Below are positions 1 through 64,000 of a stretch of DNA of 64,000 nt, in pieces. A program made the translations under genes and the position numbers. Source of the DNA: Nocardioides panzhihuensis (lineage in GTDB: Bacteria > Actinomycetota > Actinomycetes > Propionibacteriales > Nocardioidaceae); assembly GCF_013408335.1 (NCBI RefSeq), contig NZ_JACBZR010000001.1, forward strand, positions 5,047,501-5,111,500, read 5' to 3'. Position 1 is the stretch's first letter, and the number at the start of each line of letters is the position of its first letter. Under the pieces are notes generated by a model. The model made no database searches. It was given only the letters and a program-made list of their open reading frames with translations, and had not been told where the DNA came from.

Positions 1-157
1 ACCGTTTCCGGTGGCTATCCCAGAGCCTGGGGCAGATTACTCACGTGTTACTCACCCGTTCGCCGCTCGAGTACCCCGAAGGGCCTTTCCGCTCGACTTG
101 CATGTGTTAAGCACGCCGCCAGCGTTCGTCCTGAGCCAGGATCAAACTCTCCGTTGA
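1..157 (-). rRNA. rrs: 16S ribosomal RNA, 5' end (partial)
   Basis: Read on the minus strand, the segment begins close to position 157 and contains the universal 16S 5' landmark AGAGTTTGATCCTGGCTCAG, followed by the GACGAACGCTGGCGGCGTGC block and the AACACATGCAAGTCGAGCGG stretch. The rest of the gene runs off the left edge. The variable segment after this (GGAAAGGCCC, then GTACTCGAGCGGCGAACGGG) is of the type seen in Nocardioides and relatives. The mature 5' end is placed by alignment to E. coli numbering from memory, so it may be off by a few bases. Confidence 0.97.
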
Positions 158-340
158 AAAACAACACCAGACCATCTCACGATGTCCTGGAAAAAGAGAT
201 GCCCTGACAGGAGACACTGACATGTTCTGCCCCCCTAAGGGACCAGATTAATTGCCAGAATCAATTGTCAAAGAAACCATCAACCAACACCCTTCCGGAT
301 GCGGGTCGACGGGGCATAACAAACTAATTCGTCGACTATG

Positions 341-363
341 ACACACTGTTGAGTTCTCAAGAA
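341..363 (-). promoter_or_regulatory. rRNA leader antitermination/processing motif
   Basis: On the minus strand the leader carries TTGAGAACTCAACAGTGTGT. This matches the element conserved in actinobacterial pre-16S leaders (TTGAGAACTCAA followed by a GTGTG core), which is thought to act in antitermination and in pairing for pre-rRNA processing. It lies about 185 nt upstream of the mature 16S end, between the promoter array and the gene, as expected for a leader element. Confidence 0.75.
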
Positions 364-416
364 TCACACGCACACCGGTAGAACTTTGAGCTCTCGCTCC
401 AGCCAGTCCGGTGACT

Positions 417-654
417 GCTTTATTCGCTTTGTTCTTCGTGCTGAACCTTATCAGGCTCTCTTTCGCTTTCGCAATTCGGCGCCTTTCGCGCTTTCCTTGC
501 CAGCTCCAGAAGCTTTCTTCCGGTCCTGCCTGCCAGACTTTATCAGACTCACTTTCGCTTTCCCAACTCGGCGCGTTCCGCGCTTTCCCTGGTCAAACTC
601 CGGTGTTCCTGCCCCGACCTGGAGGACTTTATCGGATCTCGCTTTGTTGTCCAA
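417..654 (-). promoter_or_regulatory. Array of four candidate tandem rrn promoters
   Basis: Read leftward, four sigma-A-like pairs can be placed. P1: TTGGAC (649-654), 17-nt spacer, TAAAGT (626-631). P2: TTGGGA (561-566), 18 nt, TAAAGT (537-542). P3: TTGCGA (469-474), 18 nt, TAAGGT (445-450). P4: TTCAGC (440-445), 17 nt, TAAAGC (417-422), overlapping P3. P1, P2 and P3 repeat with a period of about 90 bp, and the P2 and P3 regions are visibly related to each other (both contain GAAAGCG runs before the -10), so the array looks like a degenerate tandem duplication. Multiple tandem promoters are known for streptomycete rrn operons. Start sites are inferred. Confidence 0.6.
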
Positions 655-1015
655 TTCAGCGCATTCACACCGTTATCGGATAACGCAATATCCACACCAA
701 CACAGCCATGACGATCTGATCGGAATCAGATCTGAGTCCTGCAGCGAATCCTGAGACTTGCTGCCAGACACCCTGGATCGAGCGATGCTCGAAGAGTGAA
801 GGTGGTCGCTCCGGGGCCGGAAGCCCGCCCGAAGACTCGCGCTTGCTTCCCGCCGCACCCTGGCGACTCGGAGAACACTACACACACCCTGGCGCCGTTT
901 CAAATCGCCAGAGCAACTTTTTTCGTGCGATGTTCTGGACCCCACTCTAGACCCCTAGACAAGGTGCGTGAGCCGTTTGCAGCACGCGGCAGCGCCCGCC
1001 TCTCGGTCCTCCCCG
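655..1015. other. Non-coding stretch upstream of rrn promoters
   Basis: No open reading frame here has a credible start, a ribosome-binding site or family-like sequence. The stretch is less GC-rich than the flanking genes near 660-780 and contains the short inverted repeat CGTTATCCGATAACG (672-686), which could be a regulator or upstream-activator site for the rRNA promoters. Nothing else stands out. Confidence 0.4.
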
Positions 1016-1066
1016 TCAGGCGGGCATGAAGCGCTCGACCGGGTTGCCGGCCGGATCGTCGATCAG
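1016..1066 (-). pseudogene. Possible C-terminal remnant of a VOC/glyoxalase-fold protein
   Basis: Immediately after the acetyltransferase stop codon, in another minus-strand frame, the sequence reads LIDDPAGNPVERFMPA and then a stop. A DPxGNxxExF ending is typical of the last strand of VOC (glyoxalase/bleomycin resistance) proteins. Only about 16 codons are recognisable, with no upstream body, so this is either the tail of a decayed gene or a chance resemblance. Confidence 0.3.
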
Positions 1067-1575
1067 CTGCCGCCGGCGGCGCCGAGCTCCTTCAGGGCGG
1101 CGCCGTCGATGCGGTGGACCTCCCACTCGTCCTGGGGAACCGAGCCGAGGGAGCGGTAGAAGGCGATCGACGGCTCGTTCCACTTGAGCACCCACCACTC
1201 GAGGCGACGCCAGTCGTTCTCGACGCAGATCTCGGCGAGGCGTACGAGGAGGGCCTTGCCGGCGCCGGCGCCGCGGCGCTCCGGGTCGACGAAGAGGTCC
1301 TCGAGCCAGATGCCGTTGCGGCCGGTCCAGGTGGAGAAGGTGACGTACCAGACCGCCATGCCGATGATCGTGCCGCTCGTTCCATCCGTTCCAGCGGTCT
1401 CCGCGATGAGACAGCGGGTGGTCGGCTTCCCGGACTCGGGGAAGAGCGCGGTGGCGAAGTCGGCCTCGGTGGCCTCCACGGCGTCGGGCTCCTTCTCGTA
1501 GACGGCCAGAGCGTGGACGAGGCGGAGGATCTCGGGTACGTCGGCGGGAGCCGCATCCCGGATGGTGACGGTCAC
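1063..1575 (-). CDS. GNAT family N-acetyltransferase
   Basis: Encodes about 170 aa that fold as a Gcn5-related N-acetyltransferase, which moves an acetyl group from acetyl-CoA to an amine. The N-terminus (TVTIRDAAPADVPEILRLV) is a normal GNAT strand 1/helix 1, and the acetyl-CoA loop is LFVDPERRGAGAGKALL, the R/Q-x-x-G-x-G/A motif. WLEDLFV and the late FYRSLGS resemble the spermidine/spermine acetyltransferase (SSAT) branch, so a small amine is a possible substrate. The frame stays open upstream, but the GTG at 1575 is preferred because a TAGGAT -10 box ends 7 nt before it, fitting a leaderless mRNA. It diverges from the amine oxidase. Confidence 0.9.
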   Translation of the reverse strand: MTVTIRDAAPADVPEILRLVHALAVYEKEPDAVEATEADFATALFPESGKPTTRCLIAETAGTDGTSGTIIGMAVWYVTFSTWTGRNGIWLEDLFVDPERRGAGAGKALLVRLAEICVENDWRRLEWWVLKWNEPSIAFYRSLGSVPQDEWEVHRIDGAALKELGAAGGS

Positions 1576-1696
1576 GGTGCCGATCCTAGGGCTACTGGCC
1601 AGTTGGGAAACACGTGTTCTAGCGAGACGAAAACGCAATCGCGGTGCAACAACGGCTTCCTATGTTGCGGAGGTCCCCAACAGATTGGACCCCCAC

Positions 1697-3274
1697 ATGA
1701 GTCAGTCACGTCGGAGTTTCCTGCGCAATGTCGGCGTCGCCGGCGGCGCAGGCGTCATGTTGCACAGCATGGGCGCACTCGGGCTCACCTCGGCCCACGC
1801 CGCGGATACCCCCGGATTCACGCCTCCCAAACCGTCTGACCTCGCCCGCGTCGGCGGTAAGTCGGTCGTGATCCTCGGCGGCGGCGTCGCCGGACTCGCT
1901 GCTGCGTACGAGCTGCTCAAGGGTGGCTACAGAGTCACCGTTCTCGAGGGACGCGAGCGGCCGGGCGGTCGCAGCTTCACCGTGCGTGGCGGAGACCGGG
2001 TGACCGATCTGAACGGGGTCACGCAGGTCGCCAGGTTCTCCAAGGGTGAGTACATGAACGCGGGGCCGGGGCGACTCCCGCAGAGCCACATCACGCTGGA
2101 CTACTGCAAGGAGCTGGGCGTCCCGATCGAGGCGTTCACCAACCAGAACGCCAACGCCCTGCTCTATTACCCCGGCGACCACGGCATCGGCGCGGTGCAG
2201 ATGCGTCAGGCGAAGGCGGACACGTACGGCTATGTCTCGGAGCTGCTCGCGAAGGCGACGGACAAAGGCGCCCTCGACGAGGAGCTGACTGCCGACGACA
2301 AGGAATCGCTCATCTCCTTCCTGGAGAGCTTCGGCGACATCGGCTCCAAGGAGGACGGCTTCACCTACACCGGCTCCAGCCGTGCGGGCTACGCGGTCGA
2401 GCCCGGGGCCGGGCAGGAGTCCGGCACCGCGGTGGCACCCAAGTCGATGAGCGCTGTCCTCGCCGCCGGCCTGGGTCAGTACTTCTCCTTCGAGTTCGGC
2501 TACGACCAGGCGATGATGATGTTTCAGCCGGTGGGCGGCATGGACGCGATCCCGTACGCCTTCGCCAAGGCCGTCGGAGCACGGAACATCCGCTACGGGG
2601 CCGAGGTCGTCGAGTGGAACAACACCCCGATCGGCGTCTCCGTGACCTACAAGGCGCGCGGGAGGATCCAGACCGTCGACGCCGACTTCGCGATCAACTG
2701 CATGCCGCCGAACATCGCGGCCAAGGTCCCGCACAACCTGGGCGCCGACATCACCGCGAGCCTGAAGTCCTTCGGTCCCTCGAACGCCGGCAAGATCGGG
2801 ATCGAGTACGACCGGCGCTGGTGGGAGGAGGACCTCCGGATCTACGGCGGCATCACCAACACCCGCCTCGATCTGCGCAACGTGTGGCACCCGTCGTACG
2901 GGTTCAACGGCGACAAGGGCACGATGATCGGCTACTACAACACCGGGACCGCGGCCGACACCTACGGTGCTCTCACTCCCGCCCGACGGCTATCGCGGGC
3001 GGTGGACATGGGCAAGCAGATCTTCGGCGACGTCTATGGCGAGGGCATCACCGCCTCCTACAGCCATGACTGGAAGACGCAGAAGTTCTCAGAGGGAGCC
3101 TGGGCGTACTCGAGGACGGCCGACACCGATCCCCTCTACACCCGGCTGTTGGACGCCACCGGCAACACCTACTTCGCCGGTGACCACCTCAGTCACGCGG
3201 TCGCCTGGCAGCACGGCGCGATCACGGCAGCTCGGGCAGCCGTCGAGAAGCTGCACGCTCGGGTGACGGCATGA
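1697..3274 (+). CDS. Tat-exported flavin monoamine/L-amino acid oxidase
   Basis: Encodes 525 aa. A twin-arginine signal (SRRSFLRNVGVAGGAG) lies at residues 4-19, followed by an Ala-rich region ending near HAADTPG, so the enzyme is probably exported folded with FAD bound. The dinucleotide-binding motif is VVILGGGVAGLAAAYELL near residue 56, followed by the ExxxRxGGR element (EGRERPGGRS). The C-terminal FAD element contains YFAGDHLSHAVAWQHGAI. The family oxidises primary amines or L-amino acids to imines with release of H2O2. The frame is open to 1562, but the ATG at 1697 directly precedes the Tat signal. The stop overlaps the RidA start by 4 nt (ATGA), implying coupled translation. Confidence 0.9.
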   Translation: MSQSRRSFLRNVGVAGGAGVMLHSMGALGLTSAHAADTPGFTPPKPSDLARVGGKSVVILGGGVAGLAAAYELLKGGYRVTVLEGRERPGGRSFTVRGGDRVTDLNGVTQVARFSKGEYMNAGPGRLPQSHITLDYCKELGVPIEAFTNQNANALLYYPGDHGIGAVQMRQAKADTYGYVSELLAKATDKGALDEELTADDKESLISFLESFGDIGSKEDGFTYTGSSRAGYAVEPGAGQESGTAVAPKSMSAVLAAGLGQYFSFEFGYDQAMMMFQPVGGMDAIPYAFAKAVGARNIRYGAEVVEWNNTPIGVSVTYKARGRIQTVDADFAINCMPPNIAAKVPHNLGADITASLKSFGPSNAGKIGIEYDRRWWEEDLRIYGGITNTRLDLRNVWHPSYGFNGDKGTMIGYYNTGTAADTYGALTPARRLSRAVDMGKQIFGDVYGEGITASYSHDWKTQKFSEGAWAYSRTADTDPLYTRLLDATGNTYFAGDHLSHAVAWQHGAITAARAAVEKLHARVTA

Positions 3275-3945
3275 GGTCGCCGCGTACGAAGGTGGTGGCT
3301 GTGGTCGGGTTGACCGCGGTCCTGGTCGCTCCGACGGCGGCGGTCGCCGGGAGCAAGTGGTCGGCCGGTTCTGATGGGCACCGCCCGCCGCGTGGCGGGG
3401 AGACGATCTCGGTGCTGCCCCCGGGACAGGACAACCCGTCGATCGCCAACGGCGTCGCGATCGGACCGGGCGCCGCGATCTACAAGACCAGCGGGCTCGG
3501 ACCGTCCCGGCTCAACACCGGGGCGAGCGGCGAGCCGGCCTACATCGACACCGAGGTGTTCCCCGGCGGCGACCTGCCACCGGGGGTGACCATCACCGAG
3601 GCCCAGGGGATCAACGTGCTGCGCCGGATCGGGGAGAACCTCGCGGCGGCCGGGCTCTCCTACGAGGACGTGATCACGATGCGCGTCTTCCTGCAGAACC
3701 CCACGGGCGAGGCGAAGATGGACTTCGCGGGCTGGAACCGGGCCTACCGGCAGTTCTTCGCGAACACGTCGCTCTCGACCGGTGCGGCCGTCCCGGTGCC
3801 GCTCGGTACTGCTGAGCCGGCGGCGCCGATGGTCGTCAACCCCGCCCGCCCGTCGCGGTTCGCGCTCGAGATCGAGAACCTGCCCGTGGACGGATGGCTC
3901 GTTGAGGTGGAGGTCGACGCGGCCTATCCGGTGAAGAGGAAGTAG
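3271..3945 (+). CDS. Secreted RidA/YjgF-family imine deaminase-like protein
   Basis: Encodes 224 aa. Residues 1-28 form a Sec-type signal peptide (positively charged start, VVAVVGLTAVLVAPTAAVAG core). The body shows RidA family features: ITEAQGINVLRRIGENLAAAGLSYEDVITMRVFLQNP in the middle and FALEIENLPVDGWLVEVEVDAAY at the C-terminus, where the family carries its beta-strands and substrate pocket. RidA proteins hydrolyse reactive enamines and imines to ketoacids. Coupling to an exported oxidase that makes imines suggests the two act in sequence outside the membrane, although spontaneous hydrolysis would compete. It is longer than the usual ~130 aa because of the leader and insertions. Confidence 0.85.
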   Translation: MRSPRTKVVAVVGLTAVLVAPTAAVAGSKWSAGSDGHRPPRGGETISVLPPGQDNPSIANGVAIGPGAAIYKTSGLGPSRLNTGASGEPAYIDTEVFPGGDLPPGVTITEAQGINVLRRIGENLAAAGLSYEDVITMRVFLQNPTGEAKMDFAGWNRAYRQFFANTSLSTGAAVPVPLGTAEPAAPMVVNPARPSRFALEIENLPVDGWLVEVEVDAAYPVKRK

Positions 3946-3959
3946 ATCCCTTCGAGACG

Positions 3960-3997
3960 AGATCGCCCTCCCCGAGCAGGCTCGGGGAGGGCGATCT
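3960..3997. terminator. Bidirectional terminator hairpin
   Basis: A perfect 17-bp inverted repeat (AGATCGCCCTCCCCGAG / its complement) with a CAGG loop lies between two convergent genes. It is GC-rich at the core and is followed by short T runs, so it could end transcripts from both sides. Confidence 0.85.
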
Positions 3998-4017
3998 CTT
4001 GTCAGCTCAGACGGCGG

Positions 4018-4236
4018 TCAGAGCTTGGAAAGCTTGGAGAAGGGGCTGGCGATGCGCACCAACCGGGGACCGAAGTCGACAGTGACTGCGGCCGTTTCTT
4101 TGTTGACGACCCGACCCAGGCCGAAGGAGTCGTGGGAGACCAGGTCCCCACACTCGAACTGCTCAATGACCGGCTCGGGATCTGCCTTGAAAGGACTCGC
4201 GGCGAAGTGTCGCCGCCGGGGGGTTGAGGTAGTCAT
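4018..4236 (-). CDS. Small conserved protein with a Tudor/SH3-like barrel (hypothetical)
   Basis: Encodes 72 aa with a basic N-terminus (TPRRRHF) and a core FECGDLVSHDSFGLGRVV followed by AVTVDFGPRLVRI. The pattern GD-V-H-x-x-FGLGxV resembles the small beta-barrel found at the C-terminus of UvrD/PcrA helicases and in CarD-like proteins, which bind RNA polymerase or nucleic acid. It is too short for CarD. A role as an RNA-polymerase- or DNA-associated factor is an inference from this resemblance. It converges on the oxidase/RidA pair across the shared terminator. Confidence 0.75.
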   Translation of the reverse strand: MTTSTPRRRHFAASPFKADPEPVIEQFECGDLVSHDSFGLGRVVNKETAAVTVDFGPRLVRIASPFSKLSKL

Positions 4237-4308
4237 CCCTTCGAGTATGTGGCCTCAGACACGAATAAGGGAATGCACAGGTTGGTCACAAAGACCTATC
4301 AGATCGTT

Positions 4309-5721
4309 TCAGGCCGGTGTGTAGTCGTTCGTGTCGTAGCTGGCGCTGCGCCGATAGTGGGCGGAGATGCTGGGCCAGTTGGTGGTGATACGGCCGTTCT
4401 TCTCCCGATACCAGGAGGTGCACTTGCTCCAGACGCTGTCGGCCAGCCTCTCCTGGATCCGGACGTCGTACGCCTCCTCGACCTCCGCCCTGATCTCGAG
4501 CGGCCCGGCCTCGGCGATGTGGTCGGCGTACCGGCCCAGGTAGCGGGCCTGGGTCTCCAGGAAGTAGATGATCGAGCCGCCACCGGTGTTGGTGTTCGGG
4601 CCGTACATGATCAGCAGGTTGGGAAAGCCGGGGACGGTCATGCCGTGATAGGCGTGGGCGCCGTCCTTCCAGTGGGTGTGCAGGTCGCGGCCCTGGGTGC
4701 CGGCGATCGTCATCGGAGCGAGGAAGTCGGTGGCCTTGAACCCGGTGCCCCAGATGAGGACGTCGACCTCGTGGTGCCGCCCGTCAGCGGTCGTCACACC
4801 GGTCGAGGTGATCTCGGTGATGTCCTCGGTGATCACATCCACGTTGGGCTGGGCGAGGGCGGGCAGGTAGTCGTCGGCGAAGAGGATGCGTTTGCAGCCG
4901 AAGGGGTAGTCGGGCCAGATCTTCTCGAAGAGGCCGGGCTTCGCAGCGGTCTGGGCCTTCATGTGGCGCTTTGACCAGGCGCGCATGACGGCACCTAAGG
5001 GCTTGACGTGGAAGGACGTGGTGAGCCACTCGGTCTGGACCCAGATCTTCGCGCGGTTGAGGAGCTGCCGGGTCGGGTGGTCGGGGTCGGCGCGCTCGAA
5101 GTCCTTGCGCGGGACGATGTAGGGCGCCGAGCGCTGGAAGAGCAGGACCTGCGCCGCGTCCTTCCGCACCTCGGGTACGAACTGGATCGCGCTCGCGCCG
5201 GTGCCGATCACCGCGACCCGCTTGCCGTCGAGGCTGAGGTCGTGGTTCCACTCGGCGGAGTGGAAGGCCTCTCCCCGGAACGCGTCGGCGCCGGGGATGC
5301 TCGGGATCGAGGGCCGTGAGAGCTGCCCGACGGCAGGCACGAACAGGTCGAACGACTCCGTCTCCCCCGTGCTGAGGTCGAGCTGCCAGGTCTTCGCCTC
5401 GTCGTCCCAGCGGGCGGCTGTCACCTCGGTGCGGAAACGGACGTGGCGGCGTACGTCGTACTTGTCGACGACCTTGTGGATGTAGTCGAGGATCGCGGGC
5501 TGGCGGGAGAACTTGTGGGGCCAGTGCGGGTTCGGCTCGAACGAGTAGGAGTAGAGGCTGGAAGGTACGTCGCAGGCGGCTCCCGGGTAGTTGTTCTCCC
5601 GCCAGACGCCGCCGACGTCAGCGGCCTTCTCGAACACGACGATGTCGTCGTGGCCCCGCTTCTTGAGCTCGATCGTGGCGGCCAGGCCGCCGAAGCCGGT
5701 GCCGATGACTGCGATGCGCAA
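4309..5721 (-). CDS. FAD-dependent monooxygenase (Baeyer-Villiger type)
   Basis: Encodes 470 aa. The FAD Rossmann motif (IAVIGTGFGGLAATIELKKRG) is at the very N-terminus and a second, NADPH-binding motif (VAVIGTGASAIQFVPE) lies mid-protein. Between them FRGEAFHSAEW is a variant of the Baeyer-Villiger fingerprint FxGxxxHxxxW. The C-terminus (PNTNTGGGSIIYFLETQARY) is typical of the class. Such enzymes convert ketones to esters or lactones. The open frame runs up to 6072, across the bfd gene on the other strand; the TTG at 5721 is chosen because GGAGG lies just upstream of it and the Rossmann strand starts immediately after. The substrate is unknown. Confidence 0.9.
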   Translation of the reverse strand: MRIAVIGTGFGGLAATIELKKRGHDDIVVFEKAADVGGVWRENNYPGAACDVPSSLYSYSFEPNPHWPHKFSRQPAILDYIHKVVDKYDVRRHVRFRTEVTAARWDDEAKTWQLDLSTGETESFDLFVPAVGQLSRPSIPSIPGADAFRGEAFHSAEWNHDLSLDGKRVAVIGTGASAIQFVPEVRKDAAQVLLFQRSAPYIVPRKDFERADPDHPTRQLLNRAKIWVQTEWLTTSFHVKPLGAVMRAWSKRHMKAQTAAKPGLFEKIWPDYPFGCKRILFADDYLPALAQPNVDVITEDITEITSTGVTTADGRHHEVDVLIWGTGFKATDFLAPMTIAGTQGRDLHTHWKDGAHAYHGMTVPGFPNLLIMYGPNTNTGGGSIIYFLETQARYLGRYADHIAEAGPLEIRAEVEEAYDVRIQERLADSVWSKCTSWYREKNGRITTNWPSISAHYRRSASYDTNDYTPA

Positions 5722-5836
5722 GAGATCCTCCGAGGGCCGGGAGCGACGGTGTGACCTGGACCATACCGGGAGAATGTGAGCCGCCGCGCCACCTGGACCG
5801 AACGGTAAGAACTGAGACGCGATCTCGTCATCTTGA

Positions 5837-5855
5837 TTAGGGTCGGCTAACCTAA
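5837..5855. promoter_or_regulatory. IdeR/DmdR-type iron box
   Basis: TTAGGGTCGGCTAACCTAA matches the actinobacterial iron-box consensus TTAGGTTAGGCTAACCTAA at 17 of 19 positions. It ends 4 nt before the bfd start and covers a plausible -10 (TAACCT, 5848-5853) that would give a leaderless transcript. Iron-loaded IdeR represses uptake genes and activates storage genes; a site over the -10 would favour repression, so the sign of control here is open. Confidence 0.8.
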
Positions 5856-5859
5856 GTAC

Positions 5860-6063
5860 ATGATCGTCTGCCAGTGCCGAGTCGTCACCGACCGTGACGT
5901 CGACGCTGCGCTGGCGGACGGGGCGCGCACGGTCAGCGCGATCTGCCGCTCCACGGGCGCCGCTCAGGACTGCGGCTCGTGCATCTTCTCGGTGAAGAAG
6001 CAGGTCATCCGGCATCTCGAGCAGGAGTGCTCGCACCTCGTGGCCGACCGCGCCGCGAGCTGA
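5860..6063 (+). CDS. bfd: Bacterioferritin-associated ferredoxin
   Basis: Encodes 67 aa. The four cysteines of a Bfd-type [2Fe-2S] cluster are present: CxC at residues 4-6 (VCQCRVVTD) and DCGSC in the second half, in the usual arrangement for the family. Bfd docks on bacterioferritin and reduces the ferric core so iron can be released. The bfr gene follows 90 nt downstream on the same strand, and an iron box lies directly upstream, so the pair is an iron-responsive storage/mobilisation unit. There is no Shine-Dalgarno sequence; the mRNA is probably leaderless. Confidence 0.95.
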   Translation: MIVCQCRVVTDRDVDAALADGARTVSAICRSTGAAQDCGSCIFSVKKQVIRHLEQECSHLVADRAAS

Positions 6064-6152
6064 CGCACGCAACCGGACTCAAACTGAGTCTGTCCTCACT
6101 CCGGGGGTGCCGTGCCAGTATCGGGAAAAGATCCCGCTACCGGAGGTACGTC

Positions 6153-6641
6153 ATGCAGCCAGTCGATCCACGCGTCGTCGCGCTCCTCAACGAGGCGCTC
6201 ACGTTCGAGCTCACGGTCACCAACACGTACTTCCTGCATGCTCGAATGCTCGACAACTGGGGTCTGCCCAAGCTCGGCAAGGTCTTCTACGACCTCTCAA
6301 TCGACGAGATGCGCGACGCCGACGAGCTGATCAACCGGATCCTGATGTTCGACGGCCACCCCAACGTGCAGCGGCTCAACGCGATCGAGGTCGGTGAGAC
6401 CGCCGAGGAGATGCTCTCCCTCGCCCTCGCGAGCGAGCGTGCCGCGGTCGCCCAGTTCAACGCCGGCGGCGAAGAGTGCCACCAGCTCGGCGACCACGGC
6501 ACCGCTGCCGTCTTCGAGGAGATGGTCCGCGACGAGGAGAAGCACGCCGACTGGTTCGAGTCCCAGCTCGACGCGATCGACCGTGTCGGCCTCCAGGCGT
6601 ACCTGGCCCAGCACGTCGGGGCGGGCGAGGGCCCCGGCTGA
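6153..6641 (+). CDS. bfr: Bacterioferritin
   Basis: Encodes 162 aa, the usual bacterioferritin length, as a four-helix bundle. The ferroxidase ligands are visible: E in NEALTFELTVTN, E and H in YDLSIDEMRDADEL (the usual H is replaced by D in DEMRDADE), and the late VRDEEKHADWFESQLD segment with EExH. The normal heme ligand methionine would fall near MLDNWGLPKL/ILMFDG. The protein stores iron as a 24-mer ferric core. The ATG at 6153 follows GGAGGTACGTC; the reading frame open to 5979 overlaps bfd and is not used. Substitution of the EMRHA histidine by aspartate is unusual and worth checking. Confidence 0.92.
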   Translation: MQPVDPRVVALLNEALTFELTVTNTYFLHARMLDNWGLPKLGKVFYDLSIDEMRDADELINRILMFDGHPNVQRLNAIEVGETAEEMLSLALASERAAVAQFNAGGEECHQLGDHGTAAVFEEMVRDEEKHADWFESQLDAIDRVGLQAYLAQHVGAGEGPG

Positions 6642-6678
6642 GCCTGGACCCTCGCGCGGCTGCGCCGAACCGGCGCTC

Positions 6679-8196
6679 TCAGTCGACGTCCACCCAGTCG
6701 AGCGTGCGCTCGACGGCCTTGCGCCAGCCGGCGTACCCGGTCTCGCGCTGCCCCTCGCTCCAGGTCGGCGTCCAGCGCTTGGACTCGTTCCAGTTCTGGC
6801 GGAGCTCGTCGGTGTCCTTCCAGAACCCCACAGCCAAGCCGGCCGCGTAGGCGGCTCCGAGCGCGGTCGTCTCGGCGACCACCGGTCGGCTGACCTCGAC
6901 ACCGAGGACGTCGGCCTGGATCTGCATGCACAGCTCGTTGACGGTGACGCCGCCGTCGACCTTGAGGACCTCGAGACGTACGCCGGAGTCCTTCTCCATC
7001 GCGTCGGCGACGTCGCGGCTCTGGTAGCAGATCGACTCCAGGGTCGCGCGGGCGATGTGGCCGCTGGTGTTGAACCGGGACAGACCGACGATCACGCCAC
7101 GAGCGTCCGAGCGCCAGTAGGGAGCGAAGAGACCGGAGAAGGCGGGGACGAAGTAGACCCCACCGTTGTCCTCGACCTCCTTCGCCAGGGTCTCCGACTG
7201 GGCGGCGTTGCTGATCACCCTGAGCTGGTCGCGCAGCCACTGCACCGCGGAGCCGGTGACGGCGATCGAGCCCTCCAGTGCGTACGTCGGGGGCTGGTCG
7301 CCGAACTGGTAGCAGACCGTGGTGAGGAGGCCGTTCTCGGAGCGTACGAGCTCCTGGCCGGTGTTGAGGAGGAGGAAGTTGCCGGTGCCGTAGGTGTTCT
7401 TGGCCTCGCCGGCGTCCAGGCAGACCTGGCCGACCATCGCGGCCTGCTGGTCGCCGAGGATGCCGGTGATCGGAACCTCGCCCTTGAGGGGGCCGTTCGC
7501 GACCGTGGTGCCGTAGGCCTTGGGCTCAGAGGACGGCCTGATCTCGGGGAGCATCTGGCGCGGGATGTCGAAGAAGCCGAGCAGCTCGTCGTCCCAGTCG
7601 AGGGTCTCGAGGTTCATCAGCATGGTGCGGCTGGCGTTGGTGACGTCGGTGACATGGACGCCGCCGTTGGGGCCACCGGTCAGGTTCCAGACGATCCAGC
7701 TGTCGGTGGTGCCGAAGATGGCGTCGCCGCGCTCCGCCGCCTCGCGGACGCCGTCGACGTTCTCCAGGATCCACTGGATCTTGCCGCCGGCGAAGTAGGT
7801 GGCCGGCGGGAGGCCGGCCTTGCGCCGGATGATGTCGCCGCGCTCGTCCCTGTCCAGGGCCGAGGCGATCCGGTCGGTGCGGGTGTCCTGCCAGACGATG
7901 GCGTTGTAGTAGGGGCGGCCCGTGCGCTTGTTCCACACGACGGTGGTCTCGCGCTGGTTGGTGATGCCGAGCGCGGCGATGTCCTTGTCGGTCAGACCCT
8001 TGCGGCCCAGCGCGGTCTGGATCACCGAGCTGGTGCGCTCCCAGATCTCCACCGGGTTGTGCTCCACCCAGCCCGCCTTGGGCATGATCTGTTCGTGCTC
8101 GAGCTGGTGGCGGGCCACCTCGTTGCCGCCGTGGTCGAAGATCATGCAGCGGGTGCTGGTGGTGCCTTGGTCGACGGCTGCGACGTAGTCGGGCAT
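6679..8196 (-). CDS. glpK: Glycerol kinase (copy 1)
   Basis: Encodes 505 aa, full length for GlpK, which phosphorylates glycerol to sn-glycerol 3-phosphate. It shows the FGGY-kinase phosphate-1 motif near the start ([15 protein letters not shown]), the substrate loop [12 protein letters not shown], and the C-terminal signature [19 protein letters not shown]. It lies 37 bp downstream of glpF on the same strand, so uptake and phosphorylation are probably one transcript. The ATG at 8196 follows GAGGACCGACGAC. A second glycerol kinase lies 2 kb away. Confidence 0.97.
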
Positions 8197-8233
8197 GTCG
8201 TCGGTCCTCTCTGTTCTCTGTAGGTCTTCTCGG

Positions 8234-9118
8234 TCAGGCGGTCTTGCGCTCGGGCTCCAGGGCTTCCTCGTCTGCTTCCCCGGGGATCGTTCCTACCTCG
8301 TCAGCCTCCTCCAGCGCGGGAAGGAAACGCGAGATCAGCACCTTGTAGGCACCGGCTCCGACGAGCGCGCCGAGCAGCGGACCGATGATCGGGATCCAGA
8401 AGTAGACGTCTCCGGCAGCGGTCACCCATGCCCCCTCGTAGCCGGTGAGGAAGGAAGCCAGCCGCGGCCCGAAGTCACGGGCAGGGTTGATGGCGTAACC
8501 GGCGTTGGTGCCCCAGGCCATGCCGATCCCGACGATCACGAACGCGATCGCGACCGGTGCGAACCAGGCGATCGGCGCGGAGTTCTTGGCATCGGTGATC
8601 GCCATGATCAGGAACAGCAGGATCGCGGTGCCGATCATCTGGTCGGCGAAGGCGGTGGTCAGGCTGATGCCCAGCGCCGCGTCGCCGTTGCCCGGAAGCG
8701 TGGAGAAGATGCCCTGAGTGGCGTGGGTGTGGCCGGGGTCGACGCTGGCGATCGCGTCGCCGTAGGCCGCTCGTACGATGAGGGCGGCGACGAAGGCACC
8801 GAGGACCTGGGCGATGCTGTAGGGCAGCACCTTGCGCCACTCGAAGTCGCTGAAGACGGCAAGCGCGAGACTGACGGCCGGGTTGAGGTGGGCGCCGCTG
8901 ATCCGTCCCGCGGTGTAGATGCCCAGCATCACCCCGATCCCCCAGGCCCAGGCGATCGAGTCGTGATCGCCCAGCCCGCCGTCGCCGGTCACGACCTGCG
9001 CGACCACTCCGACTCCGAACAGGATCAGGATCATCGTCCCGGCGAACTCGGCGCTGAGCTCTCCGATGAGCGTTCGACGTGCCGGTGAGGCGCCGCCCGA
9101 GGCGGTTGGTTCTGTCAT
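8234..9118 (-). CDS. glpF: Glycerol facilitator (aquaglyceroporin)
   Basis: Encodes 294 aa of the MIP family with six membrane spans. Both NPA boxes are present: [12 protein letters not shown] in the first half and [12 protein letters not shown] in the second, and the D after the second box marks the glycerol-permeable branch. The acidic C-terminal tail ([21 protein letters not shown]) is probably cytoplasmic. The ATG at 9118 follows AGGAGCAGCGC; the frame open to 9475 overlaps the divergent iclR gene and is rejected. It opens the leftward glpF-glpK unit and diverges from iclR, a usual layout for an IclR target. Confidence 0.95.
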
Positions 9119-9296
9119 GCGCTGCTCCTGCCGTGTGGGGTCTGGCGGACTCCAGCACGGTAGGGACGAGTGACACAGGTCACAACGGAGGCCGTTCGGC
9201 ATCGTCGAACGCTGGCTGTCTCGCGGGGTGGCACCGGCAGCCCCTGGACCGCCGAACCTCCGTTGGGTGATGTGCTCGGCCCCTACGCTTTTCCCG

Positions 9297-10067
9297 ATGT
9301 CTCGGACCGTGCAATCAGTCGAGCGGGCGGCTGCGCTGCTGCGCGCGCTCTCCGCCGCCAGCGAGCCGATGGCTCTCGGGGAGCTGGCGGTCGCCGTGGG
9401 GCTGGCCAAGCCGACGGCCCATGGGTTGCTGCGTACGTTGGCGGGGGCCGGCTTCGTCGACCAGGAGCCGGTCACCGGGCGCTACCTGGTGGGGTCGGGG
9501 CTGCTCCGTCTCGGATCCGTGACCCTGGATCTCAACGAGCTGCGCTCGGAGACGCTCAACTGGGTGGACACGCTGGCGGCTCGGACGGGCGAGGAGGCGC
9601 GGATCGCGGCCTACCGCGACGGCTCGGCGGTGGTGGCACACCACGTCTTCCGGGCAGGGCCGGGCGCGCAGGTGATGGACACCGGGAGGGCGCTTCCGCT
9701 GCATGCCACCGCGCTCGGGAAGGTGCTGGTCGCGTTCGATCCGGGCGCGGCCCGCAGCGTCGTCGGTCGGCGGCTGGACCGGTTGACCTTCCGGACGATC
9801 ACCGATCGCTCGGCGCTTCTCCGAGCGCTGGCGGACGCACGCGACACCGGGTGGGCCTCGGCCGTCTCCGAGGCGCGCCCCGAGCTGGCGGGGATCGCGG
9901 CGCCGGTTCGCGACCGGGGTGGGTACGTGGTGGCCGCGGTGGGCATCGCCGGACCGGTGCTGCGGCTGTGCGACTCACATGGGCGGCCGCGCTCGGATCT
10001 CGTCGAACAGGTCGTCGGTGTCTCCCGGTCGATCTCGCGGGCGCTCGGTCACGGCCGGGCCGCATGA
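9297..10067 (+). CDS. IclR family regulator (probable glycerol regulator)
   Basis: Encodes 256 aa. The N-terminal winged helix contains MALGELAVAVGLAKPTAHGLLRTLAGAGFV, and the C-terminal ligand-binding domain contains GRALPLHATALGKVLVA and the ARPELAGIAAPVRDRGGYVVAAVGIAGP segment typical of IclR. The ATG at 9297 lies 7 nt after a TACGCT -10 box, which fits a leaderless mRNA. It diverges from glpF-glpK and lies upstream of a second glpK, so control of glycerol use is likely, as for GylR of Streptomyces. The stop codon sits inside the first unit of an 80-bp tandem duplication. Confidence 0.9.
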   Translation: MSRTVQSVERAAALLRALSAASEPMALGELAVAVGLAKPTAHGLLRTLAGAGFVDQEPVTGRYLVGSGLLRLGSVTLDLNELRSETLNWVDTLAARTGEEARIAAYRDGSAVVAHHVFRAGPGAQVMDTGRALPLHATALGKVLVAFDPGAARSVVGRRLDRLTFRTITDRSALLRALADARDTGWASAVSEARPELAGIAAPVRDRGGYVVAAVGIAGPVLRLCDSHGRPRSDLVEQVVGVSRSISRALGHGRAA

Positions 10068-10223
10068 GCGAGCGTCAGCGAGCGACCATGGGCCTCAGGC
10101 CGACGACTCCGTATTCTCTGCTCTGCCCTACGGAGCCGGCGGCATGAGCGAGCGTCAGCGAGCGACCATGGGCCTCAGGCCGACGGCTCCGTATTCTCTG
10201 CTCTGCCCTACGGAGCCGGCGGC
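10064..10223 (+). repeat. 80-bp tandem duplication with embedded hairpins
   Basis: Two copies (10064-10143 and 10144-10223) differ at about one base (GACGACTCC versus GACGGCTCC). Each begins with ATGAGCGAGCGTCAGCGAG and ends with CGGAGCCGGCGGC. Each contains the inverted repeat CGGCTCCGTA ... TACGGAGCCG with a 15-nt loop; the first copy has one arm mismatch. The iclR stop codon is in copy 1, and the glpK2 ATG follows copy 2 at the position where a third unit would start. A terminator or attenuator function is an inference. Confidence 0.9.
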
Positions 10224-11726
10224 ATGAACCTTCCTCGCTATGTGGCCGCGCTGGACCAGGGGACGACCTCGACCAGATGCATGCTCTTCGACCGCGAGGG
10301 CCGGATGGTCTCGCTGGCACAGCGGGAGCACCATCAGCACTATCCGCGCGCGGGCTGGGTCGAGCACGACCCCATGGAGATCTGGGACATCGTCTGCCGG
10401 GTCGTGCCGGAGGCGCTCGCGGACGCCGGGGCGTCTGCCTCTCAGGTCGTCGGGCTCGGGATCACCAACCAGCGTGAGACGACGCTGGTGTGGGACCGGC
10501 ACACCGGCCGGCCGGTCCACAACGCGATCGTGTGGCAGGACACGAGGTCGTCCGCGGTGCTGCCCGCTGTCGCCGCCGACATGCCGGAGGCGGAGATCCA
10601 GGCTCGGTGCGGGCTGCCGCTGGTGACGTACTTCTCCGGGCCGAAGGTGCGCTGGCTGCTCGACTCGTCTCCCTCCTTGCGGGAGCGGGCGGAGCGCGGG
10701 GAGCTCCTTTTCGGGACGATGGACTCGTGGCTGGTCTGGAACCTGACCGGCGGCGTTGCCGGCGGGATGCACGTCACCGACGTGACCAACGCCAGCCGCA
10801 CGATGCTGATGAACCTCAGCACGCTCGACTGGGATCCGGAGCTGCTGGCGGCCATGCGGGTCCCGCGGTCGATGCTGCCCGAGATCCGGCCGACGGTCTC
10901 CTCGTTCGGCACCACCGTCGCGCCGATCCCCGGGATCCCGGTGACGGCGGTGATCGGTGATCAGCAGGCCGCGCTGTTCGGGCAGGCGGGGTTCGACCGC
11001 GGCGACGCGAAGTGCACCTTCGGGACGGGCGGGTTCCTGCTCCTCAACACCGGTTCCACCCCGGTGCGCTCGCAGCACGGGCTGATCACGACGGTCGCGC
11101 ATGCGATGGAGGGCGAGCCGGTGGCGTACGCCCTGGAGGGATCGATCGCGGTCGCCGGAGCGCTCGTGCAGTGGTTCCGCGACGGCCTCGGGCTGATCCG
11201 CTCGGCCGCCGAGGTCGAGACCCAGGCGCTGACGGTGACCGACAACGGTGGTTGCTACATCGTCCCGGCGTTCACCGGGCTGTACGCACCGCACTGGGAG
11301 CCCGATGCGCGCGGCGTGATCGTCGGGCTGACGTCGTACGTCACCAAGGCTCACCTGTGTCGCGCCGTCCTCGAGGCCACCGCCTGGCAGACCCGCGAGG
11401 TCATCGACGCGATGAACGCCGACTCCTCGGTGCCGCTGACCCGGTTGGCGGTCGACGGCGGGATGACCGCCGACAACCTCCTCATGCAGACCATCGCCGA
11501 CTTCCTCGACATCCCCGTCGTGCGGCCGATGGTCGCCGAGACGGTCTCCCGTGGAGCCGCCTACGCGGCCGGCCTCGGTGCCGGCTACTGGCCCGACCGG
11601 CAGGTCCTGCGGCGGCACTGGCGACGGGCGGCCGAGTGGCGGCCTGCGATGTCGGCCGCCGCGCGGGAGGCGGAGCTCGCTCGGTGGCGGCGGGCGGTCG
11701 AGCTCGCGATCGGGTGGGGTGCCTAG
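10224..11726 (+). CDS. glpK: Glycerol kinase (copy 2)
   Basis: Encodes 500 aa with the same landmarks as copy 1: [37 protein letters not shown] and VDGGMTADNLLMQTIADFL. The two proteins are clearly paralogous but diverged along their length, so this is an old duplication or an independently acquired gene. It lies downstream of iclR on the same strand across the duplicated 80-bp element. Its 3' end overlaps the convergent ArsR gene by 4 nt. One copy may serve basal use and the other induced use, which the sequence alone cannot decide. Confidence 0.95.
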   Translation: MNLPRYVAALDQGTTSTRCMLFDREGRMVSLAQREHHQHYPRAGWVEHDPMEIWDIVCRVVPEALADAGASASQVVGLGITNQRETTLVWDRHTGRPVHNAIVWQDTRSSAVLPAVAADMPEAEIQARCGLPLVTYFSGPKVRWLLDSSPSLRERAERGELLFGTMDSWLVWNLTGGVAGGMHVTDVTNASRTMLMNLSTLDWDPELLAAMRVPRSMLPEIRPTVSSFGTTVAPIPGIPVTAVIGDQQAALFGQAGFDRGDAKCTFGTGGFLLLNTGSTPVRSQHGLITTVAHAMEGEPVAYALEGSIAVAGALVQWFRDGLGLIRSAAEVETQALTVTDNGGCYIVPAFTGLYAPHWEPDARGVIVGLTSYVTKAHLCRAVLEATAWQTREVIDAMNADSSVPLTRLAVDGGMTADNLLMQTIADFLDIPVVRPMVAETVSRGAAYAAGLGAGYWPDRQVLRRHWRRAAEWRPAMSAAAREAELARWRRAVELAIGWGA

Positions 11727-12070
11727 GTTCGGCTGTCGGAGCCTCCCTTGTCCGGGGATTCGGCGAGGGTCTTGAGAGCGCGGAGTCTGGCGTCCCAGGC
11801 GTTGCCGATGCGGTCGAGCTCGTGCGCGAGGGCATTGAGACGGGAGCCGAGGGCGGCATAGACGACCTCGCGGCCGCGGCGCTCGGCGGTGACGAGGCCG
11901 GCTTCGGAGAGTACGTCGAGGTGCTTGACGATCGCCTGGCGGCTGACCGGGAGCACCCGAGCCAGGGCGGAGGCGGACATCGCCTCCTGCCCCAGCCGGG
12001 TGAGGATGTCCCAGCGAGTCTGGTCGCCGAGCGCCGCGCACATCTCGGGGAGGGTCGGCGTCGTGCTCAC
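11723..12070 (-). CDS. ArsR family regulator (SRPBCC-linked)
   Basis: Encodes 115 aa. The winged helix-turn-helix contains ALGDQTRWDILTRLGQEAMSASALARVLPVSRQAIVKHLDVL, then a wing (AERRGREVVYAAL). No metal-binding cysteine pair is present in the recognition helix, so it is not a classical metal sensor. It starts inside the stop of the upstream SRPBCC gene (4-nt ATGA overlap); ArsR plus AHSA1-type SRPBCC is a widespread coupled pair of unknown physiological role in actinobacteria. Confidence 0.9.
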   Translation of the reverse strand: MSTTPTLPEMCAALGDQTRWDILTRLGQEAMSASALARVLPVSRQAIVKHLDVLSEAGLVTAERRGREVVYAALGSRLNALAHELDRIGNAWDARLRALKTLAESPDKGGSDSRT

Positions 12071-12546
12071 GCACGCGCCTCGGCGTACGCCTTGGCCGCC
12101 TCGAGCTCCACGGCCCAGCCGTTGTCGTTCCCCTCGCGCTCCTTGAGCCAGATCGCGGGGTCCTCGGACAGGGCGGAGAAACCGCTCTCCAAGACCTTGA
12201 GGGTCACCCCGCCGGCCGGCTTCTCCTCGATCCAGAACTCCACCGAGGTGCCCTCCGTGACGCCGCGGGAAGGGGTGCCGAGCCAGCGGAAGGCGGCGTA
12301 GCGCGGCTCGTCGAGCTCGATCGTCCGGAACCGGAACTCGCCCATCGTCGGGTGGGTGACCACGGCGATCTCGGTGCCGTCATCGGCGGTCTCGACGCGG
12401 GTGTCGGGATCGTCGAGGACGGCGCCGTCGTTGACGTACCACCCCGGGCGGGTGATCAGGGACCAGACCTTCTCGGCGCTGGCGTCGATGTCGATCTGCC
12501 GGCTGATGCTGTCGAGCTCGGCGAGCTCTTCGGTGGTGTGAACCAT
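12067..12546 (-). CDS. SRPBCC (AHSA1/START-like) domain protein
   Basis: Encodes 159 aa. It has the SRPBCC pattern ISRQIDIDASAEKVWSLITRPGWYVND at the N-terminus, a central FRTIELDEPRYAAFRW, and a C-terminal helix WLKEREGNDNGWAVELEAAKAYAEA that would cap a hydrophobic cavity. Members bind lipophilic ligands or act as chaperone cofactors. It is the first gene of the coupled pair with the ArsR regulator. Function beyond the fold is unknown. Confidence 0.88.
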   Translation of the reverse strand: MVHTTEELAELDSISRQIDIDASAEKVWSLITRPGWYVNDGAVLDDPDTRVETADDGTEIAVVTHPTMGEFRFRTIELDEPRYAAFRWLGTPSRGVTEGTSVEFWIEEKPAGGVTLKVLESGFSALSEDPAIWLKEREGNDNGWAVELEAAKAYAEARA

Positions 12547-12576
12547 GGGTCCTCCTCGGATAGCGAAAGTGCAACT

Positions 12577-13662
12577 TCAGTGTTGCATTTCCGGCATCAA
12601 CTTGCAACCATCCGATTGCAGAACTGGCGGGGCGTGGACGAACAGCCGGACCGTTCCGTACGCAGCGGCGAGCCAGCCTGCCAACAGACCGAGCGTCGCG
12701 ATCCCGGCACCGACCTCGAAGAGCGCCAGGCCGGTCGCGGCGGCGAGGGCGCTGGTGCCCGTGGCCACGGTCCCGATCGGGAACGTGAACGACCACCAGG
12801 TCGGAGCCACCGGCAGACCCTCGCGGATCTGACGCACGGTCAGTGCGAGCGCCAGGACGGTCCACAGGACCGTGAAGCCCCACACCGGCACGCCGTAGAG
12901 CACCGCGAGCATGCTGAGCGCGTGGCCGTAGTCGGGGACGACCGAGGGCGCGAGCGCACCGAGGTGGTGGACGGCCGTGGTGGACTGCCCCAGGAAGCCG
13001 AGCACTATCCATACGGTGGGCAACGCCGCCGGCGCGAGGGGGCCGTGGCGGACGAGGCGCTGCCAGAGCTGGTTGAGCACGAGGAGGCCGGCGATGACGG
13101 TCAGGCCGAAGAAGGCGTAGCAGAGGACCAGGAGCGTCTCGCGGGGCTGCCCGGCCGGGAGGTATGGCACCAGCGCGGCACCGGTTGTCGCCGAGACCAT
13201 CGGTGGCACGACCGGCATCAACCAGCCACCGGTGGCGCTGTCGTCGGCGACCGCGTGGCGGGTGATCGCCCGGTAGGGCACGGCGACCGCAGTCCAGAGG
13301 CCGAGGAGCGTGCCAACGGTCCACAGCACCGAACCGAGCGCAACTGCCGCCGCGGGACCGAGGATCCGTTCGCCGACACCGACCGCGCCCGCGCCGACGG
13401 TCATCAGCGCCATGGCCGGGGCTCCGTAGAAGTGGGACATCACCGGGTCGTCGTAGTGGTGGCGAAGCAGCGAGCGCTCCTGCCGGATGCTGAGCAGCAT
13501 CACCGTCACCGTGACCGCCAGGAGAAGGCCCGCCGCCAGCCAGAACGCCAGCGCGACCGGCATCGCTCCCGACAGGCGGAAGGGAAGACCAGGAATGACG
13601 ACGGCGACGATGCCGGTGCCCATGGTGGCGGCGTACCAGTTGGGACCGTATGGAAGCCTCAT
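12577..13662 (-). CDS. TDT/SLAC1-family membrane transporter
   Basis: Encodes 361 aa with about ten predicted membrane spans, beginning MRLPYGPNWYAATMGTGIVAVVIPGL, the PxWFxxxMGTG-like entry typical of the TehA/SLAC1/Mae1 family of anion channels and dicarboxylate or sulfite carriers. SHFYGAPAMALMTVG in the next third is also characteristic. The ATG at 13662 is the first in front of this conserved segment. The divergent LysR regulator and the palindromes between the genes suggest substrate-responsive control. The substrate cannot be read from sequence. Confidence 0.87.
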   Translation of the reverse strand: MRLPYGPNWYAATMGTGIVAVVIPGLPFRLSGAMPVALAFWLAAGLLLAVTVTVMLLSIRQERSLLRHHYDDPVMSHFYGAPAMALMTVGAGAVGVGERILGPAAAVALGSVLWTVGTLLGLWTAVAVPYRAITRHAVADDSATGGWLMPVVPPMVSATTGAALVPYLPAGQPRETLLVLCYAFFGLTVIAGLLVLNQLWQRLVRHGPLAPAALPTVWIVLGFLGQSTTAVHHLGALAPSVVPDYGHALSMLAVLYGVPVWGFTVLWTVLALALTVRQIREGLPVAPTWWSFTFPIGTVATGTSALAAATGLALFEVGAGIATLGLLAGWLAAAYGTVRLFVHAPPVLQSDGCKLMPEMQH

Positions 13663-13709
13663 ACATCCATGCTCGGCGGCTGCGTGAGACGCCGGTAGAG
13701 CCCGTGCAA

Positions 13710-13733
13710 CTGTGGATCCACAGGGATACCCTG
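13710..13733. promoter_or_regulatory. Overlapping palindromes in the LysR/transporter intergenic region
   Basis: CTGTGGATCCACAG (13710-13723) is a perfect 14-bp palindrome and is followed at once by CAGGG-ATA-CCCTG (13721-13733). The second covers a TACCCT -10 box (13727-13732) located 6 nt before the LysR start. Together they are good candidates for the autoregulatory LysR operator. Confidence 0.55.
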
Positions 13734-13738
13734 TGACC

Positions 13739-14626
13739 ATGCTCCCTGACATCCCGTCGCTGCGCCTGCTCGCCGACGTCTCCCGGCTGGGCAGCATCGG
13801 CGCCGCGGGTCGCGCCGTGGGCATCTCGCAGCAGTCGGCCTCGGAGCGGCTGCAGGCGATGGAGACCCAGGTCGGTCTGGTGCTCGTGCAGCGGGCTCAT
13901 CGCGGGTCGGCGCTGACCCAGGCGGGGAAACTGTTGGTCGAATGGTCCGCCGACCTGCTCGAACGCGCCGACGAGATCGAGAACGCCCTGCAGACGCTGC
14001 GCCGGGGCCGATCCGACGAGCTGCACGTGCATGCCTCGATGACGACCGCGGAGTACCTGCTCCCCCGCTGGCTCGTGCGGCTGCGGCAGCAGCGACGGGT
14101 CGCGGTGAGCCTTCGGGCCGCGAACTCCGAGGACGTCGTCGCCGCGGTGCGTCAGGGAGACGCGGACCTGGGATTCGTGGAGGGCCCGATCGACACCGAC
14201 GGACTCTCCACCGCAGGGGTAGGGGTCGACGACCTCGTGCTGGTCGCGGCGCCCGATGATCGCTGGTCCCGTCGCCGCGCCGGGATCAGCCCGCAGGAGC
14301 TCGCGACCCGTCCACTGACGTGCCGCGAGCACGGATCCGGTACGCGCGCGGTCGTGGAGTCCGCGCTGGCAGCCGCGGGTGGGCGACTGGCAGATCCCGA
14401 GGTGGAGTTCGCGACGAACGCCACGATCCTCGCCTCCGTACGTGCCGGCGGGTCGCCGGCGTTCGTGTCGAGCCGGGCGGCCCAGGCCGACATCGACCTG
14501 GGCACCCTCGTCCGTGTGCCCGTGGCAGAGCTGGACCTGTCCCGCGAGTTCCGGGCCGTATGGGTCGGCGGCGCGCGCCCACCCGCCGGCCCCGTACGCG
14601 ATCTCCTCGGGATCGCCGGCGCCTGA
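13739..14626 (+). CDS. LysR family regulator
   Basis: Encodes 295 aa. The N-terminal helix-turn-helix is LRLLADVSRLGSIGAAGRAVGISQQSASERLQAMETQVGLVLVQR, followed by a linker helix and a periplasmic-binding-protein-like effector domain (ELHVHASMTTAEYLLPRWL, LGFVEGPID, LVLVAAPDD). The ATG at 13739 lies 6 nt after a TACCCT box, so the mRNA is probably leaderless. It diverges from the TDT carrier, its probable target. Confidence 0.92.
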   Translation: MLPDIPSLRLLADVSRLGSIGAAGRAVGISQQSASERLQAMETQVGLVLVQRAHRGSALTQAGKLLVEWSADLLERADEIENALQTLRRGRSDELHVHASMTTAEYLLPRWLVRLRQQRRVAVSLRAANSEDVVAAVRQGDADLGFVEGPIDTDGLSTAGVGVDDLVLVAAPDDRWSRRRAGISPQELATRPLTCREHGSGTRAVVESALAAAGGRLADPEVEFATNATILASVRAGGSPAFVSSRAAQADIDLGTLVRVPVAELDLSREFRAVWVGGARPPAGPVRDLLGIAGA

Positions 14627-14686
14627 GCACGGACCGACGCTTGTCGGCCAGAGCCGTCAGAAGCTGTCGGGAGCTGGCGGGAGCTG

Positions 14687-15154
14687 TCAGCTGCCCTCCC
14701 CCACGCCGGCCCCAGGCCCCGGGAGGATCTCGATCTCGGAGGCGTCCATCTCCTCGCCACACTCGGAGCAGTGCACCGCCGCGTGGCAGAGCTCACCGCA
14801 GCCTCGGTGGCGATGGAGCACCGGCGGACCGTCCTCGCCCGCGAGCCACCGATCACCCCAACGCCGCATGACCAGGAGTACGTCGCACAGCTCGACCCCC
14901 TTCTGGAGCAGTGCGTACTCGTAGCGTGGGGGACGCTCGGAGTACTGCCGCCGCTCGAGTACACCATTCTCGACCAGCCAGGCGAGCCGTTGCGTCAACA
15001 CCTTGCTGGAGATGCCCAGGTCGGTCCGGATCTGCTCGAACCGGGTCATCCCGACCAAGATGTCGCGCAGGATCAACGGCGTCCACGGCTCTCCGAAGAC
15101 GTCGAGCGTACGCGCGATCGAGCAGTTCATCTCGGCGAAGTTCGTGCGTTGCAT
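14687..15154 (-). CDS. HxlR family regulator with C-terminal Cys/His motif
   Basis: Encodes 155 aa. The winged helix has the HxlR pattern CSIARTLDVFGEPWTPLILRDILVGMTRFEQI and LGISSKVLTQRLAWLVENGVLERRQY. The C-terminal extension has HRHRGCGELCHAAVHCSECGEEM, with Cys/His residues that could bind zinc or sense redox state, as in the longer HxlR proteins. The start lies 6 nt after TAGCCT (leaderless). CTTCC-TTGAG-GGAAG at 15176-15190 between it and the divergent PNPOx gene is a candidate operator. Confidence 0.88.
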   Translation of the reverse strand: MQRTNFAEMNCSIARTLDVFGEPWTPLILRDILVGMTRFEQIRTDLGISSKVLTQRLAWLVENGVLERRQYSERPPRYEYALLQKGVELCDVLLVMRRWGDRWLAGEDGPPVLHRHRGCGELCHAAVHCSECGEEMDASEIEILPGPGAGVGEGS

Positions 15155-15243
15155 GGTGCCAGGCTAATCGCATCCCTTCCTTGAGGGAAGTGAGTGTGTT
15201 AGCGTCTCGAGCCTAGTCAGTTCCCTGAAGAGATGGAGCAGCC

Positions 15244-15789
15244 ATGTCAGAGACCGCCCCGACCCGGGCCGCGAACATCACCGAGACCTGGGACGACAAC
15301 GCGCTGACGCGAGGCGAGCCCACGAACGTGATCCCGTGGGAGGACGTACGCGATCGCGTCGCCGACGCCGGTGACTTCTGGGCGACGACGGTGCGGGCGA
15401 CCGGCGCACCGCATGTCCGCCCGGTCTTCGCGGTGTGGGTCGACGGGCTGCTGGTGTCGACCACCAACGGCACCCGAGCCAAGGCGCGCAACCTGGAGTC
15501 CAACCCGTTCATGTCCTTCTCGACACGGGCCGACGGCATCGACGTGATCATCGAGGGTCGCGCGGCCTTCGTGACCGACGACGGGCTGCTGGGTCGGATC
15601 GCCGAGGCGTACGGGACCAAGTACGGCTGGCCGCTGACACTCCGTGATGACAAGGCGTACGACGCGCCCTTCGCCGCCCCGGCCGCCGGTCCGCCTCCGT
15701 TCCGGCCGTACGCCGTGACACCTGAGGTCGTCTACGCGATGGGCGTCACCGACGAGCTCGCACCGAAGACCACGAAGTACGTCTTCTGA
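15244..15789 (+). CDS. Pyridoxamine 5'-phosphate oxidase-family protein
   Basis: Encodes 181 aa with a split-barrel FMN-binding fold: TTVRATGAPHVRPVFAVWVDGLLVSTTNGTRAKARNLESNPFMSF and a following strand VIIEGRAAFV. These are hallmarks of the general-stress/PNPOx group, which uses FMN or F420 to reduce or bind small molecules. A GGAGCAGCC ribosome-binding site precedes the ATG. It diverges from the HxlR regulator, which commonly controls such flavoenzymes in response to electrophiles or drugs. The substrate is unknown. Confidence 0.88.
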   Translation: MSETAPTRAANITETWDDNALTRGEPTNVIPWEDVRDRVADAGDFWATTVRATGAPHVRPVFAVWVDGLLVSTTNGTRAKARNLESNPFMSFSTRADGIDVIIEGRAAFVTDDGLLGRIAEAYGTKYGWPLTLRDDKAYDAPFAAPAAGPPPFRPYAVTPEVVYAMGVTDELAPKTTKYVF

Positions 15790-15835
15790 CGCTCGGTCGA
15801 GGCCTGGTCCTGCTGCTCAGGCTCCGTACGAGCCT

Positions 15836-16609
15836 CTACTTCTCGATCCGCTCGAGCTGGGTCCAGCCGGTCCAGCCCCGCTTCTCGACCAGACGCATGA
15901 GGTCGCGGGCGACGGGGATCTGCTCGACGAACATCGAGTCGAGCAGGGCGACGAGCTCAGGCGGCATGGCCTGGTCGGCTTCGGCGAAGGCCTTCCAGTC
16001 TTCGGGCGAGACTGCTTCGACCTGGGAGACGATCCGGTCGGCGATGGACTCCAGGCGGGGGTCGCCGGGCTTCCAGTCGAGCATCGCCACCAGCTCCCGG
16101 TAGGTCTCGACGACGTCCGGGTCGTCCAGCTGGCCGACCTTGCTGCGCATGAACGCTTCCATGCTCTGCGGCTGCTGGGCGGCGACGAGGATCCAGGCGT
16201 CGCGCTCGCCCTCGATCATCCGCTCGGGAATGCCGAGCTCGCGCATCCGCTCCAGGTAGGCGACCGCCTCAGGCGGGAGGGCGAGCCCGTCGCCGTGGAC
16301 GAGGCGGGCGATCCGCTCGCGGTGACCCTGAAGCTCGCGGATCTCGAGCCGGAGGCGCTTGTCGATCTCGGCGACCGCCAACTTGAAATCGTCGTCGCCG
16401 GCGTCCAGCAGCTCCTTGACACGGGAGAGCGGGACGCCGGCGTCGGCGAGAATGCGGATCTTGATCAGGTCCACGACGGCGGCGGCGTCGTAGCTGCGGT
16501 AGCCGGAGTGGTCACGTTCGGGCTCCAGCAGCAAGCCTTTGGCGTGATAATGACGCACTGCCCGGACGGTGACTCCGGCGGCGGCTGCCACCTGGCTGAT
16601 CGTGAGCAT
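15836..16609 (-). CDS. MerR/TipA-like regulator
   Basis: Encodes 257 aa. The N-terminus (MLTISQVAAAAGVTVRAVRHYHAKGLL) is a MerR DNA-binding domain, followed by SGYRSYDAAAVVDLIKIRILADAGVPLSRVKELLD and a coiled region. The long C-terminal half (residues ~115-257) is helical and Trp/Met-rich, like ligand pockets of multidrug sensors. It lies 66 bp downstream of drrAB on the same strand, so it may be the last gene of the exporter operon and its regulator. The short hairpin AGGCTC-CGTAC-GAGCCT (15819-15835) overlaps its stop. Confidence 0.88.
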   Translation of the reverse strand: MLTISQVAAAAGVTVRAVRHYHAKGLLLEPERDHSGYRSYDAAAVVDLIKIRILADAGVPLSRVKELLDAGDDDFKLAVAEIDKRLRLEIRELQGHRERIARLVHGDGLALPPEAVAYLERMRELGIPERMIEGERDAWILVAAQQPQSMEAFMRSKVGQLDDPDVVETYRELVAMLDWKPGDPRLESIADRIVSQVEAVSPEDWKAFAEADQAMPPELVALLDSMFVEQIPVARDLMRLVEKRGWTGWTQLERIEK

Positions 16610-16675
16610 TGCCGAATAGTGGCAACGAACCGCATCGCTGTCATCGCTTTTGAATTTCGTGCTGCTGCCGGTCCG

Positions 16676-17455
16676 TCAGGCGAACTTGCGGCGGTAGGCA
16701 GCGGTGGCCAGGACGTACGCGACGATCAGGATGCCGACGCACCAGGCCAGCGCGATCCACAGCTCGTTGCCCGGGTCCTGGCCGGCGAAGATCGCCCGGA
16801 TGGTGTCGACGATCGAGGTGACCGGCTGGTGCTCGGCGAAGGCCTGCACCGGGCCGGGCATGGTGTCGGTCGGGACGAACGCCGAACTGAGGAAGGGCAG
16901 GAAGATCAGCGGGTACGAGAACGCGCTGGCTCCCTCGACCGTGCCGGCCGTCAGCCCTGGAATCACCGCGAGCCAGGTCAGCGCGAGGGTGAACAGGGCC
17001 AGGATGCCGATGACCGCGAGCCAGTCGAGCACGCTCGCGCCGGTGCGGAAGCCCATCAGCAGGGCGACGAGCACCACCACGACCAGCGAGATCATGTTCG
17101 CGACGACCGAGGTCAGCACGTGACCCCACAAGACCGCGGACCTGGCGATCGGCATCGACTGGAACCGGTCGAACATACCGCCGTTCTTGTCCTGGAAGAG
17201 ACGGTACGCGGTGTAGGCGATGCCCGAGGCGATGGTGATCAACAGGATGCCGGGTAGCTGATAGCTGACGTAGCTCTCGTGGGAGCCGGTGTCGATCGCG
17301 CCGCCGAAGACGTACACGAACATGAGCATCATGGCGACCGGTGTGATCGCGGTGGTGACGATGGTGTCGGGGCTGCGGCCGATGTGTCGCAGGGAGCGGG
17401 CGGTCAGGATGGCGGTGTCGCCGAAGAATCGGCCAGAAGCTCGGGTAGTCATCAT
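16676..17455 (-). CDS. ABC-2 type exporter permease (DrrB-like)
   Basis: Encodes 259 aa with six predicted spans and an N-terminal cytoplasmic helix (ILTARSLRHIGRSPDTIVTTAITPVAMMLMF) followed by the ABC-2 signature region near DKNGGMFDRFQSMPIARSAVLWG. The family works with a separate ATPase to export drugs, lipids or polyketides. The start overlaps the ATPase stop by 4 nt. It resembles the daunorubicin exporter DrrB, but the natural cargo is unknown. Confidence 0.9.
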   Translation of the reverse strand: MMTTRASGRFFGDTAILTARSLRHIGRSPDTIVTTAITPVAMMLMFVYVFGGAIDTGSHESYVSYQLPGILLITIASGIAYTAYRLFQDKNGGMFDRFQSMPIARSAVLWGHVLTSVVANMISLVVVVLVALLMGFRTGASVLDWLAVIGILALFTLALTWLAVIPGLTAGTVEGASAFSYPLIFLPFLSSAFVPTDTMPGPVQAFAEHQPVTSIVDTIRAIFAGQDPGNELWIALAWCVGILIVAYVLATAAYRRKFA

Positions 17456-18261
17456 GACTCCTTCACGGTGGTGGTGGCGCCGGCGGGGGTGGTGCCGGCG
17501 GGGGTGGCGGTCTTGCTGGTGATGGCGAGGAAGATCTCCTCGAGGGACGGCTGCTTCTCGACGTACTCCTTCTTCGCGGGCGGGAACATCGCCTTGAGGT
17601 CGGCGAGGGTTCCGTTCGCGATGATGCGGCCCTCGTGGAGGATTCCGATCCGGTCGGCGAGCTGCTCGGCCTCTTCGAGGTACTGGGTGGTGAGCAGGAC
17701 CGTCGTACCGCTGTCAGCGAGCTCCTTGACCGTCTGCCAGACCTCGAGCCGGGCCTCCGGGTCGAGGCCGGTGGTCGGCTCGTCGAGGAAGATCACCGAC
17801 GGGTTGCCGATGAGACTCATCGCGATGTCGACCCGGCGGCGCATGCCACCGGAGTACGTCGCGACCTTGCGGTTGCCGGCCTCGGTGAGCGAGAACCGGG
17901 CGAGGAGCTCGTCGGCGATCGCACCCGGGTTCTTCTGACGGCGCAGCTTGGCGATCAGGATGAGGTTCTCGCGGCCGGTCAGGATCTCGTCGACCGCAGC
18001 GAACTGCCCGGTGAGGCTGATCGAGCCGCGTACGTCGTCGGTCTGTGTCTTGACGTCGAAGGCGTTGACCGTCGCCGTGCCGTCATCCGCCTTCAGGAGC
18101 GTCGTCAGGATCTTCACGGCCGTGGTCTTGCCGGCGCCGTTGGAGCCGAGGAGGGCGAAGATGCTCCCCTTCTCGACGCTCAGGTCGACGCCCTTGAGGA
18201 CGTGTACGTCGCCGTAGGACTTGGTCAGTCCGGCGATCTGGATTGCTGGTGTCGGGTTCAT
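17452..18261 (-). CDS. ABC transporter ATPase (DrrA-like)
   Basis: Encodes 269 aa. Walker A (LLGSNGAGKTTAVKIL), the signature (YSGGMRRRVDIAMSL), Walker B (VIFLDEPTTGLDPEARLEVW) and the H-loop region (LLTTQYLEEAEQLADRI) are intact, and the C-terminal extension KKEYVEKQPSLEEIFLAI is typical of DrrA. The C-terminus ends in a low-complexity Thr/Ala/Gly segment from a short GC-rich tandem repeat. The ATG at 18261 is preferred to an in-frame TTG at 18300 because family homology begins soon after it. It forms an operon with the permease and probably the MerR gene. Confidence 0.93.
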   Translation of the reverse strand: MNPTPAIQIAGLTKSYGDVHVLKGVDLSVEKGSIFALLGSNGAGKTTAVKILTTLLKADDGTATVNAFDVKTQTDDVRGSISLTGQFAAVDEILTGRENLILIAKLRRQKNPGAIADELLARFSLTEAGNRKVATYSGGMRRRVDIAMSLIGNPSVIFLDEPTTGLDPEARLEVWQTVKELADSGTTVLLTTQYLEEAEQLADRIGILHEGRIIANGTLADLKAMFPPAKKEYVEKQPSLEEIFLAITSKTATPAGTTPAGATTTVKES

Positions 18262-18300
18262 GTCGAACAGCGTCGAGGGTTGACGCTGGGTCAAGGTCAA

Positions 18301-18324
18301 GCGGAAGTTTCAAACTCTTTCCGC
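18301..18324. promoter_or_regulatory. Imperfect palindrome upstream of drrAB
   Basis: The inverted repeat GCGGAAGTTTcAAACtcTTTCCGC, given here by its arms GCGGAA and TTCCGC around TTTCAAA, lies about 40 bp upstream of the ATPase start. Just downstream is TTGAC-CCAGC-GTCAA on the minus strand. Either could be the operator of the linked MerR-type regulator. Confidence 0.4.
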
Positions 18325-18398
18325 TTGGCCTGATCGAACCCGGCAGGGGCGGGAAACGGTCGGCCTCGCCGACTGCTCCGCGAGCCTGCTAAACGCGG

Positions 18399-18788
18399 TC
18401 AGCCCTTCTGCAGGCGTCGCCAGCCACCGGCGCGATTGTTGGCCACGATCGCGCGCAGCAGCTCGGTCAGCGCCGGACGGTCGATCGGGTCGTCGCGGTA
18501 GATCTGGATGGCCCGCCCGGTGGCGTTGCCGTGACCCTGGTTGATGATCCCGGCGGGGTCGGGGACGGTCGGGTCGTAGAGGAACAGGTTGATGTGGTCC
18601 TTGGTGGCGAGGAGGGCACACACGTTGCCCTGCAGCACGAAGTAGGGCTGCACCGTCCGCTTGATCGTCTCCTCGATCTCGGGGTCGGCGTCGTGGATGA
18701 TCTCTCGCAGCTCACGGCAGATGTCGCGCTGCCAGCCGGGCAGGCCGTCGAGATAGCTGTCGACGCCGGCGTGCGCACGAAGGGTCAT
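18399..18788 (-). CDS. DUF1801 (YdhG-like) protein
   Basis: Encodes 129 aa with the DUF1801 pattern: VDSYLDGLPGWQRDICRELREIIHDADPEIEETIKRTVQPYFVL, then a YfhH/YjbR-like core INLFLYD and the end LTELLRAIVANNRAGG. The fold resembles frataxin/CyaY-like domains. No catalytic residues are known. It stands alone between the drrAB promoter region and the divergent MerR gene. Confidence 0.85.
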   Translation of the reverse strand: MTLRAHAGVDSYLDGLPGWQRDICRELREIIHDADPEIEETIKRTVQPYFVLQGNVCALLATKDHINLFLYDPTVPDPAGIINQGHGNATGRAIQIYRDDPIDRPALTELLRAIVANNRAGGWRRLQKG

Positions 18789-18855
18789 GATCGCAATCTA
18801 CGCCCGGCCAGCGGGTGCCCGCCAAGACAAATGCACAAGTCGACAAATCATCTCT

Positions 18856-18885
18856 TTGACTTCAAGTACTTGAAGTTCTTAGCGT
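18856..18885 (+). promoter_or_regulatory. MerR-type promoter of the merR-adh operon
   Basis: A -35 TTGACT (18856-18861) and a -10 TAGCGT (18880-18885) are separated by 18 nt. The perfect 18-bp palindrome ACTTCAAGTACTTGAAGT (18859-18876) occupies the spacer. A dyad inside an extended spacer is the defining layout of MerR-activated promoters. The GTG start follows 7 nt after the -10, so the mRNA is probably leaderless. Confidence 0.8.
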
Positions 18886-18892
18886 CATTGGT

Positions 18893-19354
18893 GTGACTGC
18901 AACGACGAGCTCTCGGACGTATTCGATCCGTGAGGTGGCGACGCTGACCGGCTTGCCGGCCAGCACCTTGCGCTACTACGAGACGATCGGACTGATCCAG
19001 CCGGTCAGTCGCGGCGCCAGCAGCGGCCATCGGGTCTACGACGAGACCGACCTGGACCAGCTGACCGGCGTCGCCTGCCTGGCCGCGATCGGGCTGTCGA
19101 TCGATGACATGCGAGCGTACGTCGCCAACAGCCGTCTCGGCAGCGATGGGGCGAACGAGCAGATCGACATGCTCTCCGACCACGCGGCGCGCCTCGCCAG
19201 GGAGGCCGAGCACCTCGAGCTGCGGCGGACCTACGTCGGCCTCAAGACCGACTACTGGCGCGCCATGGCGGCAGGCGATCAGGCACGCGCCGAGGAGATC
19301 GGCGCGCAGGCACACACACTGGCCGACCGGATCCGCAGCCGCGAGAGCCAGTGA
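18893..19354 (+). CDS. MerR family regulator (AdhR/NmlR-like)
   Basis: Encodes 153 aa. The N-terminal MerR domain is [29 protein letters not shown], followed by [31 protein letters not shown] and a dimerisation helix ([18 protein letters not shown]). No conserved metal-binding cysteines are visible. In the AdhR/NmlR group such proteins sense aldehydes and switch on alcohol dehydrogenase genes; the adh gene 32 bp downstream fits that role. It appears to control its own promoter through the dyad at 18859-18876. Confidence 0.9.
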
Positions 19355-19386
19355 CCCACCGCTCACCCCGAACCAGGAGAACATCC

Positions 19387-20433
19387 ATGCGCGTCAACGC
19401 GTACGCAGCACCTTCCGCCGGCGAGCCGCTGGCCCCCACCACCATCGAGCGCCGCGAGGTCGGCGCCAACGACGTCCTCATCGCGATCGAGTACGCCGGC
19501 ATCTGCCACTCCGACATCCACACCGTCAACGGCGACTGGGGCCCGCAGCCGTTCCCGGTCGTACCTGGCCACGAGATCGTCGGCCGCGTCACCGAGGTCG
19601 GCTCCTCCGTCACCCGCCACAAGATCGGCGACCGCGTCGGCGTCGGCTGCTTCGTGAACTCGTGCCGCGAGTGCGACAACTGCCGCAACGGCGACGAGCA
19701 GCACTGCTCGACGCCCGGCGGCGGGGTCGGGACGTACGCCGCGAAGGACCGCGACGGTTCGTTCACCCAGGGCGGTTACTCGACCCACGTGGTCGTCGAC
19801 GCCCACTTCGCACTGAAGGTGCCCGAGGGCATGGACGCCGCGGCCGCGACGCCGCTGCTGTGCGCCGGCATCACGACGTACGCGCCCCTGAAGAAGTGGG
19901 GCGCCGGCCCGGGCAAGAAGGTCGCGATCGTCGGGCTCGGCGGGCTGGGCCACATGGGCGTCCAGATCGCTCACGCGATGGGCGCCGAGGTCACCGTGCT
20001 CTCGCAGTCGTTGAAGAAGCAGGAGGACGGTCTTCGTCTGGGCGCGGACCACTATTACGCGACCTCCGACCCGGCGACCTTCGAGCAGCTGGCCAGCTCG
20101 TTCGACCTGATCGTGAACACCGTCAGCGCGAAGATCGACCTCGACGCCTACCTCGGCCTGCTCGCCGTGGACGGCACGATGGTCAACGTCGGCGCACCCG
20201 CGGAGCCGCTGAGCGTCAACGTGTTCTCGCTGATCACCAACCGGCGCAACTTCGCAGGGTCGATGATCGGTGGCATCGCGCTGACCCAGGAGATGCTCGA
20301 CTTCTGCGCCGAGCACGGCATCGGCTCCGAGATCGAGGTGATCTCGGCGGACCAGATCAACGAGGCGTACGCCCGAGTCCTGGCCTCTGACGTTCGCTAC
20401 CGGTTCGTGATCGACACCGCCACGCTGGGCTGA
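19387..20433 (+). CDS. adhC: Zinc-dependent NAD(P)+ alcohol dehydrogenase (YahK/AdhC type)
   Basis: Encodes 348 aa. The catalytic-zinc region ([17 protein letters not shown], then [12 protein letters not shown]), the structural-zinc cysteines ([17 protein letters not shown]) and the Rossmann motif ([17 protein letters not shown]) are complete. It belongs to the cinnamyl/aldehyde reductase branch (YahK, mycobacterial AdhC), which reduces a broad range of aldehydes with NADPH. The ATG at 19387 follows CAGGAGAACATCC. It is cotranscribed with the MerR gene, so it is likely an inducible aldehyde-detoxifying enzyme. Confidence 0.93.
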
Positions 20434-20441
20434 TCCGTCAC

Positions 20442-20496
20442 GAGTGGGCGAGAGTGGCAGCCGGATCCGGGTCCGGGCTGCTACTTTCGCCCACTC
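20442..20496. terminator. Bidirectional terminator between adhC and the pentapeptide gene
   Basis: A 21-bp inverted repeat with two wobble-compatible mismatches (arms GAGTGGGCGAGAGTGGCAGCC-type at 20442-20462 and 20476-20496, stem core GAGTGGGCGA) closes on a GATCCGG loop region. It sits between convergent genes. Confidence 0.8.
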
Positions 20497-20512
20497 CCGT
20501 CCGGGATCCGGC

Positions 20513-21301
20513 CTACGTCCAGTGCGCCGGTCGGGCGAGACCGTCGGGGAGCCGAGTGGTCACGTCGCCACGCAGGGCGTTTACCTGCGACTGGCCGAGA
20601 AAGAGGGCCTGGGAGAGATCCGCGCCCGCGGCAGCGGCGTCACGGAGATCGGCGCCGAGCAGGTCGGCATCGGTCAGGTCGGCGCCGCGCAGGTCCGCGG
20701 CCATCAGCAGCGCACCCCGTAGGTCGGCACGGCGCAGGTCCCGCCGACGCAGGTCGCGGCCGACGAGATCGGCACCGCTCAGCGCAGCGCCCGCGGGGCG
20801 GCGTACCTCCGCACTCACCTGCCGAAGCGCGTCCCCGACGACCGTACGGAGCGCGGGGACGTCGATGGCGAGCACCTGGTCGGCGGTGCCACCCGCCGCC
20901 GTGGAGACCCGTTCGGTCACCTCGGCGAGCTCGGTCGAGCTGCCACGCCACCCGGCCTCCTCGAGCAGGGCCAGCATCTCGTGCAGCTGCCGCACCACCC
21001 CGAAGACGTCGAACATGCTCTGCCGCAGATCGGGCTCCGTACGCCAGTCGGTGCCGCCGAAGGTCACCTGAGTGACCTGCTGACCGGCGCCGGCGCACTC
21101 GAAGACCGTGCACCCGGCATACCCGCGATCGCGCAGCCGGTCGTGGATCCCGCACCCGAAGTCGGTGCCGAGGTGACGGCACGGGTCGCCGGCCGCCTTG
21201 TCCTCCGGAAAATCCGCCGAGCGGCTGAAGGAGAGCGCGACGCAGCACAGGCCGGCGCAGCTGGAGCAGTCCGAGCGGTACGCGGAGTCGGGATGGGTCA
21301 C
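20513..21301 (-). CDS. Pentapeptide-repeat protein with Cys-rich N-terminus
   Basis: Encodes 262 aa. The C-terminal ~75 residues are pentapeptide repeats ([19 protein letters not shown], then [20 protein letters not shown]), which form a right-handed beta-helix. The N-terminus has a cysteine array (CSSCAGLCC, then DPCRHL, FGCGIH and [10 protein letters not shown]) that could bind metal. This combination is a conserved actinobacterial architecture without known function. In the Qnr/MfpA group the repeat fold mimics DNA and protects gyrase, but nothing here proves that role. Confidence 0.85.
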
Positions 21302-21434
21302 GGCCCCATCCTCCCGTAGGCGCCACAGCGGTCGTCAGGCGACCGAGGCCCCGGAGTCGCCGGATACACAGATCCCGCCGGACCAGAGCCTCACGGCCTG
21401 GCCCGACGGGGGTCGCCCGGCCGGCGACCGCTGC

Positions 21435-21857
21435 TCAGCAGCAGCCCGCGGCCGCGGCCGCGGGCTCCGGCTCGACCGCGGTGGGGGTGTCGCTGTCGGC
21501 GAGCACGGTGTAGACCTCCCACCGCTCGCCGTTGGGGGCGTTCTCGACCCAGAACTTGTCCTGCTTGGCGTAGCAGCAGGTGGTTCCCCGCTCGTCGACC
21601 GACGCGAACCCGGCGGCGTGCAGCCGGGTCTGCTCGGCGTCGACCGTGTCGGTGTCGGCGACCTCGACGCCGAGATGGTTGATGGTGCCGCCCTGATCGG
21701 GGTTCTCGACGAGGACCAGCTTCAGGGGCGGCTCGGCGACGATGAAGTTGGCGTAGCCGGGCTTGGTCTTGGCCGGTTCGACGCCGAACAGGGTCGAGTA
21801 GAACGCGACCGACTTCTCGAGGTCGTCGACGTTGAGCGCGAGCTGGATGCGTGACAT
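21435..21857 (-). CDS. ArsI/CadI-family VOC dioxygenase (arsenic/cadmium-inducible)
   Basis: Encodes 140 aa with one vicinal-oxygen-chelate domain. IQLALNVDDLEKSVAFYSTLFG carries the first family motif, TINHLGVEV the iron-ligand His and WEVYTV the terminal Glu. The vicinal cysteine pair in GTTCCYAKQDKFWV is the trivalent-arsenical binding feature of ArsI C-As lyases, and the protein ends in another CC. ArsI cleaves the carbon-arsenic bond of trivalent organoarsenicals; CadI relatives respond to cadmium. Unusually, no arsR or ars gene is adjacent. The ATG at 21857 follows AGGAGCATCAC. Confidence 0.88.
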   Translation of the reverse strand: MSRIQLALNVDDLEKSVAFYSTLFGVEPAKTKPGYANFIVAEPPLKLVLVENPDQGGTINHLGVEVADTDTVDAEQTRLHAAGFASVDERGTTCCYAKQDKFWVENAPNGERWEVYTVLADSDTPTAVEPEPAAAAAGCC

Positions 21858-21876
21858 GTGATGCTCCTGAGGCCAT

Positions 21877-21927
21877 ATTGATGTCTGTCGATACGAGACT
21901 CTGCACCTTATATCGATAACTGTCAAT
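21877..21927. promoter_or_regulatory. Inverted-repeat operator candidate upstream of the ArsI-like gene
   Basis: ATTGATGTCTGTCGATA (21877-21893) and TATCGATAACTGTCAAT (21911-21927) are imperfect inverted copies. The second, read on the minus strand, starts TTGACAGTTATCGATA, resembling an ArsR-type box and supplying a TTGACA -35. The stretch is AT-richer than its surroundings. A metal-responsive ArsR repressor encoded elsewhere is the likely ligand. Confidence 0.55.
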
Positions 21928-21973
21928 GTTTTGCGCCGTGCTTCTCGCTGGCCCGCACCGATAGACCGCGGGT

Positions 21974-22354
21974 CTAGAAGGGCTGCAGGTCGAACCGGCC
22001 CCAGGCGACGAAGGCGAACAGGCTCAGGTACAGGAGATCCGGGCCGAGCAGCTTCCACTCGCTGCGCCGGAAGCGCGTGGTGGCGGCGCCGGTCGTGAAC
22101 ATCACCATCCCGCAGGCCGCGAGCGGCGTCAGGACCGGAGCGATGCCCAGAGCCCCTGGCAGGATCAGGCCAAGACAGCCGATGATCTTGACCGTCCCGA
22201 TGAACTTGAGGTGGCCGTCGCCGAAATCGTCGATCCAGCGCTGGCTGTCTCCGAGAGCGCGGTACCGCTCCCTCGACATCAGCAACAGACTGGTGCCTCC
22301 GGCGGTGAAGGCCGCGGCAAGAAGCCCGGCGACGATCCACAGAACGATGTTCAC
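21974..22354 (-). CDS. DoxX-like membrane protein
   Basis: Encodes 126 aa with four predicted membrane helices: VLWIVAGLLAAAFTAGGTSLLL, FIGTVKIIGCLGLILPGALG, VLTPLAACGMVMFTTGAA and the final LLYLSLFAFVAWGRF. DoxX/DUF4260-like proteins of this size are found next to ECF41 sigma factors. The GTG at 22354 follows AAGGAGAACACT. It diverges from the ECF41 gene across 81 bp, so it may be a sigma target. The role is unknown. Confidence 0.83.
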   Translation of the reverse strand: MNIVLWIVAGLLAAAFTAGGTSLLLMSRERYRALGDSQRWIDDFGDGHLKFIGTVKIIGCLGLILPGALGIAPVLTPLAACGMVMFTTGAATTRFRRSEWKLLGPDLLYLSLFAFVAWGRFDLQPF

Positions 22355-22372
22355 AGTGTTCTCCTTGGGTCT

Positions 22373-22399
22373 TGTTACGACGGTCCGGTCGGGCTCGTC
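22373..22399 (+). promoter_or_regulatory. Candidate ECF41-type promoter
   Basis: TGTTACG (22373-22379), a 16-nt spacer and CGTC (22396-22399) match the published ECF41 promoter form TGTCACA-N16-CGTC with two substitutions in the upstream box and exact spacing. It would autoregulate the sigma gene that begins 37 bp downstream. Confidence 0.55.
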
Positions 22400-22435
22400 A
22401 TGGGAATGACGGCCAAGGACGAGAAGAGGTAACCG

Positions 22436-23332
22436 ATGACCGACCAGACGGATCTGAGCGAGGAGTTCGAGGCATATCGGGCCCGGCTGCTGGCGATCGC
22501 GACCCGAGTGCTCGGAAGCACGGCTGACGCCCAGGACGTCGTTCAGGAGGCATGGCTGCGGCTCGCCCGCCAGGAGCCCGGCTCCATCGAGAACCTGGGC
22601 GGGTGGCTCACGACGGTGGTCGGCAGGCTCAGCATCGATGCGATCCGGTCGCGTACGACCAAGGGCGAGGTCTCCTACGAGGAGCAGTTCCGAGACCCGA
22701 TCGTCACACCGGACGACGCCGATGCGTCCCAGAGCCCCGAGGACCTCGCGATCCAGGCGGATGCACTGGGACTGGCACTCATGGTCGTGCTCGGGTCGCT
22801 CCGTCCCGAGGAGCGACTCGCCTTCGTGCTGCATGACATGTTCGCCGTGCCGTTCGGCGAGATCGGCCAGATCATCGACAAGTCGGCCGATGCCGCGAAG
22901 ATGGCCGCAAGCCGCGCCCGCCGGAAGGTGCAAGGTGCCCCCAGGCCCACCAGCGGCCGGCACGAGCAGCGCCGAGTGGTGGACGCGTTCCTCGCCGCCG
23001 CCCGGGACGGCGACTTCGACGGGCTGCTGGAGGTCCTCGATCCTGATCTTCGCTGGGAACTGCACGGCAGCCGCGACGTGACGGTGACTCGAGGACGCAA
23101 GGACCTCCTCAGGGCGCTCGCACGCGGAAGGGACTCGGGGGTCACCGCCCGCCGTGTCCTCGTCGGCGGCCAGCCCGGAATTCTTGCTTGGAGCCCGTCC
23201 GGCGCCCCGTTGACCCTGATGGCCTGCACGGTCGAGAACGGTCGCATGACAAGGGTCGCCTCCCTGACGGACGGCGCCCGGCTAGAGCGCCTCGACCTGC
23301 CGCCGCGGGACCCGGAGGAGTCAGACGCCTGA
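22436..23332 (+). CDS. sigJ: ECF41 (SigJ-like) RNA polymerase sigma factor
   Basis: Encodes 298 aa. Region 2 is seen as EFEAYRARLLAIATRVLGSTADAQDVVQEAWLRL and NLGGWLTTVVGRLSIDAIRSR, and region 4 as LRPEERLAFVLHDMFAVPFGEIGQIIDKSADAAKMAASRARRKV. The C-terminal ~100 residues (RVVDAFLAAARDGDFDGLLEVLDPDLRWELHG) form the SnoaL-like domain that in ECF41 proteins acts as a built-in regulator in place of an anti-sigma factor. A TGTTACG-N16-CGTC promoter lies upstream. The gene ends 12 nt inside the convergent TetR gene. Confidence 0.9.
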   Translation: MTDQTDLSEEFEAYRARLLAIATRVLGSTADAQDVVQEAWLRLARQEPGSIENLGGWLTTVVGRLSIDAIRSRTTKGEVSYEEQFRDPIVTPDDADASQSPEDLAIQADALGLALMVVLGSLRPEERLAFVLHDMFAVPFGEIGQIIDKSADAAKMAASRARRKVQGAPRPTSGRHEQRRVVDAFLAAARDGDFDGLLEVLDPDLRWELHGSRDVTVTRGRKDLLRALARGRDSGVTARRVLVGGQPGILAWSPSGAPLTLMACTVENGRMTRVASLTDGARLERLDLPPRDPEESDA

Positions 23333-23932
23333 GGCCGGGGGCACGGCCGTTGCGATCCCACGGACCGCGTGCTCGAGCGAGTGCGCGGCCAGGGGGTCGG
23401 CGATGCTCTCGGCCTGGAGCAGCAGCGCTCCGGGCAACGTGACCACACAGTGGCGTACGACCTCGACCGCCGCGCGGTCCCGCCGATCCCACAGCGCGGA
23501 GGCGAGGTCGACGAGGAGCGTGCCGAGCTCCTTCTGGAGGTCGATCAGCTGGGTGCGTGCCGGCTCGCCGGGGTCAGCTCCCAGCAGGTCGTCCGCGGTG
23601 ACCGCGAGCAGGAGGCGAGCACCATCGGCGTTGTCCGTGGCGTACGTCGCCGGCGCGAGCGCCGCCGCGACGAGCGCCGAGGTCGCTTCGCCGTCGAGCA
23701 TCGCCTCGCGCACTCGTTCCCGCTGGAAGACGAGGAAACGGCCGGCCTCCTGGGCCCAGACGCCCGCCAGCAGGCCGGCTCGGGACCTGAACGCGTGATA
23801 GACCGCACCGTTGGATGCACCTGACGCCGAGCTGAGGGCCCGGATCGTCAGGCCGTCGGCGCCCCGCTCGATCCAGAGGTTCCGGGCGTGCCCGAGGAGG
23901 TCATCGAGGTCGTGCCGGCGGGGACGTCCCAT
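23321..23932 (-). CDS. TetR family regulator
   Basis: Encodes 203 aa. The DNA-binding domain is HARNLWIERGADGLTIRALSSASGASNGAVYHAFRSRAGLLAGVW. The C-terminal ligand domain is unassigned. It lies 15 bp downstream of the enoyl-CoA hydratase-like gene on the same strand, suggesting it is cotranscribed and responds to an acyl-CoA or related ligand. Its 3' end overlaps the convergent sigma gene by 12 nt. Confidence 0.9.
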   Translation of the reverse strand: MGRPRRHDLDDLLGHARNLWIERGADGLTIRALSSASGASNGAVYHAFRSRAGLLAGVWAQEAGRFLVFQRERVREAMLDGEATSALVAAALAPATYATDNADGARLLLAVTADDLLGADPGEPARTQLIDLQKELGTLLVDLASALWDRRDRAAVEVVRHCVVTLPGALLLQAESIADPLAAHSLEHAVRGIATAVPPASGV

Positions 23933-23947
23933 CGTCGGCTCGGCAGC

Positions 23948-24619
23948 TCAGGCCGGCTCGGCGTTGCCGGAGCGGAGCGCCGCGACGACGTCGGCGAACA
24001 TCCTGGCCTTGATCGTGCCGAGCGTGGCACGGTCCTTGCCTGCCAGGTCACGTACGAGCCCGGCAGCGGTCTCGACCAGCTTCTCGGCCGAGGCGGAGGC
24101 GTCGACCAGACCCACGGCCTCGGCATCTCCCCCGCCGTAGCGCCGCCCGGTCGCCATCGCGTCGAGCGCGGTGCGCGGCGTCAGCTTGCTGGTGACCAGG
24201 GCGTTCATGCCCGGTGTAAAGGGGATGTGGATGTCCACCTCGGGGAAGCAGAAGTAGCCGCGGTCCTCGCGCATCACCCGGTAGTCGTGCGCCATCGCCA
24301 ACATCGCGCCGGCACCGAACGCGTGCCCGTTGACTGCAGCGACCGTCGGCACGGGCAGGGTGAGGACGCGCGCGAAGAGCGCCTCGACCCGCGCGACGTA
24401 GCTGTCGTGCTGATCGAGGTTCTGCCCGAGCCATTCGAGGTCGAGTCCGTTCGAGTAGAACTTGCCGCCGCCGGTCGTGACCAGCACGGCCGGCTCGGTC
24501 GTCGACTCGATCTGGTTGAGAGCCTCCCCGACGGCCTCGAGCCAGTCGGGCGAGAAGCGGTTCTCGTCGGCGCCGAGATCGAGCGTCCAAACCGGTCCGT
24601 AGTGGGAGATGGTGACCAT
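23948..24619 (-). CDS. Enoyl-CoA hydratase/isomerase-family protein
   Basis: Encodes 223 aa, shorter than the usual ~260 aa crotonase. The CoA-binding/oxyanion parts are present: GGGKFYSNGLDLEWL (first oxyanion loop) and VPTVAAVNGHAFGAGAMLAMAHDYRVM (second), followed by GYFCFPEVDIHIPFTPGM. The usual catalytic Glu pair is only partly evident (E in FPEVDI), so this could be a delta3,delta2-enoyl-CoA isomerase rather than a hydratase. An AAAGGAGCAGCACC ribosome-binding site precedes the ATG at 24619. It pairs with the TetR gene. Confidence 0.88.
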   Translation of the reverse strand: MVTISHYGPVWTLDLGADENRFSPDWLEAVGEALNQIESTTEPAVLVTTGGGKFYSNGLDLEWLGQNLDQHDSYVARVEALFARVLTLPVPTVAAVNGHAFGAGAMLAMAHDYRVMREDRGYFCFPEVDIHIPFTPGMNALVTSKLTPRTALDAMATGRRYGGGDAEAVGLVDASASAEKLVETAAGLVRDLAGKDRATLGTIKARMFADVVAALRSGNAEPA

Positions 24620-24758
24620 GGTGCTGCTCCTTTGTCTACGACCCGCTTCTAGCGGGACTGGCTGGCACCGACCGTAACAGAGCGTCGCTCTAATACTGGT
24701 CGGACGTGACGTACGCCACGGGCAGACCGCCGTCGTCGTCGGGACTATGGTGTTGAGC

Positions 24759-25145
24759 ATGAGCATCCCGGTCGCCCTGCCTGATCTCGCTGCCACCCTC
24801 GAGCGGTTCGGCAGCGGGTTTCTGCTGACCACCGCCGGCGAGCGGATCAAGGTCGTGGTCGTGGACCCGGTCGTGGAGGGCTCGTCCCTGCGCGTCTCCG
24901 ATCCCGGAGGCGGCACCCGTGCGAACCTCGCCTCCAACCCGGTGCTCACCCTCACGTACGCCCCGCTCACGCCGCGCGACCACGCGCTGATCATCGACGG
25001 GACCGGTCGTGTCGAGGGCTCCGACGTCCTCGTGACGCCGACTGGCGCCGTACTTCATCGACCGGCATCGCACGCCTCGGAGCCGGTCGCCGACGACGGC
25101 TGCGGGCACGACTGTCGGCCGGTCGACTCGTCGGGCTCGGCCTGA
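24759..25145 (+). CDS. PNPOx-like split-barrel protein
   Basis: Encodes 128 aa. GSGFLLTTAGERIKVVVVDPVVEGSSLRVSDPG and NPVLTLTYAPLTPRDHALIIDGTGRV resemble an FMN- or F420-binding split barrel with the conserved DGTGRV turn. The C-terminus carries His/Cys residues (HRPASHASEPVADDGCGHDC) reminiscent of a metal-binding tail. The ATG at 24759 is chosen over 24747 because the sequence over the first ATG is itself a TATGGT -10 box located 7 nt before the second. The function is unknown. Confidence 0.7.
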   Translation: MSIPVALPDLAATLERFGSGFLLTTAGERIKVVVVDPVVEGSSLRVSDPGGGTRANLASNPVLTLTYAPLTPRDHALIIDGTGRVEGSDVLVTPTGAVLHRPASHASEPVADDGCGHDCRPVDSSGSA

Positions 25146-25180
25146 CGCAGGACAGGGAGGTGCGCCCGTACGCTCGACCC

Positions 25181-26083
25181 ATGGAGACCACCGTGCTCGT
25201 CACCGGCGCGACCGGGTTCATCGGTCGACGACTGGTCGCGGAGCTGACCGAAGGCGGCACCAGGGTGCTCGCGATGACCAGGCGTCCGGACGACTACGAC
25301 GGCCCCGGCGAACCGGTGGGGGCCGACGTGGGCGACCCCTCCTCCCTGGCGACCGCGCTCGAAGGAGTCGATGTCGCGGTCTATCTGGTGCACTCGCTCG
25401 ATCACGACGACTTCGAGGATCGCGATGCGCGGGCAGCACGCTCTTTCGGTGCTGCCGCAGCCCGGGCCGGAGTACGCCAGATCGTCTATCTCGGCGGGCT
25501 CGGCGACGACGGCGACCTGTCGCCCCACCTGCGTTCCCGACGCGAGGTCGAATCCCTGCTCGGTGAGGCCGGCGTCCCCGTCACGACGCTGCGGGCGGCG
25601 ATCGTCGTAGGCCACGGCGGGATCTCCTGGGAGCTGACCCGGCAGCTGGTCAAGAACCTCCCGGCCATGGTGGTGCCGAAATGGACGGCCACACGGACAC
25701 AGCCCATCGCCGTCGACGACGTGATCCGCTATCTGGCAGGTGTCATCGACAACCCGGACGCGATCGGCGAGACCTTCGAGATCGGCGGCCCCGAGGCCAT
25801 GACGTACCTCGACATGCTGGCCGTCGCCTCCGAGCTGGCCAACGGCCGATCGATCCCGGTCGTCCCCGTGCCGGTGCTGACACCCCGGCTGTCGTCGTAC
25901 TGGCTGGCGCTGGTGACCGACGTCGACCTGACGACCGGGCGCAACCTGATCGACTCGATGACCACGGAGGTCGTCGTGCAGGACCGGCGCATCCTCGATG
26001 TCGTGCCCGGCGAGCCGCTGCCGTATCGCGAGGCTGTACGCCGAGCGCTGGCCGAGCGGCTGGCCGACGGGAAGAAGGTCTGA
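25181..26083 (+). CDS. NmrA-like NAD(P)-binding epimerase/reductase
   Basis: Encodes 300 aa of the atypical short-chain dehydrogenase group. The Rossmann motif VLVTGATGFIGRRLVAEL is at the N-terminus, DVGDPSSLATALEGVDVAVYLVHSL follows, and QIVYLGGLG replaces the classical YxxxK. Such proteins may be NAD(P)-sensing or act on quinones or glycolipids. The ATG at 25181, 6 nt after a TACGCT box, is preferred to a GTG at 25160. It follows the PNPOx-like gene by 35 bp. Confidence 0.88.
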   Translation: METTVLVTGATGFIGRRLVAELTEGGTRVLAMTRRPDDYDGPGEPVGADVGDPSSLATALEGVDVAVYLVHSLDHDDFEDRDARAARSFGAAAARAGVRQIVYLGGLGDDGDLSPHLRSRREVESLLGEAGVPVTTLRAAIVVGHGGISWELTRQLVKNLPAMVVPKWTATRTQPIAVDDVIRYLAGVIDNPDAIGETFEIGGPEAMTYLDMLAVASELANGRSIPVVPVPVLTPRLSSYWLALVTDVDLTTGRNLIDSMTTEVVVQDRRILDVVPGEPLPYREAVRRALAERLADGKKV

Positions 26084-26111
26084 GCGACCACGCTCGCCGC
26101 GTACGGCTCCC

Positions 26112-26819
26112 TCAGCCGAAGAGCAACGGCAGCGCCAGCAGCATCGACAGCGACCACGCGCAGTGCGTGAGGATCGGGGCGAGGACGCCGCCGGACGCGC
26201 GCCGCTCGAACCCGACCACGACCCCGAGCAGGATGGCAGCGAAGGCCAGCATCACGTTGCCGGTCGCCAACGTGGCGATCACGTAGGCGACCGACGTCCA
26301 GGCGACGGGGTGGCGGGGCAGGGCCGCATAGACCGCGCCGCGGAAGAACAGCTCCTCCGCCACACCGTTGACAGCCGTCACCACGATCAGGATCGGGAGC
26401 GAACCCTGGTCGGCGAAGTCGACCACCGAACGCACCTGCCGGTCCAGCCAGGCGATCTCTCGCACGACCAGGCCGCCGACCACGAAGACACCCGCCAGCC
26501 CCAGGCCGAGCAGGATCGGCGACAGCACGGGGCGTACGAGCCGGCGCTCGCCCTCCCCGTCCTGCTGCCAGGCACCGATTCGTCCCAGATGCAGCGGCCC
26601 GGAGGCGAATGCGCCGATCGCCCACACCCCGGCCAGGGCGAAGGTCGCCGGGTAGAACCAGAAGCTGCCCGGCTCGATCCGCAGCGAGACACCGAGCACC
26701 ATCGCGCCGAGCACCACGAAGGCGACCGTGACCAGCTGACGGCGACGCAGAGCAGCGTCACTCTGACGGTGGTCACGCGGAACCACGTCCCACAAGGACC
26801 GGCGCACCCAGCGACGCAC
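26112..26819 (-). CDS. CPBP-family intramembrane glutamic protease
   Basis: Encodes 235 aa with about seven membrane spans. The catalytic pair is in NGVAEELFFRGAVYAAL (EExxxR) with later FAAILLGVVVGFERR and the H of APILTHCAWSLSMLL, matching the Abi/CAAX-protease (CPBP) motifs. Members cleave prenylated proteins or process peptides such as bacteriocins and immunity factors. The GTG at 26819 is preceded by GAGGGGGTCTC, so the longer frame to 26957, which overlaps the cyclase gene, is rejected. Confidence 0.88.
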   Translation of the reverse strand: MRRWVRRSLWDVVPRDHRQSDAALRRRQLVTVAFVVLGAMVLGVSLRIEPGSFWFYPATFALAGVWAIGAFASGPLHLGRIGAWQQDGEGERRLVRPVLSPILLGLGLAGVFVVGGLVVREIAWLDRQVRSVVDFADQGSLPILIVVTAVNGVAEELFFRGAVYAALPRHPVAWTSVAYVIATLATGNVMLAFAAILLGVVVGFERRASGGVLAPILTHCAWSLSMLLALPLLFG

Positions 26820-26916
26820 GAGACCCCCTCGCTCCGGTGACGGCTGCGTTCGCGTCCAACCTACGGGGCCGACGTGACGAGGCAGGCGTATCGGACAGCC
26901 TGTGGTCGAAGATTCG

Positions 26917-27891
26917 TCAGATGACGGCGACGGCGTTCGCCGGCGATCCGGTCGCACCGGTGACGTTGAGCGGCTTCACGCTGAGGAAGGCCTCCCACCG
27001 TTGGAGATCGTCCATGCGGCGCGCCAACGGCCCGAGGCGCCACAGCTCTCCGAGCGGCATGCCGAGCTTGGCCAGGAACTCCTGATGCATCGTGCCCCGG
27101 TCGTTCAATGCCGTCTGGAGGAAGGGTGAATCGGGTACGGCCGGCAGACACTCGACCGCGAAGGTGTCCGCGGCGAGCAGCGCCAGCCCGGTGTCCCAGG
27201 CCCAGTCGAGGACCTCCTCGCTCTGGGCGATGCCGGTGGCGCGGCCGAGCGCCTGCTGCGCCAGCTTCTGCTCGGCGGTGAGCCCGAGGAACCACTCGCA
27301 CCACCCGGTGTGGAGCATGACGACATCACCGGCGCGCAGCTCGATCGACTGTGCGGTCAGGGCATGGTCGATGTAGTCGTACGGGATCGGCTGGCCGGCC
27401 TCGTGGTCGAGGGTCTCCTCACGCCGGGCGAGGAGGCCGGCGATGTCCACCAGGACGCCGCGGCTGACGATGGGGCGGTCGGCCCACACCTGGATGCCGA
27501 GCTCCTCGGTCCCTGGCGCGATCAGCTCGTCGGCGGTCCCACCGTAGAACCCGGCGTCGTCGGCACGCCGGTGCCGCAGCCCGTCGATCTGGGTCGAGGA
27601 CTGGAGGTAGTAGCCGTTCAGGTAGTCGCCGCGATGAGCCGGGTGGTCGCCGTAGATGATGTGCTCGGCCGGCTTCGCGGTCTGGGACATCCCTGGCATG
27701 AACGCGTTGATCGGGTAGTCGAGCCCGAAGGTCTCGCCGAGCTGGACGAGGCCGGCCGCGGCCACCACGCTCTCCTCGTCCGCGAAGGATGGGGTGCCGC
27801 GCCAGGGATCCGCGAAGAGCTCCCAGGACGTGCCACGCAGCAGGCCGGGTCGGTCGTGGAGCTCGGCCCGGGTCGGGAGATCGTGCGTCAT
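26917..27891 (-). CDS. Cyclase-family (kynurenine formamidase-like) hydrolase
   Basis: Encodes 324 aa of the PF04199 cyclase fold. The metal-site region reads YLQSSTQIDGLRHRR, corresponding to the variant S-T-Q-x-D-x-x-x-H form of the usual HxGTHxDxxxH motif, and GDVVMLHTGWCEWF and DTFAVECLPA are further family features. Relatives hydrolyse N-formylkynurenine, isatin or cyclic amides with a divalent metal. The protein is longer than the typical ~220 aa because of an N-terminal extension. The substrate is uncertain. Confidence 0.85.
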   Translation of the reverse strand: MTHDLPTRAELHDRPGLLRGTSWELFADPWRGTPSFADEESVVAAAGLVQLGETFGLDYPINAFMPGMSQTAKPAEHIIYGDHPAHRGDYLNGYYLQSSTQIDGLRHRRADDAGFYGGTADELIAPGTEELGIQVWADRPIVSRGVLVDIAGLLARREETLDHEAGQPIPYDYIDHALTAQSIELRAGDVVMLHTGWCEWFLGLTAEQKLAQQALGRATGIAQSEEVLDWAWDTGLALLAADTFAVECLPAVPDSPFLQTALNDRGTMHQEFLAKLGMPLGELWRLGPLARRMDDLQRWEAFLSVKPLNVTGATGSPANAVAVI

Positions 27892-28099
27892 CGGGCCGCT
27901 CGCAGACCGGAACCGACGTGGGTGAGGTAGGCGGTGTGGGGGATCGATTTCGCCATGGTTCGTCGCTTTCTCAGGCCGGCGGGACGCCGGGGCCAGATTC
28001 TTCGCGATGGCACCGTCGCGGCGCCAGGGCTTGTCGGAGATTGCTCGGCAAAAATACCGGCGCCCCTATCGCCAACGCCTGCCCGAGACGGGCCGTCAG

Positions 28100-28447
28100 C
28101 TAGCTGGCGTGATGCTCGCGGTAACGCTGATAGAGCCGCTCCAAGAACGCTTCGAGCTCGGTGGCCATCTCCTTGTCCAACGTGGGGAAGGAGAAGGTCG
28201 CCTTGCCCGTACGGCGCTTCTGGAACGCCTCCGATGAGCCCTCGAGCGCGTCCGGCCAGGTGTCGACGGCGATCGCATAGAGGCTCACCTTGTTCGCGCT
28301 TCGCTTGACGGCGGCGAAGTAGTCGTGAGCGCCGGAACCGGGCCAGCGCAGCGACGGCATCCCGTAGATCGTCGCTTCCTCGAGCTCTGCGCGGTAACGG
28401 TCGAGGAGCGTCCAGATCCGGTCTTCGACGGCATCGAGGGCGGCCAT
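28100..28447 (-). CDS. DUF1801-like protein (second copy)
   Basis: Encodes 115 aa. EEATIYGMPSLRWPGSGAHDYFAAVKRSANKVSLYAI matches the DUF1801/YdhG fold, with a C-terminal helix rich in charged residues (MATELEAFLERLYQRYREHH). The frame is open to 28732, but that part overlaps the secreted-protein gene and lacks homology. The ATG at 28447 is the first in the domain. It is unrelated in detail to the DUF1801 protein at 18399. Confidence 0.75.
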   Translation of the reverse strand: MAALDAVEDRIWTLLDRYRAELEEATIYGMPSLRWPGSGAHDYFAAVKRSANKVSLYAIAVDTWPDALEGSSEAFQKRRTGKATFSFPTLDKEMATELEAFLERLYQRYREHHAS

Positions 28448-28493
28448 CTCAGGAGCGTATCCTCCGGGTCGGTCGCCTGGCGTCACCTCACCA

Positions 28494-30035
28494 TCAGTTG
28501 TTCGGGCATCGCTTCGCGGTCCGGGCAGAGAACGAGACTCCGAATTTCCACACGACCAGGTCGTACTGTCCCCCTGCCGCATTCTCGAAGCAGGTTTCGC
28601 CGGCCCCGACCGGCACCATCTCCCCAGAAGGCGTGAGAAGTTGGCCATCGGTCGAAGATGACATGACGAAGGTCGTGCCTGCTGGAACGGTGAGTCGGAA
28701 TCGGCCGCCGCCCGACGTCCTGGTCGGACCACCGGAGACCCAGCCGCCGTCCAGCGTTGCGTCCGTCGTGACGATCGGCTCCAGGTTGTCCCTCACATCG
28801 AGCGGTTCCAGCCCGTGCGCGATATAGCGGAGAGTGTGCGTGCCGGCCTTCTTCAGCCGAAACACTTGGCTGTTGCCGTAGGTCGTCCGCACGGGATAGA
28901 GCGACTGAACCGGGAGGCCGTCGGGGTCGAGGATTGAGCGGAAGGGTGCAGGCAGCTGCTCATACTCCGACACTGTCAGGACATACATGTCGTCAGGAGA
29001 AGCCGGGACGGAGTAGTCCACGATCTGGCCTGGGCGGTCTTGGTCGGCGTTGCAGCAGCCCTGATCGTACGCCTTCGTCTTGGCCGTCGAGGTCCAGATC
29101 GTGACCGGTCCTGACACTCCGGTGTCGTAGACATGGGACGTCAGTCGATAGGTGCCCGTCGCAGGGGCACGGAATGTGGAGACACGCTGCTGGTAGGGCT
29201 CCAGGGTCGCGATCGGAGTGCCGTTGAGTTCGACATTGACCGTCGAGGCACGGGCCTCGGCGTCGATGGCGACCGAGACGAGGTCACCGGCCGTCGCGGG
29301 CAGCGTGAACGAGGCATATCCGGTGGCAGGGTCAGCGACGAGGGCACCGATCTGCGTCTCTTGGTTCATCGCCAGCGGGACTGGCCGCTGGACGGCGCTG
29401 AGGGTGGCGGAGTAGCCGCTCAGCCGTGGCCCCGAGGGCGCGCTCATCATGCGGAAGCGCCAGCCGTTCGGGCGGCCGTCGACGTCCACTCGGAAGCGCC
29501 CCGCGGAATCGGAGACCGCACCTGGGCCGGTTGTCACCCACGCGCCGGTCGTCGGGTTCAAGTGCTGGGCGTTGACCAGGGTGTCCGCCGGAGCGGTGCC
29601 GGTCACCCGAGTGACCCAGAGGCGGTCGGAGCGCAGAAACACCGATGTCGCTGCCGTCACCTTCGGGCGCCACGTGACCGTGACGGAGATCGTCCGCGAC
29701 GTGGCCGCGGACTGGCCGAGCTGAGCGGGCTTACGTACGCGGTAGCGCTGAGCTCCTCGCGGCGGCGTGACGCGGAAGGAGAAGCGACGGGTGTCGACGA
29801 GGGTCTTGCGAGCGACCCGCCGCCAGGCGCCGTCGTACCAGCGCTGCAGGTCGACGACGCTGCCAAGCCTCGCACCCCACGCTGTGCCGCTGATCCGGAC
29901 AGCCGAGCCTTCGCTCACGGTGGAGGCCGACGCGGTGACCGAGATCGAGACGGCCGCAGTAGCTGGTGGCGCCAGGACAGCGACGCTGAACATCAGTGAG
30001 AGCACGCTCACAGCGGCGAGGACCGACTTGCGCAT
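28494..30035 (-). CDS. Secreted beta-sandwich repeat protein of unknown function
   Basis: Encodes 513 aa. Residues 1-28 form a signal peptide (MRKSVLAAVSVLSLMFSVAVLAPPATAA; cleavage after ATAA). The rest appears all-beta: an Ig-like unit (SASTVSEGSAVRISGTAWGARLGSVVDLQRWYDGAWRRVA) resembling bacterial fibronectin/invasin domains, then segments resembling pre-peptidase C-terminal domains (ATAGDLVSVAIDAEARASTVNVELNG). There is no catalytic motif, sortase signal or membrane anchor. A cell-wall or extracellular adhesin-like or carbohydrate-binding role is an inference. Four Cys near CCNADQ/CFENA/KRCPN could form disulfides. Confidence 0.8.
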   Translation of the reverse strand: MRKSVLAAVSVLSLMFSVAVLAPPATAAVSISVTASASTVSEGSAVRISGTAWGARLGSVVDLQRWYDGAWRRVARKTLVDTRRFSFRVTPPRGAQRYRVRKPAQLGQSAATSRTISVTVTWRPKVTAATSVFLRSDRLWVTRVTGTAPADTLVNAQHLNPTTGAWVTTGPGAVSDSAGRFRVDVDGRPNGWRFRMMSAPSGPRLSGYSATLSAVQRPVPLAMNQETQIGALVADPATGYASFTLPATAGDLVSVAIDAEARASTVNVELNGTPIATLEPYQQRVSTFRAPATGTYRLTSHVYDTGVSGPVTIWTSTAKTKAYDQGCCNADQDRPGQIVDYSVPASPDDMYVLTVSEYEQLPAPFRSILDPDGLPVQSLYPVRTTYGNSQVFRLKKAGTHTLRYIAHGLEPLDVRDNLEPIVTTDATLDGGWVSGGPTRTSGGGRFRLTVPAGTTFVMSSSTDGQLLTPSGEMVPVGAGETCFENAAGGQYDLVVWKFGVSFSARTAKRCPNN

Positions 30036-30117
30036 ATCTGCTCCTATGTCCAGCCCAGACGGGCTCAGGCATTAAAGCAGGCGCAGGTGGCGGGCGACAA
30101 TGACGATCATTGGCCAG

Positions 30118-30225
30118 ATGCTGACTAGAACTGTCGCGTGCCGAATCCTCGAGTTCTCGGACGCAACAGCGAAGCGGTACGCCCGTGACGAGGAGCCGCA
30201 TGCTCTCTACGCGTCCGGCATCTGA
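30118..30225 (+). CDS. Possible 35-aa peptide (weak)
   Basis: An ATG at 30118 opens a 35-codon frame ending TGA at 30225. Its last part reads SDATAKRYARDEEPHALYASGI, which looks protein-like but matches nothing recognised. No ribosome-binding site is evident. It sits in the 195-bp gap between the secreted-protein gene and dnaB and could equally be a relic. Confidence 0.15.
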   Translation: MLTRTVACRILEFSDATAKRYARDEEPHALYASGI

Positions 30226-30231
30226 CGTCCT

Positions 30232-31662
30232 TCAGTGGGCCATGTCGACGAAGCGGCTGTAGTGGCCCTGGAAGGCGACGACGAGGTCGCGGGTGGGGCC
30301 GTTACGGTGCTTGGCGATGATCACGTCGGCCTCGCCGGGGCGGGTCGACTCCTTCTCGTAGACGTCGTCGCGGTGGAGGAGGACGACCATGTCGGCATCC
30401 TGCTCCAACGATCCCGACTCACGCAGGTCGGAGACCGCCGGGCGCTTGTCGGCACGCTGCTCGGAGCCACGGTTGAGCTGGGACAACGCGATGATCGGGA
30501 CCTCGAGCTCCTTGGCCAGCAGCTTGATCTGACGGGAGAACTCGGAGACCTCGAGCTGGCGGGACTCGACCTTCTTGCCGGAGCTCATCAGCTGGAGGTA
30601 GTCGATGACGATCAGCTTGAGGTCGTGGCGCTGCTTGAGCCTTCTGGCCTTGCTCCGGATCTCCATCATCGTCATGTTGGGGCTGTCGTCGATGAACATC
30701 GGCGCACTGGAGACCTCGCCCATCTTGCGGGCCAGCTTGTTCCAGTCGTCGTCGGACATGTTGCCGTTGCGGATGTGGTTGAGCGGCACCTTCGCCTCGG
30801 CGCTCAGCAGACGCATCGTGATCTCGGAGCGGCTCATCTCCAGGCTGAAGAAGACGCTGGTCAGGTTGTTGTGGATCGAGGCCGCGCGGCAGAAGTCCAG
30901 AGCAAGGGTTGACTTTCCCATGGCCGGACGGGCCGCGACGATGATCATCTGACCGCCGTGGAAGCCGTTGGTGAGCTCGTCGAAGTCGGCGAAGCCGGTG
31001 GGCACGCCGTAGAGGCCGGCCTCGCGGTTGGAGATCGCCTCGATCTCGTCGAGGACGCCGTCCATGATGTCGGCGAGCGGAGAGTAGTCCTCGCCCGAGC
31101 GCTTGTCGGTGAGCTTGAAGACCTCTGCCTGGGCCTCGTCGACGATGTTGTCGACCTCGCCCTCGCCGGCGTAGCCGATCTGGACGATCTTGGTGCCGGC
31201 CTCGACCAGGCGGCGAAGAACGGATTTCTCGCGGACGATCTCGCCGTAGTAGCCCGCGTTGGCGGCGATCGGGACGTTGGAGGCGAGCGTGTGCAGGTAG
31301 GGGGCACCACCGATGCGGTCGAGCTCGGCCTTGCGGCGCAGCTCGTCGGCGACCGTCACCATGTCGGCAGGCTCGCCGCGACCGTAGAGGTCGATGATCG
31401 CGTCGTAGATGGTCTCGTGGGTCGGGCGATAGAAGTCGGTGCCGCGCAGCGTCTCGGAGACGTCGGCGATGGCGTCCTTCGAGATCAGCATCGACCCGAG
31501 GACCGCCTGCTCGGCGGCCATGTCCTGCGGCGGCGTGCGGTCGTTGACCGCGCGCGGGGCGTTGCCCGGCTCGTACGCCGCGGGACCGTCACCCCACTCC
31601 TCGAACGGCGGCTCCGGGAAGTCGCCCGAACCGCCCATCGAGCCGGTCTCGGTGACGCTCAT
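30232..31662 (-). CDS. dnaB: Replicative DNA helicase DnaB
   Basis: Encodes 476 aa. The N-terminal domain starts PPQDMAAEQAVLGSMLISKDAI, and the RecA-like motor has Walker A (VAARPAMGKSTLALDF), Walker B (LKLIVIDYLQLM) and the arginine-finger region (VPIIALSQLNRGSEQRADKRP, given by its key residues). DnaB unwinds DNA as a hexamer at the fork. There is no intein, unlike several mycobacterial dnaB genes. Start choice: ATG at 31662, with GGAGG 8 nt upstream, over the ATG at 31668. It lies downstream of the rplI operon region on the same strand but separated by MATE and DinB genes on the other strand. Confidence 0.97.
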   Translation of the reverse strand: MSVTETGSMGGSGDFPEPPFEEWGDGPAAYEPGNAPRAVNDRTPPQDMAAEQAVLGSMLISKDAIADVSETLRGTDFYRPTHETIYDAIIDLYGRGEPADMVTVADELRRKAELDRIGGAPYLHTLASNVPIAANAGYYGEIVREKSVLRRLVEAGTKIVQIGYAGEGEVDNIVDEAQAEVFKLTDKRSGEDYSPLADIMDGVLDEIEAISNREAGLYGVPTGFADFDELTNGFHGGQMIIVAARPAMGKSTLALDFCRAASIHNNLTSVFFSLEMSRSEITMRLLSAEAKVPLNHIRNGNMSDDDWNKLARKMGEVSSAPMFIDDSPNMTMMEIRSKARRLKQRHDLKLIVIDYLQLMSSGKKVESRQLEVSEFSRQIKLLAKELEVPIIALSQLNRGSEQRADKRPAVSDLRESGSLEQDADMVVLLHRDDVYEKESTRPGEADVIIAKHRNGPTRDLVVAFQGHYSRFVDMAH

Positions 31663-31830
31663 TCCCATGCCCTCCCTGGTCTGCGGATCGTCGCGGCGTG
31701 ATCTCGATCGATCCCGGCCCACGCTACGGGTGAGCACCGACAGTCCTGCTCGCGCAGCCATCGGCCGACTGTTCGACGACACCTCAAGTCTCCGTGACCC
31801 TACGTCGCTCACCACATCGGCGACAGCAAG

Positions 31831-32087
31831 TTATCCACAGGCCCTGGGGATAACTAGGGGATAGCGGTGGACGAGGTGCTGGTCAATGTGAACAGCCTGG
31901 GGAACCGCCTGTGCATAACTGGTGCAGAATCACTTCCAGAGTGCTTCTGAACTGGTGTTTTACTCTCTCGGACCTGTGGACGAAAGAAAGTACGCCACGT
32001 ATCCGCGTTCACACCCGGCATGGCTGTGCCGATACGGGCGTTTTGTCGACATAGCGCCGCGACGACGTTTTCCACAGGTTTTCCACC
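31831..32087. other. Cluster of DnaA-box-like sites upstream of dnaB
   Basis: The non-coding interval 31663-32132 carries TTATCCACA (31831-31839), an inverted TTATCCCCA-type box (31845-31853), an inverted TTATGCACA (31910-31918), an inverted TCGTCCACA (31975-31983) and TTTTCCACA (32068-32076) followed by GTTTTCCACC (32078-32087). The first two form a head-to-head pair 5 bp apart. The interval is less GC-rich than the flanks. Either this regulates dnaB by DnaA or it has an origin-like or DnaA-titrating role; dnaA and dnaN are not in the window. Beyond these sites the interval appears empty. Confidence 0.55.
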
Positions 32088-32132
32088 TGCCCTGGAAAGC
32101 GCTCCGGGCTGACGGTGTTTAACCTTGACGCC

Positions 32133-33488
32133 GTGACGAACCCGGCGGATGCGACGACCTACTCGAAGACCGACCGCCGAGGTCTCGACAAGGAGATCTG
32201 GCGACTCGCGATCCCCGCGTTCCTGGCCCTCGTGGCTGAGCCGCTCTTCCTGCTGTCCGACTCCGCGATCGTGGGTCACCTCGGCACCAGCGAGCTCGCC
32301 GGCCTCGGTGTCGCAGGCGTCGTCCTCCAGACGATCGTCGGTCTCTGCGTCTTCCTGGCGTACGGCACCACAGCATCGGTCGCCCGCCGCATCGGTGCCG
32401 GGGACACCTCCGGTGCGCTTCGTCAGGGGATCGACGGGATCTGGCTCGCCGTCATCATCGGCGTCGTCGTCACCGTGCCGGTGATGGTGCTGGCCGAGCC
32501 GCTCTGTCGCGCGGTCGGCGCAGGCGACGAGGTGGTCGGGCCGGCGACGACCTACCTCCGGATCGCAGTCCTCGGTGTGACACCGCTGCTGATGATGCTC
32601 GCGGCCACCGGCGTGCTCCGCGGGCTGCAGGACACACGTACGCCGCTGGTCGCGGCGGTCGTCGCCAACGTACTCAACATCGTGCTCAACGTCGCTCTCG
32701 TCTACGGAGCGGGCCTCGGGATCGCCGGTTCGGCGATCGGATCGGTGATCGCGCAGGTGCTGGCCGCCGCGATGCTGACCTACGTCGTGGTGCGGGCAGC
32801 CCGCAAGGAGGGGGCGCCGTTGCGCCCGGACCTGCCCGGGATCCGGGCTGCCGCGCGAGCAGGCGTGGCCCTCGTGGTGCGTACGCTGACGCTGCGCCTG
32901 GCGCTCCTGGCCACGACGTATGCCGTCACTCATCTCGCAGTCGGCGACCAGGCCGTCGGGTTGGCGACCCACCAGATCGCCTTCACGCTGTGGACGTTCC
33001 TGGCGTTCGTGCTCGATGCGATCGCGATCGCTGCGCAGGCGCTGACGGGGCGGTCGCTGGGTGCGGGCGATGCCGACGAGACTCGGGCCATCACGGCCCG
33101 GATGGTGTGGTGGGGCGTCGTGATCGGGGTCGGGACCGGCGTACTGCTGGCGTCTGTCTCGCCGTTCCTCGGCGCGCTCTTCACCGGGGACCCGGCGGTG
33201 CGGGAGCTGCTGGTGCCGGTGGTGCTCGTGGCGGCGATCGCGCAACCGATCGCGGGCGTCGTCTTCGTGCTCGACGGGGTGCTCATCGGCGCCGGCGACG
33301 GTCGCTATCTGGCCTGGGGCGGAGTCTGGACGCTGGTCGCCTACGTTCCGCTCGTCGCCCTGGTCGTCGTGCTCGGCGGCGGGCTGGTGTGGGTGTGGAT
33401 CTCCTTCGCGGTCGGGTTCATGGGAGCTCGGTTCGTGGTGCTGACTCTCCGGGCGCGGTCCGACCGCTGGCTGGTCACCGGCGTCTGA
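32133..33488 (+). CDS. MATE family efflux protein (DinF-like)
   Basis: Encodes 451 aa with twelve membrane spans in two homologous halves; EIWRLAIPAFLALVAEPLFLLSDSAIVGHLGTSELAGLGVAG is the characteristic first repeat and GLATHQIAFTLWTFLAFVLDAIAIAAQAL the second. MATE proteins export drugs or cations by Na+ or H+ antiport. The GTG at 32133 is preferred to one at 32115 because a TAACCT box lies 7 nt before it (leaderless). It diverges from dnaB across the DnaA-box cluster, though the two are not functionally related by sequence. Confidence 0.9.
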   Translation: MTNPADATTYSKTDRRGLDKEIWRLAIPAFLALVAEPLFLLSDSAIVGHLGTSELAGLGVAGVVLQTIVGLCVFLAYGTTASVARRIGAGDTSGALRQGIDGIWLAVIIGVVVTVPVMVLAEPLCRAVGAGDEVVGPATTYLRIAVLGVTPLLMMLAATGVLRGLQDTRTPLVAAVVANVLNIVLNVALVYGAGLGIAGSAIGSVIAQVLAAAMLTYVVVRAARKEGAPLRPDLPGIRAAARAGVALVVRTLTLRLALLATTYAVTHLAVGDQAVGLATHQIAFTLWTFLAFVLDAIAIAAQALTGRSLGAGDADETRAITARMVWWGVVIGVGTGVLLASVSPFLGALFTGDPAVRELLVPVVLVAAIAQPIAGVVFVLDGVLIGAGDGRYLAWGGVWTLVAYVPLVALVVVLGGGLVWVWISFAVGFMGARFVVLTLRARSDRWLVTGV

Positions 33489-33542
33489 ACCCGGCGCCGC
33501 AACTCGGTTGCATCGAACCCGGCTCGGCGTCAGGGTCAGCAC

Positions 33543-34118
33543 ATGCCCGCCGACCCGAAGAGCACGCTGAAGTCCTACATCGATGCCCGCCGCGAAGCCC
33601 TCATCTCCAAGGTCGAGGATCTCTCGGAGCGGGATGCCCGGTTGCCGCGTACGCCGACCGGCACCAACCTCCTCGGCATCATCAAGCACGTCATCGGGGT
33701 CGAGGCCGTCTACCTCGGGGCGACGTTCGGCCGTCCGTTCCCCGAGCCCGGGGCGCTGATCTCGGACGAGGTCTTCGAGGTCGACCCGCAGGCAGACTGG
33801 TACGCCACGGAGGACGAGACCCTCGAGGGGATCATCGGCCTCTACCGTCGGGTCATCGCGCACGGAGACGAGACGATCGACGCGCTGCCGCTGGACGCCA
33901 TCGGACACGTGCCGCACTGGGGCGGCGACGAAGTCACCCTGCACCAGATGCTCGTGCATCTCTTCGCCGATCTCGCCGGCCACGGCGGACAGGCCGACAT
34001 CCTCCGCGAGGAGATCGACGGCGCCGTCGGCTGGCGCAAGGCCGGCGACAACATCCCGTCGGAGTACGACTGGTCTGCGTACGTCGCCAAGCTGACCGAG
34101 ATCGCCAACAGATTCTGA
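33543..34118 (+). CDS. DinB/DUF664 family protein
   Basis: Encodes 191 aa. TLKSYIDARREALISKVEDLSERDARLPRTPTGTNLLGIIKHVIGVEAVYLG, then HQMLVHLFADLAGHGGQADILREEI are the helices that carry the three metal-binding His of the DinB-like four-helix bundle (mycothiol-dependent or stress-related enzymes). HVIG and HQM...H..GHGGQAD supply the ligands. It follows the MATE gene by 54 bp. The repeat element begins at the very end of the gene. Confidence 0.87.
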   Translation: MPADPKSTLKSYIDARREALISKVEDLSERDARLPRTPTGTNLLGIIKHVIGVEAVYLGATFGRPFPEPGALISDEVFEVDPQADWYATEDETLEGIIGLYRRVIAHGDETIDALPLDAIGHVPHWGGDEVTLHQMLVHLFADLAGHGGQADILREEIDGAVGWRKAGDNIPSEYDWSAYVAKLTEIANRF

Positions 34119-34254
34119 GCCGAGACGTCACCCCGGTCGGCCGAGACGTCACTCGCGTCGGTCGAGATGGCAATCAGATGCCCAGTCGGACGACCTGAGT
34201 GACGTCTCGGCCGACGTACCTGACGTCTCGGCCGACGGGAGTGACGTCTCGGCG
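34119..34254. repeat. Palindromic repeat element, intergenic copy
   Basis: Two forward half-sites (CGAGACGTCA at 34121 and 34142, 21 bp apart), a centre containing TCGAGATGGCA, and three inverted half-sites (TGACGTCTCGG near 34200, 34221 and 34242) make a nested inverted-repeat array. The same architecture with the same 21-bp unit and the same centre occurs inside copA at 37987-38100, where the interior is about 20 bp shorter. It starts at the last bases of the DinB gene and ends just before the rplI terminator. Confidence 0.85.
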
Positions 34255-34261
34255 AAAACGG

Positions 34262-34295
34262 ACAAGGCCCACCTCCCGGAGGAGGCGGGCCTTGT
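34262..34295 (-). terminator. rplI-operon terminator
   Basis: A hairpin with arms ACAAGGCCC-x-CCTCC and GGAGG-x-GGGCCTTGT around a CGGA loop lies 13 bp beyond the rplI stop codon on the minus strand. One internal mismatch is present. Confidence 0.8.
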
Positions 34296-34307
34296 GGAAT
34301 CCCTAGA

Positions 34308-34760
34308 TCAAGCGGGGACCACGTTGAGGGCCACCTTGGCGGACACCTCGTCGTGGAGCTTGACGGAGACCTCGTGAGCACCGAGGCCCTTGATCGGGTT
34401 GCCCAGCGCGATGGTGCGCTTGTCGATCGACTCGCCGGTGCCCTCGGTGACCGCGGCGGCGATGTCGGCGGCGGTGACGGCACCGTAGAGGCGGCCGTCC
34501 TTGCCCGAGCGGACCTTCACGTTGACCGTGGTGGACTCGAGCTTGTTCTTGATCTCGGCGGCGTGAGCCTCGTCGCGCACGGAGCGAGCCGCGCGCGCAG
34601 CCTTGATCGACTCGGCCTGCGACTCGGCGCCGCGGGACCAGCGAATGGCGTCGCCACGCGGGATCAGGTAGTTGCGGGCGTAGCCGTCCTTGACATCGAC
34701 GACGTCACCGGCGGAACCGAGCCCGGTGACCTCCTGCTGAAGGATGATCTTGGTAGCCAT
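34308..34760 (-). CDS. rplI: 50S ribosomal protein L9
   Basis: Encodes 150 aa, full length. The N-terminal RNA-binding domain ([38 protein letters not shown]) has the family signature G-x2-G-x4-V-x2-GYxRNYLxP, joined by a long charged helix to the C-terminal domain ([21 protein letters not shown]). L9 binds 23S rRNA near L1 and limits frameshifting. It starts 11 bp after rpsR, in the rpsF-ssb-rpsR-rplI operon. Confidence 0.97.
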
Positions 34761-34771
34761 GTCGATCCTCC

Positions 34772-35008
34772 TCAGCGACCGGTGGAGGTGTAGGGCAGCA
34801 GAGCAACCTCGCGCGCGTTCTTGACGGCGATGGCCACGTCGCGCTGGTGCTGGACGCAGTTGCCGGTCACACGACGCGCACGGATCTTGCCGCGGTCGGA
34901 GATGAACTTACGGAGCAGGGTGGCGTCCTTGTAGTCGACGCCGGTCGCCTTCTCCTTGCAGAACTGGCAAACCTTCTTCTTAGGCTTGCGAATCACTGCC
35001 TTGGCCAT
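34772..35008 (-). CDS. rpsR: 30S ribosomal protein S18 (zinc-binding form)
   Basis: Encodes 78 aa. [44 protein letters not shown] is the S18 core, with cysteines CxxC plus the later NCVQHQ, indicating the zinc-ribbon (C+) type. Actinobacteria often carry a second, cysteine-free copy expressed when zinc is scarce; none is in this window. S18 pairs with S6 on the platform of the small subunit. It precedes rplI by 11 bp. Confidence 0.96.
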
Positions 35009-35178
35009 TGTGGTGCTTCCTTTCTAGAAGCCCGGCAAGCGCCGGAATGGTTGAGGGATTCGGACTTGAATGTGTGTGGATCTCGACGCGCACGTCGCGG
35101 CTTCGCGAACTCAGCCGCGGCGCTTGCTCGATCTCCCCGCCCTGCGCTGCCTCGCTTCGCTCGGCAGCGGGCGGTGAA

Positions 35179-35793
35179 TCAGAAGGGAGGCTCGTCGTTG
35201 CCCACGCCCGGGGCTGCCCACGGGTCGTTGGCCGGTGCGCCGCCGCCCGCGTTGGCGGGCTGCTGCGGAGCCGGCGAGGCCCACGGGTCGTTGCCGCCGG
35301 CCGGAGCCTGCTGCTGGCCACCACCCTGGGGACCGCCGTAGCCGCCGCCCTGGTTGTAGCCACCGCCCTGGTTGAAACCGCCGCCGCCCTGGCCACCGCC
35401 TTGGCCACCACCCTGGCCGCCGGACTGGCGGCTGGCCTTGGTGACCTTGGCGGTCGCGTAGCGGAGCGACGGACCGATCTCGTCGCACTCGAGCTCGAAG
35501 ACAGTGCGCTTCTCGCCCTCGCGCGTCTCGTAGGACCTCGACTTCAGGCGACCCTGAGCGACGACACGCATGCCGCGCTGCAGGGACTCGGCGACGTTCT
35601 CAGCAGCCTGGCGCCAGATCGAGCAGCGCAGGAACAGGGTCTCCCCGTCCTCCCACGCGTTGGTCGTCCGGTTGAAGCTGCTGGGCGTCGAAGCAATCGT
35701 GAAGTTGGCAACGGCTGCACCCGACGGCGTGAAGCGAAGCTCCGGGTCGTCGGTGAGGTTGCCGATCACGGTGATGACGGTGTCGCCTGCCAT
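35179..35793 (-). CDS. ssb: Single-stranded DNA-binding protein
   Basis: Encodes 204 aa. The OB-fold domain ([32 protein letters not shown] and later [20 protein letters not shown]) fills the first ~115 residues. A Gly/Gln-rich linker with repeated GGG-x-GG units and a terminal DDPF-like tail (NDEPPF) follow; the tail normally recruits repair and replication partners. The ATG at 35793 follows AGGGAGATCTC. In the rpsF operon, as in many bacteria. Confidence 0.96.
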
Positions 35794-35914
35794 GAGATCT
35801 CCCTTGAGTCTGATCTGGTTGTCGGTGTCGGTTCAGGAGTTACAAATCAATTGAACTGGCCTAGGGCCCAAAGATAGGGCCCGGTACCGACATTTCCCGA
35901 CGGTGACATCCGCG

Positions 35915-36202
35915 TCACTTGGACGGACGGATGACCTTCGTACGGAGGATCTGCTCGTTGAGGCCAAACTGGCGGTCGAGCTCCAGAACGGTCTTGGGCT
36001 CGGCAGTCAGATTGACGACGGCGTAGATGCCCTCGGCGTTCTTGTTGACCTCATAGGCCAGACGACGGCGTCCCCAGACGTCAACGTTCTCGACGGTGCC
36101 ACCATCAGTGGTGACGACCTTCAGGAACTTGTCAAGGGTCGGGGCGACGGTGCGCTCATCGAGGCTGGGCTCGAGGATCACCATTACTTCATAGGCGCGC
36201 AT
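35915..36202 (-). CDS. rpsF: 30S ribosomal protein S6
   Basis: Encodes 95 aa: [30 protein letters not shown] and [44 protein letters not shown] are standard S6. S6 pairs with S18 on the platform. The ATG at 36202 is chosen over a GTG at 36214, since GGAG precedes it by 6 nt and the family begins MRxYE. It opens the ribosomal/ssb operon, in the same direction as ponA-GT87 15 kb upstream. Confidence 0.96.
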
Positions 36203-36305
36203 AGCGTTCTCCACCTCCTACGGACTCGGCGGCCATGGTCTCTCCATGGCAGGAGGGCTGATGCGATGTCCCGTCTCCATCTGTGAAGGGGGACGCGTCA
36301 GCGTA

Positions 36306-39300
36306 TCAACCAGCGCCTTCCTCACCCGAATCCGCAGTCTCGGCCGAATCCACGGCCTCGACGGTGAACGGCACCGTGATCACCTCGCCGTCGGCGAGCC
36401 GGAACTGGGCCCACAGGCGGTAGAGGCCGGCCTTGGGTACGTCCAGGTGCAGCCCGAGCTCAGGCCCGAACGACGTCCCGGGGACCGCCAGCTCGGCGCC
36501 TTCTGCGTGACCGTGCACGAAGGTCCTGCCGTCCGCGCTCATGACCACGACGTGGCCGGCTGCGCCGAGGTAGGGCTGCAGATCGTCGACCATCTTGCCG
36601 CTGCTGTCCTCGAACCTGCTGTGCTCGAATCTAAAGCGGAGGTCGCTCTGCTGGTCGGCGACGACCGAGCCTTCGAGCGTGACAGTCAGATTGTCGACAG
36701 TCGACGATCTCGGGCTCGCCTCGACCGGGACGGCCGGAGGCTGCGTACCTTCGATCGTGAGCTGCTGGCGATCGAGGACGTCGGCGATGTCGGCACGCCG
36801 ACGGAACTCGGTGTCGACTCGGTAGGTGCCTCCGGCAGGGAAGGTCACGTCGGTCTCGAGCTCGCCGGGACGGCCGGTCGGCTCGGCGTGCAGGTGGCGG
36901 AACCAGGACAGGTCCTGACTGGTCACGATGACGTGCATCCAGGCCTGGTGGGTGCGACCGAGGTCGGTCACCGGATCCCCGGTCGCGGCGTCGGTGACGA
37001 GGAACCGGAGCCCGCCCTCGCGCCGCGTGATCGCGACATCGATGCCCGACTCGTCCGAGGCGACAGGGGCCACGTCGACCTCGTGCATCTCCGTCATCGA
37101 CGGCCGCATCGGGCTCATCCCCTGCGCCCACTCCAGGATGCCGTTCATCCCCCGCTGCGCCGGCTCGCTGCGCGACACGTAGGTCAGCGCGCCGCCGATC
37201 GCGATCGCGATCACGGCGGTGACGACCAGATACCCACCGTCACGGGCCTTGGTGAGGAAGCCACGACCGGCGTACGCCTCAGGGGTCTCGGGACGCTTGA
37301 AGCCGCGCAGCCGCAGCGCGTTGGTGACCACGCTGACCGAGCTCATCGCCATCGCGGCGCCGGCGAGAACCGGGTCGAGGAGGGCGAGCGCGGCGACGGG
37401 GATGAGGAGCACGTTGTAGGCGAACGCCCAGAACAGCCCCTGCTTGATCGTGGCGACCGTGCGGCGGGAGAGCGCCAGCGCGGTCACCACGCCACGGAGG
37501 TCGCCACCGACCAGCGTGATGTCGGAGGCGGCCAGTGCCACGTCGGTGCCGGTGCCGATCGCGATCCCGACGTCGGCCTGCGCCAGCGCCGGGGCGTCGT
37601 TGATCCCGTCGCCGACCATCGCGACGACCTTGCCGTCCTCCTGGAGCTGCTGGATACGGGCGAGCTTCTGCTCGGGCAGGAGGCCACCGACGGCATGACG
37701 TACGCCGACCTCGTCGGCCACCTTCGCCACCGTCGCGGCCGCGTCGCCGCTGAGGACGTGCACCTCGACGCCGGACTCCTCGAGCAGGCGGACCGTCTCC
37801 TTGGCCTCGTCGCGGACCTGGTCCGCGACCCGGATCGAACCGGCGTACCACCCGTCGACAGCGACCAGGACCGATCCGTTGTCCGCGGCGTCGATGCCCT
37901 CCTCGGCCAGCATCGCCGCGTTACCGACCACGACCCGGCGGCCATCGACGACCGCACTGATCCCGCGGCCCGGGTGTGCCTCGAACGCCGAGACGTCAGG
38001 CGCGTCGGCCGAGGCGTCACGTACGTCGCTCGAGATGGCACCGGATGACGCCTCGGCCGACCGGGGTGACGTCTCGGCCGACGGGAGTGACGCCTCGGCG
38101 GGGGGCTCGGCGCGGGCTCGGAGGGCGGTGGCCAGGGGGTGGTCGCTGCCGGTCTCGGCGGCGGCGGCGATCCGGACGAGGGCGTCCGGTGTCCAGCCGG
38201 GGGCGGGGACGATCTCGGAGACCTCGGGCGTGCCGTGGGTGATCGTGCCGGTCTTGTCGAAGACGATGGCGGTGACGGAGCGGGCGCGCTCGAGGGTCTC
38301 GCCGGACCCGACCAGTACGCCGAGCTCGGCTGCACGGCCGGCACCGACCATGACTGCGGCCGGCGTGGCCAGACCCAGGGCACAGGGGCAGGCGATGATG
38401 AGGACCGCGATGGCCGCGGTGACGGCACTGGTGAGGCTCTCGGCGTCGGGGCCGAAGACGAGCCAGCCGACGAAGGTCAGCGCGGCCACGACCAGGACGA
38501 CAGGCACGAACACCGCCGAGACCCGGTCGGCCAGGCGCTGCAGCTTGGTGCCGGAGCCCTGTGCCGACTCGACCATCGCGATGATCTGCGCCAGCGTGGT
38601 CTCGGAGCCGACCGCGGTCGCCTCGAACTCGAACGAGCCGGTCTGGTTGATCGTCGCGCCGATGACGATGTCGCCCTCGGCCTTGCGCACCGGGTCGCTC
38701 TCGCCGGTGAGCATGGACTCGTCGACGTAGGACGCCCCGGCGACGACGCGGCCGTCGACCGGGATCTTCTCCCCGGCGCGTACGCGGATCCGGTCGCCGA
38801 CCTGCAGGTCCGCCACCGGGATCGTGACATCACGGCCGTTGCGGACGACCGTGGCCGTCTCCGGCATCAGGCCGACGAGAGCCTTGACGGCGTCTGCCGT
38901 ACGCGACTTGGCCCGTGCTTCCAGCCAGCGGCCCATCAGCACCAGCGCGATGATGACCAGGGCGGTCTCGAAGTAGAGGTGGAGCGGCAGACCCCACGCC
39001 TCGGCCTGCCCCATCCACAAGGTCACGAAGGCGCTGTAGGCGAAGGCGATGCCGGTGCCGAGCATGACCAGGGTGTTCATGTCGACGGTGCCGTGCCGCA
39101 GGCCCCGCGTCGCCGCGAGGTAGATGTCCCGACCCGCCCACCACTGGGTGACCGCGGCGACCACGAGCACGATCGACATCACCGGCTCCATGGCGTTGAC
39201 CGGCAGCGGAACGTACATCAGGGCCATCAGGCCGAGCCCCACCGTCAGGGCCGTGACCCACCGCCGCTTGAGCTGGACGAGCTCGGCCTCGCGGCGTACG

Positions 39301-39584
39301 TCCCGATCGTCTTCGTCGATCTTGGGCGCCTGCGGATCGTCGACAGTCGACGATCTCAGGACGGCCTGGTAGCCCGCCTTCTCGATGGCGGCGCTGATCT
39401 CGGCGAGGTCGGTGCGGGAAGGATCGAAGTGCACCAGGGCGGTCTCGGTGGCGAGATTGACGTTGGCGTCCTCGACCCCTTCGACGCGGCTGATGGCCTT
39501 GGTGACTCGGCGCACGCAGCTCGCGCAGGTCATCCCCTCGATCTCGAGCTGCTGCTCTGTGGGCGTGGTGGCGGTGGGGGTCAT
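36306..39584 (-). CDS. copA: Copper-translocating P-type ATPase with C-terminal extension and repeat insertions
   Basis: Encodes 1092 aa, well above the usual ~750-800. Order: an N-terminal HMA domain with GMTCASC near residues 17-22; membrane domain with CPC at 399-401; phosphorylation motif DKTG at D443; the HP motif ([10 protein letters not shown]); [16 protein letters not shown]; then, past the last pump helices, one more span ([21 protein letters not shown]) and a ~210-residue periplasmic-like beta domain with FRHLHAEP and FVHGHAEG, where His pairs could bind copper. Residues about 495-532, within the ATP-binding domain, are an insertion encoded by a palindromic repeat. Two RSSTVD segments (about 77-83 and 959-964) come from a shorter palindrome. 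It is last in the csoR-copZ-copA operon. Confidence 0.93.
36689..36709. repeat. Short palindrome in copA (copy B)
   Basis: ATTGTCGACAGTCGACGAT (36690-36708) is a near-perfect palindrome of the same sequence as copy A at 39336-39354, with one mismatch. On the minus strand it encodes RSSTVDN in the copA C-terminal extension. Confidence 0.8.
37987..38100. repeat. Palindromic repeat element inside copA
   Basis: The 114-bp stretch (38 codons) contains two CGAGRCGTCA half-sites 21 bp apart, the centre TCGAGATGGCA and three inverted TGACGYCTCGG half-sites, i.e. the structure of the element at 34119-34254. Read as copA it gives seven-residue units rich in A, E, S and D ([21 protein letters not shown]) between the HP motif and the next conserved block (AHPGRG), where other CopA proteins have a short loop. 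Confidence 0.85.
39335..39355. repeat. Short palindrome in copA (copy A)
   Basis: ATCGTCGACAGTCGACGAT (39336-39354) is a perfect 19-bp palindrome around a central base, extendable one pair further. It is read in frame as RSSTVDD between the HMA domain and the first membrane helix of CopA. Confidence 0.85.
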
Positions 39585-39589
39585 CGTGA

Positions 39590-39793
39590 TCAGGCCAGGG
39601 AGTAGCCGGCCTCTTCGACGGCCGCGCGGACGGCGTCGTCGGAGATCGGCTCGGAGGAGGTGACGGTGACGTTGCCCGAGGCCAGGTCGACATCGACGTT
39701 GCTCACGCCGGCGATCTCGGTGACCTCCTCGGTGACGGAGGAGGCGCAGTGGCCGCAGGTCATGCCGACGACGGTGAAGTTCTGGGTGCTCAT
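39590..39793 (-). CDS. copZ: Copper chaperone (HMA domain)
   Basis: Encodes 67 aa, a lone heavy-metal-associated domain with [15 protein letters not shown] as the Cu(I)-binding CxxC loop, followed by [16 protein letters not shown]. It binds Cu(I) and hands it to CopA. It ends 5 bp before copA and starts 34 bp after csoR. The ATG at 39793 follows GGAGATCCCC. Confidence 0.95.
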
Positions 39794-39827
39794 GGGGATC
39801 TCCTTAGATTCGTAGGATTGTTGACAG

Positions 39828-40157
39828 TCAGGACCGGACGAGGCGAGCGATGGCGGCAGAGGCTTCGGCGAGCTTCTCGTCCGCCTCGGCGCCACCGTTC
39901 TGGACCGCACCGGCGACGCAGTGACCAAGGTGCTCGTCGAGCAGCCCGAGAGCGACCGCCTGGAGCGCCTTCGTCGAGGCGGAGACCTGGGTGAGGATGT
40001 CGATGCAATAGGCCTCGTCCTCGACCATCCGCTGCAGACCGCGCACCTGTCCTTCGATGCGCTTGAGACGCTTGAGATACGCCTCTTTGTTCTTGTTGTG
40101 GAGGTAGCCGTGATCCGCGTGCTCTTCGTGGCCTTCGTGACCGGTGTGCTCGTCCAT
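39828..40157 (-). CDS. csoR: Copper-sensing repressor CsoR
   Basis: Encodes 109 aa, an all-helical DUF156 protein: YLKRLKRIEGQVRGLQRMVEDEAYCIDILTQVSASTKALQAVALGLLDEHLGHC. The Cu(I) ligands Cys (AYC), His (DEH) and Cys (GHC) of the C-H-C site are all present. The His-rich N-terminus (HTGHEGHEEHADHGYLH) is unusual and may bind extra metal. A TATGGT -10 ends 7 nt before the ATG at 40157, so the mRNA is probably leaderless; the ATG at 40169 falls inside the -10 and is rejected. Controls copZ-copA. Confidence 0.95.
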   Translation of the reverse strand: MDEHTGHEGHEEHADHGYLHNKNKEAYLKRLKRIEGQVRGLQRMVEDEAYCIDILTQVSASTKALQAVALGLLDEHLGHCVAGAVQNGGAEADEKLAEASAAIARLVRS

Positions 40158-40164
40158 GCGATCT

Positions 40165-40192
40165 ACCATACCCCCGTAAGGTATGAAGTCAA
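40165..40192 (-). promoter_or_regulatory. csoR promoter with CsoR operator
   Basis: On the minus strand TTGACT (40187-40192), a 16-nt spacer and TATGGT (40165-40170) form the promoter. The dyad ATACC-CCCGTAA-GGTAT (40168-40184) overlaps the spacer and -10 and resembles CsoR boxes with G/C runs flanked by TAxxTA ends. Binding there would block polymerase; copper would release it. Confidence 0.75.
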
Positions 40193-40236
40193 GGTCTCGA
40201 CAAGCTCGACCACCGGGGACCGCTCGACCACCGGGG
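40193..40236. repeat. REP-like element (copy 1 and partial)
   Basis: GGTCTCGACAAGCTCGACCA (40193-40212) continues to CCGGGG and is followed by a second partial unit CTCGACCACCGGGG (40223-40236). The same sequence occurs at 49711 and, inverted, at 58342 and 58381. It lies between csoR and nfo. Confidence 0.8.
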
Positions 40237-40266
40237 ACCGTCGGTGCGGCGTCCTAGACTGAGGCC

Positions 40267-41061
40267 ATGGCTGTTGCGATCGGTGCCCACGTAGACCAGA
40301 CCGACCCCGTCACCGAGGCGACCGCCCGCGGCGCGAGGCTGGTGCAGTTCTTCCTGGGCGACCCGCAGTCCTACAAGGGCCCGGTGGTGACGTACGCCGA
40401 CGGTGCGGCAGCCCTCAAGGCCCGCGCGGAGGAGGCCGGAGTCGATCTCTACGTCCACGCGCCCTACATCATCAATGTCGCCACGACGAACAATCGGATC
40501 CGCATCCCGAGCCGCAAGCTCCTCCAGCAGCACATGGACACCGCCGCCGAGGTCGGCGCCAAGGGCCTGATCGTCCACGGCGGCCACGTCGGCAAGGACG
40601 ACGACCCGGCGAAGGGCTTCGACAACTGGCGCAAGGCGATCGAGGCGACCGACATCAAGGTCCCGCTCCTGATCGAGAACACCGCCGGCGGCGACAACGC
40701 GATGGCGCGCTACCTCGACCGGATCGCCGGCGTCTGGGAAGCGATCAGCAAGGCCGAGGGCTTCGAGAACGTCGGCTTCTGCCTCGACACCTGCCACGCG
40801 CACGCCGGCGGCAACCCGCTCGAGTCCGTGGTCGAGGACGTCCGCAAGATCACCGGCCGCATCGACCTGGTCCACTGCAACGACTCCCGCGACGAGTTCG
40901 ACTCCGGAGCCGACCGCCACACCAACTTCGGCGCCGGGAAGATCGATCCTGACCTGCTGGCCAAGGTCGTCCGTGATGCCGACGCCCCGGTCATCTGCGA
41001 GACCCCCGGCGGCGCCGAGGAGCACGTGAGCGACTTCGCCTGGCTTCGCGAACGGCTCTGA
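40267..41061 (+). CDS. nfo: Endonuclease IV (deoxyribonuclease IV, AP endonuclease)
   Basis: Encodes 264 aa, a TIM-barrel AP endonuclease family 2 enzyme. Metal ligands are in VDLYVHAPYIINVAT, GLIVHGGHVG, LLIENTAGG, GFCLDTCHAHAGG, DLVHCNDSRDEFDSGADRHTNFGAGKID and VICETPGG. It cleaves the backbone 5' of abasic sites in base-excision repair, using zinc. The start lies 6 nt after TAGACT (leaderless). It has no evident functional link with the copper operon it diverges from, although oxidative copper damage gives a loose rationale. Confidence 0.95.
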   Translation: MAVAIGAHVDQTDPVTEATARGARLVQFFLGDPQSYKGPVVTYADGAAALKARAEEAGVDLYVHAPYIINVATTNNRIRIPSRKLLQQHMDTAAEVGAKGLIVHGGHVGKDDDPAKGFDNWRKAIEATDIKVPLLIENTAGGDNAMARYLDRIAGVWEAISKAEGFENVGFCLDTCHAHAGGNPLESVVEDVRKITGRIDLVHCNDSRDEFDSGADRHTNFGAGKIDPDLLAKVVRDADAPVICETPGGAEEHVSDFAWLRERL

Positions 41062-41170
41062 CATCGGGGATGAGTCAGCACTGAGAGATCACTGAAAAGT
41101 CGGCGAGAAGGACCACCCAGCGGGACTGTCGACTATGACCCAACTGGGCCATTGACATAGGCTTCTTCGA

Positions 41171-43228
41171 ATGAGTTCGAACTGGCGCGCCGATGTTCAG
41201 GGTCTCCGTGCCGTCGCTGTCGGTCTGGTGATCGCAGGACACGCGGGGCTCTCCGGGTTCGAGGGTGGGTTCGTCGGAGTCGACGTCTTCTTCGTCCTCT
41301 CCGGGTTCCTGATCACCACCCTGCTGCTGCGTGAGACCGACCGCAGCGGCACGGTCAGCATCAGCCAGTTCTACGCCCGCCGCGCCCGCCGGATCCTGCC
41401 GGCGGCGACCGCGACGATGCTGGTCGTCCTCACCTACAGCGCGATCGTCCTGCCCCAGACCCGCACCGACCAGATCGCCGGCGACGCGGGCTGGGCGGCG
41501 GTCTTCCTGGCCAACGTGCACTTCGCCGACCAGGCCGTCGACTATTTTCACAGCGCCGCGCCCTCACCGTTCCAGCACTACTGGTCGCTCTCGGTCGAAG
41601 AGCAGTTCTACGTCGTCTGGCCGCTGCTCGTGCTCGCCGTCGCGCTCTGGATCCCGAAGCACCACCGGCGCCGCGCGATCACCGCGCTCGCCGCAATCGT
41701 GGCGGTGGTCAGCCTGGCCTGGTCGCTGCACGTCACCGCCGCCGACCCGACCACGGCCTACTTCTCCACCCCGGCCCGCGCGTTCGAGCTCGCCGCCGGC
41801 GCCCTGCTCGCCTGCCTCGCCGGCCGTCTGCAGGTCGCGACCAGTGCGACGCGGACCGGCCGTCTCGCCGCCGCAGGCCTCGGCATCGCCGGGGTCGGCA
41901 CCCTCGTCTACGCCACCGCCAGCTTCAGCGAGGCGACCCACTTCCCGGGCTGGCACGCCCTGGTCCCGGTGCTCGGCACGGTCGCGCTCCTGGTCGCCGG
42001 CCCGGCCACCCCGACCGGCTGGCTGCTCTCCAAGCAGCCGCTGCGCTACCTGGGTGACATCTCGTTCAGCCTCTACCTGTGGCACTGGCCGATCCTGATC
42101 CTCGCTCCCGAGGTGATCCCCGGCGGCGGCGTCCGCCAGCTGCTGATCATGCTGGCGCTCATCCTGGCCTTCTCCGCGGCGAGCTACCACTGGATCGAGA
42201 TGCCCTTCCAGCATCACAAGATCCCGCATCTCACCAAGGGCCGCCGAGCGCTCGCCCTCTGGCCCGCCGCCGCTGCTCTCGCCCTGGTCGCGGGCACGAG
42301 CTCCCAGGCGTACGCCGGCTATCAGGTCGACGTCGCCAAGGCGAACGCCGAAGAGTGGTTCGCCGAGAACCCCGACGTCCTTGATACCGACGACAAGCCG
42401 GTCACCGGCGTCCTGAAGAAGACGGTCGCGGCCGCCGAAGAGGGCGCGCCACTACCCCCTGAGGTCGAGTTCGACGCCGGCGACTCGTGGGCCGAGCGCG
42501 GCGGTTACTGCTATGCCGGCCACGGCGACACCAGGCTCGACGGAGACTGCGTCTACGGCGACGGCAAGGCCGAGCGCACCGTCGCCGTCGTCGGCGACTC
42601 CCACATCGGGATGTGGCTGCCGGCGCTCGACACCCTCGCCGAGCGCCAGAACGTGAAGCTGGTCCCGTTCGTGAAACTTGGTTGCGCTGCGTACGGGGTG
42701 AAGCAGAAGTCCTCGAAGATGACCGCCGAGGAGTGCGAGGACTTCCGGGAGTGGACCAACGAGCAGATCGCCGAGCTCGACCCGGACACGATCGTCGTCG
42801 GCGCCCGCGGGATGCTCGACATGGAGGAGCGCGACGGCGTCTCGACCGAAGAGCAGTGGCGTGACGGCGTACGCGACGGGGTCGAGTCCTTCGAGAAGAT
42901 CACCCCGGACGTACGCGTCTTCGCCGATATCCCAGCCGTCGAGAACGACCCGGGCGAGTGCCTCTCCGACGCCCGCAACCTCCTCGAGGACTGCGTCGTG
43001 AAGGCCGACGGCACCGAGGTCGACTCCAACGAGGTGACCCAGGAGGCGCTCGCGGACACCGAGGCGGCGTACGTCGACATCGTCGACCTCGTCTGCACCG
43101 AGCGCTGCCCGCTCGTGGTCGGTGACGTGGTCACGTACTACGACGACTCCCACATCACCGCGAGCTGGGTGGACCGGGTCACCCCCGCGCTCGGGCATCG
43201 ACTGGGCCGCTTGGACCGTCCCGTCTAG
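41171..43228 (+). CDS. OafA-like membrane acyltransferase with SGNH domain
   Basis: Encodes 685 aa. Residues ~1-370 form an acyltransferase-3 domain with about ten spans and GVDVFFVLSGFLITTLLL, ARRARRILPAATA and YWSLSVEEQFYVVWPLL, the usual motifs. The extracytoplasmic C-terminal half is an SGNH-type esterase/transferase: VVGDSHIGMWLPALD (Ser block) and the final YYDDSHIT (Asp-x-x-His). Such two-domain proteins O-acetylate cell-wall polysaccharide, arabinogalactan or lipopolysaccharide-like glycans. TAGGCT ends 7 nt before the ATG, suggesting a leaderless mRNA. Confidence 0.92.
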   Translation: MSSNWRADVQGLRAVAVGLVIAGHAGLSGFEGGFVGVDVFFVLSGFLITTLLLRETDRSGTVSISQFYARRARRILPAATATMLVVLTYSAIVLPQTRTDQIAGDAGWAAVFLANVHFADQAVDYFHSAAPSPFQHYWSLSVEEQFYVVWPLLVLAVALWIPKHHRRRAITALAAIVAVVSLAWSLHVTAADPTTAYFSTPARAFELAAGALLACLAGRLQVATSATRTGRLAAAGLGIAGVGTLVYATASFSEATHFPGWHALVPVLGTVALLVAGPATPTGWLLSKQPLRYLGDISFSLYLWHWPILILAPEVIPGGGVRQLLIMLALILAFSAASYHWIEMPFQHHKIPHLTKGRRALALWPAAAALALVAGTSSQAYAGYQVDVAKANAEEWFAENPDVLDTDDKPVTGVLKKTVAAAEEGAPLPPEVEFDAGDSWAERGGYCYAGHGDTRLDGDCVYGDGKAERTVAVVGDSHIGMWLPALDTLAERQNVKLVPFVKLGCAAYGVKQKSSKMTAEECEDFREWTNEQIAELDPDTIVVGARGMLDMEERDGVSTEEQWRDGVRDGVESFEKITPDVRVFADIPAVENDPGECLSDARNLLEDCVVKADGTEVDSNEVTQEALADTEAAYVDIVDLVCTERCPLVVGDVVTYYDDSHITASWVDRVTPALGHRLGRLDRPV

Positions 43229-43631
43229 AACCGCATTCCTGAACCATTGCCGTCGCGGTGCCGGCGCGGGAGAATTGAACGTTGCCGGGCGGGGTGGTCA
43301 TCCCCTCACCGCCCCGCCCGGCCCACGTCGCAGCGCGGTGACCGCGCCGTCGAGGCCCCGCACGTGGGTTGGGCATCCCCCTAGTGCCCAACCCACGCTG
43401 CGGCCCCGAAACCGCCTGCCTCCCCCAAGGCGGCGGCGCCAGCGCCCGAACCGAGTTTCCCCCGAACCTCGGCCCGGACAGCCCCAAGGAGTACGCGGCT
43501 CGCCGCCTGATACAAGGTCTCCCAGGATTTCTTGACGCCCTGCTCCGGCCGACCGCCAGCACATCCGACAGCTCGAAACGAGTTGACTCGTTCCTCTCCA
43601 GGTGCCGCACAGCGTCACTACCCTGCTTGGC
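43229..43631. other. Structured non-coding region upstream of DUF5317
   Basis: No credible gene is present. Two strong hairpins occur: GCCGGGCGGGG / CCCCGCCCGGC (43284-43294 and 43312-43322) and the perfect 13-bp CGTGGGTTGGGCA / TGCCCAACCCACG (43363-43375 and 43385-43397) with a 9-nt loop; the second can be extended imperfectly by flanking GGCC/CCGG sequence. The first could be the terminator of the acyltransferase gene. A structured transcript cannot be excluded. The rest is unremarkable. Confidence 0.5.
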
Positions 43632-44246
43632 ATGCCCGGTCCAGGAATGCTCACGCTGATGGTGCTGCCAGCAGTTATCGGACTCATCATCGTCGCCCGC
43701 CCGAACGTTGCGACCTCTCTGACGAGCCTGCGCGGGACATGGCTGATCGTTCTTGCCGCAGCGCTTCAGTTCGTGCAGATCGAGGGATGGTGGCCCGAGC
43801 AGGTCACAGAATCTCTAGAGCGGCGCCTCTACGCGGTCTTGGTCGTTGTCATCGCGCTCGCGTTCAGCTGGCTCAATCGACCGCTTTGGTCTCGCGGTAT
43901 CGGGCGATGGGCATTGGTTCTCATTCCTCTCGGCACGGCGTCGAACTCGATACCGATCGCCGCTCTTGGCGCAATGCCGTACAGCCTCACCGGGGCACGA
44001 ACGGCCGGATACTCCCAAGCGCAGCTGATCACGGACGCCCCTGGCTACATCCGCCTGGACGATGTGTCGCCACTCTGGACGCCGCTTGCAGATCTCATCC
44101 CGATCCCGTTGCTGATGAAGGTTCTGAGCATCGGCGATCTGTTCTTGATCGCAGGCCTGGTGCTGCTGATAGTCGCGTCGTCTCGCCCACAGCAACCTCC
44201 GGTTGCGGCTGACGATCCGGTTCATCCCGCCCGGACTTCAGCTTGA
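43632..44246 (+). CDS. DUF5317 membrane protein
   Basis: Encodes 204 aa with about five membrane segments (LTLMVLPAVIGLIIVA, TWLIVLAAALQFVQ, YAVLVVVIALAFSWL, GRWALVLIPLGTASNSIPI, SIGDLFLIAGLVLLIV) and the conserved-looking YSLTGARTAGYSQAQLIT. The N-S-I-P and L-G-D-x-F elements are features of DUF5317 proteins. The ATG at 43632 lies 7 nt after TACCCT and is preferred to a GTG at 43602 and ATG at 43647. It is followed 38 bp downstream by a 35-aa peptide gene. The function is unknown; pairing with small peptides suggests processing or export, which is inference. Confidence 0.78.
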   Translation: MPGPGMLTLMVLPAVIGLIIVARPNVATSLTSLRGTWLIVLAAALQFVQIEGWWPEQVTESLERRLYAVLVVVIALAFSWLNRPLWSRGIGRWALVLIPLGTASNSIPIAALGAMPYSLTGARTAGYSQAQLITDAPGYIRLDDVSPLWTPLADLIPIPLLMKVLSIGDLFLIAGLVLLIVASSRPQQPPVAADDPVHPARTSA

Positions 44247-44284
44247 TCGAGTCGTACTCCCCAACCCCACGAGAGGAGGAACAG

Positions 44285-44392
44285 ATGAGCACGAACGGAC
44301 TGAAAGCACGCGCCTACCTTGCGGCAACCACCAGTGTCACCACGGCACTGGCGATCTACGCCTTCGCAGCGCCACACAACAAGCCCAACTAG
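44285..44392 (+). CDS. 35-aa membrane-like peptide
   Basis: Encodes 35 aa: short basic start (MSTNGLKARAY), a 17-residue apolar stretch (LAATTSVTTALAIYAFAA) and a polar end (PHNKPN). It has a strong ribosome-binding site (GAGAGGAGGAACAG before ATG), lies 38 bp after the DUF5317 gene and is followed by a terminator, so it is likely translated. It resembles a signal or transmembrane peptide with a Pro-Asn tail, such as a signalling or toxin peptide, but no homologue is recognised. Confidence 0.7.
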   Translation: MSTNGLKARAYLAATTSVTTALAIYAFAAPHNKPN

Positions 44393-44401
44393 GCCTAACT
44401 G

Positions 44402-44434
44402 GATGGGTGAGGACCTGTCGGGTCCTCACCCATC
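44402..44434. terminator. Bidirectional terminator
   Basis: A perfect 14-bp hairpin, GATGGGTGAGGACC / GGTCCTCACCCATC around a TGTCG loop, lies between the 35-aa peptide gene and the convergent CHAT operon end. Confidence 0.85.
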
Positions 44435-44452
44435 GACATTGCCTCAGGCTCC

Positions 44453-46885
44453 CTATGAGAAGCAGACGAAGGGGGCCGGCGGGGCGTCCGTGGTCGCCGC
44501 CGGGAGGGACTCGGCGAGGGCCTCGGCCGGGGCCAGGCCCTTTGCCAGAGCTTCGTGGAGGCGGCTGAACACCGCGTACGCAGCCTCGTCCGCTACAACC
44601 GCGGGCGAGGCGATCACGGCGCGGGCGCCGGCGTGGAGCCAGGCGCCGACCAGACCGATCAGCTCCTCGCCCCAGCGGATCGTCGAGCGGCCGACCTCGC
44701 AGGCCGAGAGAAGGACGACGTCGGGGACAGCGGCGAGGCCGTCGATGTCGTAGCCGTACCAGGTCCCGTCGGCGAGCTCGAGCCCGGAGAAGAGCGGGTT
44801 GTCGGCGGAGTGGTGGCCGTGGGCGGCCAGATGGAGTACGTCGACCTCGGCAGCCAGCGCGGAGACGGCCGCCGCGGTGGCGTCGGCGCCGGTGAGCGTG
44901 CGAGAGCCGGACCAGGCTGTTGCGCTGTGGGTGACCTCGTCGGCGGCACGCATGACCCGCGGCCCGGCGACGAAGCCTGCCGTCTTCGCACGCAGCGGGG
45001 CATCCGCGCGGCCCAGCCAGGCGGTGGCACTCTGGGCGACCGTCACCGGCCGGCCGGTGAAGCCGGACAGCAATGTCCACGGCACCGCGGCCAGGACGGC
45101 CGAGGGCGTCAAGACGACGGGCCGGTCACCGATGCGCTCGAGGATCGGGGTGACGAGCAGGTCTGAGAGCTGCCGGAGCCGGGCGGTCAGGTCACCGCGT
45201 ACGGCAGCGCCCAGCGGACCCGGTAGATCGGTCGCGGCGACGTCGAGGTCCGGCAGCAGGCCGCCCAGGAGGGACCCGAGCGCGGACTGGTCGCCGAGGT
45301 CGATCCGCGCCGAGGAGTCATCGGTCGCGACGACGGCGACGATCCGACCCGCGGCGACGACGTAGGCGACGAGCGCATGGCTGCCGATACGTTTGCGCAG
45401 GTCAGGGAGAGAGATCGGATCCGAGACCTGGCCCGATCCCTTGACCCGCCAAGCGCGCTGGCGGATCTGCTCGCGCAGCACGGCCTCGCGTTCAGGCTTC
45501 ACCTCGCCACGCAGCTCGGCCAGGTCGGCGACCAGCTGAGGATCGGACGGCGGCCGCACCGGCTGGACCCGCGAGGCCAACATCCGGGAACGTTCCGACC
45601 ACTCGAAGAGCACGTCCGTCTCCCCGGACTCGACGGCCAGTTCCAGGCCACGCCTGGCCAGTGTCCGGCCGTGGCCGGCGACGTTGGTCTGCAGGTCCAG
45701 GCTGCCGAACGAGCTCTGCCACAGATGGAAGTCGTCGAGTCCTGCCCGGAGCTCACGGAGCCCGCTGACGGCCCGGCCCGCGGCGACGGCGAGCTCCGCA
45801 CGCAGCTCGCGTTCGAGAAGGCGGATGTCGATAGGCGCTTCCGGCGGCACCGGGCCGATGACCCTGCCGCTCGCAGGTCTTGTGGGTAGGTCGGCGTTCT
45901 CGGCCGAACGAATGCGCGCCAGCCGGGCCTGCATACGCACCCGGAGCGCCGGCCAGCTCAGTCCTTGCTCCTCCAGCGGACCGGCCAGCGCCTCGCCTTC
46001 CTCGCTCGGATCCTGGCCTGCAGTCACGGCTGCCTCGAACGCCACCGCCCGCGCCCGCAGCGCCAAGCCCGGCGCCTTGGCCTCTTCGAACCAGCCCAGC
46101 GCAGAGCGCGCCACTCGGTGCGCCTCGGTCGGGTCGGTCGCGACCAAGTGCGAAGCGAGCGCCAGCTCGGCTTCTCCCTGCCGCTGCCGCTGCCCCTTCG
46201 ATCCGTACGCCTCGGCCGCCTGCCGCAACATCTCGCCACCCTGCCGCGTCAGCCCCGCCGCCATCAGTACCTCTGCGCGGTCGGCGTCGCAGACGGCCTT
46301 GATCAACGGACCACCGGATGCCTGAACTTCGTACGACGATTCCATCAAAGCAAGAGCACCGACCAAGTCACCAGACAGAAACAACGCATAGGCCCGATTA
46401 TGATCGGCCTGCGCGGCCGCGATGGGCTCGCCCGAGGACCGGTATCGCTCTGCTGCCGCCTCGAAATCCTGGGCCGCTTTCACGGTGTCGTGGCGATCGA
46501 GATGAACGGTCCCTCGGTTGAGGTACGCCTTGGCAAGGTCGAGCGGCAAATCTTCGAGGGACGAGATCGCGTCACCGAAAACGTTCAGCGCTTCAGCCGC
46601 GCGACCAGCCCGTCGCAGGAGTAGTGCGCGTTGCGCCAGAAGCACTCCGCTGGTCGGCCCCTCGACGCCAAACTCGAGCGCGCGGGCGTTCTTCTCCAAG
46701 GCGACACTCAAATTGGAGTCGTCCGCCTCGAGATAGGCCAGTGATGACTCGATCCGAACGAGGACAGCAGGTTCATTCGCAACCTTGAGGGCGCGCTCTA
46801 AGAGCGACCTCGCAATGTCGAGGTTGCCTGCCCTAAGTGCCGCGACACCCTGTCTGTGCAGCTCGTCCGGACCGTGAGCCGTCAT
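44453..46885 (-). CDS. TPR-CHAT caspase-like protein
   Basis: Encodes 810 aa. The N-terminal half is helical TPR-like (GNLDIARSLLERALKVANEPAVL and similar units to about residue 420). The C-terminal ~300 residues are a CHAT domain, a caspase/separase-fold peptidase: H689 in VLHLAAHGHH and C729 in VLLSACEVG form the expected His-Cys dyad, and WGEELIGLVGAWLHAGARAVIAS follows. It starts 4 nt inside the end of the subtilase gene, so the two are translated together. CHAT proteases act in bacterial cell death and phage defence. Target unknown. Confidence 0.9.
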   Translation of the reverse strand: MTAHGPDELHRQGVAALRAGNLDIARSLLERALKVANEPAVLVRIESSLAYLEADDSNLSVALEKNARALEFGVEGPTSGVLLAQRALLLRRAGRAAEALNVFGDAISSLEDLPLDLAKAYLNRGTVHLDRHDTVKAAQDFEAAAERYRSSGEPIAAAQADHNRAYALFLSGDLVGALALMESSYEVQASGGPLIKAVCDADRAEVLMAAGLTRQGGEMLRQAAEAYGSKGQRQRQGEAELALASHLVATDPTEAHRVARSALGWFEEAKAPGLALRARAVAFEAAVTAGQDPSEEGEALAGPLEEQGLSWPALRVRMQARLARIRSAENADLPTRPASGRVIGPVPPEAPIDIRLLERELRAELAVAAGRAVSGLRELRAGLDDFHLWQSSFGSLDLQTNVAGHGRTLARRGLELAVESGETDVLFEWSERSRMLASRVQPVRPPSDPQLVADLAELRGEVKPEREAVLREQIRQRAWRVKGSGQVSDPISLPDLRKRIGSHALVAYVVAAGRIVAVVATDDSSARIDLGDQSALGSLLGGLLPDLDVAATDLPGPLGAAVRGDLTARLRQLSDLLVTPILERIGDRPVVLTPSAVLAAVPWTLLSGFTGRPVTVAQSATAWLGRADAPLRAKTAGFVAGPRVMRAADEVTHSATAWSGSRTLTGADATAAAVSALAAEVDVLHLAAHGHHSADNPLFSGLELADGTWYGYDIDGLAAVPDVVLLSACEVGRSTIRWGEELIGLVGAWLHAGARAVIASPAVVADEAAYAVFSRLHEALAKGLAPAEALAESLPAATTDAPPAPFVCFS

Positions 46886-48363
46886 TGTTTCAGCGTCGTG
46901 AGATCTTCAACGGCCGCCCACGCGCGATCGACGTCTCGCTCGAGGTCACCGGCCTCGCCGTTATCAAGGAGGTGCTGCGCGATCCGACCGGCAAGCAACG
47001 GCGCCGCAAACGACGTCCCGCTCCATGTGCCGAAGCCGCCACCGAAATCGTCCGGATCCAGGGTCTCTCGCTGTCGCTCGTCGTACTCCGTTGCGATTGT
47101 CGCCTGGTAGCCACCGTCGAAGGCAGTGGGGAAAGTGCTGACGACACCCACGCCGAGCTCGAATGCGCGAACCCACGGACCGGCGTTACTGAAGATCGCG
47201 TCTGTTCCATTGGGGTTGAGGGCCCCGACAGAAACGATCGGCAATCCGTCGCCGGTCGTCGACACCGGGCAGTCTCCGTTGATCCATGGAGCGAATGCTG
47301 CGGGGAAGTTCGGGCGCGACGTGGCGTCATTGCCTGCCGAGCACACCACCAGCGTTCCGTTCGCTGAAAGGTCAGCAAGGATCTCCGACAGCATCGGATC
47401 GAACAGCGCATCCTCGGGTGTCTCGTGGTAGTACCCGATCGAGAGGCTGAGCACGTCGATCCGGCGCCCGCGTGGGTCCCCTTGGCGGTAGAGGTGCACT
47501 AGTTCGGCGATCTGCGCCAGCGCCGTAAGCCAGCCGAACTCTGCAACTGGCCCCTCTGGCGGGACGATCCGCCAGGCATAGATGTCGGCATCGGGGCACG
47601 CCTGATGAATCAGCCCCGTGATGAACGTCCCGTGTCCAGCCATCGGATCAATCAGGCCGTCGAGGGGCCCAACCAGGTCGCCGTCAACCTCCGAATTCGG
47701 CACATCCGGCGACCATCCAATCCGATGTTCACCGAGTCGCACGTCCCGCTCAACGAAGCCCAGCCAGGGGTGCTGTCCACAGCCCGTGTCTAGCACTGCA
47801 ACCACCGGGCGGGTCCTACCCCCGATCTGCTCGTCGGTACGCCGACTCGGCGGAGCTCCGACATACGCGACCGGCTGCCGCCCACCGGTTCCCAGCGGGT
47901 CGTATCCACTCCTCGGGTGCGGGTCGTTATGGGGATGCGGGTCGTTGTGCGGGTGCGGGTCGTTGTGCGGAACGGGGATAAGCACGTGCTCAAGGCTCAC
48001 GCCGCGAGCACCGTCGACGCCGTCGGCTCGAAGAAACTGGAGGAGTGTCCACGCGTCCGGAGCCGCGACTGCCTTCCCCGGGACAACGCCGAGACGAATC
48101 CTGCGCACGCCGAAGCGCAGATCCCTCGCATGTTCCGGCTCGGGCTCAACCTCGGCACGCCAGTTCAACGACTTCGCCACCTTCGAGACTCGGCGGAACG
48201 CGTCATCGAAGTCGACCGACTTCGAGATCAAGAGAGTTGTCGACGAATAGATGGTCGAACGTGCCGAGACCCCGTCGACCGCGACCGCGTTGGTCGGGTC
48301 GAGGACGCGCGCTTCGGTCGTTCCGTATGCCACCGACAGGCGGGGCTCACGCTTGGGATGCAC
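46882..48363 (-). CDS. Cytoplasmic S8 (subtilisin-like) serine protease
   Basis: Encodes 493 aa. The catalytic triad is intact: D192 (VVAVLDTGCG), H244 (AGHGTFITGL) and S451 (SGTSFAAPLLAG), with the oxyanion Asn in VVCSAGND. There is no signal peptide or pro-domain that would export it, so action is inside the cell. Residues ~132-149 are a HNDPHP repeat encoded by an 18-bp tandem repeat. Base use is less GC-rich at third positions than neighbours, hinting at transfer. GTG start with AGGAGTAACA ahead of it; overlaps the CHAT start by 4 nt. Confidence 0.9.
   Translation of the reverse strand: MHPKREPRLSVAYGTTEARVLDPTNAVAVDGVSARSTIYSSTTLLISKSVDFDDAFRRVSKVAKSLNWRAEVEPEPEHARDLRFGVRRIRLGVVPGKAVAAPDAWTLLQFLRADGVDGARGVSLEHVLIPVPHNDPHPHNDPHPHNDPHPRSGYDPLGTGGRQPVAYVGAPPSRRTDEQIGGRTRPVVAVLDTGCGQHPWLGFVERDVRLGEHRIGWSPDVPNSEVDGDLVGPLDGLIDPMAGHGTFITGLIHQACPDADIYAWRIVPPEGPVAEFGWLTALAQIAELVHLYRQGDPRGRRIDVLSLSIGYYHETPEDALFDPMLSEILADLSANGTLVVCSAGNDATSRPNFPAAFAPWINGDCPVSTTGDGLPIVSVGALNPNGTDAIFSNAGPWVRAFELGVGVVSTFPTAFDGGYQATIATEYDERQRETLDPDDFGGGFGTWSGTSFAAPLLAGRIAQHLLDNGEAGDLERDVDRAWAAVEDLTTLKQ
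47915..47968. repeat. 18-bp tandem repeat in the S8 protease gene
   Basis: Three units of GGGTGCGGGTCGTTRTGS (18 bp each) encode HNDPHP three times in the linker between the N-terminal domain and the protease domain. The His/Asp content suggests metal binding or a flexible spacer. A unit count that varies between strains would be expected. Confidence 0.8.
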
Positions 48364-48375
48364 TGTTACTCCTGG

Positions 48376-48885
48376 TCAGATCTCGAACGTGGGGGTCAGA
48401 AAGGCCGCGGAGCCGTCGGCAGGCTCGAAGCGGAGCCGGATGAGGCCGGCGGGGAGCGAGGTGAGCTCGAAGCGCCCCGAGGCGCCCAGCGTGACAGCGA
48501 CGATCGGCGTACGCACCGAGTCGGCGCGGATGGCGCGGACGGTCATGGGCGTGCCGGGGACGACCCAGCCGTCGAGGCGGGCGGTGGTGTCGGTGTCGGA
48601 GGCGACGCGGACGAGCACGTCGACGCCGGACTGCGCGAAGCGCAGCGTGTAGGCCGAGCGGGCCTCGAGCGGGGACGCGGAGCGAACCCCGGCCGTCTCA
48701 GCGCCCGAGGACTCCACCAGGAGCATCAGCTCCAGGTCGAGCCCGAGGCCGGAGTCCTCGGCGGCGCCGGCGGCAGCCGCCTGCATTCGGGAGATCAGCC
48801 CGCCGGGTACGGGGTCGCCGGCGACGTACGCCTGTCGAACCAGACCCAACAGCTCCTCGCGACTGGGCTCCTCCGAGCGACCCAT
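48376..48885 (-). CDS. Beta-sandwich (carboxypeptidase-regulatory-like) partner protein
   Basis: Encodes 169 aa. The N-terminal helical part (SREELLGLVRQAYVAGDPVPGGLISRMQAAA) is followed by a C-terminal beta region: GWVVPGTPMTVRAIRADSVRTPIVAVTLGASGRFELTSLPAGLIRLRFEPADG, which resembles carboxypeptidase regulatory-like/transthyretin folds (the LPxGxxRLRF strand). It has no membrane helix, so it is not a typical membrane anti-sigma factor. The ATG shares the A of the sigma stop codon (TGATG). It could regulate the sigma factor or recruit a substrate to the protease; both are inference. Confidence 0.8.
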   Translation of the reverse strand: MGRSEEPSREELLGLVRQAYVAGDPVPGGLISRMQAAAAGAAEDSGLGLDLELMLLVESSGAETAGVRSASPLEARSAYTLRFAQSGVDVLVRVASDTDTTARLDGWVVPGTPMTVRAIRADSVRTPIVAVTLGASGRFELTSLPAGLIRLRFEPADGSAAFLTPTFEI

Positions 48886-49496
48886 CACGACACCTCCCCA
48901 TTGTCGAGCAGAGTACGAAGCGAGTCCCGCAGCTTCCCGAGACAGCGGCCGCGGGTGGGGCCGATGCTGCCGATGGGCATGTCGAGCTCTTCGGCGAGAC
49001 CGGCGTAGTCGGGCCGGTCGGAGAAGGCAACCACGCGCACCAGCCGTCGGCATCGCTCGGGCAGGCCCTCCACGGCCGCCCAGATGCGCGAGTTGAGGTC
49101 GCCCTCGACGACCAGGGACTCGGCCGAGCGCTGTGTCGGAACGCGGGACTCCAAGGCCTCGTCCTCCACAGGTACGTCCCGCCCGGAGCGCTTCGCGACC
49201 CGCCAGGCCTCACGGCGGGTGGTCAGAGTGAGCCAGGCGCCGACGGCCGCGGTGTCGAGGATGGAGGAGTGCTTGCGTACGAAGGTGAGCCAGGTGTTCT
49301 GGACGACGTCCTCGGCCTGCTCCTGGCTGAGCCGGTAGGAGCGCGCTATCTGCCACAGGATCGGGGTCATCGTCGCGACCAGCTCGTCGAGAGCGGTGGA
49401 GTCACCGCTGAGCCAGCGGTCGAAGTCGGCCGTGGCCCGGGACCACACGGTCGCAGGTGTGTCGGCATGACCCACCTCACGTCTTACCCGTGTCAC
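48885..49496 (-). CDS. Sigma-70 family (ECF-like) sigma factor of the CHAT operon
   Basis: Encodes 203 aa. Region 2 has TMTPILWQIARSYRLSQEQAEDVVQNTWLTFVRKHSSI and AVGAWLTLTTRREAWRVAKRSGR; region 4 has LPERCRRLVRVVAFSDRPDYAGLAEELDMPIGSIGPTRGRCLGKLRDSL. It lacks the SnoaL-like domain of the ECF41 protein at 22436 and has no obvious anti-sigma gene next to it. The GTG at 49496 follows GAGGAGGGGACT; the frame open to 49631 has no signal ahead. It heads the four-gene operon and overlaps the next gene by 1 nt. Confidence 0.88.
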   Translation of the reverse strand: MTRVRREVGHADTPATVWSRATADFDRWLSGDSTALDELVATMTPILWQIARSYRLSQEQAEDVVQNTWLTFVRKHSSILDTAAVGAWLTLTTRREAWRVAKRSGRDVPVEDEALESRVPTQRSAESLVVEGDLNSRIWAAVEGLPERCRRLVRVVAFSDRPDYAGLAEELDMPIGSIGPTRGRCLGKLRDSLRTLLDNGEVS

Positions 49497-49796
49497 AGTC
49501 CCCTCCTCGACCGGCGGCCTCCGGGTCGGCGCCGAGCCGGTGGGGGGCCAGATGACGCGCGGGCGCGTCATCGTGGTGGTCATGGTTGCTGTCACGGCCC
49601 CAAGGAGGCCCAGGCCCCAGCCGTGATACATCTGGCCGCCGACAATAGCGTCTCAATGCGTCAGACTCACCAGCAATCGGTGGTCGGACTCGTCGAGACC
49701 GTCTTATCGGGTGGTCTCGACAAGCTCGACCACCGACATCCAGAGCGGGACCACCGGGGATTCGGCCCTACCGCCAGAGCGGGTAGCCTTCTGCGG
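49497..49796. other. Gap between the CHAT operon and femAB
   Basis: This divergent intergenic stretch contains the operon promoter region, an ACCATCATGGTG-like GC run and the REP-like element at 49711-49734. No gene with a credible start is present. On the right, TAGCCT (49784-49789) is a -10 for femAB, 7 nt before its GTG. Confidence 0.4.
49711..49734. repeat. REP-like element (copy 2)
   Basis: GTGGTCTCGACAAGCTCGAC (49711-49730) and CACC following match the element at 40193-40216. Nearby ACTCGTCGAGACC (49688-49700) is an imperfect inverted relative, so the two could pair. It lies between the CHAT operon and femAB. Confidence 0.8.
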
Positions 49797-50960
49797 GTGA
49801 GTCTCACCGTGCGCCCCATCACCGCTGCGGAGCATCTCGCCTTCATCGAGAAGCAACCCAGCGTGAGCTTCCTCCAGACCCCGTCGTGGGCGCGGGTCAA
49901 GACCGAGTGGCGCTCGGAGTCGGTCGGGTGGTTCGACGACCTGCAGGGCGGCGCCCTCGTCGGCGCCGCGCTGGTGCTCCACCGCCCGGTCCCGAAGCTG
50001 GAGCGCTTCACTCTCGCCTACCTGCCCGAGGGCCCGAGCATCGACTGGTCGGGCGATCTCGCTCCGTGGCTGGAGCCGCTGGCGTCGTACCTGAAGAAGA
50101 ACGGCGCCTTCGGCATCCGCATCGGCCCGCCGGTCACGACCGCGACCTGGAGCGCGGCTCAGGTCAAGGACGGCATCGCCGACGACACCGTCCAGCGACT
50201 CGGCCAGCTCACCCCGACCCATCGCGACGCCATCGGCGCCCGCGTGGTCAGCCAGCTGCGGGCCGCCGGCTGGAAGCTGCAGAGCCCCGAGGACGGCTTC
50301 GGCGCCGGGCAGCCGCAGTACAACTTCGTCATCCCGCTGGCCCACGAGGACGGCACCCCGAAGACCGAGGACGAGGTCCTCAAGGGGATGAACCAGCTCT
50401 GGCGCCGCAACATCAAGAAGTCGGCCAAGATGGGCGTCGAGGTCACCGTCGCCTCCCCCACCAACCCGGCGAACGGTGACTTCGAGGGCGACCTGAGCGC
50501 CTTCCACGATCTCTACGTCCACACCGCCCAGCGCGACCACTTCACTCCGCGCCAGCGAAGCTACTTCAGCACCATGTTCTGGGCGATGTCGAGCGAGGAC
50601 CCGGACCGGATCAAGCTCTTCCTGGCGCGGCACGAAGGCGATCTGGTCGCCGCCACGATCCTGGTCCGCGTCGGACAGCACGCCTGGTACTCCTACGGCG
50701 CTTCCTCGACCGAGAAGCGAGACGTACGTGGCTCCAACGCCCTCCAATGGGCGATGATCCAGGACGCCATGGCCGCCGGCGCGACCACCTACGACCTGCG
50801 CGGCATCACTCCGACGCTCTCCACCGACGACTCCCACGTGGGGCTGATCCAGTTCAAGGTCGGCACCGGTGGCCAGGCGGTGGAGTACGCCGGCGAGTGG
50901 GACCTGCCGCTCAACAAGCCGATCTACACGGCCTTCGATGTCTACATGAAGAGGCGCTGA
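49797..50960 (+). CDS. FemAB/FemX-type peptidyltransferase (lipid II cross-bridge formation)
   Basis: Encodes 387 aa of the GNAT-like FemABX family: VSFLQTPSWARVKTEWRSE at the N-terminus, FGIRIGPPV, MNQLWRRNIKKSAKMGVEV (a substrate-binding helix) and HAWYSYGASSTEKRDVRGSNALQWAMIQDAMAAGATTYDLRG in the second half. These enzymes add an amino acid from aminoacyl-tRNA to the lipid II stem peptide to start the interpeptide bridge. Leaderless start at GTG 49797. The alanine racemase-like gene follows by 7 bp, so both likely serve peptidoglycan. Confidence 0.9.
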   Translation: MSLTVRPITAAEHLAFIEKQPSVSFLQTPSWARVKTEWRSESVGWFDDLQGGALVGAALVLHRPVPKLERFTLAYLPEGPSIDWSGDLAPWLEPLASYLKKNGAFGIRIGPPVTTATWSAAQVKDGIADDTVQRLGQLTPTHRDAIGARVVSQLRAAGWKLQSPEDGFGAGQPQYNFVIPLAHEDGTPKTEDEVLKGMNQLWRRNIKKSAKMGVEVTVASPTNPANGDFEGDLSAFHDLYVHTAQRDHFTPRQRSYFSTMFWAMSSEDPDRIKLFLARHEGDLVAATILVRVGQHAWYSYGASSTEKRDVRGSNALQWAMIQDAMAAGATTYDLRGITPTLSTDDSHVGLIQFKVGTGGQAVEYAGEWDLPLNKPIYTAFDVYMKRR

Positions 50961-50967
50961 TCACCGT

Positions 50968-52020
50968 ATGCCGCTGAAACTGACCGTCGACTCCGATCGC
51001 TGGCGCAAGCACGTCCAGGCCTTCGCAGAGGCGACCCCGGGCCTGGTCCCGGTCGCGAAGGGCAACGGCTACGGCCTCACCCTCCGCAAGCTCGCCCACC
51101 AGACCGAGTGGCTCAACGAGCTCGGCACCGGTGTCGACACCCTCGCGGTGGGCACCTACAACGAGGTCTGGGAGGTCGCGACGCGGTTCAGCGGCTCGAT
51201 CTACGTCCTCACTCCGTGGCGGCCCTACTCCCCGGACATCAACCCGGAGATCGCCGACCGCGTGATCCACACGATCAGCCGTCCCGAGGACCTGCCGCTG
51301 CTGCTCGAGCGCCAGCCCAACCCCCGAGTCATCCTCGAGCTGGTCACCTCGATGCGCCGCCACGGGATGACGCCGAGCGACCTGTGGCCCACCTCTGCCA
51401 TCGCCCACGAGCGCGCCCGCTTCGAGGGCGTCACGATGCACTTCGGTCTCGACGGCGGTTCGCTGGCCGAGGTACGCGCCCAGATGGACGCCGTCGTCGG
51501 CGCCGAGGCGACCACGGTGTGGGTCTCCCACCTGAGCGCCAACGAGCTCGCCCAGCTGCGCGCGTCCTACGGCGACGTCATCTTCCGTCCCCGGGTCGGC
51601 ACCGGCCTGTGGCTCGGTGACCGCGGCGCGCTCACCGTGACCGCGACCGTCGAGGACGTGCACCCGCTCGAGCGCGGATACTCCTACGGCTATCGCGGCC
51701 GCAACGCAATGCGCGCCGGTCACCTGGTGGTCGCCTCCGGCGGCACCGCCCACGGGATCGGGCTCGAGGCGCCGCTGGGTGACACCCACCTGCGCTCGCG
51801 CGCCCTCGCGGTCGCCCGCGGCGGGCTCGACGCCATGGGGCAGTCGCGCTCGCCGTACACGCTCGACGGCAAGGCGCTCTGGTTCGCCGAGCCGCCGCAC
51901 ATGCAGGAGTCGATGCTCATGCTTCCCTCGGGCGCGCGCGTGCCCGAGGTCGGCGAGGAGCTCGAGGTGCGGGTGCGCTACACCGCGACCTCGTTCGACG
52001 AGATCATTTTGGACTCCTGA
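50968..52020 (+). CDS. Alanine racemase-like PLP enzyme
   Basis: Encodes 350 aa. The PLP Lys motif is present as PVAKGNGYGLTLRKLA (Alr usually KANAYGHG), in a TIM-barrel; MHFGLDGGSL and HPLERGYSYGYRGR are probable cofactor and substrate elements. It interconverts L- and D-alanine in the usual case, providing D-Ala for the cell wall. The variant Lys motif and context next to FemAB leave open racemisation of another amino acid. The last 43 nt overlap the convergent GT87 gene. Confidence 0.85.
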   Translation: MPLKLTVDSDRWRKHVQAFAEATPGLVPVAKGNGYGLTLRKLAHQTEWLNELGTGVDTLAVGTYNEVWEVATRFSGSIYVLTPWRPYSPDINPEIADRVIHTISRPEDLPLLLERQPNPRVILELVTSMRRHGMTPSDLWPTSAIAHERARFEGVTMHFGLDGGSLAEVRAQMDAVVGAEATTVWVSHLSANELAQLRASYGDVIFRPRVGTGLWLGDRGALTVTATVEDVHPLERGYSYGYRGRNAMRAGHLVVASGGTAHGIGLEAPLGDTHLRSRALAVARGGLDAMGQSRSPYTLDGKALWFAEPPHMQESMLMLPSGARVPEVGEELEVRVRYTATSFDEIILDS

Positions 52021-53432
52021 GTCGCCAGGTCCTCCTGCGACTCCGTGCGAGCCTCGGTCCACCGGACCGGGTCGCGCCACGGCTCGTAGATCTCCCGGAC
52101 GACGACCACGATCAGGTAGATCTCGGCGGCCACGCGGGCGAGGATCGCGAACCAGTACGCCGGCTGGTCGCCGCCGCTGCTGGCCAGCATGTCCGCGAGA
52201 TACCACCAGACCGCGACGAAGTAGATCAGCTCACCGGCCTGCCAGATGAGCTGGTCACGCCAGCGCGGCACGGCGAGCACGGCCAGCGGCAGCAGCCACA
52301 GGACGTACTGCGGTGAATACACCTTGTTGACCAGCAGGAATCCCGCGACGATCAGGAAGCCGAGCTGCGCCAGCCGCGGTGTCTCGCGGGCGGTCAGACC
52401 GATGATCAGTACGCCGCTGCACCAGGCGATGAAGAAGGCCCAGGAGACGAGGTTGACCGTCTGCGCCGAGATCGCCGCGTCGCTGGCCTGCTGGGCCACG
52501 AGCCACAGCGAGCCGAGGTCGGGGCCGCGCTCGGAGTTGAAGCTCCAGAAGACCTTCCACTGCTCCAGGCCGGTCGCCATCGCGGGCAGGTTGGCCAGCA
52601 CCCAGGCAAGGATCGTCGCCAGGACGGCGACCGCCAGGTCGTAGTAGCGACGACGCCGGATGCAGATGATGACCAGCCCGCCGAGCAGGAAGAGCGGGTA
52701 GAGCTTGGTCGCACAGCCGAGCCCGATCAGGATGCCGGTCAGCAGCGGCCGGTCCCGCGACCACGCCCACAGCGCACCAGCAACGAAGACGACGGCCAGC
52801 ATGTCCCAGTTGATGACCCCGGTCACCGCCAGCACCGGGGCGAGCGCGAACGCGGCCGCGTCCCAGGGCCGTCGGCGATGCGTACGTGCCAGGAACCAGG
52901 CCGAGAGCAGCGCCGCGACCGCGAAGCCGATCACGTTCACGATGATGAAGACCCGGATCTCGTGGTGCATGCCGGGCAGGCCCCAGAAGCTCGAGGTCTC
53001 CACGAGATGGCGCTCGTCCTCGTCGGGGGTGTCGGTCAGCCAGTCGGTGACGTGCGCCGTCGCCCAGGCGTAGTAGGAGATGCCGACCGGATACTCCATC
53101 ACCTGCGAGTAGCGCGCCCGGACGTCAGGATCGGAGGAGTACGGCCACTCGTGCTCGGCCAGGCCCCGGTCGACGTAGAGATAGGGCAGGTCGGAGTAGC
53201 AGAAGTGGGTGTATCGGCTCTCGCCGTTGGTCCAGGTGGCGTTGTAGCAGGTCTGCTTGGAGACCATCCCGATGGCGAACGTGAGCGCGGTCAGGAGCAG
53301 CAACAGGCCGACAGCGCTGAACCAGCGCCGTCGGCCGTGTGCGATTCCCCCGAGAGGACCGCCCACCGCGGTGGAGGCGGTCCTGACGACCGCATCCTCC
53401 GCCGCTGGGGAGGTCACTGGACCATCCGTCAC
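51978..53432 (-). CDS. GT87-family membrane mannosyltransferase-like protein (DUF2029)
   Basis: Encodes 484 aa with about ten membrane spans (VGLLLLLTALTFAIGMV, FIIVNVIGFAVAALLSAWFL, LLTGILIGLGCATKLYPLFLLGGL and later). DLPYLYVDRGLAEHEWPY is the extracytoplasmic loop with the acidic residues of GT-C glycosyltransferases. In mycobacteria a homologue follows ponA (polyprenol-phosphate-mannose-dependent transfer to lipomannan or PIM). The start overlaps the PBP stop by 4 nt, so the two are one unit. Confidence 0.85.
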   Translation of the reverse strand: MTDGPVTSPAAEDAVVRTASTAVGGPLGGIAHGRRRWFSAVGLLLLLTALTFAIGMVSKQTCYNATWTNGESRYTHFCYSDLPYLYVDRGLAEHEWPYSSDPDVRARYSQVMEYPVGISYYAWATAHVTDWLTDTPDEDERHLVETSSFWGLPGMHHEIRVFIIVNVIGFAVAALLSAWFLARTHRRRPWDAAAFALAPVLAVTGVINWDMLAVVFVAGALWAWSRDRPLLTGILIGLGCATKLYPLFLLGGLVIICIRRRRYYDLAVAVLATILAWVLANLPAMATGLEQWKVFWSFNSERGPDLGSLWLVAQQASDAAISAQTVNLVSWAFFIAWCSGVLIIGLTARETPRLAQLGFLIVAGFLLVNKVYSPQYVLWLLPLAVLAVPRWRDQLIWQAGELIYFVAVWWYLADMLASSGGDQPAYWFAILARVAAEIYLIVVVVREIYEPWRDPVRWTEARTESQEDLATQESKMISSNEVAV

Positions 53433-56215
53433 TGAGTAGCGCCCTCCGCATTGCCTGTGTCGTTGTTGCCGCCACCATTATTGCCATCGGCCGGCGGAGA
53501 CGAAGTCTCGCAGTCGCCCAACCAGTCACAGCTGGTATCGGGGACCTCGGGCTCGGTCGACTCCGGCTCGTCCGGGGTCGTCTCGTCGCCCGGCTCCTTG
53601 GTCGGCTTGTCGGTCGGCTTCTGAGTCTCCTCAGGCTTCTCGATCGGGATGCAGAGACCCTTGCGCTCGTCCTTCTTGGAGCAGTCCTCCGACGGGGTCG
53701 GGCTCGGCTCCGGGGTCGCGGTCAGCGACGGCTCGTGGCCGTCCTGGGGCGCGATACCGTCCATCCAGGCCGGCTCCGGGAACTCCTCGAGCTCGAGGTC
53801 ATCGGTCAGCGGGCTCATGATCGCGGCCCAGGTCTCGGCCGGGTAGCCGGCTCCGTAGTAGGAGTCGAGCCAGTCGTCCAGCTTGCCGGAGCCCTTGCCG
53901 CGGACATACATCACTGCCGTCGAGAGCTGCGGGGTGTAGCCCGCGAACCATGCCGAGGAGACGTCGTCGTCGGCGTTGGTCGCCGTTCCGGTCTTACCGG
54001 CGGCGGGCTGGTTGATCACACCGGCCGTCTGGCCGGTGCCGCTCTCGACGACGCGCTGCAGCGCGTAGGAGGTGTCGTCGGCGGCGTCCTCGGACATCGC
54101 CCGCTCCTCGCCGTCACGCTGATCCCACTCGTAGACGACCTCACCCTTGGCGTTGACCACCTTCGAGACGACGTGCACCGTGTTGCGTACGCCGCCGTTG
54201 GCGATGGTCGCGTAGGCGTTGGCCATGTTGATCGGGCTGATCGCCTGACGCCCTAGCGTGAGCAGGTAGTTCTTCGGGTCGAAGTCGATCGAGTAGGCCG
54301 GGATCGAGCGGTAGTCGGCCGGCGCGTCCTCGGCGTGCTGCTCGTCCGGCGGCAGACCCGCCTTGACCGCCATCTCGTAGACGTCCTCGCTGCCGTTGGG
54401 CAGGGCAGACGACATCTGGACGAAAGAGGTGTTCACCGACTCCTCCATCGCCTTGATGCCGGTGATGTGCTCGCCGTAGCCGTGGCCGGTGGGGTCCGCA
54501 GCCGTCTGACCCGAGTTGCGGACCTCGCGGTCGGTGCCGGGGATCTCCCAACCACCCTCACCGGTCCAGGTGTCCTTCAACGAGTAGCCCGCCTCGAGAG
54601 CGGCCGCCATGGTGAACGGCTTCATCGTCGAACCGGCCATGCCACCCGAGGCGGCCCAGTTGATCTGGGACTCGAGGTAGTCCTGACCGCCGTAGAAGCC
54701 CTTGAGCGCACCGGTCTTCACGTCGACCGTCGCGGCGCCCACGTGCAGCTCGTTCTCGGGACGCTTGGCGTTGACCGCCTTCTTGTCCTCGGGACGTACG
54801 TCCCTGACGGCGTCCTCCGCGGTCTTCATCGCCTTCGCGCTCAGCGTGGTGGTGACCTTCAGCCCCTTGCTGTCGATCTCCTCCTCGGTGAAGAGCGGTT
54901 CGCCGTCCTCGTTCTTGAGGGACTTCAGCTCGTTCTTCACCAAGGTGAGCGCGTGGCCCTTCTGGCCGCCGAGGCGGCTGTCGGCCTTCGGCTTGGGGAA
55001 CTTGGGGAGTGCAGCCTTCGACTTCTCGAGGGTGGCCTCGTCGTAGTCGCTGAGCGCCTTGCCCTGGGCCTTGAGCTCGGCCATTCCGTTGAGGACGTAC
55101 TGATAGCGGCCGAGCAGCTCGGTGCCGCCGGCGTCGGCGCCGGACTTCTCCGGATCGAACCCGTTCGGGTTGTTGAGGATCGCGGTCAGCGCCGCGGCCT
55201 CCTTGATGTTCAGGTCCTCCGCCGACTTGCGGAAGTAGGTCTTCGCCGCGGCCTGGACGCCGTAGGCACCCCGCCCGAAGTAGACGGTGTTGAGATAGCC
55301 GGTGAGGATCTCGTCCTTGGACTCCTGCCGGCTGATCTTGAGCGAGATGACCGCCTCTTTGACCTTGCGGGAGTAGGTGCGTTCCTGGCTCAGGTAGAGG
55401 TTCTTGACGTACTGCTGGGTGATCGTCGAGGCACCGCCCTGGCTGCCGGTGGTGGCGTTGGAGAAGAGGGTGCGCGCGATGCCCTTGAGATCGATGCCGT
55501 TGTTCTCGTAGAAGCTGCGGTCCTCGGCGGCGACGGCAGCGTCCTTCACGATCGCCGGCATCTCCTCCGGCCTCAGCGCGTCACGGTTCTGGTCGCCCGC
55601 CTGGAAGCGGCCGACCTCCTTCTTGCCGCCGGCGTAGTAGACGAAGCTGGACTCGGCCTGGAACGCCGCGTTGGCGCTGGGGATCGAGATCATGTGGTAC
55701 GAGATGATCACCCCCGCGCTGCCGATCAGTGCCAGGACCAGCGCGCAGACGCCCGCGATCTTGGCGATCCGGACCGCCAGGGCCTTCTTGTCCCGCTCGC
55801 CGTCGCCGTAGTCGTCCGCACCGAAGGCGGACTTGGGGTCGCGCCCCTTGCCGCCACCGCTGCCACCGCTGACGCCGCCTCCGTGTCGCTCGGGACGCAC
55901 AGGGCGCTGACCGAGCCGGTCGACCGGGGGCTCGCCGGGACGGCGTGGGCCCGGGTAGGGCGGCCGTTGACCGGGACGGGGACCGCCGGGAGGCATCGGG
56001 CGCTGGGCGCCCGGGCGCCGGGGGCGGCCGCCTGGCGGCGGGCCCTGCGAGGCACCTTGCGGGCGGCGCGGAGCCGGCGGGCGACCGGAAAGAGCACCCT
56101 GCGGCGGGCGCGGGGCGCCCTGGGGTCGTCCTGGCAGCCCACCGAGATCGGGTCTACGGGGACTGGCGTTGCGGGGGCTGGGCCTTTGAGAGAAGCCGCC
56201 GGAATGGTCGCTCAC
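53429..56215 (-). CDS. ponA: Class A penicillin-binding protein (PBP1)
   Basis: Encodes about 928 aa. A Pro/Arg/Gly-rich cytoplasmic tail of ~150 residues precedes the membrane anchor (VCALVLALIGSAGVIISY). Glycosyltransferase (GT51) motifs: EDRSFYENNGIDLKG and GASTITQQYVKNLY. Transpeptidase motifs: S-T-M-K (GSTMKPFTM), SVN (EESVNTSF) and KTGT (AGKTGTATN). The C-terminal tail is Thr/Pro/Glu-rich. It polymerises and crosslinks peptidoglycan. The GTG at 56215 is taken because family similarity starts soon after, with AGGAG 12 nt upstream; the frame is open to 56554. Confidence 0.93.
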   Translation of the reverse strand: MSDHSGGFSQRPSPRNASPRRPDLGGLPGRPQGAPRPPQGALSGRPPAPRRPQGASQGPPPGGRPRRPGAQRPMPPGGPRPGQRPPYPGPRRPGEPPVDRLGQRPVRPERHGGGVSGGSGGGKGRDPKSAFGADDYGDGERDKKALAVRIAKIAGVCALVLALIGSAGVIISYHMISIPSANAAFQAESSFVYYAGGKKEVGRFQAGDQNRDALRPEEMPAIVKDAAVAAEDRSFYENNGIDLKGIARTLFSNATTGSQGGASTITQQYVKNLYLSQERTYSRKVKEAVISLKISRQESKDEILTGYLNTVYFGRGAYGVQAAAKTYFRKSAEDLNIKEAAALTAILNNPNGFDPEKSGADAGGTELLGRYQYVLNGMAELKAQGKALSDYDEATLEKSKAALPKFPKPKADSRLGGQKGHALTLVKNELKSLKNEDGEPLFTEEEIDSKGLKVTTTLSAKAMKTAEDAVRDVRPEDKKAVNAKRPENELHVGAATVDVKTGALKGFYGGQDYLESQINWAASGGMAGSTMKPFTMAAALEAGYSLKDTWTGEGGWEIPGTDREVRNSGQTAADPTGHGYGEHITGIKAMEESVNTSFVQMSSALPNGSEDVYEMAVKAGLPPDEQHAEDAPADYRSIPAYSIDFDPKNYLLTLGRQAISPINMANAYATIANGGVRNTVHVVSKVVNAKGEVVYEWDQRDGEERAMSEDAADDTSYALQRVVESGTGQTAGVINQPAAGKTGTATNADDDVSSAWFAGYTPQLSTAVMYVRGKGSGKLDDWLDSYYGAGYPAETWAAIMSPLTDDLELEEFPEPAWMDGIAPQDGHEPSLTATPEPSPTPSEDCSKKDERKGLCIPIEKPEETQKPTDKPTKEPGDETTPDEPESTEPEVPDTSCDWLGDCETSSPPADGNNGGGNNDTGNAEGATQ

Positions 56216-56547
56216 GGGTGTTGCACTGCTCCTGTGACTGCCCGGCACGTGACCGGACGGGCTGACACTGACAATCCCCCGACGTCGCTGAATCCCCCCG
56301 AGGGAATCCCTTGAACCTGACGCGACGCTTGCCGGACATCTCCCCGGGTGGTTTCCGCGGGTCGGTGGACGGCAGCCATCAGCGTACGCAATCGACGCTA
56401 GCGCTCGCGCATCCACGCCCAGCGCGCCCCAAGTCACCCGACGGCAACAGTTCGGTGACGGTTGCATCGAAGTGGTTCCTTCCGGCGTCATCAGACAAGA
56501 CTTAGGTCGCTGTTGGCAACTGTGGATATATCGGTACGATAGGTCGC
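56216..56547. other. ponA/padR divergent intergenic region
   Basis: This 332-bp non-coding stretch lies between two divergent genes. It holds the padR promoter (56513-56540) and short GC-rich inverted runs (GAGGGAATCCCTTG at 56299-56312, CGCTAGCG at 56396-56403) that could be regulatory. No gene is evident. Confidence 0.4.
56513..56541 (+). promoter_or_regulatory. padR promoter with dyad
   Basis: TTGGCA (56513-56518), a 16-nt spacer and TACGAT (56535-56540) precede the ATG by 7 nt (leaderless). The dyad TATCG-GTA-CGATA (56529-56541) overlaps the -10 and is a candidate PadR operator, so PadR would repress its own synthesis and the adjacent ino1. Confidence 0.6.
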
Positions 56548-57198
56548 ATGGCACGTCGCGCAGAGACGATCGAGTTGGCAGTCCTTGGGCTGCTGCACGA
56601 GTCGCCTATGCATGGCTACGAGCTGCGCAAGCGGCTCAACCTGATGCTTGGCTGGGGTCGAGTGCTGTCGTACGGCTCGCTCTACCCGGCCTTGAAGAAG
56701 ATGCTGCGCAAGCACCTCATCGAGGAGGCAGCGCAGAGCGTGACGCCGGTGACCCGGCGTCCGCGGATCGTCTACCAGCTGACGCCTGCCGGTGAGCGGG
56801 AGTTCACCCAGCTCATGTCCGAGGTGGGTCCGATGGCCTGGGAGGACGACAACTTCGACATAAGGTTCGCGTTCTTCGGTCGCACCGACATGGAGATCAG
56901 GCTCCGCGTCCTCGAAGGACGCCGAAGCCGGCTCCAGGAGCGGCTCGATCGGGTACAACGCGAGCTTGCCATGACCCAGAAAGAGGTCGACTCCTACGCC
57001 CGCGAGCTTCAGCGTCACGGTGTCGAGTCGGTCGAGCGGGAGGTCCGATGGCTCTCCTCGCTGATCGACGCCGAACGCAACCCGAAGCCTGTGATCGATG
57101 AGCAGGCAGCGGGTCGGGGGGACCTGGGGGATGACGACGGCGTACGCGACGAAGCGCACGTCTCGCGCACAGCGCAGAGCAGCCAAGAGAACGAGTGA
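56548..57198 (+). CDS. PadR family regulator upstream of ino1
   Basis: Encodes 216 aa. The N-terminal winged helix ([52 protein letters not shown]) is PadR, and the C-terminal helix region ([23 protein letters not shown]) mediates dimerisation. A PadR gene next to ino1 is conserved in mycobacteria and relatives and is thought to regulate inositol synthesis. The 3' end is 47 bp from ino1 on the same strand. Confidence 0.92.
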
Positions 57199-57245
57199 TG
57201 ACTTCCTTGCCGATGAATCGGCAAGGAATATTGGAAGGAGCCCCG

Positions 57246-58328
57246 ATGGGTTCGGTTCGTGTAGCAATCGCGGGAGTCGGCAACTGCGCCAGCTCCCTGG
57301 TCCAGGGTGTGGAGTACTACAAGGACGCCGACCCGGCGGGCAACGTCCCGGGCCTCATGCACGTCGTGTTCGGCGACTACCACGTCTCTGACGTCGAGTT
57401 CGTCGCCGCGTTCGACGTCGACGACAAGAAGGTCGGCAAGGATCTCTCCGAGGCGATCAACGCCTCCGAGAACAACACCATCAAGATCGCCGACGTGCCG
57501 TTCACCGGCGTCGAGGTGCAGCGTGGCCCCACGCTCGACGGTCTGGGCAAGTACTACCGCCAGACCATCTCCGAGTCCGGGCTCGACCCCGTCGACGTCG
57601 TCTCGGTCCTTCGCGAGAACGAGGTCGACGTCCTCGTCTCCTACCTTCCCGTCGGTTCGGAAGAGGCAGACAAGTTCTACGCGCAGTGCGCGATCGACGC
57701 GGGCGTGGCCTTCGTCAACGCGCTGCCGGTCTTCATCGCCTCCGACCCCGAGTGGGCCGCGAAGTTCGAAGCCGCCGGCGTCCCGATCGTCGGTGACGAC
57801 ATCAAGTCGCAGGTCGGTGCCACCATCACCCACCGCGTCATGGCCAAGCTGTTCGAAGACCGCGGCGTCGCGCTGGACCGTACGTACCAGCTCAATGTCG
57901 GCGGCAACATGGACTTCAAGAACATGCTCGAGCGTGAGCGCCTGGAGTCCAAGAAGGTCTCCAAGACGCAGGCCGTGACGTCGAACCTGACCGGCGAGCT
58001 GGCCGACAAGATCGACAGCCGCAACGTGCACATCGGTCCGTCCGACTACGTGCAGTGGCTCGACGACCGCAAGTGGGCATACGTCCGGCTCGAGGGCCGC
58101 GCGTTCGGTGACGTCCCGCTCAACCTGGAGTACAAGCTCGAGGTCTGGGACTCGCCCAACTCCGCGGGGATCATCATCGACGCGGTCCGTGCCGCCAAGA
58201 TCGCCAAGGACCGCGGCGTCGGTGGCCCGATCATCCCGGCGTCGGCGTACCTCATGAAGAGCCCGCCGGTCCAGATCGAGGACACCGAGGGTCGCGTCCA
58301 GCTGGAGGCGTTCATCCGCGGCGAGTGA
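57246..58328 (+). CDS. ino1: Inositol-3-phosphate synthase
   Basis: Encodes 360 aa. NAD-binding [18 protein letters not shown] at the start, and [47 protein letters not shown] and [12 protein letters not shown] in the body are the actinobacterial/archaeal Ino1 form. It converts glucose 6-phosphate to 1L-myo-inositol 1-phosphate, the first step to phosphatidylinositol and mycothiol. GGAAGGAGCCCCG precedes the ATG at 57246; the longer frame to 57195 is rejected. PadR is the likely regulator. Confidence 0.96.
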
Positions 58329-58341
58329 TGCTCGCTCGACC

Positions 58342-58404
58342 GGTGGTCGAGCTTGTCGAGACCCCCGCCCAGTCGCGGGAGGTCTCGACAGGCTCGACCA
58401 TCGA
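58342..58404. repeat. REP-like inverted pair (copy 3)
   Basis: GGTGGTCGAGCTTGTCGAGA (58342-58361) and the inverted GGTCTCGACAGGCTCGACCA (58381-58400) flank a short CCGCCCAGTCGCGGG core that itself is a small hairpin. They match the elements at 40193 and 49711. As a pair it would fold into a long hairpin and could act as a terminator between ino1 and the convergent exporter operon. Confidence 0.85.
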
Positions 58405-58409
58405 ATCGT

Positions 58410-59633
58410 CTAGAACCGGATCGCGTCGATGATCTTGACTCTCGCCGCGATCATCGCCGGGAGGATCCCGGCGAGTGCGCCGACGGCGAGCGCGACGGCG
58501 AGACCTAGGAAGGCCGCCGAGAGCGGGAAGGGCGGGATGTCGTCGATGCCCTGGAGGACGTACTTCTCCACCAACGGGTTCTTGACGGCGGCCACGGCCA
58601 GGAGCACGCCGACCACGCCCGCGACGACGGTGGCCACGACGCTCTCCATCAGCACCGAGAAGAACACCCGCCCGGTGGTCGCCCCGAAGCTGCGCCGGAT
58701 CCCGATCTCCCGGATCCGCTGCTGGATCGTGACCAGCGCGATGTTGAGCAGGCTCAAGGCACCGAGCAGCAGGATGATCCCGGCGATCCCGATGATCACC
58801 CATTTGATCGGGCCGATCGGGTCCTCACCGCCCCACGCCAGGTAGTCGTCGCGTTGAGCGTCGACCTGGAGTCCCGGGAGCTCGGCGCGCATCGCCGTGT
58901 TGATCTCGCTGGCGAGCTCGTCGGCGCCCTCGACCGGCACCCACATCTCGTAGCTGGCGTCCGTGGGTGCTCCGGTCTGCCAGTGCTCGAGCGAGTCGGC
59001 CAGCATGAACGCACGCGGCGTGCCGTAGCCCCGCAGGCTGGTCACGCCGATGATCGTGGCGGTCACCGACATCCCCTGGCCCTTCAGGTCCACAGAGGTC
59101 GGCAGCTGTGTGCCCCGCAGACCGAGCTTCTTCAGGAAGGTCTCGTCGACCACGAGCGCCGGCGAGAGGCGCTCCTCATCCGACGCCTGCAGCCAGCGGC
59201 CCTGCGGCACCACGACCCGGTGGATGGCAGCGTACGCCGGGTCGACGCCCATCAGCTCGACCCGCTTGCTGCTGCTCGCGGCGGTCGCCTTGATGTCGTA
59301 GGCGGAGATCCTCGCCGACGCGTACTTCACGTCGAACCGCTCCACGATTGTCTGGAACGCGGGCCTGACCCGCTCGACGGAGAGGGGCATGCCGGTGCGG
59401 TCGTCGTAGGCCATGACCGAGATGTGCGCCGGCCGTCCGTCGACCTCGTAGGACTCGGTGAACATCTGCTTGGCGATCTGGCCGGCCGCGACGGTCGCGG
59501 TGATGGAGGCGACGGCCACCGCCACTCCGACCAGCGACAACAGCACCCGGAGCCGGTGGATGCGCAACTCCTGCCACGCCTCGACGGTCGAGGCGGCCAG
59601 ACCAGTGACGAGGCGCGCCAGGGCCGTCCTCAC
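58410..59633 (-). CDS. MacB/FtsX-like ABC permease
   Basis: Encodes 407 aa with one N-terminal membrane span, a large extracytoplasmic domain (residues ~55-280), and three C-terminal spans (VIIGIAGIILLLGALSLLNIAL, SVVATVVAGVVGVLLAVAAV, AFLGLAVALAVGALAGILPA), the MacB layout. Immediately before the C-terminal spans is the conserved QQRIREIGIRRSFGATTGRVF coupling segment. Works with the ATPase and adaptor upstream. Overlaps the ATPase gene by 4 nt. The cargo (peptide, antibiotic or lipid) is unknown. Confidence 0.9.
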   Translation of the reverse strand: MRTALARLVTGLAASTVEAWQELRIHRLRVLLSLVGVAVAVASITATVAAGQIAKQMFTESYEVDGRPAHISVMAYDDRTGMPLSVERVRPAFQTIVERFDVKYASARISAYDIKATAASSSKRVELMGVDPAYAAIHRVVVPQGRWLQASDEERLSPALVVDETFLKKLGLRGTQLPTSVDLKGQGMSVTATIIGVTSLRGYGTPRAFMLADSLEHWQTGAPTDASYEMWVPVEGADELASEINTAMRAELPGLQVDAQRDDYLAWGGEDPIGPIKWVIIGIAGIILLLGALSLLNIALVTIQQRIREIGIRRSFGATTGRVFFSVLMESVVATVVAGVVGVLLAVAAVKNPLVEKYVLQGIDDIPPFPLSAAFLGLAVALAVGALAGILPAMIAARVKIIDAIRF

Positions 59634-60337
59634 GCCATCGCCCCCTCGGTCAGGGGGTGCAGCCGTCCCTCGGCGAGCCGGAACCGCCTCCGGGCAAGGG
59701 CGGCGACGTTCTGGTCGTGGGTGATCGTGATCAGCGCCGCGCCGGAGTCGTAGGTCGCCTGGTCGAGCAGCTTCATCACCATCGCGCCCGTCTCGACGTC
59801 GAGCGCCCCGGTCGGCTCGTCGGCCAGCACCACCGACGGCGTCCGGACCAGGGCACGGGCGATGGCGATGCGCTGCTGCTCGCCGCCCGAGAGGAACTGC
59901 GGCATCGCGTCGAGCCGATCGCCGAGACCGACCTTGTCGAGCATCGTCGCCGCGATCCGGCGCCGCTGCCAGAACTCCCTGCCCGAGGCGTACAGGAGGG
60001 GGGCCATCACGTTCTCCAGCGCCGTACGCCCCGGCAGCAGGTTGAACTGCTGGAAGACGAACCCGACGTCACGCCCGCGGATCCGGGCGGCCTGCCGACC
60101 GCTGATGTCGGTGACGTTGCGTCCCGCCCACTCCAGGGTTCCGCCGGTCGGCCGGTCCAGCAGACCGAGCAGATTGAGCAGCGTCGACTTGCCGGTGCCT
60201 GAGCGGCCGACGATGCCGACATGGTCGCCGCGGCGTACCTGCAGATCGACGCTGGTCAGGATGGGCAGGCCCTCTCCGTCGGGGAGCTCTACCGTGCGGG
60301 CCACGCCGGTGAGCCTCAGGAGCTCCTCGGAGCTCAC
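59630..60337 (-). CDS. MacB/LolD-like ABC ATPase
   Basis: Encodes 235 aa. Walker A (GIVGRSGTGKSTLLNLLGLLDRP), the Q-loop (FVFQQFNLLPGRTALENV), the signature (LSGGEQQRIAIARALV), Walker B (SVVLADEPTGALD) and the switch His (ITHDQNVA) are complete. It powers the adjacent permease. It overlaps the permease start and the adaptor gene end by 4 nt each, so all three are one operon in the order adaptor-ATPase-permease. Confidence 0.95.
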   Translation of the reverse strand: MSSEELLRLTGVARTVELPDGEGLPILTSVDLQVRRGDHVGIVGRSGTGKSTLLNLLGLLDRPTGGTLEWAGRNVTDISGRQAARIRGRDVGFVFQQFNLLPGRTALENVMAPLLYASGREFWQRRRIAATMLDKVGLGDRLDAMPQFLSGGEQQRIAIARALVRTPSVVLADEPTGALDVETGAMVMKLLDQATYDSGAALITITHDQNVAALARRRFRLAEGRLHPLTEGAMA

Positions 60338-61446
60338 ATCTCCCCCTCAGGCATGTCGCCGGCCATCTCCTCGGGCGAGTCCTTCGCGCCCGGGACGTAT
60401 CGCAGCACCGAGTCACCGGGCTTGAGCCCGCTGGTGACCTCGACGACCTTGCCGTCGGTGACGCCGAGCTTGACCGGCTGCTCGGTCGGGGTCCCGTCCT
60501 CGCCGACGACCCAGACGCTGCCGTCCCGGACCAAGCCGGTGACAGCGGTGACCGGGATGGTGACGACGTCCCCGTCGCTCTTGCCCGCGTCGATGACCAT
60601 GGACATCGTGAGACCGTCGAAGACGGTCACCTTCCGCGGCACCAGACAGCTGATCCGGGCGCCGGCGCCGGACTCGCCCTCGCCGCCGCCCGCCTCGCCC
60701 TCCATCGCCTCGCCCTCGGGCACGTCGCTGGTGATCGTCTCGGTCGCCGCGTCCCCGATGCGCAGATCGGTGCAGGCGAACGGCTTCGGGCCGCCCTCGA
60801 TGGTCACGGTCGCCTTCTCCGGGTTGCCGGCCAGCCGGTATCGGTCCAGCGGCGAGATCGCGCCGACGGCGTGGAAGGTCGTGGGACGGATCGAGACGAC
60901 GACCCCGTCCTCGGCCACCTCGCCGAGCATGTCGACTGCGTAGTTGCCGACGATGCCCGTGGCCGGGGCCACGACCGTGTACCAGTGATAGACCGGCTTG
61001 GGTGTCGACGGCTCGGCCGGGGCGTCGTCCCGATCACCGTCGCCTCGGGCGTCATCCACGCTCCCGGGCTCGTCGGCGGACTCCTCGACGGGGTCGGCCT
61101 CCTCGGCGGGCTCCTCCTCGGCGCGCACCTGGAAGAGCTTGTCGCCCTTCTCGACCTTGGTGCCGCTCTCGGCGAACCTGTGCGCCAGCACGCCGGTCAC
61201 CGAGCTGGTGGCCGAGACCGGCTTGTCGATCACGATGGTGCCGTCGACGGTGAGCGAGTTGGAGATCGTGCCCTTCTCGACGACGACCTCCTCGGGAGGA
61301 ATCTGCCCGGTCGGCGTCAAGGGTGCCCCGTCGGCATTCTGCGTCGAGCCGGTGAAGGCCAGCTTGAAGAGGCTGGCGGCGACCATGAGCCCGATCACGG
61401 CCCAGAAGGACTTGAAAAGTACGCGGCGCACCACCGTCTTCGACAT
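60334..61446 (-). CDS. MacA/HlyD-like adaptor of the MacAB exporter
   Basis: Encodes 370 aa with an N-terminal anchor (SFWAVIGLMVAASLFKLAF) and an extracytoplasmic body. GTISNSLTVDGTIVIDKPVSATSSVTGVLAHRFAESGTKVEKGDKLFQV is the lipoyl/barrel-sandwich region with the biotinyl-lipoyl-like half-motif, and the second half HWYTVVAPATGIVGNYAVDMLGEVAEDGVVV completes it. A Glu/Asp-rich linker (EEEPAEEADPVEESADEP) replaces the coiled hairpin of Gram-negative MacA, fitting a Gram-positive exporter without an outer membrane. The first gene of the leftward operon. Confidence 0.88.
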   Translation of the reverse strand: MSKTVVRRVLFKSFWAVIGLMVAASLFKLAFTGSTQNADGAPLTPTGQIPPEEVVVEKGTISNSLTVDGTIVIDKPVSATSSVTGVLAHRFAESGTKVEKGDKLFQVRAEEEPAEEADPVEESADEPGSVDDARGDGDRDDAPAEPSTPKPVYHWYTVVAPATGIVGNYAVDMLGEVAEDGVVVSIRPTTFHAVGAISPLDRYRLAGNPEKATVTIEGGPKPFACTDLRIGDAATETITSDVPEGEAMEGEAGGGEGESGAGARISCLVPRKVTVFDGLTMSMVIDAGKSDGDVVTIPVTAVTGLVRDGSVWVVGEDGTPTEQPVKLGVTDGKVVEVTSGLKPGDSVLRYVPGAKDSPEEMAGDMPEGEM

Positions 61447-61599
61447 GAGCGGACTGTAGTCCTACGTCTCGGGTCGCGGCCGCCGAATTTCTCCCCGGTT
61501 CGGCAACACTCCATCCACGTCGGCATCGAACACATGTTCCATCCCCTAGACTCCGGGGCCCGAACGACCGACCGCCTCAGGCACGGGAGACCCCCAACA

Positions 61600-62889
61600 A
61601 TGCGTCCCGACAACGACTCGACCGCTGACCGGACGACTCCGAAAGTCGGGGGTAACGGCCGCGGCCTCATCCTCTTCGGTGCCGTCACGGTCGCGCTGAT
61701 CTCGACGGCGGCTGCGTACGTCGCCATGGTCGGCTTCGGGCGAGACGTGCTCGCCATGGGCACGATCAACGCCTACGCCTTCGCCGGTGTCTTCGAGCTC
61801 TCGCTGGTCACGGTGGCACTGATGGCCAGGGAGGCCGCCCAGCAGGATCGGCCCGCGCAGACCCTGCTGACCCTCACCTGGCTGCTGTCGGCGGCGTCCG
61901 GGTTCTTCGCCGGCTGGCACGAGGTCCACCTCGGTCACGCTGCCACCGCGGCGGCGTTCCGGTTCATCGTGCCGCTGCTGGCCGCGCTCATGTGGCACCT
62001 GGCGCTCGTCGGTGACCGCCACCTGGCCATGGAGCGGTCCTGGTCCGAGCTGCGGACGGGCGCACGGATGCACGCGCTGCTGGCGTCCCGGGTCGAGTGG
62101 CGGCGGGCTCGCGACACGGCGCTGCGGAGGCGTACGGCCTCGTCACGCCGGAAGCTGGAGCGCGCGCAGAAGCGCTACTGGCGCGCCGAGGCGGTCGCGC
62201 TGCGGTCGGTCGCCCCGGGCGCGATGCGTGACCAGATCACCCAGTGGGTCGACGCGTTCGCCGCGGTCGCCGAGGGCACCCGTCAGGCCGACCGGCTGCC
62301 GATCACCCTGCCCGACGTGCACGAGGCGCTCCGCGTGCCGGTGGTGGAGCGGCTCGCCGCCGAGCACATCCCTGAGCACGTCCCTGAACGCATCACCGAG
62401 CGCATCACCGAGCGCATCACCGAGCAGAACACCGAGCAGGTGCCGAACGACCTCGCCGACATGCCTCGCGAGGTCCTGCCGCGGGAGAACCGGACCCGCG
62501 AGATGTCCTCCGCACTCGCGACCACCGACACCCGCCGTCGGGTCTCCAGCCGCGTGAGCGATGCCGCGCGCACCGCTGCCGACGCCGCCCCTGGCGCCGG
62601 GATGGCTCCGCAGTTCAGCAACGGCCGGACCGCCACCAAGCCCGACGAGACCGACGGCCCCCTGCTCGACCGGATCCCGTACCCGGAGAACATCCCCGAC
62701 CCCGAGCCGGAGATGGACTACCCGGACACCTTCCCCGACGAGGAGGAGGACCTGCTCAGCAACCTGCCCTCCGAACCCCGAGAGGCCGCGCGGATCCTGG
62801 TGCGCGCCGGCGCGCCGGTATCGACGGTGGCCGACAGACTGCAAGTTTCGCCCAGCACCGTCCGCCGCTGGGTCAAGGCGCCCGCCTGA
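61600..62889 (+). CDS. DUF2637 (SpdB-like) membrane protein with C-terminal HTH
   Basis: Encodes 429 aa. The N-terminal half has four membrane spans (LILFGAVTVALISTAAAYVAM, AFAGVFELSLVTVALMA, LTLTWLLSAASGFFAG, FIVPLLAALMWHLAL) typical of DUF2637/SpdB proteins from actinobacterial conjugative plasmids. A helical middle follows, then ITERITERITEQNTEQ from a 12-bp tandem repeat and an acidic Pro-rich region. The end, STVADRLQVSPSTVRRWVK, is a helix-turn-helix. It is chromosomal here with no transfer genes nearby; it may be a relic of an integrated plasmid or a domesticated regulator. The ATG at 61600 follows GGGAGACCCCC. Confidence 0.8.
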   Translation: MRPDNDSTADRTTPKVGGNGRGLILFGAVTVALISTAAAYVAMVGFGRDVLAMGTINAYAFAGVFELSLVTVALMAREAAQQDRPAQTLLTLTWLLSAASGFFAGWHEVHLGHAATAAAFRFIVPLLAALMWHLALVGDRHLAMERSWSELRTGARMHALLASRVEWRRARDTALRRRTASSRRKLERAQKRYWRAEAVALRSVAPGAMRDQITQWVDAFAAVAEGTRQADRLPITLPDVHEALRVPVVERLAAEHIPEHVPERITERITERITEQNTEQVPNDLADMPREVLPRENRTREMSSALATTDTRRRVSSRVSDAARTAADAAPGAGMAPQFSNGRTATKPDETDGPLLDRIPYPENIPDPEPEMDYPDTFPDEEEDLLSNLPSEPREAARILVRAGAPVSTVADRLQVSPSTVRRWVKAPA

Positions 62890-62916
62890 CCGCCCCGCCG
62901 TAGTTGTGGCGCGGGG

Positions 62917-63372
62917 TCAGCCTTCGAGGTCAGCCTTGAGTTTGGCCAAGGTCGTGGCCATGCCCGTACGCAGCTCCTCGGTGAACTTCTCCTGACCGCC
63001 GAGCACCGCATTCGTCAGCGAGCGGGAGAGCGCGGAGATGCCGTTCGGGGTCTCGCGGCGGTGGGTGACCAGGGACCCTTCAGCGGTCTCCTCGATCTGG
63101 AAGGACCAGATCGTCGTGTTCTCGGCGACGCGGAACGCGAAGTCGGAGTGAGGGGTGAAACGTACGACCTTGGCGTTGGTCGGCCAGTGCTTCCAGCCCT
63201 GGCGGTTGATGTTGAAGAAGCGCGTCCCCTCCTTGACCTGGCCGAACACGACAGTCTTCACCACCTGCGGGCTCCACGAGGCCATCCGCGGCAGGTCCGT
63301 GATCGCGGCCCACACCTGGGCCGGCGTCGCGTTGATGGTGGTCGTCGCCTGAAGATCTGTGATCGTCGTCAT
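62917..63372 (-). CDS. SRPBCC domain protein (second)
   Basis: Encodes 151 aa. TTINATPAQVWAAITDLPRMASWSPQVVKTVV is the SRPBCC start, and WKHWPTNAKVVRFTPHSDFAFRVAENTTIWSFQIEET and the C-terminal helix follow. This variant looks like the cyclase/dehydrase-type lipid-binding group. It has a leaderless start 6 nt after TATGGT, overlain by the dyad CCATAC-CGTCA-GTATGG (63380-63396), a candidate repressor site. No regulator gene is adjacent, unlike the SRPBCC gene at 12067. Confidence 0.85.
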   Translation of the reverse strand: MTTITDLQATTTINATPAQVWAAITDLPRMASWSPQVVKTVVFGQVKEGTRFFNINRQGWKHWPTNAKVVRFTPHSDFAFRVAENTTIWSFQIEETAEGSLVTHRRETPNGISALSRSLTNAVLGGQEKFTEELRTGMATTLAKLKADLEG

Positions 63373-63378
63373 GCCGGA

Positions 63379-63396
63379 ACCATACCGTCAGTATGG
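63379..63396. promoter_or_regulatory. Dyad over the SRPBCC promoter
   Basis: CCATAC-CGTCA-GTATGG (63380-63396) is a perfect 6-bp inverted repeat. Its left arm contains the TATGGT -10 (63379-63384, minus strand). It is likely an operator for a TetR- or ArsR-type repressor. Confidence 0.5.
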
Positions 63397-63432
63397 CTCT
63401 CTCAACAGGGCGCGCTCAGCAGGGCTCGACGG

Positions 63433-64000
63433 TCAGCCCCGCTCGGACCACCAGTCCAGCAGCCGCTTGGCGGCCTCGTCCTCGGAGAGGAGGCCCTCGT
63501 CGAGGCGCAGGTCCATCAGGAACTTGTACGCCGCCCCGACCTCGCGTCCCGGAGAGATGTCGAGCAGCGACATGATCTGGTTGCCGTCGAGCGCGGGCCG
63601 GAGCGCGGCGAGCTCCTCCTCCTCGGAGATCCGCTCGATGCGGGCCTCGAGGGCGTCGTAGGTGCGGGCCAGACGGTCGGCCTTGCGACGGTTTCGGGTG
63701 GTGCAGTCGGCGCGGGTCAGGATGTGGAGCCGCTCGAGCTGGTCGCCGGCGTCGCGGACGTAGCGCCGCACCGCCGAGTCGGTCCACTCCCCGTCGCCGT
63801 AGCCGTGGAAGCGCAGGTGCAGCTCGACGAGCGAGGAGACCGCCTCGATCTCGTCGTTGGAGAAGCGCAGTGCCTTCATCCGCTTGCGGGTCATCTTGGC
63901 GCCGACGACATCGTGGTGGTGGAACGAGACGGTGCCGTCGTCGTGGAACTTGCGCGTGCGCGGCTTGCCGACGTCGTGCATCAGCGCCGCGAAGCGCGAC
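63433..64000 (-). CDS. cca: CCA tRNA nucleotidyltransferase, C-terminal part (partial)
   Basis: The right edge cuts the gene; 189 codons remain, reading leftward. It begins SRFAALMHDVGKPRTRKF, an HD metal-site motif, with later HHDVVGAKMTRKRMKALRFSNDEIEAVSSLVELHLRF. The N-terminal nucleotidyltransferase domain lies outside. HD-containing Cca adds CCA to tRNA 3' ends; mycobacterial PcnA is the homologue. The C-terminus ends normally at WWSERG. Confidence 0.92.
   Translation of the reverse strand, partial: SRFAALMHDVGKPRTRKFHDDGTVSFHHHDVVGAKMTRKRMKALRFSNDEIEAVSSLVELHLRFHGYGDGEWTDSAVRRYVRDAGDQLERLHILTRADCTTRNRRKADRLARTYDALEARIERISEEEELAALRPALDGNQIMSLLDISPGREVGAAYKFLMDLRLDEGLLSEDEAAKRLLDWWSERG

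Follow-up and report, generated by a model that had tools for sequence, protein, structure and literature searches.

A hexapeptide array in a subtilase zymogen covaries with the TPR domain of a neighbouring CHAT protease in an ECF54-like operon

Organization of the operon

The window analysed here is a stretch of 64,000 nucleotides of the genome of Nocardioides panzhihuensis. Four of its minus-strand genes form one tight operon:

48885..49496, minus strand: ECF sigma factor gene, 203 aa, GTG start, ECF54-like by its context
48376..48885, minus strand: BS, a small soluble protein with a weak match to CarboxypepD_reg (beta-sandwich)
46882..48363, minus strand: S8 subtilase zymogen, leaderless, 493 aa, D192/H244/S451, Pfam S8 E=4.7e-17
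44453..46885, minus strand: TPR-CHAT protease, 810 aa, H689/C729, Pfam CHAT E=6.3e-26, TPR_2 E=2.2e-9

The BS gene overlaps the sigma gene by 1 nt, 12 nt separate the BS and S8 genes, and the CHAT gene overlaps the S8 gene by 4 nt; these coordinates bear out the leftward four-gene operon, with the same junctions, described in the initial annotation. The sigma factor scores above the ECF cut-off of TIGR02937 (52.1 bits versus 42.9). The Pfam match of BS (PF13620, E=0.042) lies below the cut-off and its matches in the PDB are weak (best E 0.047); the CHAT and S8 sequences gave no PDB match at the thresholds used. Judged by hydropathy, S8, BS and the sigma factor have no strongly hydrophobic segment. 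By the overlap of its gene with the sigma gene, BS is a candidate sigma partner and could be an anti-sigma factor.

Both sets of catalytic residues, which had been reported as complete, are indeed intact across the order: in the alignment of 36 loci the S8 triad D192/H244/S451 is kept in every one, and the CHAT dyad H689/C729 in 34 of the 34 rows which have residues there, the other 2 being gapped.

Distribution of the gene set

At E<=1e-20, S8 is found in 36 of the 196 genomes of the order. All 36 of these loci have a CHAT match, while sigma and BS are each matched in 34 (for BS, using a profile cleaned of overlapping frames), so that the conserved co-occurrence on which the initial annotation had staked its reading does exist. 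The gene set is widespread across the phylum. Three loci (L126, L132, L144) contain BS, S8 and CHAT without a sigma match, and in three others (L048, L061, L134) S8 and CHAT stand alone in the fetched stretch; the same holds for L163, but there the contig begins inside S8. Because some S8-CHAT loci are devoid of a sigma match, the sigma output is not universal. An apparent natural fusion of sigma and BS in L045 looks like a frameshift and was set aside.

A hexapeptide array in the subtilase

The structural model of S8 (m22dc7416007a, pLDDT 79) resembles pro-subtilisins and PCSK9. Between the predicted prodomain and the catalytic domain lies an array which the first reading of the sequence had overlooked:

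47980..48255, minus strand: S8 prodomain, aa 37-128, propeptide-like fold
47914..47970, minus strand: hexapeptide array, unit PHNDPH, 3.2 copies, aa 132-150, low model confidence (disordered)

A tandem hexapeptide array is present at this junction in 106 of 116 loci, with a copy number ranging from 2 to 12.7; among 18 distant S8 loci it is absent from 9. The unit varies between species and is identical within each protein. At the level of codons, adjacent copies differ by 738 synonymous versus 18 nonsynonymous changes, and 35% of the compared codons differ synonymously while the amino acids are the same. Because arrays were detected through amino-acid identity, the count is biased, yet this bias could hardly account for 738:18 when a 3.5:1 nonsynonymous excess is expected.

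Covariation between the array and the TPR domain

The following features of the CHAT protein of the window are needed here:

45968..46885, minus strand: TPR superhelix, aa 1-306, the proposed reader of the hexapeptide
46529-46531, minus strand: codon of K119 in the TPR
46409-46411, minus strand: codon of Q159 in the TPR

Covariation with the unit was calculated after excluding S8 proteins at or below 250 bits, those devoid of a period-6 array and loci lacking a CHAT protein above 400 bits; 104 pairs became 101 when units without an initial P were dropped, and finally 95. At z>=5, the TPR gave 15-18 hits in 1,275 tests and the S8 catalytic domain 3-5 in 1,020, against 0 of 525 in the prodomain, 0 of 1,015 in the CHAT domain and 0-1 of 985 in the middle region (Fisher tests on these counts: 2e-5 and 2e-8). 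Linkage alone should favour S8, which lies closer to the array than does the TPR.

The signal is clearest for charge. When position 4 of the unit is compared with TPR residues 119 and 159, opposite charges outnumber equal ones 29:0 and 32:0, and these two residues rank above all others among the 1,734 non-array columns in the four proteins. Residue 119 is K or R in 26 of 29 loci with an acidic unit and residue 159 in 28 of 29, versus 0 of 16 loci with a basic unit for either. Column 119 also ranks first of 810 for complementarity in 49 disjoint closest pairs, and in three near-identical pairs K and D are exchanged at 119 along with the charge of the unit; among the 12 closest pairs differing in unit charge, L158/L139 and L163/L134 keep their charge at 119 and 159. 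In L175 two S8 genes adjoin a single CHAT gene, and their units, PFGKTN and PFTRTN, have equal charge at position 4.

Unit position and TPR residue number are inversely related (rho -0.53 to -0.65, p 0.0015-0.006, at z>=4 and z>=5), with a gradient that is non-monotonic for unit positions 4 and 6. An enrichment of covarying columns in the inner A helices was considered and is a trend only, not significant (at z>=5, 9 of 108 A versus 3 of 101 B columns, p=0.14; at z>=4, 11 versus 8, p=0.64; p=0.13 and 0.26 at the other threshold).

Some results are less specific to the TPR. At one threshold the largest z of all, 9.5, is that of W278 in S8; when the comparison is restricted to the columns that vary least, the TPR is not enriched relative to the S8 catalytic domain at z>=4 (4/355 versus 5/320); and under plain permutation (80 loci) W738 of the CHAT domain ranks fourth among the non-array columns. 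Coarse clustering gives z>=5 counts of 57/1,270 for the TPR, 35/1,025 for the S8 catalytic domain, 29/970 for the middle region, 16/530 for the prodomain and 15/980 for the CHAT domain, counts which are inflated at unit position 2 by the PHN clade of the window; for the z>=5 counts given above, this clade was cut from 7 to 1.

The TPR-CHAT structure matches Csx29, separase and the LGN TPR with bound peptides. As the TPR covaries with the hexapeptide array of S8, we concluded that it probably reads this array. The TPR is thus no abstract sensor of a signal, as had been proposed; the coupling of the two proteases, proposed at the same time, is supported by the covariation.

Divergence of a putative specificity cassette

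46250..48363, no strand assigned: divergent specificity cassette, i.e. the S8 gene and about the first 200 CHAT codons

When compared to the near-identical genome L099, the cassette has 55-74% DNA identity, whereas the sequences outside it have 88-99%. The lower GC noticed earlier in S8 and in the CHAT 5' region is confirmed (0.648 and 0.658, versus 0.733 for BS and 0.726 for the CHAT 3' part). The divergence is limited to S8 and the CHAT 5' part, as in a swapped specificity cassette.

The mobile origin formerly read into these data did not hold for the operon as an element, and cassette divergence was retained instead: the plasmid collection has one record with both S8 and CHAT, an 11.85-Mb Nonomuraea record, the phage collection has one 7.5-kb unannotated record with an S8 match, and an alanine-racemase-like gene recurs on the sigma side in at least 29 of 80 named loci. 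Searched with PADLOC for known anti-phage systems, CHAT, BS and sigma had no match at E<=0.01 and S8 had generic subtilase and IetS matches only.

Small peptides adjoining the operon

Convergent with the CHAT gene, we noticed a very small gene overlooked in the first reading:

43602..44246, plus strand: DUF5317 membrane protein gene, upstream of the tiny peptide gene
44285..44392, plus strand: tiny peptide gene, 35 aa, a moderately hydrophobic segment followed by C-terminal PHNKPN

In a few genomes, tiny peptides with a C-terminal hexapeptide of the array class adjoin the operon; the DUF5317 gene is also next to the peptide in L097, L039, L163 and L259. A profile of the S8 units was run against 15,474 ORF C-termini: 8 of these score at least 9 bits, and all 8 are operon-adjacent tiny peptides. 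The tail equals the unit of its own locus at 6 of 6 positions in L125 and L139 and at 5 of 6 in L138, when 0 and 0.06 such cases are expected by permutation over 89 loci. Only L125 and L139, whose peptides are Pro-rich and not of the membrane type, show exact identity. Membrane-type peptides fit the local unit poorly (PHNVPN versus PVEISH in L259, PYNHGH versus PFHASN in L039), and the peptide of the window has K at position 4 despite K119 in its own TPR.

A search for the membrane-type family in the 196 genomes gave two strong matches, both in the genomes that built the model, the other 18 matches at E<=0.1 being weak and partial. The idea of such a peptide in every genome was abandoned: PHNxPx followed by a stop has 3 matches in 5 genomes and the backward control also 3; only the operon-adjacent place of the match in G000 stands out. 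The pattern P[FYLH]Hx..N followed by a stop was matched once in 25 genomes, by a sequence ending in the codon TGG, and its control gave 13 matches.

Discussion

The association of these genes is already published as the ECF54 context: in PMC8999054, which cites Casas-Pastor 2021 and Huang 2015, an ECF sigma factor accompanies carboxypeptidase, subtilase and CHAT genes and proteolytic control is proposed. We find an ECF-type sigma factor, a subtilase and a CHAT protein here, and a carboxypeptidase only as a weak regulatory-domain match, which is why the ECF54 "carboxypeptidase" is probably the BS protein. The ECF54 group is characterised by the lack of an anti-sigma factor, whereas BS, by the overlap of its gene with the sigma gene, could be one here. 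The ECF54 portion of that text contains no array, reader TPR or allelic cassette, and in the open-licence literature we found no description of the array, of its covariation with the TPR or of the divergence of the cassette.

We propose, and think it rather probable, that the operon encodes a cytosolic proteolytic relay in which two proteases are wired together by a strain-specific hexapeptide barcode. S8 would be made as a zymogen in which several identical hexapeptides separate prodomain and catalytic domain. The hexapeptide would be read by the TPR, in whose groove it would probably lie antiparallel, and TPR-CHAT would thereby dock on the zymogen at its maturation site, as the covariation suggests. 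Upon a trigger, CHAT may cut or release the junction and free the subtilase, which would in turn act on BS and/or the sigma factor and change transcription, an output step comparable to that of TPR-CHAT/Csx30/CASP-sigma. Where they are present, the hexapeptide-tailed peptides might compete for the same TPR site. The need for reader and barcode to fit each other would make S8 and the TPR diversify jointly, as one cassette.

Several known systems share parts of this scheme. Craspase (Csx29, Csx30, CASP-sigma; PMC10028731) has the TPR-CHAT fold with its His/Cys dyad, to which a second, barcoded protease is added here. The EACC2/caspase systems, for which a conflict role is proposed, join a caspase-type protease, an ECF sigma factor and a TPR gene in one neighbourhood, but their domain families are different and the relevant part of PMC8195603 mentions neither a subtilase nor a hexapeptide array. 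Pro-subtilisins and PCSK9 share the prodomain and catalytic fold of the S8 model, whose D/H/S triad is that of the S8 family, but S8 has tandem hexapeptides at the junction and no visible secretion signal. In RRNPPA systems (Rap/Phr, AimR; PMC9765709, PMC11343458), the TPR has hexapeptide ligands, and small propeptides carry a C-terminal hexapeptide, some with repeats; here the TPR covaries with hexapeptide units and is a putative binder of them. In our operon a CHAT protease domain is part of the same polypeptide as the TPR, and it is the partner enzyme, S8, that contains the hexapeptide in tandem copies. RRNPPA receptors are not known to include a protease domain.

The docking could also be inhibitory: TPR-CHAT would hold the subtilase inactive, or each would hold the other, until an incoming hexapeptide-tailed peptide releases it as in RRNPPA, whose TPR receptors are established to bind C-terminal hexapeptides (PMC9765709, PMC11343458). 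The operon-adjacent position of all eight high-scoring C-termini and the tails identical or nearly so to their own unit point in this direction; however, the peptides occur in few genomes, exact identity concerns two Pro-rich peptides and the membrane-type search recovered strongly only its own model-building genomes, and we regard this explanation as unlikely. Less probable by far, to our mind, is that the proteases merely degrade the sigma factor and keep its level low, as suggested for ECF54 in section 3.3 of PMC8999054, the array being no specific reader site: this leaves the array, the selection on it, the TPR covariation and the cassette divergence unexplained, and some S8-CHAT loci have no sigma match. 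Finally, a mere flexible proline-rich linker, repetitive through slippage, would suit the low model confidence, variable copy number and frequent absence of the array in distant loci, but we consider it most improbable in view of the synonymous differences between copies, their ratio (hardly due to detection bias) and the TPR covariation.

Returning to the barcoded relay, a six-residue password which varies between strains, and by which one protease seemingly recognises the other, suggests a self-recognition or immunity switch. It is conceivable, if doubtful, that the operon is a bacterial switch for allorecognition or immune surveillance, in which strains exchange, as one cassette, a polymorphic zymogen barcode together with the TPR-CHAT reader that fits it. 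Small peptides with a hexapeptide tail, either the cell's own or foreign ones coming from kin, competitors or phages, would test this match or short-circuit it, and so trigger or block the protease cascade.

There would thus be, in many actinobacteria, a readable specificity code between two proteases, made of one unit residue and two TPR residues of opposite charges, and the unexplained ECF54/TPR-CHAT systems can therefore be probed directly with peptides and single-residue exchanges. Should the diversification serve immunity or kin recognition, bacteria would have a counterpart of polymorphic recognition loci; otherwise, a ready candidate set of orthogonal protease-docking pairs would still be at hand.

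The operon and its distribution

The operon consists of four genes, all read leftward, and the junctions described in the initial annotation are borne out by reading the coordinates on the window.

Genes of the operon in the window
49496-48885, leftward (-), ECF sigma factor (sigma), sigma70-ECF family
48885-48376, leftward (-), small soluble protein (BS), sole family match CarboxypepD_reg, below threshold
48363-46882, leftward (-), subtilase zymogen (S8), S8 subtilase family
46885-44453, leftward (-), TPR-CHAT protease (CHAT), TPR and CHAT domains

The window's own genome has one match to the CHAT family and one to BS. An inverted-repeat-like stretch lies 5' of the sigma gene (49660-49760) and is perhaps the REP-like element noted earlier.

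S8 was found in 36 of 196 genomes of the order (at E<=1e-20) and in 55 of 215 genomes of the genus. The expected co-occurrence of the four genes was recovered: CHAT matches in all 36 order loci, sigma in 34 and BS (cleaned match) in 34, two loci (L048, L061) having neither sigma nor BS match. In the phylum, where a CHAT relative at E<=1e-10 occurs in 50 of 396 genomes, 20 regions from outside the order were taken around the better CHAT matches; 14 of them match all four profiles and 18 contain an S8. The catalytic residues are likewise intact across homologues, D/H/S of S8 in 36/36 loci and H/C of CHAT in 34/34 ungapped rows. From the 401 relatives found by a named scan, the best 80 were retained; in the resulting set of 116 loci (36 from the order plus these 80, some genomes being counted twice), the script output gives the order SIG-BS-S8-CHAT in 65 and S8-SIG-BS-CHAT in 12. 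Most of the remaining orders are artefacts, produced by long ORF starts, contig ends, duplications or losses. Since an alanine-racemase-like neighbour lies in the fetched flank of at least 29 of the 80 named loci, the operon occupies a recurrent place. Three loci (L126, L132, L144) retain BS-S8-CHAT with no sigma match, and BS may therefore not be only a sigma partner. Additional diverged BS copies lie 5' of the sigma gene in L129, L143 and L043/L149, and one S8 homologue (G776:C1:4589763-4591245) is seemingly broken, in two pieces with one internal TGA.

TPR columns covary with the hexapeptide unit

We calculated the mutual information between the residues of the S8 hexapeptide unit and the columns of the four proteins in 80 loci. 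The three best non-array columns all belong to the TPR domain (T126, K119, Q159); the fourth is W738, in the CHAT domain. In a stricter run (95 loci, permutation restricted to clusters of related sequences, the window's PHN clade reduced to one member), the tests reaching z>=5 at two thresholds were 15-18 of 1,275 in the TPR, 3-5 of 1,020 in S8 catalytic columns, 0-1 of 985 in the middle region, 0 of 1,015 in the CHAT domain and 0 of 525 in the prodomain (Fisher p for the TPR excess 2e-5 and 2e-8), the top single z at one threshold being S8 W278, outside the TPR. At z>=4, the two more variable entropy bins give 15/480 and 14/390 for the TPR vs 4/305 and 1/285 for S8 catalytic columns; the least variable bin shows no TPR excess (4/355 vs 5/320).

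Unit position and TPR residue number are negatively related (at z>=4, rho is -0.60 with p 0.002 and -0.53 with p 0.0015), the pattern that a peptide lying antiparallel in the TPR would give, positions 4 and 6 departing from the gradient order. Two successive A helices of a model (114-130 and 154-170) carry residues 119 and 159, respectively, at their sixth position; A-helix enrichment across all covarying columns is only a trend.

TPR residue 119 is K/R in 26 of 29 loci with an acidic residue at unit position 4 and in 0 of 16 with a basic one; residue 159 is K/R in 28/29 and 0/16. Opposite and same charges stand at 29:0 for 119 and 32:0 for 159, the two largest charge differences of 1,734 non-array columns (CHAT, S8, sigma, BS), the next being 26, at S8 position 3. 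Over 49 disjoint closest pairs, complementarity is strongest at column 119 among 810 columns, with a score of -13 against a mean of -0.08 (sd 1.5), and column 159 shares second place. Three pairs of near-identical loci change both residues: unit Q/R accompanies K/D at 119 in L225/L224, R/D accompanies D/K in L098 and the window, and K/E accompanies D/K in L100/L097. Unit charge differs in 12 of the 49 pairs; in two of these, L158/L139 and L163/L134, the charge changes at neither 119 nor 159. One locus, L175, has two subtilases (PFGKTN, PFTRTN) and a single TPR-CHAT gene, with the same position 4 charge in both units.

A divergent S8-TPR cassette

Between the window and its relative L099, identity is 98% for sigma, 99% for BS and 98% for CHAT 301-430, and falls to 71-73% for S8 and 53% for TPR 1-150; the comparison stops within the CHAT gene, where the L099 contig ends. 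DNA identity by block start is 97% (48750), 89% (48500), 63% (48250), 55-74% onward and 92% (46250). The low-GC stretch of the initial annotation coincides with this cassette. Against L259, the values are 94% for sigma and BS, 36/50% for S8, 34% for TPR 1-150, 93% for CHAT 301-430 and 68-78% for later CHAT. The units of the eight genomes of the window's clade are all different. S8 and TPR move jointly, and a common history could therefore imitate covariation; S8 prodomain and catalytic columns, which move with the array as well, covary far less with the unit than the TPR does. In each of two loci (L203, L206), a single region carries two S8-CHAT modules that differ in unit, PFTSGG in one and PLYDGH/PMYDGH in the other; across the two loci, the corresponding modules group by unit (TPR 61-62% vs 36-39%).

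Small peptides with hexapeptide tails

Short ORFs adjoining the operon have C-terminal hexapeptides that belong to the same class as the S8 units.

Hexapeptide-tailed peptides
Window 44285-44392, membrane-type, PHNKPN
L097, membrane-type, PLNDPH
L039, membrane-type, PYNHGH
L163, membrane-type (two), PVEHGN and PIERSN
L259 6014-6121, membrane-type, PHNVPN
L125, between BS and S8, Pro-rich, PFEDPH
L138, between BS and S8, Pro-rich, PYEEPH
L139, between BS and S8, Pro-rich, PYDEGH

A DUF5317 gene accompanies the membrane-type family. Of 56 loci in which the BS-S8 gap was measured, just four have one longer than 170 nt: L125, L138, L139 and L175, the last with its second S8 there. At >=9 bits, a C-terminus profile made from 81 S8 units, those of the peptide-bearing loci included, retains 8 of 15,474 ORF C-termini, all eight of them hexapeptide-tailed peptides; among the controls, a single reversed C-terminal hexamer and 3 internal hexamers out of 27,478 pass. 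A further 60 loci, with 5,380 C-termini, add 5 that score >=8 bits, four being such peptides (three from already known loci refetched, one new, L259) and the fifth, a 91-aa ORF of L203, probably a chance match. A model of the peptide family matched strongly in only two of 196 genomes, both of them in the model, with no other strong copy.

By permutation over 89 loci, the tail equals the locus's own unit (6/6) in two loci vs 0 expected, agrees at 5/6 in one vs 0.06, and at 4/6 in three (window, L061, L155) vs 0.86, the L155 ORF being likely due to chance. In L061, an S8-CHAT locus, the upstream ORF (3955-4155) ends in TKTVGG, adjacent to a TKTIGV array. Membrane-type tails match their own unit poorly, and those of the window and L259 fit their own S8 units badly. 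Position 4 of the tail in the window is K despite K119 in its own TPR; the sister allele L100 (unit PHNKPN, D119) would suit it. This mismatch, with the predicted fit to the sister allele, seeds a bolder reading.

Relation to earlier work

The association of sigma factor, subtilase and CHAT protein is not new, since the genetic context of ECF54 is described as containing conserved proteins with carboxypeptidase, subtilase and CHAT domains, and control of ECF54 by proteolytic enzymes has been proposed (PMC8999054, section 3.3). A recognition code within this known neighbourhood is apparently unreported: what is new here is the covariation of the proposed TPR reader with the unit, together with the divergent cassette.
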